Part shown: positions 1-64,000 of the stretch, in pieces
Layout: each line of letters begins with the position of its first letter
How positions within the stretch are numbered: the first letter of the stretch is position 1
Assembly: GCA_032358255.1 (NCBI GenBank)
Contig: JAULBX010002224.1
Span: 310,001 to 374,000 of the forward strand
DNA from: Heterotrichella gracilis
Lineage: Eukaryota; Sar; Xanthophyceae; Tribonematales; Xanthonemataceae
DNA length: 64,000 bases
Reading direction: 5' to 3'
The notes under the pieces: generated by a model
The model's input: only the letters and a program-made list of their open reading frames with translations
What the model was told of the DNA's origin: nothing
The model's database searches: none
Translations under genes and position numbers: made by a program

Positions 1-78
1 CTACCAGGTAGAAGTTCAATGCAGCAACGTGCAAATCTGTGCACTTTTGTTCTTTCTGTTCAAAGTCGTCATTGAAAA

Positions 79-1745
79 TCAGCATGGGTCACAGGCCCAT
101 GCATATTCCACAGCGTATACAAAGAGCTGTTGTGCATAGGTCACCTCCTCCCTCTCCTTGGCCAACTCGTTCCTTAGCTCCTGAGCCTCCTGAGCACCAC
201 CACCCCTTGTTACAACAAGGTCCTCCTGTTGTGCTTCACTCGTGGTTGTCAAGTCCACCACCTCCAATGTAGCAACCCGCTTGCGTTTGCGCGCCAGCTC
301 TGCCGACAGGGCAGCATTCTCAAGCTCGTCCTCATCCAGCTGCAAGGCTGTGCCACAGGCAATGATGGAAGGCGCCTGCATGATGGTATTGGTTATGGCC
401 GTACCACAAGATGCGACGCAAGTACATTGAGTTCCATGCATATCCTCTTCAAGTCAATATACCATGGTATTTGTTTTTAGATTTATATAAAAATACAAAT
501 TTTATGGTTTTAAATTGGATGTATCCGTACCAATGGCTGTAAAGAAGAACTTGCTGAACCTTGTAATTTACACCATGGCATGAATGTTTTTAAAAAACAT
601 TTATGCCAGTTGCAAAGAAATTTGTCAGACTGTCATCAATGCTGTCACGCATATAAAATTCAGCAAAATCTATATAGACTTAGACTATGGTGCAGGTGGG
701 CGCCAAGTGCATGTGGGTGAGGGTGCCATCAGGCAAGCAGCGGCAGGTCAATGCTGGCACTCACCCAGCTGGGGGTTGCCCCTGCTTGATGCCCAGTGCC
801 ACTTGGGTGTGCGCCCCATGTTGCCGGCGCACGAGGCTGGGGGGCGGCAACCACTGTCAGTGTCTGCTGCATTGCTGACAATTGCAGCACAGTATGGCCT
901 GCAACAGGGCTTGGCGTTGGCATCTCTTCTTTTATCACGGTCGCTGAGTTTGAGTCTGGTGCCGCTGGCGTAGCTGACTGGGCTGCTGACTGCACTTCCC
1001 GCTGGGATGGCAAGGCTTGGGGCAGAGTGACCGGGGCTGCCTCCTGTTGACAAAAAACTGGCGTCAGGCACTATTTTCGACTGCAGGCTTTATAGCATGC
1101 GGAACAATGCACATGGCGCAAGGTGCATGCCAATGTGCTGACGCACCAATTTCTTCTTTGCAAAGATATTCCTGTGGGGGCACTTCCCCCACCCGTTCTC
1201 ATGCGCCCACTCGTTTCGGGCATCCATAACCTGCGAGCAAGAGTGTGCCATCAGACAACGGGAGAGAAGATGCACGTACCCACAAAGATGTCTGGGGCCA
1301 AGTCTACTGGCAGCATGTCTCCAAGTACTACCCAGACCACTGAGAAGCAGAACGCAAACACGCTGAAGTGGATGTGCAGTATTGTGAACTGCAGCAGTGC
1401 CTGCAAGGTTTTATATTATATCAAATTGGATTCATAACAGAATTAAGGTTGGTGAAAAATAGAACAAAATCAGCAGCGGCAACGCCACAGGCAGGAAAAG
1501 GAATTTACATAGAAACACTTGCCCTATCCAGATATTTTAGGGCCATTGGTGAGCAGTGTGTGCACTTTATGCAATAAAAAGCCACATCATGCCATTTTAG
1601 CATCGGACGTCAGCATTTGCCCAAGGCAAGGGCTGTGCAGTATCAATGCTTGAGCATGACAGCACTGCCTTCACGCAGTACGTACCTGTACCACTGTGGC
1701 CTTCTCATCTTTTGAATGGTTGAAGATGCCATCGCCGGCATCATG
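79..1745 (-). CDS. 3' part of an unrecognised multi-exon gene (partial model)
   Basis: I do not recognise this protein. Four minus-strand exons join in one phase: 1745-1686, 1230-1147, 1043-765 and 375 down to a stop at 81-79. Each has AG acceptors and GT donors (for example AAATTG|gtgcgt and CAG|gtacgt). A GAG|gtgacc donor at 145 is an alternative end if the gene continues past the window edge. The product has a basic segment rich in Trp, His and Lys (NGWGKCPHRNIFAKKKL), then a Pro/Ala/Gln/Ser-rich disordered stretch containing a VIKEE sumoylation-like motif. It ends in a charged, probably helical C-terminus with RKRKR, which resembles a nuclear localisation signal. The composition suggests a nuclear or regulatory protein, but that is inference. 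Further 5' exons probably lie between 1750 and 3000 and were not resolved. The exon chain is moderately sure; the function is unknown. Confidence 0.45.
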
Positions 1746-3278
1746 CTAGGTTCACGGACTGCCAGCGCTGCTCGGATGACAAGAAATGCATGCCAGGTGT
1801 ACGCCAAGGGAACAGTTGTACACCAGGAAGTGAAGGCATTTAGAGATGGCAGATGCCTGCATGGCATCAAACAAAACAAATTTGACTTAGCTGGAGAACC
1901 CAACAAAAATGGGAAGTCAAGGTGCTACAGGAGGAGAGACAGGGGACTCCAGAAGAGCATTCTCCATATGTCAGCTACGTTGTGACCACACGGTTCTAGT
2001 GAGTGCAATACAGGAAGATACAGTGGGGTCAATAGGGGATATTGCATGCAGTGCAGTGAGGTTGACTGACCCCAACTGGGGATATGGCAACTGCTGCCTG
2101 GTCACTGTGCAGTAGGACACTTGCAACTGCAGTCAGTGCACACCTTCTGACTTGCGTGGACAGTTGGGATGGGCCGAGGGTTTCACCCACTATGTGTGGC
2201 TTAGGCACACTATGCCAGCCATGGTGTGAGGTGGACACTTTCCACTTACCACAGATTAAGGGGTGATCACATGCAGCGATAGGCAAACCAGGAAAAAAAC
2301 TGGATGCTGACCAAAATAACCACAGTCATGTAAACCATCGCCGCAGGCCCGGTCGACACGTATTTATCCAGCAGGTGGACTACCAACATCACCTGCAAGC
2401 GGACTATTGTCAAAAGTGGCTCAAGCACACTATGTCAACCATGGTGTGAGGTGGACACTTTCACTGAACTTTTCAGCTTACCGCAGACCAGCAGGCCCGC
2501 TTGCAGAGCCCTCTGGCAGGGTATGACAATCTCAGAGCCTGCTCAACGAGGGCAACCACCACGCTAGCAGAGTTGTTCTACAAAAAAACAAGTATATTGT
2601 CAGTGAACAGGTTGTGGTTCAGTACTGAAGCACTATATAATTAGTTATCACAGACCTTGCGCTGGACGCTTGTTTGGTTGCCCAGGCCTCTCTGGGGAGC
2701 AGAATGGAAAGTTGCAGAGGTCAGGATGAGTCGTGGGCGCTTATTCGTGTAATAAGCTGCTCGGAATGGCTGGTGCAACAGGTGCAGTGGCCGCCTGCTT
2801 CCTCTGAGGGCACTTGGCCTGCTGCTCTGAGCAACAACTGCCTGCTGGGGCGGGAGACAGACAGCCCTGGCTGGCTGAGACATGATGCTGTGTTCGCAAG
2901 AAATATCCTGCGGCGTTGGTCCACACTGCTGCTGTATTTTGCCAGGGTTGTGCTTGTGCATGCATGCAAAACTTTATTAAAGGGAAACAAACTCAGTTGG
3001 CATAGGTAAACAAGAAACCCTACGAACCCTAACCCTTTGGTCCGGGCCGGGCATTGCGCCTCCGCGCAAATTGGGAAGCCCGGGGAATCTGCCGGGACCG
3101 CGGCAGTTCAAGTTCAAATTCAAACGCAAGTTCAAAAGTTTGCTTGGCCTATACCTTGCCTTTAAACGCAAACACTGGCACTCTTTGAAACGTCTCCTTT
3201 GCTGCTATCAACTTACATCGCCCGCTTGGCCTCTGCGTTGTATTCTTGCGCAAAGCCGTGCAAGTGGGTGCGTTCACT
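1746..3278. other. unresolved 5' region of the leftmost gene plus MCM3 upstream region
   Basis: There is no confident exon here. Minus-strand stretches near 2250, 2480 and 2660-2990 end in plausible donors and may be 5' exons of the leftmost gene. The last 280 bases hold CCCTAA-like motifs at 3017-3037 and a short run of TTCAA-type repeats at 3106-3139, just before the MCM3 start. Confidence 0.4.
2196..2486. repeat. two diverged copies of a ~48-bp sequence
   Basis: Positions 2196-2243 and 2416-2463 share about 48 bp with few differences, both containing CATGGTGTGAGGTGGACACT. On the minus strand each copy lies just downstream of a GTAAG donor-like site, so they could be the starts of two related introns. 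Confidence 0.7.
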
Positions 3279-8753
<5,475 letters not shown>

Positions 8754-9935
8754 AATGTAACCTGATATGCATTGTGGCAGCTGAAGGGCCATGGGTTCGC
8801 AGTGAGGCAGGGTGGGCACAAAGGCAAGGGTTTCATGGGGATTGGGCTTAGTTTGGGATGATTGTGGCAGCAAGCCATGGTGGAGGGTGCACCGCTTGCT
8901 CACGAGAATGCATGGGCACAGCGCTGTTGGTGCATCATAATCCTACAGTAGTGGATGGCAGCTGTGCAGGTTGGTTCGTGATTGTGAATGCTGTTGAATA
9001 CGTGCCTTGCAGGAATGGTGGCGCCTAGCTTGGGGCCGGTTGTTGTATGATAGTGCAAGTCACCCATGCATGCTTGCGCCAGTTGCGTTTGGGTGTTTTG
9101 TGGGTCACGCACTGGGAGTTTTATCATGCTGAGTGTCCTGCAGCCTGGAGTTTATTTTATTTTGAGCCTTGACAATTTCAAAACTTACTCATTGAGCACG
9201 CAGTGCAGCTTAATACAGCCACACAACCTTCACAGCATTCGACTGTCAGTGACGTGTTCTGTTTTGGGCTAGTTTGGAATTCAGCAAGGGGGAAATGAGC
9301 CATGGTGGCAGCAGTTTGTAGTCATTCTGAGGCCTTTATAATTTTATCTCTGGTTGGCTGCTTTCTGCATCCAGAGTGTTGCCCAGGGTTATTTTGTTTG
9401 TAATATTGCGACAGCCTTTGATTGTCAACAAACCCTTCCGCCGGCATGTGGGCATGCAGCGAACTGATCTCGAGAATTCCATCTGGCAAGTGAAAGTAAA
9501 ATTCATGTTGTGTTGATGTTTCGTTACAATCATAAATGTGGAGTTGCCAGCTGGTGGGACGCGCCACCATGCGATGTGGTCATTTGGGTTGGGTTTGCAG
9601 GGCCTTCATGGCATTGCGGGTTGTCAGGATTGTCAGGCACCAACAGAACTGGTGATGGAGGAACATTTTATGCAGCTTCCCCTCTCCTCTGAGCCTAGGG
9701 GACCAAGGTAACCCGTTTATGACCCTGTCACTGAACAGCGTTGAGGCTGGAAGCTTGGGAAAGGAATGCAACAGTCGCCTCAAAACGGGGACGAAAAAGT
9801 AGGATTTGGCGCCCTTTTTTGTGGCAAAAAGCTGTAGCTAGGACCACACAGTGATATCTACAATACACATGCACCCAAGAAGGCTGCTCCATTGTGCCAC
9901 ATCTTGTGCAGTACGTGCTGAGGTAGTTTGTCACG
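8754..9935. other. intergenic, no gene seen
   Basis: This stretch lies between MCM3 and the peroxiredoxin gene. Only short open frames without splice support or recognisable protein are present. It should hold the MCM3 3' UTR (a TGTAA motif is at 8756-8760) and the peroxiredoxin promoter. Confidence 0.6.
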
Positions 9936-11208
9936 ATGGCAACCGCAATGGCCTCCGCCCTTGTGCGCCCCACCGCACAGGTGACTTGCACCAGCAGCAA
10001 GGCCTCTGCTCGTGCGTTTGCTGCAGCACCTCGCGTTGCCTTCCGCGCACCCTTCAAGGGCGCAGCCCTGAAGGTAGCATCAGTGTCTGCAGCTCGCAAG
10101 CAGATCAGCACCGTCTGCAAGGCCAGCGGGGTGAGTATATGGCACTGTCTTGGTTTCATTGCCCGCACATGGTCCTGGCTGTGGCAAGGTCGATTCTGCG
10201 CTGTATCTGAGCTTTCTGTGTTTGATGCTAGGCACCCCTGGTCGGCAACGTGGCTCCCGACTTTGCAGCAACTGCTGTGTTCGACCAGGAGTTCCTGGAC
10301 ATCACTCTGTCCCAATACAGGGTGAGGACGATGGCAATGAGTGCTTTCTGTACCGCACAAAAACTGTCAAAAGTGTAACCTCTCTGCTTCCACATTGTAG
10401 GGCAAGTACGTGGTGCTCTTCTTCTACCCACTGGACTTCACCTTCGTGTGCCCAACCGAGATCACTGCCTTCTCTGACCGCCACGGAGACTTCGCAGCCA
10501 TCAATGCTGAGGTGGGTGATGGCTCTCACTCACCCACCCACCTGCCCAGCACCGCACTGCTTATATTTTGACTTCTGGTCGCTAACCCCTCTCCGTATTG
10601 CAGATCCTTGGTGTGTCTGTGGACTCCCAGTTTTCCCATCTTGCCTGGATCCAGACAGGTGCGAAAAGAGTGTGTATCAGCTCCATTAGCTATGTGGCAA
10701 TGGCCTAGTGCTTACCTATCCCTGTCAACTTGCAGACCGCAAGGAGGGTGGTGTTGGCGACCTGAAGTACCCCCTGGTGTCTGACCTGAAGAGGGAGATC
10801 TCCTCAGCATACGATGTGCTGTCAGCTGATGGTGTGGCCCTGCGTGGCCTGTTCATCATTGACAAGGAGGTGGGTGCTGGTCCCCAGCTGTCCTATGCAC
10901 TGGTGGAGTACACCCTCCTCCATACCTCTTTCTCTTCATCCAGGGTGCGAAACTATTCTAGACTAGTCGTTTCCCATCCATGGCAACTTATTGGTTGGTT
11001 TGGTGTTGCGCTGCAGGGCATCATCCAGCACGCCACCATCAACAACCTGGCGTTTGGCCGCAACGTGGAGGAGACCCTGCGCATCTTGCAAGCCATCCAG
11101 TACGTGCAGGAGAACCCCGACGAGGTATGCCCAGCTGGCTGGAAGCCCGGTGAGAAGACCATGAAGCCCGACCCCACCGGCTCCAAGGAGTACTTTGCTG
11201 CCATCTAA
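9936..11208 (+). CDS. 2-Cys peroxiredoxin, chloroplast type
   Basis: This enzyme reduces H2O2 and alkyl hydroperoxides in the plastid stroma, using thioredoxin or NTRC as reductant. Exons: 9936-10130, 10232-10321, 10401-10511, 10604-10658, 10736-10869, 11017-11208, all in phase, giving 258 residues. The first ~64 residues are rich in Ala, Ser, Arg and Lys and lack acidic residues, as expected of a chloroplast transit peptide; the first intron falls at its end. The mature part has the peroxidatic cysteine in FTFVCPTE (about Cys112) and the resolving cysteine in EVCPAGW (about Cys233), which defines the typical 2-Cys class. The tail extends beyond the resolving cysteine and ends EYFAAI, similar to the YF-containing tail linked to sensitivity to over-oxidation. 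It corresponds to plant BAS1 / algal PRX1-type proteins. Very sure. Confidence 0.95.
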
Positions 11209-12439
11209 GCTGCCACCAGCAGCCAGCAGTGGTCAAGGAGTGTAGTGAGAGGGTGAGAGAGGCCGGTTCTGTATCTGCCACATGTGGCATCGCTATACAG
11301 TGGCCCTTGGGGACCATTCAATGTGTTTTTGCTGGAATGACGGGCCTTGACGGGTTGTTGTGGAACTATTGACATGCACCTGGCGTAGCTGCTATGGCAG
11401 GATTGCTGGACACAGTGTCAGCGCTCCTCCATGTTGCTGGCATTGCGTTTGTACCTTGTTCTGGAGGCAGGAGCAATACCATCCTCTGCATCTGAAGTGG
11501 GTAAACATGCTCAGTGCATATGTGTCACGCTGGGTGACACCGTCACAAGATTCTTTTTTTTGCAACACGCTTGATATGCTTGCAAGTCATAGAGTCACAT
11601 AGTTGGGCCTGCATTGGTGGACAAAGCCGGCTGTAACACAACAGCAAGAGTAATCCCTGCATATGGACCATCAGGTTCTACAATACATCATTAAGCCCCG
11701 GTACGCCGCGGCGCGCACCAAGCCTTGCAATTTAGCGCAGTGCTGTTATGCGGCAGAAAGTTTCTACAGAAACATAAGATCACTTTCCCCCTGGCCTAGG
11801 CTGCCGTGCGCAGCGTCTCCAAGAGCTTTGTGCCACGCTGGCAGCCCTGACTTGAAATAATTATTTAAATTGATTTATCACCAAATATTGCAATTTGTTT
11901 TATGGTTGGAATATAACCATAGCACTAGAAAGACAGCAGCAAGGGAAAGTTCAAGCGATAATAGGGAGCTCCTGGCCCGTAATAGTACCCTCAAGTTGGT
12001 CACCTAAAAAGAAAGAAAACAAGGGAAATTCAGTGCGCAAAAGGAGGTTCAGGGTCCACACCCATTGCATCTGCGTTTGCCAGAAGTTATCGTTTTTCCT
12101 GGTCTAGATCTATTTCTCCTCTCGTAGTGTTCTCAATATAATACACGCTACACCCTCAAAGCTGCAAACTCTTTCAATGCAGTGCACTGCTCACAATGAT
12201 GCCAAGCTGTAATGCCCTACCAAGGCCATGGTGCGTTAGAAAAACCCTATATCCTGAATAGAAAATACTTATATCTTGTGTTACCCTTTCCCAAGTGATC
12301 CCAACATAGAATTACAAACAATGGAGATCCCAGTTATTGTAAGTCCCATAGATGATAGTACACACGCGGAAGCCAAACCCACAAGTGTCAAATGACCAGC
12401 ACCCAACGCTGTGGTGGCTGTTTATAGCAGCTGGCCGGA
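11209..12439. other. tail-to-tail intergenic region, no gene seen
   Basis: The stretch lies between the 3' ends of the peroxiredoxin gene and the large minus-strand gene. Its right half is AT-richer. No convincing exon, RNA gene or repeat was found. Confidence 0.55.
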
Positions 12440-15400
12440 CTACTGCGAATCAGCTGGCGGCCGTTGCGCACAGATTATGCTGAATAGACTCTCCTGCTCC
12501 TCGGAGTCTGGGATGATTTCATCCTCTTCTGTCCCCGGCCGTTGGATCCCGACATTGCTGGGGATTGGGTCGCATGCGCCGCCTCCACCACCACGTGGCA
12601 CGGCGTGTGCTGCATGGGCGCCACCATGTGCGATGCCATGGATCCCCATGCCATTGGCGCCTGGAGCCCCCGCTTCTGGTGCATGCATGGAGGTCGATGG
12701 CCTGGCACCACCTGCTACCCCACTGCTGGTGCCGGGCTGCTGCCCCCTCACGCCTGCCGCAGAATAGGCACCAGGCGCAGAAGCAGGCGCCACGTGGCGG
12801 GTTCCGATGGTAGCCACACCCCCTTGACCTGCAGGCGCGCTGATTGATGCCTCAAGCATGGTCATGGTGGGCTGGGCGGCGAATCGTTGCCTGCTGGCGT
12901 TTGCTGGCAGCGCAGTGGCGGCTGGCCTGTGATTGGCCTCTGCAGGTGGACGGGGTGCGGCTGATGTGGGGGCTGAGGGTGGCGGAGCAACCATTCCCTG
13001 TGCGGCATGGCACCCAAGTCAGTGTTGAAAATGTAGCATGCAAGTAAGTGCTGGGTCTGCACTGGAGGAGTACCACTCAAAAGGCACATGCGCTGTAGTC
13101 TTTGGTGTTGGCCATGTCTGCTTACATGGGCAGTTGGCACATGCATGGTCTGACAGCTGCCTCCAGTGCGCCAGGCGTGCAGCTGGATCCTTCGCCGTGA
13201 CTTTGAGAGTGGAGAGGGCCAATGCAGCAGCAAGCAGGGGTTGCTGCGCGTACGTGTACGTGCACATGCATGTGGCCCATTGGCACTGCTCCCAGTGCAC
13301 ATGAAAGCAAGTCACATGCCAACGGCATGATTCCCATTTGTACAAGCGCTACACCCCCTACCTGGTCCTGGTTGACAGCCAGCGTCGTCGACTTCGTGCA
13401 TGCGAGCAGGTGGAAGTCATCATCGCTGCCCTTCCCAATGGCCTTCCCCTCAACCCACTGGCTGTACCTCAGGTGGGTCAGGGTGACCTCCAGCCGCGCA
13501 TGCATTTTCCCGGGGTTGGCAATCACCTCCCCCTTGTCGGGAATGGGCAGCTCCTCAATCTGAAGCTCTAAAGCCCTGGGGGCGCTGTTAAAAGCTATCC
13601 TAACTGGCATCGTCCCAGCAACAAGCCCAAACAGCCAGAGAACCTTGGAGTCCTTGAGGGTCCTCCAGGCTTTGGCGGTGACCACCACTGTACCAGACAG
13701 CGTGTCCTGATTTTTGGCAGCCTTGATCATGTTCATGTCCAGGTGCTGGGGGGGACCCTCACGCGTGTCCTTCCTGCTGACTTTCTTGGCAACCTCCCCT
13801 GCTGCCGGTGGTTGCCGGACCGGAACCGGTGCCTGGTTTTGGTTGATTGCTCGACCTCCCTTGCCTGCAGCGGCCGCCTTGAGCGCCCCCTGGCCTTCAC
13901 CACTGGTGGGCACCGCTGGCATGCCAGACCTGACACGCACAGCCCCCTGCCCGTTACCAGGAATTTGCACTCCTCCCGTTGACCCTTGACCCCTGCCGTG
14001 GGGCGGCAGACCGGGTGGCACCTCCACCCCCGTTGCCTTCCGCTGCACATTCCCCCTTGTCATCCCAGTGGTGTTGGCACTTGGAGCTGGGGGTGGGACA
14101 GGGGCTTGGTTGCCTGCTGCAAAGTAGGGTGCAGGGTCAGGTACCGCGAGGTAGGTCATTGGGTGTGCAGCCTGGGGAATAGGGTTTCATGGAGGGTTTG
14201 GTCACAGGAGGATGCCAGCTGTCAGCCCTGCATGGCCCCATTCATAGTGAATGGTTGGGAGCGATCCCCAGCCAACCGGCAGAAGCGGTCATTGCAGCGC
14301 GCTGATCGGCCGATTGGTCAAGCTGACCGATGCATTGCCAATCGCAGTAATGCGTACTGGGTACTGCGTGCGCACTGCTACCAGGCAATGCAGGTGCATA
14401 TGTCCTGCATGCCCAATAGAGCAGGTGCACACATGCCTGTGAGCCCCCAGAAGGGGTCCTATGCACACCCAAAGGTGTCACCATGCACACCAGTCACCCT
14501 GTCCTAACAGCACACAGACCACCACAGGGATTCGCAGCCAATCATGCTCATCGTCACTGAATTTGCTGACAGGAGCAGGGTTACAAACAACCGATTACAG
14601 CAGCCTAACCTGATCTACTACCACTACCAGCGCCGCCCACAGCAGCGCTGCAATCGGCTCACCTGGATTTGCTGCTGCGCTGAAAGCTCCGCTGGGTCCA
14701 GCTCGAACGTCCTGATTGGCTGCCGGGGCCCGCAAGGGGTCGAGCTTGTAGGGGTCAAACAGGGGACTGGCGGCGATGACAGCCGCGTACCCCTCCCGCA
14801 TGTCCTTGACTCCCCCCTTGTCCAGCAGGCGGGAGAGGAAGGGGAGCGTGCAGCGGACCCACTTCACACCCTACAATAGGGTAATTGGGAAGTGCTCAAC
14901 AAAAAAGAAGGGAAATGATATTACTCGACTACAATCAATGGCATCGTTTCTCGGCTGGCACGTGGAAGAGTAAAATGCACTGTGACTGGAGTGTAAAGGG
15001 TTTGAGCACTTTGGAAACACAACACACTCAGGATGGTCAGCATAGAGCGTATGCTCTATCTCAACTTGAGGTCGAGACCCAGGGGCCCTGCCACAGGTGG
15101 TTATGGTGTTAGCCCCTGCGGTGTGGCCTCATAGAGGTTACACAGAGGCAGTCACATGACACTCTCGAGTGCACAGGTGCCGCCCATTTGGCATCCCATA
15201 CTACAAAGCCATCACGCAAATGCCAGTATGATGTTCCAGTTGGAGGCCTTTGCCTCAGAGAGGCATACTACCCACCGCTTCCCCCGACTGGGCCAGCCGT
15301 GTTAGGAGCTTCAGCCCCTCCTGTGCGGTGGTGCGCTTGAAGTCTGCCCCCCGCCACATGCCCCCATCGCCCTGCTTAGGGGGCACGGGCCGCCTGTGGT

Positions 15401-18400
15401 ACACGGCCTCCACTGGTGGTGAGGATGGCACGCCCAGCAGGCCCTGGAGCTGGTTCTTGGCCATGGCAACATCCTGGGGCAGGGGGCATGCGTGGTGTTA
15501 GCAGCCATATAAAACAATGCTGTTCCCCATCGAGAAATATTATAGAAATACCATTTTAAATATGCATGCAACTGAGATATGCAACACCATCAGCGCCAGA
15601 TGGATGCAAATGCAGCAAGTGCGAGCATTTAGGCATCTTTTCTGGCCCCACAGGGCGTGCCATAAGCAGTGCATGTGGCGCCACGCATGCCTCCTGGTGC
15701 TGATGGACCTATGTGGAGAGCAGGTGCAGAGGGGCACATTTTACGCACCGACTGCATGAGTGGCAGGAGGTTACTGTCTTCCACGGCTGTGAACCCAATG
15801 TTGACAGCCCCACTGGGGTGCCTGGGGCCTTGGTCGCTAGTGAACAGGCCATTGATGCACGCCAGCACATCCTGCGTGGAGAAGGCAGGTCACATGAGCT
15901 AGACACATGGAAAATGTAACTTTACATTTTGCATAAATTTAGTTTGTCTTATATAATCATTAAAATCTGCATTTGATTATCTACGTTTTTAATTCGGATG
16001 ATGCAAAAGAGACACAAAGTTGTAGCTTTTGAACTATTGCTGAATGCGTCAACCTACAGACAAACATCTCCATGCGTGTCTAGGCTATTCATGTTCTTGC
16101 AATACCACCATTAACTCCCCTCCTTCCCGCATGTTTCTCCACCCACCTGCATCGCAACCTTCACACAGACCTTCATGACCGCAGCCACCAGATCCTCCCC
16201 GATGGATTTCAGCACCCCATTGGCCACACTGCCTATGGGGTGCACAGCCAACACCGCTGGCATGCTGAGGCCCCTCAGCTTGGGTCCGTGGGTTATCGTA
16301 ATTGCGTCAGGTGGTGGGATTGCCATGTTGCAGGTGTCCAGGAGGGCCATGAGCAGCTGGTATGCAGCGCATCGCACTGAGGCGGGGGTGGGGGTGGTAC
16401 TGCACAGGCAAACAGGCCATGGCGCACTATTAGCAGGATCGTACACCCTAACCCATAAGCCCTAAAGAGATTATTGCGGAGCAGGATCAGGGACCTAATT
16501 CCTGTGCAGGTCATTGCGCACTACTAGCAGGAACGGAAACCCGAAACCCTAACCAGGGAGGTTCAGCACCATTTAGAAAAGTCACCACCACTCACCTGTC
16601 CAACCCACTGAAGCAGTGGGGCATGAGGAAAGCCACATGCACCAGCACCACCCAATGCCCCTCAGGAGCCAACACGCAGGCCGGCATGCAGGGCTGCTGC
16701 AGCAGGTGCCCGATGAACCGCAGCGCAACCACCGCCGCACGCTCCAGAGGCTGCTGCTGGGCGCTGGAGGCCAGCTCTGGCGGCAGCGTCTAGGACAGCA
16801 GTGAAAAAACCATGATAATGAGTAAAAGAACAAATGAAGAAATATGCAGTCTCTCATATGCCCAGGACAACAACAATCATGAAAATTTGGGAGGAGGGAG
16901 GAGGAAAGAAGGAAAAACAAAAAAAGCTGACTGTGCAGGGAAAACAAATTACTGAAACTTGCAGCCTGGCCATGAACAGGTATGTTGGCAAAGAAAGAGG
17001 AAAAGAAAGGCATTGGCATCCTATACATTTTTTCCCCCATATTTCTCTACGCATGACTGTTAAATTACCTGCGTGCCCTTGTACACGTATCGCTTCACGT
17101 ACACCCCCAGCAGGGCATGGATGAGCAGCGCGCGGTCTTCGGGGCTCACGCGGGCAGCTGTCAGGCCATGTGCCAGCATCTTGAGGGTGGTTGTGTCTGC
17201 CACTGAAGGCCGCTCGTTGCCTGGCAAGGGAGGGGTGCAAGGATCAAGGGGAGGAACGAGAGCATGTGCCCATGTAGGGGATGTCGACGGATCATCCGAT
17301 GGATGCTGGAGTTGTCGTGGTGCTCTTTTATGCTTTGCATACATATACCACCCTCCATTATCTGCCTTTGATTGTATCCACAACTGCCACCGCCTGCACT
17401 CACCAACAACTGTCACCCCCACATGGCCCACCGCAGACCGACAACTCCCCCCCCCCTCCTCCCACCCACCCCCACACACCTGCCAGCGTCTCAAACCAGG
17501 GCGCCACCAGGTGCACCACCACCTCCACCACCTCCTTCTCCACCATCCGCAGGTGCAGCCGTTGGTGCACCAGCAGCTCCACCAGCTCAGGCACCGCGCC
17601 AAGCACCGTCGCCTCCTCCACATACTTGCGGGCGGTCTCCTCCTGCCTCAGCTGCACCATGGTGTCGAATTCAGCCGCGTCTTGGTCGGCATCTTGGTCC
17701 GGGTCGTCCTGGAGGGTACCTGTGGCTGCTGCGTCCTCCAGGCGCTGGCAGCGCTGCAGGTAGGCGCAGGTGAGGCCCACCCAGGAGAAGAGCTCCTTGA
17801 AGAGCGGGGCCAGGTCGGCGGAGCCGGCCCGCAGGGGGGCTGCAAGGTGGGAGTAAAAAACCCTAAGTTTAAACCCTAAATATAAGTATTGATTGAATTT
17901 AAGTACTAGTCTACAATTAGGCGCATTTGTGGGGAGGAGGAGTCGGCGAAGAGAAGGGCACAGGGTTGTGGATTTGCTGCAATTTGCTGCAATTTGCTCC
18001 AACACCCCGCGGTGACACATGGCAGCGGTTGAGCACACTTGCAACGCTTTCAACAGCACCGCATCCTACATGCAGCTTATCAAACAACATCGCACAACCA
18101 ACAAACAAGAATGGAATGCCTCAATGAATAACCAGTCTGCAGCCAAGGTGCACTGCAGGTTGCCACCTCACCATTGCTCTCTGCCATGAGCAGCATCTCA
18201 ACCACCACACGCATCGTCCCCGCCTCCCATTGCCGCAGCTGGTTGGCTGGGAAGCTGTACTCCGCATGGCGGCAGGGCAGGGCCTAGGAACATGCACCAA
18301 AGTAAGCATCAACACCAAAGGGTACGCAGCTGTGCTAGATGATGCACAAGTACGAATTTTAGTGTGAGCCAATGTGAACAGAACAATTGTGCTTGGTTAC

Positions 18401-21400
18401 ATTAGACATTCTATTTAGTTTAGGAATCAACATGCAAGCCAAGGTCCCAGCCACGCGATGGCAAGTGCCATGACTGCAAAGTGTCTGCAGCTGGTGCAGA
18501 GTGCATAATGGCACATGCAGTGGGCCACAGCAAATTGCTTCATGAGCAACAGCAATGAACATTAGCAAAAATGCCTGCTTTGAATGTGTACACGTAATCA
18601 GTCATACTGCTAGCAAAGTGGTTCAATTTGGTCACCTGCTGCAGCTCTGGAAGCAGCTCCATCACATCGCCATGGAAGGCTGAGGCATTCCTGATGAGTG
18701 CTGCACGCAGCCTGCCACTCACATCATTGGCTGCGTCCTGCAAAGCCAGTATTCAGAGTCAGGTCCCAGCTAATGTCTTTCTGCAACACAGCTCATGTGG
18801 TTAACGGCCACTGGCCATGCTGCATTTCAACCCATCCTTTTTACGCCACTGCAAAGGAAACGTGACCCACTCCAGACCCAGTTTCAATTTAACCGTTGCC
18901 CAAACCGCTCACAGCCACCAGAAAAACGCTAAGAAACGCAGACAAACGACTGGACGGTTTGAGGTTTTCGCAACATACACTATGCGCCGATTATGCAATT
19001 TGCTTCTCGAATTGTATTTCGTATTATCTGTTGCCGCTTTCAAGGCAATTGTTCCCAATTCAATATTCCCTAGTTGGAAGCATTAAACCCTAAACCCTGG
19101 GTGTTGTGCTCACCAACCCGTTGAGCACCAGGTCCTCCCCCTCCATCACAGGCCCATCAGGCAGCAGCGTGGACAGGTGGATGTCCAAAAAGTAGGGCCC
19201 AATGTCCAGCATGCACATGAGCCACATCTTGCGCAGGAAGGTAGGGCAGTCACGGGCCAGGCCTGGGTAGCTCTGCAAGGGACAGGGGATGGCCTGGGTC
19301 AGCGACTGAGGACTATCTTTGGCACTCAACTTGTGCTGGCTGCTGATTGGGGAACTTGAATGTCGATAGGCAGTTCAGGAACGATCTCTGGTCATGCTGA
19401 TGAATGGGCGTTCAGACAAACCCACTAGCGTGCCATCAGCAACATGCGCATGGGATTCACACAGACAACGTGTCAACAACAATCATTATGGTATTGATAC
19501 GGCAGGATCGATGTGTTGGCCTTCATGTCTAGCATGCTCAAGATGGGTGTGTGATCACCTGCAGGGCATAGATGACCAATCGCAGGGCCAGCCTTCGCAC
19601 AGCTGTGTGTGCCTGGCGGTAGAAATCCGTTGCCGAGTGGGGGCCCAATAGGAAGCCCTGCACGTGCAGCCATCCTGCCACTGGGTGGGCAGCACCAGGC
19701 GGCTTGCGCTGCACCCAGTTGCCCCACCCGTGCTTGTGCGCTAGCAGCAGCAGGCCGTACAGCTTTCCCAGAGGCTCCTGCACACACATTTTATTAGGCA
19801 TGGCAATGGCATACTATGCTGAAGAAGGGTTCCAGCACACTCATTTATCAGGCATAGCAATGGCATATTATGCTGAAACACATTCCTCAAATACACACAC
19901 GCAAACTGCCTCATTTGAGGTGCCTGATTTGACGGTATCAAATGGCAGAAAATGTTGACCACAATTGCTTGCTCCTCAGTATTTGTGACAAGCAATTGGA
20001 TGGGGCCAGTGCTGTTGAGCTATCCCTACCTTGGCAGCTGCAGTCATCATCTGCCAGTCGTTGGTCTTCATGGCTAGGTTGTCTGCTTCAGTCCTGTCTG
20101 CAGGAGCCTTGTTCTGCAGCGCCATGGCAATGCAGCACTCCAACCGATACACCAGGGGCTGAGTGGCATCAGCCAGTTTGTGGACATCCTTGATCAAGGT
20201 GCTCCGCTGTGCATCAGTCAACTGCAGCAATATTTTCAAATCAGACAATTCAGAAGCGCCATCGCAAATGTGTTTATCAGCAGTGCAGCAGAGGTCGCAC
20301 ATATGAAAGTGCGCACACAGGTATGCAGCAAGAAAAGAGCTCTCCTCCAGGGTATCTTACCTCAGCAGCATTGCCACCAAGCTTCTGGCATACAGTTTGC
20401 ACGACAGTTGACACCAGATTGAGAGCAGACTGCCGGATCTGGAGTGGCACAGGCTGAGTAGGCTCCAATAAACTCAGGATATTATCCGGCAGAGAGCCAT
20501 GCGACTTGAAGAATTTGTCTGGGGGAAAGCTGCCCAGTGCCTCGCGTGCAAGGCTAGCCAGAAACTCCAGAGTCACTTTCAGCAGTATCGCATCGCTCTG
20601 CAACAAAGGAGTCCGTTAATCCTCCAAGAACATTTCTTGCCATATTTGGGTATTACTTCCAATAGATTGCAATGCGTCAGCTCTATCTTACAGCATTATG
20701 CATACATATGGCTAGCCAACAGATTTACCTGCACAAACATCTCACAGTACTGGGACAGCTCAGAAGCCTCTTCCTCATTTGTGGGTGGGCCTTTGTTGAC
20801 ATATCCCAGCTGCAGTCCCTGCACACAGTTGGAGATTTAGTGCATAAGGACAGGCAATTTAATAAACAAAGCCCGTCATAAAGTCATCTCCCTTTTTGTA
20901 CATTATCCTTCCAGCTACAATGTACCTGTTCCAAGCCACTGGGTCCAGCATTGGCCAGCTGCACCGCTTGTCTGTACTCCTTGGTAATTGGGCTGATCCA
21001 GCCCAACACACCCTCAATGACAGGCTTGGTTGGGATCTGCCTCTGCATCAGGGCCTGCTTGACGCTGTTGACTGTGTTCAGCAGCTTCATTCGGGTGATC
21101 ACATCGCTCCCCATGAACTCCAGAAATGGCTCCTGCATGTGCAGACGTGATTTGCGTGACCATATCAACTTGCGATGGAAGTATGGCTGAGCCATGTGTG
21201 TGCCAAGGGCATCTGAAAAGTACTCAAGTTTTATGATGCAGTAGAACAGGAGCGCCATATGAATCTGACCTTGAAGGAGACAAGAGGAACTGCTGGTATG
21301 CAGACAGCAGCATGCATACGCACACTTGGGAGCCATTTGCAACTTGCACAGAGCCAAGGGAAGGATATCACATGGGGCTGTTTACGACAATGTGATGCCA

Positions 21401-23940
21401 TACCTTCCCGAACAGCCTTTGCACAAGCTCATCCACATAGTCCTGTTCCTCCAGGTGCCTGGCGAGGCACACCAGGATCTCCAGCACGTTCCCCACATAC
21501 TGCTTCTTCAGTTCCAAGGCCATGCCCTGAATCTGGGTGACCTGGTAGGGCGCCTCAACATCATCACTGGTGGCACCTGCAGAAATGATTGACTTGTTAT
21601 TTGTCGGAAGTTGAAACCCATCCAATGGACATTGCATATATTATCAAGCACATGAACTTGATCTGGTAACCGCATATTTTAAGTTTTGATTGGAAATTGC
21701 ACGGATTGCAAGGCAACTCAATACATGTGCAACACTCACATTGCAGATCGTGGATGCAAACAAATTCGGGGAAGAGCTTGCTCTTGTAATCCCTCCATTT
21801 TGACTTCATGAAGTTCCTCAGCCTTTCCTGCATCTTCTCTCTGTACTGTGGCAACCCAGGCACCACATGACTGAACAGGGGAATGTCCTGCACCATCCTC
21901 TGCACCTCATGGCACATGTCAGCTGCCACGCGATACAGGCTGGTACTGCTTCCCTCCCCATTGTCCTGCAGGAATTTGGACATAGCCGTCCATCGGAGTG
22001 TGATACTTTGGTTGCTATGTCCTTTGATGCAACAGTTTTGTCGGTGCACTGTTTGAACACAATGCAATGCTGCTGTCATGCAGGCCGATGTGCAGGCAAA
22101 TATACTGTGCGATTTCACCTCTTCGGTAGCCGGTTGAGGGTGGCTTGTAGGGGCAGGCTCTTTCTCTAGGTCAGGAGTGGAACTGCCGGGTGAGTTGGTG
22201 ACTTCAACCGGCTCTGACCCAATATCAATCTCTGCAGCAACATATCATGTCAATAAATCCTGTCAATACTTCTTGTGCATTGCAGTTAAAGAACCAATGG
22301 ACTGGACACCATTCCAATCGCATCTGTTGAGTGCACATGATACAATTGGTTCCCTGATACGTATCTTCTTCCTATGCATGCCTCAATGCTTCAGCATATC
22401 CTGATTCACTGCTGCCTCCAGGTTACAGATTGATCATGTGATGTTCTAGCCTGTGTATGGTGTGCACAAACAAGCTTACCAATGATCTCAGGCCGCTGCA
22501 TGTCATCTTCAAGATGCCCCTCCTTCAGAAGAGATTTCCCAACTGGTGCATCGAATCCATCTCCCTCCTCCTCCTGAGTCTGCACAGCTTCAGCCGAACC
22601 CAGCGCCACCTCCTCATCACTGTCCGACACAACTCCCCTTGCATCCCCACCACCGATGGCTGGCTCAGGAGAATGCTGCACATGAGGCACAACAGGCTGC
22701 CTGGGCGGTTGGTAGTCGCCAGCGGCAGCATATCCAGCATATTCAGGGGCATATGTATTCCCCATATGCCCTGCCATGGGCCCCACTGTAGGATGCGCCA
22801 TGCCTCGCTTGTGTGCTGGGCCCTGATGGGGCTGCAGGTGAGCAGATATGCGTTTCCCACCCACAACCCGCATGCGAGGCCCCTCTGCCGCTCCACCATC
22901 TGCACACACAAATACAGCCTAATTAAAGCAATCAACAACAGTAGTCCACTTGCCCATGGAGAAAGTGCGGCAAGTTAAGCAGCAAGCTGGTCTGCAGCAC
23001 ACCAAAAGGAGAAACAAAAGTGGCAGAGAAGCTTTCATACACCAACATTGGAGAAATGGGTTGCGTGAGCGCAGTCCAAGTACCCCACTCAGATTATGTC
23101 AATTGCTTACCTCCGCCATAGAGCCCTGTGTGGCCCCCCAGATCCGCGTCATCCTCCGGGAAGCCCTGCGAGGGTTCCGCCATTTGGAGCCCAGCATCCC
23201 CTGACACACGTCGATACGCACCAGCAGCGCTACCATACATGGACCCTGAGGCAAACCCCGCGTAGGATGTCACTACAGGGTGTGTCCTGCTGGCTGCTGG
23301 AGCACCATGCAACCCCGTCCCAAACCCTCCATAGGGTGCTGACGTTGGCAGCAGCCCATGCGGGGCAGTCATGCCACCAGGGCCAGCACCAGACCCTGCA
23401 TAGGGTCTTGGTGCTGAGGTGGGGCGAGGCGGTAGGCTCCCCTGATGCCCAGCTGCTGCTGGTGCTGGTCCAGATCCAAAGTTGGACAGGTGTGGTGCTG
23501 CAGCGGCAGCAGACTGGGTGAGTAAGGTCCACCCCCCAATGACATCAATGCAGGTGACATGCCCATATGTGTAAATTGCTCGTGCATGGGCAATTTCTTT
23601 ATCGGTAGCTGGACTGGCTACCCAAGCATGGCTACTAGCTCATCACCTCCTGAGTGCTAATCACAACTGTTTGCTACATAACAGGTGTTGAAATGCATCC
23701 CCAACATGATTATGCCTTCACAGGTAACCTCAAAACTGGGCATGCCAACTGTTTGTATGAGCCACATTGTCCCCTGCACAGCCCTACCTCCTGGGGCTGC
23801 ATCATGGGCAGCGGACGAGGGGGCGGCCATGTGGGAGCTTGCACCCAGCCCTGTCCCACCCTGCAAGTGTGTTGGCCCATGCATGGCTGTGCCGTCAGAT
23901 TGCGGGCGTCGACCGAACAAGTCTGCGGCAGTTCTGTTTC
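12440..23940 (-). CDS. very large unrecognised protein, probable alpha-solenoid with disordered ends
   Basis: I do not recognise the family. Twenty-three exons were placed on AG/GT motifs and every junction keeps phase: 23940-23788, 23497-23111, 22899-22480, 22231-22119, 21965-21740, 21576-21404, 21132-20926, 20818-20729, 20597-20361, 20221-20030, 19777-19559, 19272-19114, 18737-18636, 18283-18172, 17839-17480, 17220-17069, 16789-16596, 16399-16147, 15871-15749, 15473-15276, 14870-14663, 14116-13362, 12997-12440. They encode about 1,860 residues. The first ~350 are Gly/Pro/Ser-rich with an acidic SDSDEE patch. The next ~1,000 are helical and Leu/Ala-rich without transmembrane runs, like HEAT or armadillo solenoids. 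A Pro/Gly-rich linker then precedes a compact segment (near GTVVVTAKAWRTLKDSKVLW), and the tail is disordered and ends with EEDEIIPDSEEQE. The first exon starts in phase 1, so it needs either an upstream exon (see the CDCA7-like gene) or an internal ATG such as the one before HGPTHLQGG. Exon structure fairly sure; function unknown. Confidence 0.7.
19781..19877. repeat. two-copy tandem repeat, 55-bp period, in an intron
   Basis: Positions 19781-19823 and 19836-19877 are two copies of a ~43-bp unit, both containing GCAATGGCATA and ATGCTGAA, with a few substitutions. The pair lies in the intron between exons 20221-20030 and 19777-19559 of the large minus-strand gene. Confidence 0.8.
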
Positions 23941-24115
23941 CTGCAACGGAACGTATTATAATAAATGATAATATATCATATTATTAAAAATTATTTTTAT
24001 TGCAAGAAGCATATATGAGCAAAGGAGCAGGCATCTGGCTTTCGTGCCGGAATGCTTGTAAGTGTTATAATATTGCAGCATGCATGAGTAAGGTGATCTG
24101 TTACTTGCATTCAGC

Positions 24116-26354
24116 TTATACAGCCAAATAGCAGTCAGTCTTGCACATGCGGCGCCAAGCAGCTCGGTCCTTGCGCATGTAGCAAAAGCAGCATGCAAGA
24201 GCTGTACGCCACGTACTCAGGCGCTGCATGGTCCCCACATCCTCATTTGCTGCATCCAGCTGTAGCAGGTCCAGGGGGCCACTGTCCAACCCAAGGTCGC
24301 CACCTGTCAGGCCCTGGAGCAGCACCCCCATTTCCTTGTCCAGCTCAGCCACCTGCTCCATTAGCTTGTTGCGCCTGCGGCCGTGCCTGGGTTGGGGAGC
24401 AGGCGTAATATAGTCAGGAGCTTGTGATCGGTTTGGATGGGGCGTGATCGGCGACGGGGATGGGATAGACTGGAGGGTGTTGGAGCTGGCAGTTTATTAT
24501 CAAGAAAGCAAGAATTGTGGGGTGAGGACGTGGCGGCTGCATTGTAAACAGTTGGATCGCAGATAAAATTAGAATGTTGCATCAAAGACGCTGTGATTGC
24601 TGTTCAGACGAAAAACATTACAGCACCAGCATTGAAAACTGCCAAAGAACTAGCCATACATCATTCACAGATTATCCTGTATCTGAAAGGGATAAATGTA
24701 TGAGAATTAAAGCTACATTTTTTCGCGCCCAGTGCACTGTGCTTGCACTCACGCGCTGGTCAGCTCCTCCTTTTCCTCCACCTGCCCGCCAGGCCTGTGG
24801 TGCACGTGCCGCCGTACAGCGCGCTCGCCCATGGGCACACCATCATGCAGCCGCAGGAACTCGGGGTTTGCAGCCGGGTCCAGGCGGATCCCTGCTCTGC
24901 CCCGGCACACCACGGTCTCGATCATGTAGTGCGCCACCTGTTGGTTGAGGAGAAGGCGGTGTTGTCCAATGGGTGGCATGGGCAATACGACGTTGTCATA
25001 CAGGGGGTGAATGGGCATGCGCCGTGCTTTGCATCAGTCTGATGTGAGTAGGGATCACCAGTATGTGGGCCTTTGCTGATTGCTGCAACGTGCTTGTGCA
25101 GTTGCGAAGCTATGAAATTGGCGTGCATGCAATGCACGAATGCTCAAAGAATGTGGGGGTGCTTCCTGCATGCCATCATGGTACGTGCTGACGATGGCAA
25201 TTTCTTACTTTCACCATGGCACACACATACCACTGTATAGAGCACGGCACACACGGCATGCGTGTAATGCACTATTCCACTTTGTTTGTCATGCCATGGC
25301 GCCTCATGCAAACGCAGCACTATGATCAGCTGAAGCTTCCCTGCTGGGGCGCAGCACACTCGAGCAATGCATACTCCATCCTCCTGTATTGCATTGCCAC
25401 GGATCCCAGACCATGCCGTGACATGCCATGCATTGCCAGCCACACTCACCGATTTGTACCGCCGGTGCTTGCTCTCATGGTGCAGGCTCTTTGTGGGCTC
25501 CAGCCCACGCAAGCCGCGGCAGCAGCGGGGTGCAGAGCAGTTGCAGATGTCCAGGCAGCCAGGGCACCGCCAGTTTGGGTTGCTGAGGGCATCGTCGATG
25601 TTCTGCCCCATGCGCACCCACAGGCACTTGCCGCACCATACCCCTCGCCCGGGCCCTCCAGGGTTGTCAGCCGCCGACCAGTAGCTGCTGTCAAAGGTGC
25701 CGCAGATGCATTCCGTTTTCTTGCAGACAAGCTTTTGCCTGCAGTGTGCGCCAGCAGGTGCATGGGCGTTGACGCAACACAGTGACAGGCAAGCAGTGAC
25801 TGCACAAGTAGTTTTAATGGGTCAAGGCTATGATTTAGGTGAGGCAAGTACACTACCTGCAAAAGTGACAGGTCTGACATGTGGGGCAGTTTGGACCGTG
25901 CTCATTTTTGCACAGCAGCGATTCCCTCTGGCCCACAAAGGTCCTGTGAGGCGCTGCTTCATAGTGCCAGATGCGATACAGGTGCTTGTCTGTAAAGTAC
26001 TCCCTGCAGAACAGACAGAGGTGTGAGCGTACAGGGTCTGTGCCTTTCAATTAGCTCAACAGCTGCAGCAGACAACGCTTACGATCTGCCAGTTTTGGAC
26101 TCTGTGTCTAAGACCTCTTGCCACACTGGACCGATGTCTTGGGTTCTCAGCACTGGCTTGTCTATGACTTCCGGCCTGGGTGCAGCCCCAAGGGCAGACC
26201 CCATTGGTCTCCCTGCACCACAGCTCTTGTCAACGGTGCCCACATAAAAGCTGGAAGACACGTCTAGGGCAGTTCTGCCTTCACCTGCCATGAAGGCACG
26301 GCCCCCAGTGGAGTCACGTTCCGCGGGAATATGGAAGGGGGCTTCTCTGTTCAT
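24116..26354 (-). CDS. CDCA7-type protein with a 4CXXC-R1 zinc finger
   Basis: Family members bind DNA through a cysteine-rich C-terminal finger. In animals and plants they work with HELLS/DDM1 remodelers in heterochromatin and DNA methylation maintenance, so a nuclear chromatin role is expected here. Exons: 26354-26083, 26003-25857, 25738-25450, 24937-24753, 24374-24116, all in phase (383 residues if it ends at the stop at 24116). The finger runs from NCPTCQTCHFCRQK through CICGTFD, WCGKCLW and WRCPGCLDICNCS, about residues 120-205, with the paired CxxC spacing of Pfam zf-4CXXC_R1. The N-terminal ~90 residues are low-complexity. The acceptor before 25738 was chosen because it restores the family RQK motif and the frame. 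A GTACGT donor inside the last exon (near 24217) would join this gene in phase to the next large gene. Domain call sure; 3' end uncertain. Confidence 0.85.
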
Positions 26355-26804
26355 GGTTCAACTTGCTCAAAGACTGCAATTTCACCCAGCCAGCCCTCGC
26401 TCTCAGGGCAAGCAGCGAACTGAGCTGCTGGCCACCACCATGGCTAGCAATGCATGCATGTTTGAAAAAGCAGCACGGACTAGCGTTTAAAAAGAACTTG
26501 AAAGCAATAGGTTTTAACGCTCAAAATACAACAGGGATTGCCACAACGCTGCTTCGAAACAAGCGCTAATCACAATATATACTTTAATGTAATCTGGGCT
26601 GTCGTGCTCGTCGTTTGAAATAGACAAGGGGGGGGGGCGTGACTAGGTCCCACGATCAAATATATACATGCGAACTGCAAGTTGATGGTACCTTGCTCCC
26701 TAGTTTGGTCCACGCTTTTAAACGGCCAAGAGTTTTCCCCATAACCATATGCATGCATTGCTCAGCCAGTGGCACCAACAGCAAATACCCTAGGGTTGCG
26801 ATGG
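26355..26804. other. upstream region of the CDCA7-like gene
   Basis: No gene is seen. It contains a run of nine G at 26629-26637 and should include the promoter of the CDCA7-like gene. Confidence 0.5.
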
Positions 26805-27320
26805 TTACGGGGTGCCACAGGGTTGGCCAACAGAAAGGTGGTACAGTACGTGCAGGCAATGCTCTTCAAGGCCCTGAGGCTCAGCAATTGTGACCCAAGT
26901 TGACAGCAAGGTTTGCATTGCTGGGTGGTAATCAGATACGAGAGGATCTGGTCCCAATGTGTACTGGCCAAGCGGCCCTAAAGCTTGCAAGCTGTAGCTC
27001 TTATCATGCGAGGTGGTTTCTCGTTCACTGAAGTTGAGAGTACAGAGGGTCACATCCCTTGGTGAGATGCGCTGCCAGTGGGCGACTCCCTGCCGTGCAC
27101 TGTGCAAGATTCCGCTTTATGCTTTCTTTTCCAATGGGAGACCGTTCAGTCCAAATTCTGCCATTACACCGCCAAAGTCTGTCATTTGCACAATCCCTTC
27201 ACCCAAGTATCAGCCAGAGGGTGTCCAGTGCAAGAGGTTGTGGACTTGACCAACAGCCAAGTGTCCGTCTCCAGACCAGGCCCATAGCAGAGCACACCAT
27301 TGTTGGTTCAATATAAGGGT
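26805..27320 (-). pseudogene. intronless protein-coding relic with two in-frame stops
   Basis: One minus-strand frame reads as plausible protein for about 170 codons, from near 27320 to a stop at 26807-26805. It is interrupted by TGA at 27212-27210 and TAA at 27119-27117. Text on both sides of each stop stays protein-like (for example YLGEGIVQMTDFGGVMAEF and then HWQRISPRDVTLCTLNFSER). No GT/AG pair removes the stops. In a window where all genes are intron-rich, an uninterrupted frame with stops suggests a decayed, possibly retro-copied, gene. I do not recognise the parent family. It lies just downstream of the LHCI gene on the same strand. Confidence 0.45.
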
Positions 27321-27390
27321 TACAAAAGGAAGAGCGTATTGGTACACTGTATAACAACAGTAAATAAATGTGCTGACGCTAATGTTACAT

Positions 27391-28909
27391 CTAGTTGAGG
27401 AAGGGAAGGGAGGTGCCGTTGGTGGCGAAGGTTACGTGGTAGGGATCTGCCAAGTGGTCGAACAGGTTGTCAATTGGGCCCTTGCCGGTGGCGGCGTATT
27501 GGAAAGCAAAGCCAACAGTGGCGAGCATGGCCAGGCGCCCGTTCTTGATCTCCTTGGTCTTGTACTCCTTGTAGCTGCTGCTGTTGGCAAAGCCGAATGG
27601 GTCGAAGATGCCACCTGGGTAGCCGTTCTCCTTGCCCTTGAAGCCATCGGTGATGCCGAAGAAGGAGCCATCACCCTGGGAGCCAGGGTTCTTGAAGTCC
27701 TCCCACCTCTTCACCTCAGCCCACCCGCACAGGGCAAACTGTGCAAAGAGCAGGGCAGCTGCAAAGGAAGAGTTGCAAGCTGTCAGTGTCAGGGTTGGTG
27801 CTCCAGTTGGGTTCTTATGTATGACATTGTGGGGTATCCTGTGTGTAACAAGTAAACAGTTCAACCCACACGCATGCCAACAAGCAAAGAAAGCAGGACA
27901 CTTACGGATAGACACCTCGTTGTTGTCTATGTACACCTTGCCAGCGTCGTACCACTGGGGCACGCTCAGGGCACCAGCCTTGGTGAGCAGCTGCAAGCAG
28001 GTTGGCACCAGTGTCAGCAACAGCGCAATGTCTTTGAAAGAAAGCCAGGCAGGTAGGCTGGCAGGCATTGATGCCCCAAGAGAATGCGAGTGAAACAAAG
28101 ATGTAGGTGTATACTTGTGCTGAGCCCAGTGCAAGCCAACAACTGTTCAGGCAGTAGTAAACATCGGACACCAAGGGCACTGCCATTTCACCCACTTACC
28201 CCTGGGAGCAGGATGCCAGCAACGGCGGTCATGGCTGTGCGTCCGTGCACAAGCTCGGCCTGCACAAACCTGCACAACAGTCATAGGTTGGTGCCCTGAA
28301 GTGGATAAGTCTACAACGCGCACTGGGATTGCAAACCGAGTTGGGTCGCTGGGTTCAAGTCACTCACCACTTGAGCAGCTCGGGGTCGCTGCCGAGGCCA
28401 AGGGGATCAAAGCCATAGTCTCCCGCGAGGCTGAACGGCAAGAAAGTGGGTCAATGCGTGTAAAGGTGGGGCATGGAGGGTGGTACAGCGACGGCTCGGG
28501 GTTTACTCACCTGCCGTCGAGGTAGCTTGGGGCGGGGTTGCCGGGGTACCACACTGGGCGATCCGTTGCCATGACGGTGGTGCTCACCTTCTGCACGTGG
28601 TAAAGGGCACAAGTTAGCGCAGATACGGTGACGTCGAGGGTTTACCCATGTATCCAAAACCCATGTGAATGCATCACAAGATACGCGCTGCAAATGCACA
28701 GCTGGGGACGGCTGCCTGTTGGGCTAACACGACGCATGGCTGCACATAGCTGACTAGTGGGTGCACTGGCGTCCATAGGGCTGGCTACCGCTGTCAATTA
28801 CCTTGGCAGCACGCACAACGGGTGCGCGCACGGCCTTGCCATTGAAGGCAGACCTCTGGACGGTCTTTGAGGACAGCAGTGCTGAGGAGGAGGCAAGTGC
28901 GGACGCCAT
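27391..28909 (-). CDS. LHCI chlorophyll a/b-binding protein, Lhca2-like
   Basis: This is a thylakoid antenna protein that binds chlorophylls a and b and passes energy to photosystem I. Exons: 28909-28802, 28590-28511, 28430-28368, 28269-28200, 27990-27906, 27758-27391, all in phase, 257 residues. A short transit peptide (about 40 residues, Ser/Ala/Val/Arg-rich, no acidic residues) precedes [16 protein letters not shown], typical of the LHCI mature N-terminus. Helix B has ELVHGRTAM with the E-x-x-H-x-R chlorophyll and salt-bridge residues, though the usual RWAM is RTAM here. Helix A has [11 protein letters not shown]. The end, [16 protein letters not shown], together with [17 protein letters not shown] after helix B, most resembles land-plant Lhca2/Lhca6. 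The family call is certain; the exact paralogue is not. It starts 452 bp from the divergent LHCA1-like gene. Confidence 0.93.
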
Positions 28910-29361
28910 CGTGACAGGTTGATCAGCACCACAGTCAAACGAAGACCAGACAAAGATACGGTGCCTGTTGCTGGCCTTCTCAAGTACCACCTTCACCACT
29001 TTGCTGCCCAAAACTCAGCTGGCGCGAAAGCGCTGGGCAAGCCCGACCTGCTCTTATCCTGACCGGATCCTGATGCACCGGGAAAGACCCAATCGGGCCC
29101 GGCTGGATCGATAAAGCCAGGGGGAAATTTCCCACTGCAGCAAGATATCTGCGCCACATGGCATGCCGTGGTTGGAACATTAGCCAACGGGCACTCGAGT
29201 CCCACTGGCTCGGCGAAAAAGTTTGGAGAGCGCGACAAGCGGGGCGTTTGGGAGAGGAACTACAACACGCCCAGCGCACGTTACTGTGATTATCCAGCCG
29301 CTCTCATTGGTAACTCCCTTCTCGTTTGCTTTTGGGTCGTGTCGCACCATCAGCTATCACG
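28910..29361. promoter_or_regulatory. shared divergent upstream region of the two LHCI genes
   Basis: The 452 bp between the two divergent ATGs must hold both promoters and both 5' UTRs. CCAAT occurs at 29089-29093 and its complement ATTGG at 29306-29310, 52 bp before the plus-strand ATG. No clear TATA box was found. Co-regulation by light is inferred from the arrangement only. Confidence 0.7.
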
Positions 29362-30799
29362 ATGGCAGCCCTTACCCAGTCCACCTTCCTGCGCTCCAGC
29401 ACCACTTTCCTGGGTGCCAAGAAGGTGTCCGCCACCAGCAATGGCGCAAGGGTGGTCGCCAAGGCCGGAAACTGGCTGCCAGGCTCCGACACCCCAGCAT
29501 ACTTGGAGAGCGTGCCTGGGTATGCAACCACCCATCCTACAACCTACTCCCTGACTCGGCTGCCCTTGGCGTATCCAGGGTTATCCTGAAGCCTGTCTCC
29601 CAACCTGGACGACGTACCCATATCTACACCTCAGTATTACTGCGCCGTACTGCCTTTTATCTAATCGAGTGCACTTAATGTCCTATCCGCCCACCTTGGC
29701 TGCCTCTTGGCTGCGCACAATTTTCATGCTTCCCTCGACCCTAACCACCCCTTGTGTGCCTTTGTTCCAACAGATCATTCGGCTTCGACCCCCTCAAGCT
29801 GGCAGAGAAGCCCGAGAACCTGCAGCGCTACCAGGAGGCTGAGCTGGTGCACTGCCGCTGGGCAATGCTCGGCGCCGCTGGCGTCATCGCCGTGGAGGTG
29901 CTTGGTCTGGGCGACTGGGCCTCCGCACCCCTCTGGGTAAGGCCCAAGTGCACTGCAACATACACTAGGAACTAATTGCCTGTGCACTGCAAACGGCCTT
30001 AATATGGGCTTGCAGAAGCTTTTCAGGGCCCAAGCTTAGTTTCCAAAGGCACAGAACCTGACTCAGCTGTGATAGTGGGCAGTTGATGACTTGCATGCCT
30101 GGAGCACTGCAGGTTGTGCATGTACACCTGTCAACCATTCCATAGGACTGACCTGTGTGTACATTCCTGCAGGCTGTGAACGGTGGCAACGCCACCTGGT
30201 TCGGCATCCCCATCCCCTTCGACATCACCACACTGGTCGGCATTGTAAGTCTTGCACGCAGTTGTTCACCTTCAATATTGGTTTGGCTGTAGTTCAGCAC
30301 TACACATGTTGCTCACCTTCAGCCATTGTTTAGTCTTCACCTGTTCTTGCCCACCATTCACTTGCAGCAATGGGCTTCACTGTTGTACTACCATCCGTCC
30401 TTTGGGCCATAACCACACAGTACTAGTACCTAGTAGACAGCCCGACACTGTGGGGGCACCAACCCGGAAATTCACCCGACCCCTGCCCCCCCACCCCTGC
30501 AGGAGGCCGTCATGATCGCCGCCGCCGAGGCCCAGCGCGCCAACGAGGCCGACCCCGAGAAGCGCAAGTACCCCGGCGGCGCCTTCGACCCCCTGGGCTT
30601 CTCTAAGGACCCCAAGTCCCTGGAGTCATACAAGCTCAAGGAGATCAAGAACGGGCGCCTGGCCATGCTGGCCTGCGTGGGCTTCCTGGGCCAGTACAGC
30701 GCCACCGGCAAGACTGTCCTGGGCGCCCTGGGCGAGCACCTTGCCGACCCTGCCAAGAACAACTTCGCCACCAACGGCGTGTCCGTCCCATGGTTCTAA
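29362..30799 (+). CDS. LHCA1: LHCI chlorophyll a/b-binding protein, LHCA1-like
   Basis: This photosystem I antenna protein sits in the thylakoid membrane. Exons: 29362-29519, 29774-29936, 30173-30244, 30503-30799, all in phase, 229 residues. A ~34-residue Ser/Thr/Ala-rich transit peptide is followed by [14 protein letters not shown], the hallmark mature start of Lhca1-type proteins. Helix B has [16 protein letters not shown]. The linker [20 protein letters not shown] and the helix C to A segment [12 protein letters not shown] follow the Lhca1 pattern. Helix A has [11 protein letters not shown] and the C-terminus is [12 protein letters not shown]. The fourth exon shows strong third-position GC bias, as in highly expressed algal genes. 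Family certain; LHCA1 assignment likely from overall resemblance. Confidence 0.93.
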
Positions 30800-32219
30800 A
30801 TTAACTGCCCATTTTTACCACAGGCGCTGTGTTTTGCCTGCAACCTGGCAGGCGTTTTTAGTGTAGCGCGTTGGATTCTTCAGAGGTGTGGACGTGCAGC
30901 TCTTGATTTATTCCTAGACTGCAATGGACGAGTGGAATGCCCAGGGCCTGGATGACCTGGTACATGCTGAATGGCAAACACTAGGGCTTTATGCGCCAGA
31001 TGTAGCAGCAGCATACCAGCAGTGTAGTGAACCCTCGAAAAGGCACCAGTGTGCAGCGTGCAAGCTGGCTTGTCACAACGGGTCTCTGTTGTATGGGGCC
31101 AACACATGTACCATAGATGTTGCCTCTTTAATACTGCTGATGTATTCATATTCTATTTTTCTCCTATACACAACCGTGCAGTTTACGGTACTGCACCTGG
31201 TCCAGCTGTAACCACAAAGTGAAACACTTGATGTACAAGTGTGCTCGTCAAGGTCATGGCATGGCATTGCCTGGCAGTGCCGTTGTCTCATTGTCCACGG
31301 TGGCTTATCTCTCGTTGTCCTGGAAAATCCAGAAATGACGATACAGCATGGCTATGATCACTCTCAAGACAGATGGATGGCAATGGCATCCACTTGCATT
31401 TGGCAGCTCAGACTTTAGATAAACTTGCCTGGTGGTTAGCACTACAGGGAAAGAAGAAACGGCATGGGACTCTGGTGTGCGGCCGTACTTGATCATCAAA
31501 ATTACAAAGCCAATAAAAACAGGGTGCCTTAGGCTATTTGCTGTTAAAAAATATAATAAACAGCGCCTGCCTTGATTGTGACAAAATTGCTACCAGAAGC
31601 CACATCCTATAATGAACGCGTTGATGGTTCCATGTCTGCCAGATGCTGAATATGCACCCCTGAACTATCCATATCACCCCGATATACCGTGATACCCCGG
31701 TACCCGTTAAATTTATCCAATGCAATTGACATAGAAATACTATTTCTAGTAAAGAGGGCTAGTCCCAAAAGTGCTGTCAGCCGGCCACCACAGCTAACCT
31801 AGCCGGGCTAGTTTGTGCTCTAATGCATGTGTGCATGCCCGTACAGTCTACATGCACGTACATGGTTTCAACAGTTCCTCAGGGCAAGCTAGGTTGTGAG
31901 AAGGACTGATCGCGACGCCTAATTACGGGTCCACAGGTGCAGGCTAAAAGCGTTCTTTGATTCCATGTGCTTGTACCATCTTTGCCACTTGCTTGCGCTG
32001 GATGCTTGGCTGTAAGCTGAGCGGCATGCATTGGGGTGCTGGTGTTGGCCCCAGCCAGGCTGGAGGATGCTTGCATCCGTGTACATGTGCCGCTGTATGA
32101 ATCTTTGGTGCCTGATGGATCCTTGCATCGGTGTGTCGCTGGCATTTACGTCCGCTCACATAGGTTGGCCAGCGCTGCTGCGCAGCTGAACCAGTTGTAG
32201 ATCTGATTTCTACAACCTG
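30800..32219. other. tail-to-tail intergenic region, no gene seen
   Basis: The 1.4 kb between the 3' ends of the LHCA1-like and DcpS genes holds only short unsupported frames. A small inverted repeat (GTTGTAGA / TCTACAAC) lies at about 32189-32213, just beyond the DcpS stop. Confidence 0.55.
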
Positions 32220-34989
32220 TCAGCAAGCCTCCTTGACATCTTGCCTGTGCTGCTTGATTAGCCGATACAACGCATCATTCTCTGCCAGGGAGTATGTGAG
32301 GTTGCAAACAGCATAGTAATCATCCCTGATGATCGAGATGTTGCCTGCGGAGTGCCAAGCAAACTTCAAGTGACGCACAACATGGCCACACAAGCACAAT
32401 TTGTTTCGTCACACTGCCAGCATTATTTAGCTAGCAATGCTTCTTGACTCATTGCTGTGCAGGCGGTCTGCAGCACCAGCGACAGAGACCCAGTCGCAAA
32501 TAAATTGCGCAATGGACCCCTTCACAAATGCACCTCCTCAGCACACGCAGCACTACCAAATGTAAAGAACGCCTGTGCAATGCAAACCACTAGAAGGCAG
32601 TGCATCATCAATTGTGCCGTACCGGTAAGGGCACCCATGACAAGGATAATGAGGAAATATTGCTGTTAACTGCCACATGCAATGGCTATTGCCCCTTACC
32701 AATGACATCATCCAGCAGCACCGCTTTCCCCGCCATGACTCCGCTGCCCTCCAGGTTGGTGTGCGCCACGTGGACATGGAAGTGATAATAGGAGGGCTGG
32801 TAGTGCACATACAGGCGCAGCTGGTCCCCGGACACGCCGTAACGCTGCTGGACCACCTGGCAAAGGGAAAGCAGCAATTTGGTGCTATGCTGTACCAGGG
32901 GTGTGACCTGACCCAGTAGGTCACCACTTGATCAACAAAACGGTATAAGCAGTGCCAGGACCGAGCTGCATAGCGCTGCATGTGCAAGACTGGCGGCTAC
33001 CCTGGCTGCATTGCTTGAATGCATGTTATTAAATGTATTAGGGTGTGCAGCCTTGCAGTAGCTGCAGGTTAAATCAGCCTAGCCTGCCGTGCTAAGATTT
33101 ATGAAAGTCGTGCTGCTTGCGTGCAATCCAAAATTTTAGAGGTGGTGATTCATTGTAAATCCAGGGAGTAAGTCCAGCGAGTGCACAAGCTGCTAACTCC
33201 AGGATATTATCAGGAAGCGGTGCATGCGTACCATCAGGCATGGGGACGGATGAGTGACAAGAAACAGTGACACGTTCACAGCATGGATGTAAACAACCGG
33301 TATGCTTTGTTCCGCAGTCCCTGAGCATACCTCAATGGCTTTGTCTTTGATGTTTTGTAGCAGCGGCAGATGCTCCCTGCGCAGGTCCCTCAGGCTGCGC
33401 ACATCCCGCCTGCATGCCACCACAGGACTGCTTACGCACAAGGCATTAACAGAGCCACTTTCTGCTGCCCACACAACCATGCATTTGCTTGGATCCATGG
33501 CGCAGCGTGTGTTTGCATAGCCTGTGGGAGCCTAATGCAGCCGTGGGAGCTGCATGGTATTTGTAGCCTCAACAGGTTGCAGTAGCGAGTCCGCCTCCAG
33601 GTCCGGTATGGGGCTGGTCTGAGCTGCAATGCAATGCGCAAGTGCCAGCAGATTAACACGCAATCTCAGAGATATGATCATCACCGGTGACAAAATGAGG
33701 TAATTGCCATGTTTCATACCTGTGGCAGATAGCCACGCAGTACAGCTGTTCTAATTGCACCTGATCCTGCAGAGGCACGCTGCTCGTTATACATCTACCG
33801 AGATGTCAATGAATGAGCAAAGCCAGCAATTTATTCACCAAGAAGCATGGAAACCCCAACTGCTGGCAGGAATCTGCCTAAGAGCACAAGTACTCCCTTG
33901 GGCAAATGGCCTTTGCCTGCAGACGCTGCATGCAGGTAGTAGTACTGGTACAACATGATCATTGCAGCACCTACCCATTTCAAGTCAGGGTGCAGCATGA
34001 ATCCTACTTCAGCGTCTGGATCATCAAAAACCAGCCGCTCCACTTCTGCCTGTGTGTTGCAGGATGAGATGAAGTGAGGCAGTCGACTACGGGCATAATG
34101 CGGAAAATTCATCACGTCAGTTTCAGCACCGAAAGCGCATGGCGACTGTACAGGTCACAAGTACTGAGCAGTAAAGTCTATCCAAGGTATTTGTCACAGC
34201 GCCACCATCCACGGCACCACACCTTGCGCTCCAAAATGTTGTATACCCATTGGATGCTGGAGGGTGGCATGGAGAGCACATATGGCAGCGTTATCCTGGC
34301 ATAGTCCTCAGCACTTTCAGTGACCTGCAATGACAAAATGCTCGGTAGGCGTCCAATAACACCTGAGGATGAGCATAATATAATACAAGATGCAACACCA
34401 CTTGTGTGCTTTTGCGCTATGCATGCGCCCACTTGCAGAAAATTACCATGAAGCGCTGTTGGGTTGTGTGCTTGTTGATGTGCTTGTCAGTGGCCGGGTA
34501 GATAAGGTCGATTGTGAGAAGCGAATGCTCCGCTGGTGAAGCGCCTGTGTACTGCACACGGGTGGCTTGTTTTGACACTACTGCAGGCATATTGACAACT
34601 ACGGGTTCAGAGCAAAAGCGAAGCTGGTAATAGGTGGCGGATGCCCGTGTACCTTGGAATAGATATCGTTTTCAAAATCAAGTTGGGTGTGTGCTTCAGA
34701 CAAGAGGCTACTCAAGCTGTCATGGGCAAAATGCCGTCTCGAAAGCAGCACCACGGCGTTATCTGAACTGCCGGTGAACCTGAGAGGTGTTTCAAGTGGT
34801 TGCCTATTTGTGCTGGTTTAATACACGGAGCAAAACGGCATGCACGCAGGCATATTGTGGCAGATGGCAGATGCCACTGTACCTGCCGAGAACCGCCACT
34901 CTCTTCGTCTGTGGATCATCCCCAAGTATTCTATCCAGCTTGAAGTTCCTAAACACCGCGGTGCTGCCTGCGGCCGTCATCATGAACAA
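32220..34989 (-). CDS. DCPS: DcpS-type scavenger mRNA decapping enzyme
   Basis: DcpS hydrolyses the m7GpppN cap left after 3'-5' mRNA decay. Resolved exons: about 34989-34883, 34779-34653, 34551-34447, 34324-34223, 34049-33975, a block ending at 33331, 32856-32700, 32344-32220. The HIT catalytic triad is in SYYHFHVHV. Other family blocks are FENDIYSK, YPATDKH, ITLPYV, SIQWVYNILERK, ERLVFDDPDAEVGFMLHPDLKW and RDVRSLRDLRREHLPLLQN. The third exon was started at 34551 because the spacing between ND-I-Y-S and YPAT-KH then equals the human protein. The stretch between 33975 and about 33420, expected to encode a short helix before RDVRSLRDL, is unresolved: its left border or a small extra exon is unclear. 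The start could be either of two nearby ATGs. Identification very sure. Confidence 0.9.
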
Positions 34990-35446
34990 CTACACTCTGA
35001 AACTAGGGAAGCAACAAAGAGCGGACAATCGCGTGCTCGAATTCGCTTTTTGCAAGAGGGCACTGTAGCCCTGGATAAACATCTGCGAGACGACAGTAAC
35101 AGCGCGCTGTTAAGCGAAGACAGTGGCGCTTATGTTGTACCCACAAGCTCAAATGGGAATTGCTATTTATTTTCTCAGGGGGGCTATCCTGCGCAGCGAG
35201 GAGGTCAAACGCTGAACCTGAGCTGGGAATGTGCACGAAACAGGCTCTTAACGCTGTCTAACGTGCCTTGAAACAGCTTGTGTGTTGACAAGACTGTCGT
35301 TGGGGTGTATTGTCGCTGTCATAGGTGCTTAGCATCGCCTCTGTATAGTTTGGGTCATTCTTACCTCGCTCCTAAACTTGTGCTCCGGAGGCCTGGTGAC
35401 CAACACTGCCTAGTTTCGAACGGGTTTCGTTGAGCGTTGGGCCTTC
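34990..35446. promoter_or_regulatory. divergent upstream region of DcpS and BI-1-like genes
   Basis: The 457 bp between two divergent start codons must contain both promoters. No TATA box or other motif could be assigned with confidence. Confidence 0.5.
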
Positions 35447-37368
35447 ATGCGTCCCAGGATGGCGACTACAACAGGATTGCCTTCCACAGCACAAGGGAAG
35501 GAGGTGAGTTGCGTGTGCACAAGCTGGTGCTGCCCCCTTCAACAACTTCCTTGTTACTGGCGGAGGCGAAAGAACCCAAGTTATTACAAAAAAGTTCACC
35601 TATGCGCCATAGCCGGCAGCATTGCAACTCCCCAAGTTTCCTATTGGTCCTCCGCACACCCATATCTGGAGTTGAACCCAACTACTCAGCCACAGCACCT
35701 GCCAACCACTCTCCTGGCTGTTGCCCACGACACCCAATTTTCATATGCATGCAACTTCATACCTTGGCACAGCTAACCACCTGTCGCCATCCTCCTCAAG
35801 GCTTCTTGAATGCTCTCTCTCTTTGACACTGTGGGTACCACCTTGTTCCTGAAAGGACTGGTTTTCCTGCTGTGGCTATGAGCAGATCTTTGCCCCTTTG
35901 TGCACACCTTTATCAACCCCTCTTGCTATAATACTGACAGTATGTTTTGGGTTTGTGCAGTATGCATATCAGCCCTTCCATGATGCCGAGGATGTCGAGG
36001 CTCAGGAGGCACCTCTGGCACCGAACTTGTCACGCAATGAGAATATGTTGAGGCTGGGGTTTATCAACAAGGTGTACGGCATACTGAGCATGCAGCTGGT
36101 AGCAACAGCCTTAGCAACAGCTGCTATCATGTTCATTCCGCCGGTCCAAGCGTTCGTCCTGGGCAACGCCGCAGTGCAAGTTGTGGGCATGCTGGTACCT
36201 CTTCTGGGTACGTATGGTTTGGCTATGTTTTATGCACAGCAGGGGCAGCGTAGGGCAGTGTATTCACTGGGTGTGGCTGTGAACAGGGTTGATTCCGCTC
36301 TACATCTACCGCCAGAGGCACCCACATAACCTCATCATCCTCGGCGTCTGGGTGAGTGAAGTTCTGCCCTATGCTTTCTCCTCGCAAGCAGGTGTGCAGG
36401 GGAACCCGGACCAACGTTTTGTGCTCTCGTGCAGACTCTCATCTTCTCTATTGGGGTCGGGTCCATATGCACCTTGTACCAACCACTGATTGTCTTGGAA
36501 GCGCTTGCTATCACAGCTGGCATTGTACTGGGTTTGAGTGCCTTCACTTTCCACGCCATGAGGAACGGCAAGGACTTCAGGTCTGGTAACACAAACATGC
36601 TTAAACCTGATATTCAAGCTTGTTTGGCTGAGTGGAACTGTGTCCCTGCCATGCTGGAACCACAGCTCTGACACCCCGCCGTTGTTCTGCTGCAGTGCCC
36701 TGGGCGGTGTCCTGTGGGTATCGCTCTTTTCACTTGTTGTATGGGGCTTCTTCCAGATGTTCTTCCCAGTGGGACCTGTGGGCCAGTAAGTGGAAGCGTT
36801 GATCTATTTCCTATGTCTCAATACTTGTATCTTGCCTATGCTGTGGGCCGTAGTCTTCTTTTGTGTGTGCAACGTGGAATCCCACGTGGTGCTTCACACC
36901 TTGGTTGCCACTGATACTGACACTGTTTCCTTCATTTCCTGCAGGACTATTTATGCACTTGCAGGCACCATCATTTTTGGCCTGTATATTGTGTACGACA
37001 CAGAGAGCCTCGTACAGAGTGAGTTGCTCAACTTTGCTAGCAAGGTACATGTGGTGACGTTTCAGCCCAGACTGAGCAACCTTCAACTTTACCACAGGGT
37101 ACGACTTGGACGACTACATTTGGGCTTCCATCAATCTCTATCTGGTAGGTTCTGCATGTCTCACTTGTTACAGTTGCCTTTACAATGCCTGCTGTTTATG
37201 TACCATCGCCCTGCGTATAAAATCCTGTCTTGTACAAGAAAAGAAAAGAAAACAAACCCCAAAGGCGTGCGTAAGACGGCATAGCAATCACACATTGCTG
37301 TGTCTATTGTACAGGATATCATCAACCTCTTCCTCAAGATCCTTCAGCTGTTGGGCAGGAGGGATTAA
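35447..37368 (+). CDS. Bax inhibitor-1 / Lifeguard (TMBIM) family membrane protein
   Basis: Proteins of this family are seven-helix channels or leak proteins of ER and Golgi membranes that affect calcium content and cell-death signalling. Exons: 35447-35503, 35961-36207, 36287-36351, 36435-36580, 36696-36785, 36945-37018, 37098-37144, 37315-37368, all in phase, 259 residues. After a ~35-residue acidic cytosolic N-terminus (DAEDVEAQEAP), LRLGFINKVYGILSMQLVAT opens helix 1. Further hydrophobic segments follow in exons 2 to 7. The family C-terminal signature is YDLDDYIWASINLYL then DIINLFLKILQLLGRRD. The DTESLVQ loop before it suits the Lifeguard rather than the classical BI-1 subgroup. The first exon is short and chosen because the donor keeps phase; the ATG at 35459 is an alternative start. 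Family sure. Confidence 0.9.
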
Positions 37369-38111
37369 GCATCGTTGGCTTCTGAGCAGTGCAATGCAGC
37401 TCAGTCTATTGGTATAACAACGCAGTGATAGGTCAGCAATGTGGGGTAGGATGGTGGTTCATCCGCTGAATTTATATGATAGAGTGTAGAATGGCGCAAA
37501 ATTTGAACACACATGGCAAAAGACAAGGCCGCAATGGCAAGCGCTTGGGTGGGGGTTATAGCACTAGTGTATGGGGCACTTTCAGAGTAAGTTACACAAC
37601 TCACCAAGGACTATAAGTTTGGCGGCACTGAAGGGGTAGATTTCCTTTGCATGTGCATCTGAGGTGGCTTGGTTAGCTCTGTTTACTTTGCCGTGTGGTG
37701 CGTGCGCAGCCATGGATGTTGGTTGTTCCTCCCCAGCCCAGTTTGTGGTGGGTGGGCGACCTGGGTCCAGTTTGGGGCGTGGTGACGTGTGATGCTACAT
37801 AACCTGCAGCTAGCAGCGCACAACAGGGCTGCGAGTAAGCAACACACAAGAAACTTGCAAGTCATGACATCGGACAAAAACCCTCCGAGGGTTTGCACTC
37901 CAAAATGGTGATACATGATGTTTTACAGGGTTCTGAACGGGGATGTCATATGCATGCATTTGACGCTAGCTGCTCTCGGAGCCTGAGCTAGCTTTTGCTA
38001 AGTCATTTGTTAGTCGCCGCGCAGAGTGGCAACGTATTCTGTTCTGGCGAACTTGTATCAACACCAAGACAAGCACCTTCTCCTTCACATCGTGTGTTAG
38101 CTTGCTCAAAG
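37369..38111. other. intergenic, no gene seen
   Basis: The stretch between the BI-1-like gene and fibrillarin holds no supported exon. It should include the fibrillarin promoter. Confidence 0.5.
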
Positions 38112-40534
38112 ATGTTTAGAGGAGGCCGTGGCGGTGACCGCGGTCGGGGCCGTGGCGGCGGTGGTGGGCGGGGTGGATTCCGTGGTGGTGGCCGTGGTGG
38201 TGGCCGCGATGGTGGGCGTGGTGGAGGCAGAGGCAGGGGTGGTGGCCGTGGCAGGGGAGGCCCTGGTGGCGCACGAGGCGGCGTCAAGAAGTTTGGAATG
38301 GCGGGCGGAGCCAAGGTGGTGGTCGAGCCCCATCGCCACGAGGGCATCTTCATCGCTCGCGGCAAGGAAGACGCGCTCGTCACCAAGAACATGGCGCCAG
38401 GTGCGAAGCATACTGTTACAAGCTACCAGGGTGAAGGTGCCGCACCCACGCACCGCGCGTCGTGTGGTTTGGCAGCGTTAGGCCTCGCCAGCACGCATGC
38501 ATGCATATGCTTAGCTATGCGCCAAGGGTACGGCGGGCTGGCGGCAGGAATCCTTTTTGTACCGTGCGAGACCAGTGTATAGCCTTTTATGGGTGGTGGA
38601 ATTGTCTGCAGCTAATATTGTTCTTCAAGCAGCCAGGAAGTCACTTTGCTCTGGACATGCCTGGCCGTCAGTACCTTGATCTTCTGCAAAAGGACGTTGC
38701 ACACGAACTGTTTGGCGTGCAACTTTACTGAACCTGCACCTGGTTGTACCGTGAAGCACCGTGCGTGCTTTTGCAAACCTGTGGGCTTGGGGATGTTCGT
38801 GGTTCACAGCCCAGCTTGGTATCTAGGGTAACCCTGCTAGGGGCAGCAAGTCAGTCTGTGGCCACACACTGTTCCCCTGCTGTATCTTTAAAAAGTGCCA
38901 GTAACTAGCAGGTGGACGTGACTTACACGGTGCTGTTGTCTGTGCAGGGGAGAGTGTGTACGGTGAGAAGAGGGTGAGCGTGGAGGTTGAGGAAGGGGTG
39001 AAGACCGAGTACAGGGTGTGGAACCCTTTCCGTTCCAAGCTGGCAGCTGCAGTGCTGGCTGGAGTGGACAACATCCACATCAAGCCAGGCGCAAAGGTGA
39101 GCGCAAGGCTGCTACATATGTTTGTGAATCAGGGGCCAGCAGACGACGGTACTATATAGCAGGCTTTGGCACTGAAAGCTTTGTGAGCTGGGTTACACTA
39201 GTAGGCGCAGTACCCCGTGTTTCTTCACAAGGTATAGCAAACAATACGTACCTACTGCCCAATTGGCGTGAGCGGGGGTAGTAACAGCGGATGAGCAGGA
39301 ACCATCTCGCGTCCTGCGCTTGTCGCTCAAATTGTTCTTTGTACTTTACGCCTTGCCCATCTCCACAGCATCTCCACCCTTTCTCTGTCAAACGAATTTC
39401 CAATGCCTCCTGTTTTCCCCCTGTGCAGGTTCTCTACCTGGGTGCTGCCTCAGGAACCTCCGTGTCCCACGTGTCGGACATCGTGGGCCCCACAGGGTCG
39501 GTATACGCAGTCGAGTTCTCGCACCGAAGCGGGCGGGACTTGGTCAACATGGCCAAGAAGCGGCCGAACATCATCCCAATCATCGAGGATGCACGGCACC
39601 CACAAAAGTACAGGTGCGTGCTTATCACAGGGCGGGGTTGAGGTCATCCCGTGCTTGTGCGCAGTGTGATTGCTTCATCTTACAGTACTTGTCATGTTCC
39701 CCCTTGAATGCCCCAGCTACCTCAGTGGGACGGTTTGATGGACATTTGTTGCCTGACTAACAGTACGTGCCAAGCTAATGCTGCACAGTGATACGGCAAC
39801 AGATCATTTTTCAACAGACTACCCACTTTCCACCCTCTTTTCCACAGGATGCTGGTACCCATGGTGGACGTGGTGTTTGCGGATGTGGCACAGCCCGACC
39901 AGGCACGTATCGTGGGCATCAACTCGCAGTACTTCTTGAAGAACGGCGGCAACTTCGTCATCTCCATCAAGGCCTCGTGTATTGACTCCACCGCCCCCCC
40001 CGAGGCTGTGTTTGCCAGGGAGGTCAAGAAGCTGCAGGAGCTGCTGCTCAAGCCCAAGGAGCAGGTGAGGAAACACTTTGAACTGGTCCAGGGTCCTGGC
40101 AGACCAGGGGAGTTGAGTAGCTATGTGCGATGGAATAGTTGCCAGCTGGCTTGCTCTGCTTCACATTTTCCCAATGGGGAAAGGCTGCGTTGCTTGTGTG
40201 TGTAGCGGTGAGTGAGACCTTGCTGAGTGCTAGGCATGCTCTGTACAAAAGCGGTGGTATGAGAACGCATATAGTTATGGGTTAAACGTGCATTCGGTCT
40301 GACTATGGCTGCTGGGTTTAGCGTTGGTGCTCTGATCCAACAACTTTGTCCCTTTGCATGATACTTGTGTCGCCATATGCACACTCCACTATCACCTATC
40401 ACCACTCCACTCATCTCCATTCAACTCCATCCACTTACCCTTTAACCTCTCCACAGGTGACGCTTGAGCCGTACGAGCGCGACCACGCAGTGGTGGTGGG
40501 GGTATACAGGGCGCCTGCCAAGGCCAAGAAGTAG
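38112..40534 (+). CDS. FBL: fibrillarin, box C/D snoRNP 2'-O-methyltransferase
   Basis: Fibrillarin methylates rRNA riboses at sites chosen by box C/D snoRNAs in the nucleolus and is also reported to methylate a glutamine of histone H2A. Exons: 38112-38400, 38948-39096, 39429-39613, 39848-40064, 40457-40534, all in phase, 305 residues. Residues 1-60 form a glycine/arginine-rich domain of RGG repeats, followed by the conserved [25 protein letters not shown]. The methyltransferase fold shows [17 protein letters not shown] (SAM-binding motif I), [15 protein letters not shown], and [15 protein letters not shown] with a catalytic Asp. The end is [16 protein letters not shown]. The length is normal for the family. 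Very sure. Confidence 0.96.
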
Positions 40535-41916
40535 GGGAACCCTAGGGTAGGGTTTTACAGCAGCAAACAGCACGTCAGGGAGATTGCTGGCAGGGGCGAT
40601 GGATTGACACCTTCCATTGACATGACTACTACAGTGCAGTAAATGGAAGATACTAAGGCTGCGAGCCATCTGTTCAGGGCCTTGTGGGAGTTTTTTTTCT
40701 TGGCCTGCAGCAAGCTTTGCCAGGGCGTTGCAGACAGCATCAGCAGTAGAGCAGCCAGTACCAGCAGTATGGATGTCTGCACTGGCAAACATCCAGTAGG
40801 ATTACACGAGTGCGACACTGTCACTCAGAAACGTCACTCGCTTGGATACTTGCAGCCTGTTTTTTGGCAGTGCTAAGGCCGAAGCTTACTTGGAGTTTAT
40901 GTGGCGCTTATGGAATGAGCCAGAACTGCTTAATGAGCCGGCGGATATGCACCTTGCTTATGAGTGTATGGAGCAGCTGGTACACACTCGCGTGCGTGCG
41001 CCTAGCTCTGCTCAGCATTGCAAAACACGCACTTTTTCTCGTTTCACCCGAGTCCCTTGGTTGGTAGGGACTGTGTGATTGCAGTTGCTGCACACATGAT
41101 TTGATCCACAGATTCTTTGTTCGGGTTTGCAACCACCCTTGTCCATTAAACTGTTTAGCTTTTGAGGGGCATAACGATTGAGTGCCCAGCGGTGTCAGCA
41201 TGAGCGCTAGCCGGCTGTGCACAAAAGCCGACACACCAATCTGTAATATTCGATCATTCAGTGCCACTCGGTGAGGCGCTGTTTAGCTGGAGCCCGGCCC
41301 CCCCAAGCTGTTTGACAGCTTTAGTACAATTTTCTGATGAAACAAAGCAACTGCTTGACAAGTGTGTTGCAATTCAGTAATGACAGTGTACCACTGAGTT
41401 GGCACACGAAGAGCTGTCAGCTGCTAACTCCTTTTCTAGTAGTGATGGGCCATTGACACCTTGATGAGATTTAGGCTTGGGAGGTGCATACATCAAAAGA
41501 AGAAAAAATCCAATTACAACCATAGGCCTAACCCTAACCCTAATGTAGGGTCTCTGCGATAAAAAGAAATAATCCAATTGATTTGACCAGCAACATCATG
41601 TTGCAACAGTCAACGCAACGGTGAAGGGGGAACGCCTGGGTTGTTAAGTTCGAAAGTCCCACGTTGAAGCAGCTATAGCTGCAGCACGCATAACGGCGAG
41701 TGGGCACACCTCACCGCACAGTGGCTTTGCGTTTTGCACCAAGGTTTTCGTGTTTGCGCTTAGCATGCATGCATATGCGATTCACGAGACCTGCCTTGCT
41801 TCATCCCCTTAGGTACCAAGCTCGTGTGCACATGGAACTTGTCTGCTAGTTATCTCTTGATAGAAGCGCCCTGTAGGCGGCCTCACTCAATACACGCGTG
41901 TGTACCACGTTTGGCA
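40535..41916. other. intergenic, one weak coding-like remnant
   Basis: No gene could be modelled. A plus-strand stretch at about 40874-41000 reads AEAYLEFMWRLWNEPELLNE and on, after an acceptor-like TTTTTTGGCAG. It has no partner exon, so it may be a relic. Telomere-like CCTAACCCTAACCC lies at 41527-41540. Confidence 0.4.
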
Positions 41917-44900
41917 ATGGCTCTGGGCAGTGATTGCGAGGAGGACGGGAGTGGCTTCAGGTACGTCCTGTGGCCAGCCCTGGTTATCATAAAAAATTTA
42001 CCTGTTACGATTTCTTTCATCACCGCCTGTTGTCGTGTGGAACTGCGCTGTGGCCCTGTGCTGCACCCATGTGCCGCTGCCCACTAACATTGCCCCCCCT
42101 ACTTGAACTGACACCCTTGCTTCAGCAACTAACCACTTGTGTATCAAAAATGTACGTTGACAGTATTCGCCTTTGACAGGATGCAGGGCGGACCGAGTGG
42201 CAACCAGCTATTGGTGCACTTATTTGAAAAGGCGTGCGACCTGCAGGCTCTTGTGCAGCAACTACCTTACCTCAAGGACTGCCCCTTAGCGCTGGTTGCC
42301 AGCCCAACCAATCAAGGTGGGCTGGTCTGCAAGTGTATGTGCATGAGCTGCTGTTGACGCCTTGCCACTAACGCAACGCTGGTGTGCTGCAGGAACCTTG
42401 TGCTGGGAAGTACAGGCCGTTGGTGGCAGCCAAAACGTCTCGCAGGCGCTGCTAATGTCTACTTTTGCGCAACGGTATGACAATGGCGTCTGTGTGCATC
42501 ACTTGACCAGCACTGTGAGCAGGTTTTTGGCCTGTCAACATCCGCCAATCGTAATCGCCATGGGTGCAAATTCATTTGTTTTTGCAGGCAAAATGGCTAT
42601 GCACACGTTCTACCCATAGAGACCTTAAAGGTCAACGGGGGAGAGGTAAGCAAATCGCCTGTGCTCTCTCTTGCATATTCCCTTCTGCTTCTGCCTTATT
42701 TCTGGTGCAAATGATACTCATGGCTGCTAATGGTGTACATCTGACTTTGCCCTGCTATGGACCAGGTGGACAGTGGAGTGTTTCCGAGGCTTCATCGCTG
42801 CTACCGCTGTACCAATGACATATTCAGCATGCTGAGCTTGAGTAAACTTCAGAACCTGAGTTTCAGGGGCGCATCCTTGCCATACCGTACGCGCCTTCCA
42901 TGTGGTCCCATCTCACCATCAGGCAGCAAAGGCCATGCTGTCCAGCATCTGCAAGTGAAGGCTGTGACACAATGCATTGTAGGGCAGGAGTTGCATCCCA
43001 CTGGCCATTGACAAGTTGTTTGTGTGTGCAGTGGAGATGCTCCAGTGGCTATGGCTGTTGGGCCCTCTGGGCAATCTCCAACGATTGCAGGTCGCTAACA
43101 TCACAGACACAACCCAAGGTATGGTACATACCAAATTGGGGCAAACCCCTTGCAATTGCACGTTCCTTCTGCACGGCTGGTTAGAATATAAACAGACACT
43201 AGCCAAGGTACACAGGAAACTGTGGCAATTGCAGGCGCACTTTCCTTCTGCGTGGCTCCTAGTGGGTTGCTCGATTGTCGGATCGGCGGTAAGGGTAAAT
43301 CGCTCGGCCCCAAAGGACTTAAGACGTTGTTTGATGTCCAGGAGAGGACGATGTCTGGGAGAGGGCGAGATATTGGACTTCGATCATGTCGTCTGCACCT
43401 TTACGCCTGCTATCAATCCATGACTGCGGTAGGTGCCATTACTACATGCAGCACAGCTGGCAAGAGCTACACGACTGCAATGTCAATGCTGGCACCCACT
43501 GTCCACATGCTTGCAGTTGAATCCATGAACCAGACATGTTTGCAACCTGCCTCCATATTGCTGTTTGGCAGCCATGTGCATGGGAGAACTGTCATCACAA
43601 TTGGACCGTTGCCTGCATGCAACTGTGTGCATTTGGGGCAAGGGTAAGTGGGGTAATGAGGTAATATTGTTGTACAGGATGTACAATGGAAGAGCTGGCG
43701 GTGATCCTCGAGACGCTGAAAAGGACATGCAGTACCACGATAGAGTGCCTGGAGCTGGGTGGGGCATGCTGGCCTGATGTTGATCTGGTCAGCGTGCTGC
43801 AGTGCCTGCCAGAGCTGGAGGTAGGCTGGGCCAACATAGACACTGCACACACCATTGCATTGGTTTGTGCGCTGTTGCTGCATAGACGGTTTTTTGTTGT
43901 TGTTGTTGTGGTTCCTTGCAATCCGCCAACACAGCCATGCAAGCGGTCTTACCTGTGCGTCGCCAAGCAGTGATAACAAACTCTTTTAATATGGAAGGGT
44001 GACGACTTGGGCACAAGCGGTGTGAGGCACGGCGTTTGACTGACTCTGGCTACCAGTGAAAAATGTGTCCTTTGCAGGAGACTACCCTGTATGGGCTGGA
44101 TGAGAATCAGAAGGAGGCCCTGTGCAACTGGTGGTATGGTCCGGGTCACTGCATGGAATCCAGGGCTGATGGTGAACCACTGGTGCTCTCCAAATGGCCA
44201 GAGTGAGTATTCATCCCACTGCATGCCCTGTGGCAGACATGGCAACCCCTCAACTGACTTCTAGCAGCAGTGTCCATGCATCATGCACTTTGACCATACC
44301 TGGCTGCAATGTTGCCTACGTGACTTGAGTGGTCACCATGCTTGGTAATGATCTTGGAACATGCCGCTTGCAGGAACATGGTTACATTGGTGGGAGCCTG
44401 GTGACATTCCTGCACTCTGTGTGTGTTATCATCTAGGTGTCTCTCATGACTTGTTGTTGGGTTTAAATGTTGCCCTTGTGTGGTTTGTACTGCAGTGGCA
44501 CAGATTGCCCAGCCAAGGTGTTCGATGTTGGTGGGTACCAGCTGCCCCCATCGCTACCATCATCCCCACAACCACCCATTCAAGACCCTGAAACGGTATG
44601 CTTTGTTTGCGCATGGGTTGTGTGCTCATTCGCTTGCAGTTTCGATACCAATAGCAATGCTATCAGCGTAGCACAGTTGAATGATAAATGATTCACAGAG
44701 TCTGAGACGCAGGCTGTGAATGCTGTTTCTAGTGGCCCTGTTGGCTGCATGTGCAGTGCCATGCTGCAGTATTCTGATGCTGCACCTTGTACGTGGCTTA
44801 CATGTGCAGCAGGGCACTGCAGCTGTGTGCCATGAGACCCTGTTTAGGGTTACGGGTTTAGGGATTAGGCTGCCATGGGACGCCTGGTGCTGTATCTTGT

Positions 44901-47900
44901 GCCACCCTGTGTGTACATTGCTGATGCCATTGCATGCTAGGGCTGGGCTGTGCAGGTGTGCCCCTTCCCTCTTGCAGCGTTCCCCTGTGTGCAGGGTTCG
45001 ACTCCAACAGAAACAATGGGTAACACCAGCCAACCTGCACTATACGGTGTGGCTGACAGACCGGCACCACCCCAACACAGGGGCACGGGTGCGCAGGGTG
45101 TGGGCGGTGTGCCTGTGTATCCAGTCTTTGGCCACCGCAGACCACGAGGCTCATCTGGGGATGGTACACGCAATGCGCCAGCACGACCCAGGACTGCTTC
45201 CCCCAGGGCCATGGATGAAGAGGATGGCGATTTCCAGCAGTGAGTGCCTTTGAGGAGCACCTGGGTATTTTTTCCATAGATGCATTGAGGTGCACTTGTA
45301 CGTGAGATGACAGGCAATCGCGTATGGCAAAGCTGCGGGAATTGAGTACATGGCGCGATATGTGGATGGTAAAAGCTGCGTGGGCGGTGTACATGGCGCG
45401 ATCAATGTATGATCTAGGTCCATCCAATGCAGTGATCATACTCAGTGGCTCATGATAACCTACACCGGTGAACCACCCCCGCTGGATGGGTGCTCATCGT
45501 GATTGTATGTGTGCAGTAGCGAGCCAGCCTTGAGGCCACGGGCGCCGGGCGTTGCCAAGCGGGCGCGCGGTGATGGGTCTTCACATCAAGGGGGCCAGGG
45601 GTCTTGTCCTACCGCTCGTGGGAGCAGCGGCACTGGCATCATGGTAGGGACAGCACATGGCACCTGACGTACACGTAATAGAATAAACTATGTAAATAAA
45701 TAAATGACGGTGACAGTGGGCAGTGGATTGTTGTACACTCACGGGCACAGATTGCTACTGGAGTCAGGCTCGGTTGCCCTGTTGTTTTGCTACGCATTGC
45801 CGTTGAAGCTTACAATTGGCGCGGTGTAATACAAGGACTGGGCAACCACATGCGCTTAGCCAAGAGCATTCCACGTCATTGCCACACTTGGTCTATTCAT
45901 CGTGCTGCTGCTGTGGGTGCAGGGCAATCAGCCCCAGGGTGAGAGCTCTTTGGTGGGCAGGCCTTCGCACAAGCGCGTGGCTACTGGCAGCCTTCAGCTG
46001 CAACAAGGTGGAGTCACAGATGAGGACATTGGATATCGGTACGCAAGTAGCACCATGCGATGATTGGCTAGGCTCGTGTAGCAATTGCAAGGGACGGATG
46101 GTTTGCACAGCATGGCTGGGTGTTCCTTGCTTGCCAAGGTTTTTGCATTTGGGGGGCATGAACCCCTGCATCACAATGGTGATAACCCCTGTCAGCACCT
46201 GCTGCTGGACTGTGGAAGACTGCACCACTTATTTCTGTGTATTTCCAGGGTTATCTGCACTGGATCCCCGGTGCGGGGCCATCCCGGGGATGACATGGGC
46301 ACACCACCAATCCACGAAGATCTGGATGGGGATGATCCACTTGTAGTCCCCGATGGAGCGTCACCTGGAGCTCTGGCAAGGGCCCTGGGTGAGCATCCAG
46401 ATGAGCTATCAACTGAGGATGCTCTACTTGAGATAGAAATAGCCAAATTCCGGAAAGCAAACAGCTGCGAGCCCGATGTAGCCACAATCAAGAAAATGAA
46501 GGAAATCATCAGCCTTGAAGAACGCTGGCCCAAACAGTACGTCTCCTACTCAGCTAATGACCCTGGTCTGTATCCTGTCAGCCTAGGGGTTGTGCATTAA
46601 CCCCCATGCTGCCAGTGCTTTATCGCCACGCCTTCTTTGCCGAGACCGTGTGGGTTTGCAGCCAATAGCATGTACAGTACCCACCGGACAGATGGCTGTG
46701 CTGCCAGTGCCGGTGCCCTATTCTTTACCTCCTACCGCTCATGCTCATCATGGCGATGCATGTTGCCAGACCATGCTCCCACACCTGCTCATGTCCCGCA
46801 GGGCATACCGCATCACCTTACTGGAACAGGAGGCAGCAGCACAATCTGGGCCTCCTGCGGACAATGCCGTACAGCGTGCTCTGCGTATATTGCAGGAGAA
46901 ACGAGCAGCGAAGGGAAAGCATGCGGCTGTGCAGCAGTCGCAGCCTACACAACCGCTGCTGCCGGATGGCACAGTCCGTAACTCGCGTGGAGTGGGGCGT
47001 GCTGGGGGTGGAAGCGGTGGAGGAAGGTATTTTCTAGAAGAAGCTGGAGTCCAGCAAGTTAGGGGGGAGAATTACGCTTCCAGCAGCAGCAAGGAAGAGG
47101 AGGAGGGAAACGAGGAGGAGGGCAATGCAGAGGAGCAACTGCATGAGCACAGTCAGCAACCCATGGGGCAAGGCAGCCAGGGCCATGATGGAGACAACGG
47201 CAGTGACAGCAGCAGCGGCAGTGAATCAGAGCCGGCGACTTCAGGAAGCGGTTCTGAGGGTGACGATAGTGGGGATGGCGAGGGTGGGGGGCCTGGGCTG
47301 CAGGGCAGTGACAGCAGCAGGGAGCGGCGCCGCAGGGATTTCACTGAGGGGGGTCAATTGCATGCTCCGGAGTTTGGGGAGGCGGTTGGCAATGTGGAGG
47401 GGCGTGCTGGGAGGAGAGGGTCTGCTGGTAAGCCTGGCATGGAAGAGCTTACGCGTTTGATATAAACATATGCCTATAACACCCAATGCCTGTTTCACCC
47501 ATCAATGTGACCCTATTGGTCATCGGCATTATGAACCAGCACCTGCCTCTGCCAGTGCTGAGCCACCAGGCATTGCGTTTGGTTCAAGGCACTGAAACCC
47601 CATTCTCATGCAAGCTCTGTCCTGGGATGTGGCATAAGTGTCTTGCTTTGTTGCTGTGCAGATCGGGCTGCTGCACTTGAGCACCCTGACAACCGCTTTT
47701 CTCATTACAAGGAGCTGGCAGTGGGGAGGGAATATGCCAAGCGCCTGGATTATGAAAAATGGCAGGAGCACTTGAATGCTACAGCGGTAAGACCAGGTCA
47801 TGGGTGAGATGATGATAAAAATATCAGTGATCGCAAACATTGTGTTAGGACCTATTTGGTTACTATAACCTCTGGCTGTGTTATCGGACCAGCGCTTGCT

Positions 47901-50900
47901 AGGTTTGCGCCACTTCTCAGAAATGAATCATAATCTTGGTCTTTATTTGTGCGGCCATCCCATTTGTAGTATAAGACTTAAAGCACCAAAAGTGGATTTT
48001 AAGGTGGGCGGTGACTGGACGACATGAACAGGCAGATCGGGTCTTTAGAGACTTTTCAAGGCTGTTGGACATGTCAGGTGTGCACTGTGAATGTCAAAGC
48101 ACGCTCATTGGTGAACGTCTGCCAATGCAAAATTTCAACAACATTGTCAACGTTGAAGAATCAACCCCCTGAAAATGTTTAGTTATATGATCAAGGGGTA
48201 TATAGAAAGAGATCTCTTTCTATATACCCCTTGATATGATCATGGCATTTTAAGGGGTAAAGTTTTAGCGCCGGTACGGTAGTAAAGTTTGTAAATCAGA
48301 TGACAACTATTGTGTTAGGACCTAGATGAATATTATAACCTGTAGCTCTATTGGAAGCAACAAAATGAAGCATTAATTCTGTGCGCATATGCTCTGTGTT
48401 TTGTAGGGTGGTGACAGCCATCGCCACGTGCATCTACTGAGGCTGCTGTGGATGCTTGCAGGAAAGCGCCGAAGCGATCCTGCCAGGCTTGACCCACAGC
48501 GAATGGCCCGAGCAGGGTAAAGAAGACAGGAGCGTGGCAGATGTTGTGTTTACTGATGAGTCAGGGCGTCCCTATCGCATGAAGTACAAATGCTATGGCT
48601 CTGGCGGTTGCTACAGGGTGTCGGGACTTAACTGGGGCCGGTTGGTGCAGGACAATGGGGTGGAGGTAAGGGACATGGACTTACTTGTGCACTGCTGCCG
48701 ACAGACCCAAAAGATTACGAGGAACTGCAAAATTGTGTAAACATCTCCTATGAGAGGTAGTGGAAGCGTAGCGATCAGGAAACTGTCATGCCATTGGTGT
48801 GTGCCTTGATCATGCGCTGAAAACCCTGCTCCCTTGGGTCACTAAGGTCCCCTTGCCCCTTGAAATGGCATGTGCCAGAGCATGGTTGATTCAGCAATGC
48901 CTCCCCCCCTGCAGCGAGGAGATGTTGTGTACCTGACGCACACGCACTGCGCCGTCCACGGGGACGGCATTGACTACCACTACAATGTGCGCATTGGGCC
49001 AGCCAATGTGGATGGGCAGGGTGCTGATGTGGATGACCTGTCTTTGGGCAGCGACGAGGGGAGCGGCGATGATGAGGGTCCCTCCCCTATTGCGCCAGGT
49101 GCCACCCCCCTTGACGGGGAGGACAGGGGAGGGGATGATGACGATGATGATGATTTCACCCCTCAGCCTGGCAGCGGGAATGGGATCCGGCGGGCAAGGG
49201 CCCGCAAGGCAACCCAGGTGATTGACTCTGAGGACCAGGGGTGGGATGCCGGGGATGAAGAGGGCGGGGGTGGAGATGTGGCTGCGCACGCCGCTGCAGT
49301 GGGCAGCCAGGGCCGTGTGTGTGATGGTGGCAGTCATCAGCATCAGCAGTTGATGGGCGGGCATGTGAGCTGGGATGAGCTTTTGGAGCAGGAGGGCAGC
49401 CAGGGGAGGGGCACAGCACCTGCTGGGGGTGGCAATGGTGATGGCGGGGGATCGGTGCCAGCCCTTCTGGAAGGCCATGAATCCCCACCACTACAGCACC
49501 CGCCAGCCGCCCTGCCCAGCCCAGTGGCAGGGGCAGACCAGCCAATGGAATCACCCGAACAGCCTGGTGGACCCAGGGAGGGCAGTGATGCTGCGCCAGG
49601 TGGCAGTGCGCCAGCAGCTGCAGGGTGGGGCGATGGGGATGCCCTGTCACGCCAGCAGGGCGCTGCACCTGCAAGGCATGGTGCCACTGCGGAGCTGAGG
49701 AGACTGCAGGCCTTTTCATTTGACCGGTAAGTGCACATTGCGCCCTGGCATTTTGTGTTGACATTGGCCGGAGCATGCCTCATCCCTGGATATTAATCAC
49801 TGCCTCCGATGTTGCAAATTGGTCCATCGTTGGAATGTCCACTGCAGAAGCCAGGGATATGTTTACTGCTGGAATGCCAACAATATCAAATTTGCTATGT
49901 GCAGGCGTGTGGGCAAGTACGCCCCTAACCCAGTCCACTACGGCCATGTAACAGGCAAGCGCAAGCGCAAGCTCAATGTGCGCTTTTCACCCAGCAGACA
50001 CAGCCCCGCCCCTGGATGCACAGATGGTGTCTGGGAGCGGCATGACCAGGTACACAGACATTGATAAAAACAAACATTTAAACGAATAATTTACGCGCAA
50101 CACTCATCACATGAGTCATCAGGAGGTACACATTGTTGTGCAGCGCAGTTTGCGCTGCGCCCTGTATACGACGTCCATTTGCTAGATTCTATTTTTATTC
50201 CGATATTTGCAATCTGCGTTATGGATTCGCTATGAAAATACATGGTATCTTTTGTATATTACCTTTCATATTGGTACATGGTATCTTTTATATCCGTGGC
50301 GACTGTACCCACATTTCTGTCATATGGCCCCTGGCAACAGGACTTGCAACAAATTGCCTGCCATGCATCGCCCTGTTCCATCCTTTTCTTTCCCACTGCA
50401 GCTGCTTGTGCCCAATCAGGCGGAAGCAGGTGCCAGCAGCAGCGCCAGGAGGACCCCCCCTGTGCCCAGCCCCCAGCAGGAGGAATCAGATGACGAAGAC
50501 AACCTCACAATTGGACAGCTGGCAGCCAAGCGGGCCAGGGCGGAAGCGCAGCGGGAAGGCCAACCCATGCCGCTCAGGGTGCCGCATGCACCACCAGTTG
50601 CTGCAAGAGCAGCTTCAGGGGTGGCAGAGGCAGCGCTGCCAGGTGGGGATGATGTGGGCAGACCTCCTGCGCCCGCAGCTGCTGCGGCGGCCCCTGCGGC
50701 ATCATCGCCAATTGCGGTGGTGGGGACACCAGCATCTCTACCAGCGCCAGGTGGCGTGGCGTCTGGAGACCAGGTGGCGCCCCCCTTGCAGGCAGCAGCG
50801 GCGCACAGTGGTTCCCCTGCACAGGGTGCATCCCCTCCCCGCATGCTTGCATCCCTGGTGGAGGGGTCAGTGCTACCGCCTGGTCCATCATCAGCTGATC

Positions 50901-51591
50901 ACGCGGCAGGTGGTGCGGGGCACGCAGCGGGCGAGGGGCTTGGCGCAACTGGCGCCCATGTGTGGCCACAGGGGTCAGCAGGTGCAGTGCAGCAACACAA
51001 GTGGGACGAGGGTGCAGCTGCAGCAGCTTCCAGTCAGGCGGGGCTAGCAGCGAGCGAGGGGGTTGCGGGTGCGGCTAGCGCACTTCCATGGCAGCAGGGA
51101 TCAGCTGATGCAGTGCAGCTATCGGGGGAGGGGCAGTTCAGCAGCCCTATGGCCAATCAGGTGTCAGCAGGTGCAGTGAAGCACATGGGGCGGGAGGGCA
51201 GCACAGCTGCTGCAGGTGCCAGCCAGGCAGTGTGTGACCAAGGGGAGGACAGGGGAGGTGATGGCAAGGTGCCTGCCGGTGCAGGAGAGGGCAGCTCTGA
51301 GCAGAATGAGGAGCAGTTCTTTGACGCATGTGATGTCATCCCAGATAGGTACGTAGGGCCCATCATTGGGCCCCCACCGCAACTTGCATGCATCCTGTTC
51401 AACCCATGAGTTGCCTTGTCGCCTGGGTATGGGCAGGGTTTAGGGTATTGGCAGCGTTTGCGTAGCACTGTGCTGACTTTGGGATGCCTGTGAGTTGATC
51501 ATTTCTGGTGATTTTGACCACCGCTGGTTGAGCACAATGGGCCAAGCTTTGACAAGGGGTGTTGTGGTGTTGCAGTCAGGAGGGCGCCTGA
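41917..51591 (+). CDS. unrecognised large protein: leucine-rich N-terminus, disordered middle, B3-like domain
   Basis: I do not recognise the whole protein. Twenty-one phase-consistent exons: 41917-41960, 42180-42316, 42393-42474, 42588-42645, 42766-42886, 43032-43118, 43235-43288, 43678-43820, 44078-44202, 44496-44595, 44995-45239, 45517-45643, 45923-46038, 46249-46536, 46802-47427, 47662-47786, 48462-48665, 48915-49726, 49848-50049, 50402-51348, 51576-51591; about 1,552 residues. Residues ~60-270 hold leucine-rich stretches (LSLSKLQNLSFRGASL, LLGPLGNLQRLQVANI, TIECLELGG). The middle is Ser/Glu/Gly-rich and acidic. Around 840-930, WPEQGKEDRSVADVVFTDES, CYRVSGLNWGRLVQDNGVER and GDVVYLTHT follow the order of a plant B3 DNA-binding domain. 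A Trp/Cys-containing block (SQGYVYCWNANNIKFAMCRR) with KRKRK lies near 1165-1210. The Ala/Gln/Gly-rich tail is disordered. A nuclear DNA-binding regulator is inferred. The last tiny exon is uncertain; reading through the 51348 donor would end at 51409. Confidence 0.7.
47839..48324. repeat. 16-bp direct repeats flanking 454 bp inside an intron
   Basis: ATTGTGTTAGGACCTA occurs at 47839-47854 and again at 48309-48324. Similar text follows each copy (TATAACCT...). Both lie in the longest intron (47787-48461) of the B3-like gene and bracket the 46-bp palindrome. Confidence 0.75.
48190..48235. repeat. perfect 46-bp palindrome (23-bp arms, no spacer)
   Basis: Positions 48190-48212 are the exact reverse complement of 48213-48235, centred on AGATCT. 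The arms include AAGGGGTATATAGAAAGAG. It lies in the intron 47787-48461 of the B3-like gene. Confidence 0.97.
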
Positions 51592-52457
51592 GAGCGTCTG
51601 GGGCAGGCTTACACCTGCCAAGTTGCCAGCTGCTGTCATGGGAGTCGGGCCGAGGGAGGTGTGGAAGCCATGCGGTGAAGATCTCCCGTTATGATATCAT
51701 TGATGGCGTAGTATTATGGGTTTTCTTTTTCTTTTTCAGTGTGCCACATTGAGTTTGCTGCGTGCATTACTGTGTGCCACACGAGAGGCAGCAGGCTGTT
51801 ATAACTGCCAATTAGCCAGCAATCTCAGACAGTGTATTGTAATGATTGTGATACTGAACATTGCTCATGATCCGAGTGGAAAGTTTGTTATTTTCTCGTG
51901 TTCTGAACTCACTGGGAATTAAAGTAGGCCGCGGAAAATCAAAACTTGGTGTCAATAAGCTGTCAACTATGTGGACTCAACCTGTTCCAAGACTTGGGAC
52001 GGCTGGGCTTCCCTGTAACAGCCTTGCGTAACTTACGATATGTGCCCTAAAGGGTATACTAGAGCGGTTTGCCCAGCGCTGGCGCAGGGCTCCAGGACCT
52101 GTTGAACACTAGCGCAGTACACTGCAGTGGTGCAGCTCCCAACACAGTAATAGTTGGACTAATAGGAGGACACAATTGACCAGTTTCATGCTGTTATGTG
52201 TCCCAATACTGCTGTCACTCCACAATATGTACAGGCTGAGCCCAAGAACGACAGGGAACGCCTACACCCAACTCAGTGGTGACAAGCCAGCCCATTCTAC
52301 GGTAGCTGCCCCATCAATGTCCCTGCTAAGAAAAAACTGGGAGTCAGCCACATCCAGCCCAGTGCTGCCACATGCCTTATCCATACTGCCACAACACAAC
52401 TGCCACCAGCTGTTGCACACCCAGGAAACCCACACCCATTGTGTCACAGCTCAAGGC
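51592..52457. other. tail-to-tail intergenic region, no gene seen
   Basis: The stretch lies between the 3' ends of the B3-like gene and KIFBP. A T-rich run is at 51719-51738. No exon or RNA gene was found. Confidence 0.5.
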
Positions 52458-55451
52458 TCAGTCGGAGTCATCATCCGGCCCGTGTTGCTGCTGATGCATC
52501 TGCGCCTCCCTCCCCCGCTTGATGCCTGCTGCCCGCATGACCTTGATGTGCTCGCCCAGTATGTCAACCATCTGCTTGCTCAGCTCAGCCTCAGACTCCA
52601 TGCCAGCCACCTTGTTGCGGTCTAGGTAGCGGCTGAGGTGGTCGTACCTGCGGGGGCAGAAACCAGGTGGGATTATGACTGAATTTGGGTTGACTGGTTG
52701 CTCATAAACATAACGACAAAATTACTTCTACATGCAATGCCATCGGTGGCCTGAAAAGGGTCCAGCTCACTGTTTGTAGGCTCATGAGTGGCGTCCAAAT
52801 TTATATTTGCACCAATGCAGCAGCCAGGTTGATCCTGCGTAAAACATGTGCTCCAACTCACCACTTGTATGCCTTCTGCATGTACTCGTTGTCCTTCTCA
52901 TCCAGGCTCTGCAGGCTCTTCTGGCAGCGGAACAGCATGCGCGCAAGGTGGAAGCAGGAGTTGAGGTAGCCGCGCTCGTCATCCGCAGGCACGCGCTGCG
53001 GGAGCTGGCCGTTGACGTTGTACGCCTCCACCGCCTTGAGGTACCACTTGGAGGCCGGCTGTGCACTCAGCTTCACCTGTGGGGACAAGGTGGTGGGAGG
53101 CATGGGTGACTGGCTGCGCGCACGCCATGGCATGGTGGGTGGGGACAGGGGGTTGGACGGTGGGGAGTGAAATTGTGGGAGCTATTGGATGGAAATTGCA
53201 TGTATGGGAACATCCTCATGGAGGTAAGCGGGTCTGCCAATAGAAGAAGCCACCTCTCGCATGTTATGCTTTGATGTGAAAGAGAAGCGTAAACCGCTGC
53301 CTGACTACCGCAAACAACACCCACCCACTACCTTCTCATGTGGGTCCTTCTTATCAGACTTGAGCTCCACTATGTCCTTGTGGATCGACCCCAGCTCCAT
53401 CCACAGTGCAATGCACAGGTCATGGAACGCAGCAGCGCTGATGTCATCCGCCACAGCCTCCAGCCGCTTGGCGCGCTCCTTGTGCATGGCAATCTTGCGG
53501 GGCATGCTGGGCTCAAACTCAGCAAGCAGCCTGCAGTACATTACAACATGGGATATAGCAAACGCAGGGGAAGTGATAACGCTGTAAAAGATGGACTATT
53601 TTTTCCTTGCTGCTCCCTTCTGTATCTTCAAACAGGCAACATAATCCCACTTTTTTTGGCGATATACAGAATTCCTGCTGATTGCAGGGCACATCCATTC
53701 AAGCCCAAGATAAGGACGTTGTGCAGCCATCCTGTCGCCTGGGCATGCTAGCTGTTGATGGCAAACAAAGCGTACCGGTACAGTGAGCTGATGTCCAGTA
53801 GAATGCTGCAGTGCTCAGTGACAAAGCCATCCAGCTTGAAGTACTCCAGTGCCTGCTTGAAGCCCTTCATGCTTGCGTTGAACAGCTCCCTGGCCCCCTC
53901 AAAGTCCTTGGCTAGGGCTTTGTCGCCCCAAAGGAGGGTCGATTGGTCTGGCAGGTTGAGGGATGGGAACCTGTGGGGTGGTGTTGGAGGCAATGAGCGA
54001 GGTCGTTGCATTGCACAATGGATATCGGGCATGTGCAGCACACCCTGAGTGAAGCCTGTTTAGGGTTTAGGGTTTAGGGTAATTCTAAACCCTAACCCCT
54101 AAACAGTTCCTGGTGAAGCCTGCTGCTTTGTGGCGAGGTGCATGGCATAGATCCACTGAATTGCATGACCTCCAGTTCCAGTCTGCTTGCAACTGGAGGT
54201 CATACAATTTGGCATGGGGGCCATGCATCTACACATGCAAGGCTAGGTTTCCACGGCGTCAAGAGGATCAAGAAGTGCAATTTGAGACACAGAAGCGGTG
54301 GCTTACTTCAAGGCCTCTGGTAGTGTGGATGGTGCACCCTCCATGCCGCTGTCGCCCCCTGACATCACAATCTTGGACAAGCGCAGCCGAGCCAGGTAGA
54401 ACTTCCCCACTCCAAGCTGCACGATGGCAGTGGTTTCTGCTGAAACTGGCGTCCCCTTGCTGGCCGCTGTTGCGCTCACAGCCTGGGCGGCTGCCAGCAG
54501 CTGCTCGACAATGGCAAACCTCCCGCTGCCGTTGAAATAGCTGGACATCTGGGTGCAGTTCTGCACCCAGTCGTTGGCTTCATAATCGCCTGCAGCCAGT
54601 AGTTAGGGGCTCAACGGGGGTTCCCCATACATGCTGAATGTGACTCCGACTGCGAATACGCACTGACATAGTGGCGCATATATGCATTGGGTGCTAAATA
54701 ATGGGACACAACATGCCCACAGAGTAGAGTCCCTACCTGTGTCAAGCTGACTGCGTAACGTCATAGCACAGTACTTTGTTGCGAACACCGCCTGCCCAAG
54801 TTGCCCATATGCTTGGGCCAGGAAGAAGAGTGTTTTGGTGAACAGCTTCTGGCCCAGCTCAATTGCTTCACCAAGCGATCGGGAGGCGCCACCTGACTGG
54901 TAGTCCACCAAAGCCACCACAGAACTTGAAGTCTGCTCTGTTGTTTGGCTCCTGACAAAAGAGTAGAAGAGCTCCTCAGCCTTGTGCAGCTGCTCTTTTG
55001 CCTCCTCTGCAGTTGCCAGGTCAGCAAGCAGGCTGCCCCACGCATTGTAGCTCGCTTGCAGCAGCAACACCACATCTGGTGGGCCTGACTCCAGCACTGG
55101 CACTCCAGCTGCAAAGGAACCAGCTGCTTCTGTGCGTAGGTCGGTTTCGTACAGTGCCAGACCAATGTGGCAGTCCAGGACGCCCCTTAGGAGCGTCTGC
55201 AAACTGGTATCCTCGCTGGAAGCCTCTAGAATTTGCTGCTTGCATTGCTTCAGTGCTTCGGCTGCCTGGTAGGAAAGCTTGTATGGAGCTGCTGGGTCCG
55301 CATCCTGTGCCAGGATTTGCTTTACGTTGCGTAGGCATTGAAGGACGCTCTCCCGGGGGTCGGATGGACCAGCCTCAGGCTCGGGCGCAGGCTCATCTTG
55401 TGTGGCCTTGTCTCCCTTCAGGCTCAACGCCTTGAGCACCCCGGACAACAT
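52458..55451 (-). CDS. KIFBP: KIF-binding protein (KIFBP) homologue
   Basis: KIFBP is a TPR-like alpha-solenoid that binds kinesin motor domains and blocks their microtubule attachment in animals. Exons: 55451-54737, 54589-54307, 53970-53776, 53530-53332, 53076-52862, 52647-52458, all in phase, 598 residues against about 620 in human. An in-frame ATG at 55481 is an alternative start. Recognisable blocks are helical repeats in exon 1 (ALYETDLRTEAAGSFAAGVP), FPSLNLPDQSTLLWGDKAL, FEGARELFNASMKGFKQALE, YFKLDGFVTEHCSILLDISS, and LAEFEPSMPRKIAMHKERAK followed by RLEAV. The LDGFVTEH and MHK-R-LE signatures are those of the KBP family. The C-terminus SELSKQMVDILGEHIKVM is followed by a short acidic tail. 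It shares a divergent upstream region with the hydroquinone reductase gene. Sure. Confidence 0.9.
54049..54122. repeat. telomere-like palindrome between 10-bp direct repeats
   Basis: GTGAAGCCTG occurs at 54049-54058 and 54113-54122. Between them lie three TTTAGGG-type units on one side (54058-54080) and CCCTAA-type units on the other (54085-54104), which pair as arms of about 19 bp with one mismatch. It sits in the intron between exons 2 and 3 of KIFBP. Confidence 0.9.
54135..54230. repeat. inverted repeat / foldback in a KIFBP intron
   Basis: Positions 54159-54177 and 54191-54209 pair over 19 bp with one mismatch (core ATGACCTCCAGTT / AACTGGAGGTCAT), around a 13-nt loop. Flanking GTGCATGGC and GCCATGCATC (about 54138-54146 and 54220-54229) extend an imperfect stem. 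Confidence 0.85.
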
Positions 55452-55818
55452 ACTTGCGAGTGGAAAGTTTGTAGACAGCAAAGCACAGACAACGCGTCAA
55501 GAGCGCTTCAGCTGCGCAAGGCAATCAGTGCCATCATCACATGCGGTATAATGCATGCATATGTGAACAGTAGTACAGCGCGCTACCCACTGCGGGAAAC
55601 AGGTTGCCTGTGTTATTTCGATCCGACAGTTATATCCTGAAGCCTACTCCTGTGGTGTACAATAACGGCTCGAAAGGCCTTACGCGCACTTCAGGCTGTC
55701 CAATTCCATCCCCGCTTCGTTTGGCCCTCTTGTATACGTATATAGGGTTATTTCGGACCTATTTGTAGGAGATTGATCACCATTGGCGCTACTAATCATT
55801 ACGAGCGAGGTGCACACG
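55452..55818. promoter_or_regulatory. divergent upstream region of KIFBP and hydroquinone reductase
   Basis: The 367 bp between the divergent start codons must hold both promoters. No convincing core element was identified. Confidence 0.5.
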
Positions 55819-58692
55819 ATGCAGAGGCTGTCACAAGGCCTGGTTCGCTGCGCACTATTTAGTGGCTGTCGTGCAAGGAGTAGCCCATTGAGAACCGTGG
55901 GCACCCATATCAGACGCAGTAGGGCACCAGTGGCAACAGGGTACCGACAGCACTTTGTGCAGATGGCTACCGCAGCAGCAACCGGTCCAAGGACCGCGGT
56001 TGACGAGACCTCGAAGACTGGCGAGTTCAAGCGGACTGATGCAGGTTACAGGAACAAGATCGAGGAGGGAGGAGAGTTCCCACCCGAAGGTCAGCCGATT
56101 GCATGCATGCATGTGCGCCGGGCTTCGTAGTAGCTCCAAGTGGGGTTTGCACTACCATTCAACGCATTGGACAAGCTTCGCGCAACTGTGTTGCCCCTTT
56201 CTTGTTCTATGTGATATCTTGGAACAACGTACTTGATTGCATTCGACCTTGTTGGATGTGAGTGAATATGCGTTAGGGTGACATAAACCTCACGACCTTG
56301 GCACACTGCAAGTCGTGTTAGGCCTTTTGCATGTGGGCATGGTGAAACAAACAGTGTGTTTTGTCATAGACAATATGCCCCGATTGCTATGTATTTGGTG
56401 CTTCGGCATGTGATGTGTGTGGTGGGGTGGCGTGCCTTGGAGTCACGTGCGTGGGTATGTGTGTGAGGGGCAAGTCCTAAAGACTTATTTTGCCTTGCAG
56501 CTGGGCGATATCACCTGTACATCAGCTATGCGTGCCCCTGGGCGAATCGCTGCTTGGCAGTGCGCAACCTCAAGGTAAACATGCGTGGCTTGAAAGTCGT
56601 TCTGTGTGCGTTGCACACTATGCGCATATGGAACGTCTGGAAAATAGTATTATTTGTGAGAAGATCAGGTAGGAGGCTTAAAGACCTCTGTTCCTTGCGG
56701 GTCAGCATGTGGTCATCTTATCATGATTGTGCGGGTGATCAACTATCTATGTGCTTATGCGTGCTGGTCTCCTGTCCTGCAGGGCTTGGAGGACGCCATC
56801 GGGCTGTCAGTGGTGCACCCCACCTGGCAGAAGACAAAGCCAGACAACCCCGAGGACACCCACTGGGGATGGGCCTTCATTAACCCTGGGGATGCCCCGT
56901 TCACAAACCCCAATGGTAAGCCCATTTTGGCTCAATGCTGCTCAGCAAGGCTTTTGAAAATGTCCTGTGACAGGCAGCTAATGGAGAGTCAATGCACGCA
57001 TGATTCCCTGCTGCCCATGTATGTTCAGGGTGGCTAAGTCCTTGCATTGTGCAGGGTTTGGGGAGTTCCCAAGCACTGACGTGATTCCCGACAGCATCAA
57101 TGGCGCCAAGTTTGTGAGGGATCTGTATGAGCTCTCCAACGACACCACAGGTGAGTTGGCGACTGCTTGCAGCACATTGCTGCATATGATTGTGCGTCTT
57201 GGGGTCGTGGTCGTCATTATATAGTATTGGATGACCTTTTGTTAACATCATCACAGGCTGCAGCAGTTATTGTGATATTTTTTGCCTTGTGCCCCTCAGG
57301 CAAGTACAGCGTGCCTGTCCTCTGGGACAAGAAGACAGGGGTGATCGTGAACAACGAGAGCAGTGAGATCATCAGGATGCTGAACTGCTCATTCAACAAA
57401 TTTGCAACCAACGCTGAGCTGGACCTGTACCCTGAGGAGCTGACAAAGAGCATCGATGAGGTGAACTCGTGGACGTATCCAACCATCAACAATGGGGTGA
57501 GTCCAACGCTGACCAGCATAAAATCAAGGATCCTCCCTTTCCTGTGGTGGACTGTGGCATGACGGTCATTGAGAAAATCATTTCCTTGGCTTTGGCAGGC
57601 AGCATTGGCTCTTGTGGGAATGATTTGTGGCATGATGCATACAGAGCACGAAAGTAAATAATCCTGGCAGCGTGCAGCGTCAGTCATGGCCAGCCACTAT
57701 ATGTCATCAATATATGCTGCAATGCACCCTAACTAAAACCGTCCCCTTGGTGACAGGTGTACCGTTGCGGATTTGCGACAGGGCAAAAGGCGTACGAGAC
57801 AGCATTTGGGTACGTAAATGCAGTGCCGACAGTGCTCTGTTTCCTGTCTGCGCATGCTTGTCCAGAGGTTGCCGCAACAGGCTGTGGCACTCTTGCAGGG
57901 GATGCTCGCCCTAGCAAACTGGCAAGCATGGACAGGCACATTGCCACCCAATCATTCATGGATACACATTCTGATGCATTTTGCTTTTTTGCAGGGAGCT
58001 GTTTGAGTCCCTTGATCGCTGTGAGGAGATCCTGTCCAAGCAGCGCTACATCGCGGGGAACAAGCTTACTGAGGCTGACATCAGGTTGTTCATGACCCTG
58101 ATCCGCTTTGACGATGTCTACGTGGTACGTTGGCTTGACCTCAGAGCAGTGGATGGGCTGCTCAATAAGACATGATATTTGTGGCTGTGCTGTGGCTCCA
58201 TGTAATTAAGATTCATTTGCCTGACGTGCTAGCTTCATGGTTGTATGCGTTGTGCAGGTGTACTTCAAGACAAACAGGAACTTCATCAACCAGTTCGAGA
58301 ACCTGAAGAACTACACCCGAGAAATCTACCAGATTCCAGGTGTGAACACCAGTGACTTTGTCCGTATATGGGTTGCAAATGTCTCAATGTATCGAAACGT
58401 CTGTGCATGGCTTGCTGTGACTCTTCATGACAACTGTTTAGCAGTGGCGAGATGTATTTTTTACAGTGGTCCAGCATTTCAATACTTCAGTTCATGCTTT
58501 TAGTAAGTTGTGGGCTCTGATTGTTTGCATGCTACTGCTGCAGCTGTCAAGGACTCCATCAACATGACCCACATCCGCACACACTACTTCACATCGCATC
58601 CCAAGCTGAACTACTTTGGGATCATCCCTGTGGGCCCTGGACCCTGGTATGCCGAGCCCCACAACCGGGATGAGCTGTTCCCAATCAACTGA
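55819..58692 (+). CDS. glutathionyl-hydroquinone reductase (Xi-class GST)
   Basis: This enzyme uses glutathione to reduce glutathionyl-hydroquinones, removing quinone adducts. Exons: 55819-56089, 56501-56574, 56783-56915, 57055-57150, 57300-57496, 57757-57809, 57995-58124, 58258-58339, 58544-58692, all in phase, 394 residues. The catalytic cysteine lies in the family motif YACPWANR (about Cys102). Other blocks are [71 protein letters not shown] and [20 protein letters not shown]. The first ~80 residues are Arg/Ser/Ala-rich and precede the conserved part, so an organelle targeting peptide is likely. A second in-frame Met (before ATAAATGP) could start a cytosolic form. Family very sure; location inferred. 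Confidence 0.93.
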
Positions 58693-59081
58693 GCCCCCAC
58701 GGAGGTAGAGGAGCGTCCGGAAGTAGTCTCAGTTGTTGATATGCATGACTGTCCCAGCATGTCCTGACCAGCTGAGGATGAGAATACCCCATGTCACAAT
58801 TTTGGGAACAGAAGGTGGTATCCATAGAGCGTGCATGTTTCAAGTAGTGTAGGGTGTTGCCGCTTGCTTCATTCCAGTTTGCATCGCCTCGACAAATTGC
58901 TGCACAAGCACCAAACATGAGGAGTTCAAATACTGCAGCCAAATGGGCGACAGCGCTGTGTAGCTGTATAGCATATGCCTCAAGCAACCTCGAGCTATAG
59001 TTGATGAGTGGGCCACGTTTGTAAGTAGCATGTACAGACCATGTTTGCAGGACAGAAGCAGTATGGGGCACTTGAAACAAG
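58693..59081. other. short tail-to-tail intergenic region, no gene seen
   Basis: It holds the 3' ends of the hydroquinone reductase and EFCAB10-like genes only. Confidence 0.5.
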
Positions 59082-59684
59082 CTATTTGGAAAGGAACCCA
59101 CCTCCTTTGTCTTGCTCTGGTTCCAGTGCAATGGCCTCCCGTATGTCCGCTTGCTGTCCTACCACTGTCTTCAGTGCCTGTTGTGCAGAATTAAGTTTCA
59201 CATCTATATCCAAGTAACATGTGGTTCCTAGATATTGCCTCCCAATGTGGGGTGCCTACACAAGCGGGGGTGGCCGCTGTATATCAACTTTGGAAGCTGC
59301 GGGCGACAACCTCTAGACTGACCCTTACGTTGCTTACTTGTTCCAAAGTGATTGAACCCTCGTTGAGAACGTCATATGACCCAAACATTGTTTCCAGCTC
59401 TGAAATTGTCAGCAAAGGCTGGAACCCATTAGTCTTCATCTTAATCAATACATCTGCCAGGTAGCTGATGGGGTCCTCGGGTTTGTGCAGCATAAGCCCC
59501 ACTGTCAAGTTCTGCAAGTCACAGGCAAAGAGGGTAATGAAACACGTCCCACACATATACGGGAGAAACAGGCAGTTGTGAAGCAGGGTTTGAGCAAGTG
59601 CCTGTTGACTCCTACCTCGAACAGCCATTGCACGTTGTGCTTCTGGATATATTCTATCACTTCCTGTTCTGGATCTGGTCCCAT
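59082..59684 (-). CDS. small EFCAB10-like protein (EF-hand domain-containing 10 family)
   Basis: Three exons, 59684-59616, 59511-59338 and 59177-59082, keep phase and encode 112 residues. The N-terminus EVIEYIQKHNVQWLFENLT resembles the dimerisation helices of DPY30/RIIa-type proteins. It is followed by HKPEDPISYLADVLIKMK and SELETMFGSYDVLNEGSIT, which match the single degenerate EF-hand of EFCAB10. The loop has D at its start but lacks the usual DxDxDG pattern, so calcium binding is doubtful. EFCAB10-type proteins are associated with cilia and sperm, but the role here is unknown. The last exon has no recognisable domain. Small size makes the call less certain than for the larger genes. Confidence 0.72.
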
Positions 59685-61115
59685 GTTGAGTTAGAAAGCC
59701 ACCAGCGTCCAGAAAGACGATGTTCGAGCTAATACCACCACCAGTCTGTCCCTGGCAGTGCGCAAAATGGTGGTCAGTGGCCAGTCGACTGTAGTGGGTG
59801 CAGTGGGTGAGGCAGCAAAACACGTGGAGGTAAGTTAGACGAAAGGCACATCAGATTTTTCGTACATATTACGAGTTGGGTTTGTGAGAGGCAGGCTTAG
59901 GCTGTGCCCACACACGTACAGGTGGTATCCGGACCCCCAGGCCTGTGCCACCTGCGAGCCATGGAGGCGTGCCGCCGCGAGTCCTTAGCGCCACCCACTC
60001 AGGCGCGCTACCAAGTACGCTTAAGATTCACAGCGCTTGTATACAGATGTCACACAGCAGCGGGTAGATTCGCAAGCGCGCGATTATTGGACAGCCATTG
60101 ACAGGGTGCAAGTGGCATCTCATGGCATGCCGGTCAAATGGGCAGGCCATTGCACAGCGAGTAAAGACTTTCCACAGCTGCCAAAGCTACACCCCGCAGA
60201 AGCAGGTACTACGTAATATTTACATGCAATCAGTATCCTACGCACTACTCACGCATGTACTTGCGGATCCCCCATGGTCAACTTGCTGTTCATGGCTAGA
60301 GCTCGTGCCCCAATGCGCTACTCCTGAAGCAAACTTTGTTGGTTGAACCCTCATCTGGCCCAGCAAGTTGTTGACATTGCCTCCCAATCGACCCCAAGTG
60401 CCTTGCATACATAGGAGAGGTTGTGCGCAAGCCCAGCTGACCCTGCATTGCAATGGCACTTGGCACAAGGGCAATGCCCAAAACGCTAGTGACTGTCTGC
60501 CTCGTGGAAGCACTTCCACACTTCGACAATCTCACGAGTAACCCTTAACATTTTGCATGGTCCATACCCACACCAGTCAGCTGAGTGGAACAGAGAGTAC
60601 AACCGGTCAAGTGGGGCCAGCCGCTGAGTATGGTAGAGGTGCAACCAGTTACAAGTTTTCAAGTACAGCAGTGTTCAGAAAAGCGCAGCAACTCGCCACT
60701 AGTGAGAATTACTGGCCTGCAGGATTTCAAATCTGAATCCCGAAGGACTGTGACTGTTGGTACAAAGAAGAGCAAGCACAAATGCTAGCACAAGAGTCCT
60801 GTGCTGGATTGCTGCCAAAACTGCCCTGTTGATCCACATGTGCCAGTTGCACGGGCCAAGCCCACACTGTGCGTATACCAACTAAGGGTATTAACCACTG
60901 CCAGTGACGCATCCGCAACCCCCTACAAACCCTAGCAACATGTGAAGGGGAAATACACTCCACGATTCCCACATACCAGCAGCACAGTGAGAACCATATC
61001 CCAGTACTCGTAGAGATGAGGCGCCCTCCCATACCTCTGTGACCCGACAACCGCGAGCTTACACCCAAATCCCAGTGAACCGCCAGCCCAAATCAATATC
61101 ACCAACCCGGCAGAG
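59685..61115. other. intergenic, no gene resolved
   Basis: This 1.4-kb stretch lies upstream of the EFCAB10-like gene and downstream of HslU. A plus-strand stretch at about 60630-60780 reads protein-like (KFSSTAVFRKAQQLATSENY) but contains stops and has no splice partners, so no gene is called. Confidence 0.4.
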
Positions 61116-64000
61116 CTACAGCACATACTTTGAGAGATCCTGCTTCTTGAGCAAGTCGCTCATCCGCCGTTGCACGTGCTCCTTGTCAATGACGTACAAG
61201 AAGTTGTCTTTGCCCTCCTCGCGGTGTTGAGCTGCCTGCAATGCAAACCATGCAGGTGGTCAAAAATGCTGCCACAGACTATCCACCCAGGCCAACAGCA
61301 TCCATAGGTAACCACGCCACTGGTTTGGTGCTATTGGTGGCAAGCAGTGGCAATGGGTCTGCTGCCATCATCAACATTCGTGATATTGAACATCCATACA
61401 CGATTTTACAGCTCAACACATGCCCCAGATGAGCATTTGAAATGAGCAAATGTGTGAATTCACCTCCTCGGGAGCCGAGTAGCTAATTTCCTCCACAATA
61501 CGCTCCAAGATGGTGTGCAGGCGGCGTGCCCCTATGTTGTCCACGCTTGTGTTCACCTCCTCCGCCACCCGCGAGATCTCGTGCACCGCCTCATCGGTGA
61601 ACTGCAGCTCCACGCCCTCCGTCTGCAGGAGCGCCTGCTGCTGCTTGATCATGTTGTTCTCAGGCTCTGTCAAGATGCGGTAGAACTCGTGGGTCCTGCA
61701 AAGAACACAATACATTCACACTTACAGAGGCGTCATTATAATATTAAAACCATGCGATGTAGAAGGAGTAAAAGGAAAGGGGGGGAGAAAAAATCGTACT
61801 GCAGTGACTCTCAGTGCCCAGCTCCCACAACATGCCTGTGTCAAATACTGTACGTGTTCATGTAGCAACTTTACATAATGCAGCAACTTTTTGCTTTGTA
61901 GATTTCAATCCCCCTTGTACTCACGTCAGCCCCTTGAGCTCCACCCGGATGGGCAGCCTGCCCTGCAGCTCCGCCAGCATGTCGGCAGGCTTGCACGAGT
62001 GGAAGGCGCCCGAGCATATGAAGAGTATGTAGTCTGTGTTGATGTTGCCGTACTTGGTGCTCACGGTGCTGCCCTCAATGATGGGCAGCAGGTCGCGCTG
62101 CACACCCTCGCTGCTGGCATCGGCGCCTGGGCAGGATGCAGTTGTAATCAGGATGCGATCAGCATTATGAGACAGCAATCAGAATGCAATTGCAGAGGGG
62201 ATGAGGGACAGCGCCGGGTCATTAGGATGTGCAACCAGATCCACTGTGCGCTTTCGGCAGGCAACATGGTGGAAGAGGCACTCGTTGAAAACCACAGACA
62301 TCGTTGCACAGCCACTTCCAGTGACCTACTGGTACTCCATTGGCATGCACAACATGCAATGTGGGGTATACATGCATGAAGGGTGACACTATGGAACCAC
62401 AGAGTTCCCAGAGCTCATCCCAATGTACAGATGCGGTTGTGGTGCAGGTTGCTGCGCACCGTATCGCATGTCACTGCTTGTAACGATCTTGTCGATTTCA
62501 TCGATGAACACAATGCCGTCCTGCTCAACAGCCTGAATGGCCTCACGCACAATCTGCACAGAGTGACCACCACATTCAGCATATAGGAAACACAGCACCT
62601 AGCCGAGGGATTATGCCCACATGATCACTGTGGCAATGACCAGCATACAGTACATCCGCGGTAATACAACAAGGAGTCATGAATGTGCCACCAATGCATC
62701 CACCCTGAATGCCTATGCATCATGCAAGCTCAGCCTCAGACGGCTGAGCTAAACAATGTACCATCCAATCACCGCGCAATCAACATTCAATTTGACATTT
62801 GCCCCCACCGTGTCTGAGTTTATTAGCCGCTCAGTCTCCATCTCCTCTATCACTGGCCTAGCCTCGGAAATTTTCATTTCGCGTTTCTCGCCCCCCCTGC
62901 TGCGCGGGCCCAGGATCTTGTCCACGCGGATGATCATCTCCTGCACCGACAGGCCGCCCTCCCCTTGCAAGCTGGTGACACGGCCCCCTTGGGAGGGGAC
63001 ATCCAGTTGGATGCTGCGGTTGTCCAGTTCGCCTTTCCTGCGAGGGGGACAAGGAACGCAACTTGAGGCAAGGGCGGAGTATGGACCAGGGGTGAAGCAA
63101 GCACAGGCATGATGATTATGCTAAGGGGATTCAAGCAGCTTGCAATAGAGTATCCTTTACAGCAACGCTGTCGAAATTTCTTGCGCATTTGCACTTGTCA
63201 AGCTAAGCAACATACTGTATGAAGCAAAACCACCCGCCTAAGCGTACGGCGATGCCATGAATGCATCCACATGATTCCGCATGCCTTATGCAATTCGGCC
63301 AGCTCGCTGGAAATGCGGACTTACGCGCAGTCATTATACACGTGATGCGTCGGGGTCCAGTACATGCTCGTAGGTTAAACACCACACAACGGCTTCCCAA
63401 ACCACGGCACCTTCCTCAACAGCTCCCTGTCTGGTCCAAACCCCCTCATTGTCAATTGCATCCTGTCACCACTGCAGACCTCCCCATCTGATCGCCCTCG
63501 ACCCCACGACCCCACTACCTACCACACCCCAACCCCCCTGCCCACACACCTCAGCAGCTCTCGGAACGACTCCTTTGTCTGCTCCGCCCCCGCCTCCCCC
63601 ACCAGCGCACTCAGCAGCTTGTCCTCAACTGCCTTCTCAATCTGCTCCCGCAGCTGCTTGCGCATGCGCTGCCGCATCATCACAATGGCATTGTCCACCA
63701 GGTCACGGATGATCTGGTCAACATCGCGCCCGTGGAACCCGACCTCTGTGAACTTCGTGGCCTCAACCTGGGGAGGCGAAATCGCGTTCAGCGGGATGAA
63801 CTGTGGGGCATCACCACTGGGAGATGAGGCAAGCGTGGCAGCGCGAGTTATTGGAGTAATGTAACGTGCTACGGTGCAATATAGCGCCGCGCGGGTGTGC
63901 AAGTAAGCTGTTGGTGCTCCTGATACGTGCAAACGGGGACATAGTGGCGGATGCTTTCACTCGTGTATGCAACAGCACTGCCCAGCAAACAGTGCATTGC
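61116..64000 (-). CDS. HSLU: HslU (ClpY), ATPase of the HslUV protease, 5' end outside window
   Basis: HslU is an AAA+ unfoldase that feeds proteins to the HslV peptidase. Eukaryotic copies are usually mitochondrial. Resolved exons: 63767-63550, 63037-62809, 62553-62460, 62126-61925, 61695-61464, 61235-61116, all in phase. Conserved blocks are [20 protein letters not shown], Walker [47 protein letters not shown] then [12 protein letters not shown], the [13 protein letters not shown] block, the sensor region [20 protein letters not shown], and the C-terminal [14 protein letters not shown], close to bacterial HslU tails that dock into HslV. The variable I-domain has the insert KRSRGGEKR-like region (near 62880-62910). 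The Walker A exon and targeting peptide lie beyond the right edge. Very sure. Confidence 0.94.

Follow-up and report, generated by a model that had tools for sequence, protein, structure and literature searches.

A CDCA7-type zinc finger and a giant helical open frame lie side by side on the minus strand of the window, the whole stretch of 64,000 nucleotides analysed here (G000:C24:310001-374000), and we hold it an evenly balanced question whether a single gene encodes the finger, a linker, a helical part of ∼1,100 residues and a C-terminal tail. A fusion of the finger to a solenoid is plausible because the stop codon that appears to separate them is the relic of a dispersed repeat, probably within an intron. 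The decisive weak link is the intron 24752-24387, which lies one intron upstream of the place flagged by an earlier note on this DNA; that note took it for granted, and the membership of E4 in the zinc-finger gene depends on it. Of the earlier observation the outline stands, but not the arguments from donor and phase.

The zinc finger and the gene model

The exon model was built by reading, and the phases of E0-E19 are consistent, giving one open frame from ATG 26354. If there is a single gene, it extends on the minus strand from ∼26354 to 12440 and comprises roughly 2,200-2,300 codons, summed by hand. Its features, and those of the regions that bear on it, are as follows.

26083..26354, minus strand: E0, initial coding exon of the zf-4CXXC_R1 gene; start ATG 26354 inferred from context, with A at -3
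25857..26003, minus strand: E1, N-terminal part of the zinc-finger region (exon model and Pfam search)
25450..25738, minus strand: E2, bulk of the zf-4CXXC_R1 domain (PF10497 match)
24753..24937, minus strand: E3, end of the zinc-finger domain (VAHYM) and linker (exon model)
24387..24752, minus strand: E3-E4 intron, or the gap between two genes; holds TGTAA at 24622
24239..24386, minus strand: E4, coding exon; preferred 3' end 24239, earlier note's end 24217, alternative start 24374
23861..24238, minus strand: preferred E4-E5 intron; contains the apparent stop and two repeat relics
24100..24174, minus strand: dispersed LINE-like 3'-end relic, holding the apparent stop 24118-24116
24044..24061, minus strand: core of a second dispersed repeat, TTACAAGCATTCCGGCAC, found at 19 places with ≤1 mismatch (window included)
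23788..23860, minus strand: E5, preferred form; the earlier note's form begins at 23940; in-frame ATG at 23884
23111..23497, minus strand: E6, low-complexity linker rich in Gly/Ala/Pro (exon model)
22480..22899, minus strand: E7, low-complexity linker with an acidic stretch (exon model)
22119..22231, minus strand: E8, linker; open frame shared with E9
17961..21965, minus strand: E9-E19, N-terminal half of the helical region; E19 3' end uncertain
14663..17839, minus strand: E20-E26, C-terminal half of the helical region; exon ends near E19-E20 uncertain
13362..14116, minus strand: E27, linker and possibly a beta-rich segment (13760-13362), by eye
12440..12997, minus strand: E28, final exon, with a stop at 12440 and TGTAA at 12316; exon start set by eye

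The 4CXXC-R1 finger claimed from the sequence is present. PF10497 matches the spliced N-terminal protein at E=4.1e-22 (78.6 bits against a curated cut-off of 22.7), and a search of the genome (68.5 Mb, 903 contigs) gives E=9.1e-17 at E2. Three places in the genome carry a zf-4CXXC_R1 domain, the window included. One of the others, L001 (G000:C476), is close to canonical CDCA7, and its YKSVAHYL fits by eye the continuity YKS/VAHY across E2 and E3; L003 (G000:C368) is more divergent and by eye is without the conserved glycine. L001 looks a better CDCA7 orthologue than the window gene.

Aligning the window finger with human CDCA7 and L001 shows that R274, Q275, G294, R304 and S330 of CDCA7, numbered by our own counting, are all kept. 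As PMC11343034 describes them, R274 contacts the 5mC methyl group, Q275 is next to the unmethylated CpG, R304 and S330 contact the DNA backbone, and G294 is important for zinc coordination. PMC10538959 defines class I of zf-4CXXC_R1 through its signature cysteines together with three ICF residues; it reports all three classes, along with other variants, from green plants, Chlorophyta included. The three ICF-associated residues (R, G and R) are aligned in the window finger as in class I; its cysteines, set in the same three-sequence alignment against the eleven signature cysteines of class I and their spacing, include extra ones, and 13 alignment columns are inserted between the third and the fifth.

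Among the known systems, the window protein shares the domain and these five residues with CDCA7 (class I; PDB 8yv8, 8tlk, 8tle). It differs in a longer loop ahead of RGVWC and, if fused, in a giant helical C-terminus that CDCA7 is without; moreover, the more canonical CDCA7-like gene lies elsewhere in the same genome. The plant DDR1-3 proteins (class II, with DDT and WHIM1) likewise set a finger before a partner-binding part, as PMC10538959 presents them, but the window finger retains the glycine that class II is there described as lacking, and neither DDT nor WHIM1 is reported for the window protein at E≤5, under filters that remove most matches weaker than ∼0.1, PF10497 being the sole match in the 712-aa part and the 1,133-aa part having none. 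WHIM1 does occur elsewhere in the genome, at two places. The class III proteins IBM1 and JMJ24, which carry JmjC, resemble the window protein, on the same source's description, in being long multi-domain proteins bearing a finger (PMC10538959), but a Pfam search reported no JmjC for the window protein or for pieces of its tail.

The possible junction between E3 and E4

Joining of E3 to E4 received a probability of 0.811 in the base setting and of 0.881, 0.966 and 0.750 in three others, and ranged from 0.471 to 0.957 across nine prior settings. For E2-E7 as one gene the values were 0.492, 0.051, 0.751 and 0.211 in a first run, 0.179-0.914 in the prior-setting run, and 0.643, 0.244, 0.564 and 0.739 in a four-setting run. 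The low values of the first run came with a start-codon bonus of 2. We give the start-bonus settings less weight because at -3 the rival start, ATG 24361, carries C, in contrast to the A of ATG 26354 and of all three tubulin starts that were found.

Controls for joining were of several kinds. A neighbouring pair taken as separate, E1 and the frame 27391-28146 (minus), which we take to be a light-harvesting protein (LHC), was joined at 0.003. Of 96 artificial trials (32 separate pairs, built from 8 gene ends and 4 starts and each set at three gap lengths), 10 exceeded 0.5, seven exceeded 0.75 and none exceeded 0.99. Solenoid anchors two exons apart were joined at 1.000, except E6-E8 at 0.981, and so were neighbouring anchors from E18 onward, except E26-E27 at 0.996; there the path used another acceptor than the one modelled, and that between E27 and E28 (1.000) included an extra small exon. 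These positive controls are partly circular, since E0-E2 and E7-E18 of the same gene were among the training exons of the coding model. E3-E6, and the splice sites from E2-E3 to E5-E6, were kept out of that training.

The strongest alternative is that there are two genes, divided upstream of E4. A short zf-4CXXC_R1 gene of ∼298 codons would end at the TGA 24752-24750, with TGTAA at 24622 as its poly(A) signal, and the giant gene would start at ATG 24361 and splice on in phase from E4. We regard this as a substantial possibility that falls somewhat short of an even chance. Left unspliced, E3 runs immediately into that in-frame TGA, and the TGTAA follows 128 bases on; the TGA, however, sits within a perfect GTGAGT donor. 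The splice sites concerned are weak when set against 26 reference introns derived from three beta-tubulin, one alpha-tubulin and two HSP70 genes: the E3 donor, CGC/GTGAGT, scores 2.3 bits, under all 26 external donors, and the E4 acceptor scores 5.0, toward the low end of the external set. An unconstrained first run of a gene finder, one whose own exon calls are poor and which was used for scores only, split the genes at exactly this TGA, and across settings the probability of a split at E3-E4 reached 0.53, with E2-E7 fused at just 0.05 and 0.21 under the start-codon bonus of 2. Against this, all four settings fused E3 to E4 (0.750-0.966), and the best path through E2-E7, with splits permitted, was a fused one via 24753-24374. 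The C at -3 of ATG 24361 also counts against a start there.

The remaining evidence concerns the spacing. Two frames in the window, that of the putative LHC and one ending at 11208 (plus) that is presumably peroxiredoxin-like, suggest a green alga. PMC1868727 gives TGTAA as the common poly(A) signal of chlorophytes. We tried 10 gene ends, of which eight could be checked (one HSP70 locus was too short and one anchor was not found). TGTAA occurs ≤740 bases past the stop in seven of the eight genes, and the first one lies 123-737 bases past it in six; the assumed end of the present gene is among both the seven and the six. In the LHC gene TGTAA comes at +1; L001 is free of it over 729 bases. Given that random positions lie at median distances of 872 and 1068 bases from a TGTAA, the signal is just moderately informative. 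From the TGA to ATG 24361 is only ∼390 bases, which argues against two genes when TGTAA alone lies 123-737 bases past the stop in six of eight; it is this short gap, weighed against the TGTAA at 24622, that leaves us at one half for the fusion. Between 24622 and 22427 the minus strand has no TGTAA. We infer the joining at 24753-24386, and the earlier proposal of finger and solenoid in one protein fares accordingly: the link from E4 into the giant frame is upheld, that from the finger to E4 stands at 0.47-0.97, and the whole is about even.

The apparent stop at 24116 and the splice out of E4

Both the TAA stop ending at 24116 and the AT-rich character of the gap from there to 23941, as previously described, are found in the sequence. 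The stop lies in a repeat relic. A query of 23930-24230 against the genome returned 413 first-look candidates, and among the 40 that were scored, window included, the other 39 match the window at 82-90%, mostly across 24174-24100. Twenty-nine aligned copies (L013-L041) are alike around the 3' end and far less alike further out, so that many copies share a 3' end, as in a dispersed repeat. In that shared end an open frame closes with ...QERAAWRRMCKTDC-stop, after which come ATGCATGTAA and then CTAA repeats; TGTAA is included. At the same place the window has RAAWRRMCKTDCYLAV, from which both the frame-end stop and the TGTAA common to the other copies are gone. Upstream open frames vary in length among the copies, as they do in 5'-truncated LINE copies, and we call the repeat LINE-like on account of how its ORF end and tail look; two C-terminal ORF pieces of longer copies, searched for a reverse transcriptase, had no Pfam match at E≤0.1. 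For the second repeat, the reversed TTACAAGCATTCCGGCAC control pattern was found at 0 places. Its copies (L042-L060) are often preceded by AT-rich sequence, and one of them (L045) falls in L003, the third place with zf-4CXXC_R1, where by eye it sits between exons.

The coding signal of E4 is positive in both its parts (+11.0 nats over 24386-24304 and +9.8 over 24303-24217) and the read-through tail beyond it resembles non-coding sequence, at -12.9 bits over the 33 codons of 24217-24117 and -12.2 nats over 24216-24117. The last ∼33 codons before the stop therefore look non-coding, and in the leading models repeat and stop are intronic. E4 and E6 belong to one gene with a probability of 1.000, 1.000, 0.999 and 0.996 in the four settings, and continuation from E4 exceeds a split by 5.4 to 8.8 nats in each. 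These data support the continuation of E4 (24386-24217) in phase into the giant frame.

This leaves little room for two genes divided at 24116, in which the zinc-finger gene would end at that stop and the giant gene begin at ATG 23884. The open frame does reach 24116, and ATG 23884 is in frame with G at -3. However, the last codons are repeat-derived and non-coding-like, TGTAA is absent for 1.7 kb, and the same 5.4 to 8.8 nats stand against a split; we consider this reading very improbable.

As to how E4 is joined to E5, the donor CTGA/GTACGT ending at 24217, the acceptor CCGTTGCAG/GA opening an exon at 23940 and the preservation of frame between them are all as the earlier note gave them. Its statement that this type of donor is used repeatedly in the window is not confirmed: GTACGT occurs in one of the 19 modelled introns of the gene, that is, in itself alone, and in none of the 26 introns of conserved genes, where G stands at -1 in 25 of 26. 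TGA/GTACGT, at -1.3 bits, falls below the lowest of the 26 reference donors (5.5), and 42% of the minus strand's GT sites score as well or better. The phase match, offered with a one-in-three chance of accident, is weaker evidence than that, because E4 has several donors and several acceptors enter the frame. In forward-backward calculations under three splice-site settings, the junction 24239-23860 received 0.970, 0.665 and 0.372, the rest going chiefly to donor 24217 with acceptors further downstream. This splice is in phase, reads DAANED/GGTGLGASS, removes both the repeat relic and the stop at 24116, and gives a model that is stop-free over 1,296 residues. Thus the in-phase continuation from E4 that had been proposed is sustained but its exact junction is not, the splice probably running from 24239 to 23860 instead of from 24217 to 23940. 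A single fused gene using 24217-23940 is the least probable reading of all, since the phase match and a good acceptor (1.6-3.7% of the strand's AG sites score as well) are set against a donor under all 26 external ones and probabilities of 0.008, 0.023 and 0.041.

On the preferred model, with one gene spliced from 24239 to 23860, the LINE-like 3'-end relic in the intron 24238-23861 would merely mimic a stop codon. A transposon relic that imitates the end of a gene in this way could mislead gene prediction.

The helical part and the meaning of a possible fusion

The helical part comprises 1,133 residues, the later exons having been set in frame by hand. It has no Pfam family at E≤5, in a search whose filters drop most matches above ∼0.1, and no PDB sequence match at E≤10, and its first 647 residues have no NCBIfam model at E≤1. 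A genome search with the first 545 residues found no paralogue: five places were scored, and the eight matches were its own exons. E20 was modelled as four helices with modest confidence (mean pLDDT 59.7), and such modelling supports a predicted helical fold for the large C-terminal part, which is probably a solenoid. An IBN_N match at 19743-20019 (E=0.11) was rejected, as it lies mostly within an intron of the gene model, and MMS22L, virilizer, symplekin, mediator and SPOC, candidates considered for the solenoid or the tail, had no Pfam or PDB sequence match.

The tail is less well defined. E27 and the tail pieces gave no family or PDB match; by eye the segment 13760-13362 (minus) of the giant frame looks beta-rich and SPOC-like, with a model (pLDDT 42.7) too poor to judge by. 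Two TGTAA, at 14599 and 14585 (minus), lie at or just past an in-frame stop at 14595, and the helical gene could end near there; in the model, however, E26 is joined to E27 at 0.996.

No relative carrying both finger and helical part was found in GTDB or viral contigs, collections not made for algae; GTDB contigs yielded no relative, and three scans of the viral contigs, two with solenoid pieces and one with the finger, yielded none besides L061, whose 27% identity to one solenoid piece may be chance. Our literature search found no description of a zf-4CXXC_R1 architecture fused to such a helical scaffold.

Cytosine-5 methylase matches occur on five contigs of the genome, and SRA matches above cut-off on two. 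With the kept CDCA7 residues, these domains make a role for the window finger at hemimethylated chromatin a reasonable proposal from sequence. Like CDCA7, the finger would recognise CpG sites that replication leaves hemimethylated, and the helical part may serve as a built-in scaffold that brings partners to such chromatin. Animal CDCA7 recruits a separate remodeller, HELLS. If the fusion is true, this alga ties a sensor of half-methylated, newly replicated chromatin to a scaffold of its own, which would be a pointer to partners in the methylation-maintenance pathway.
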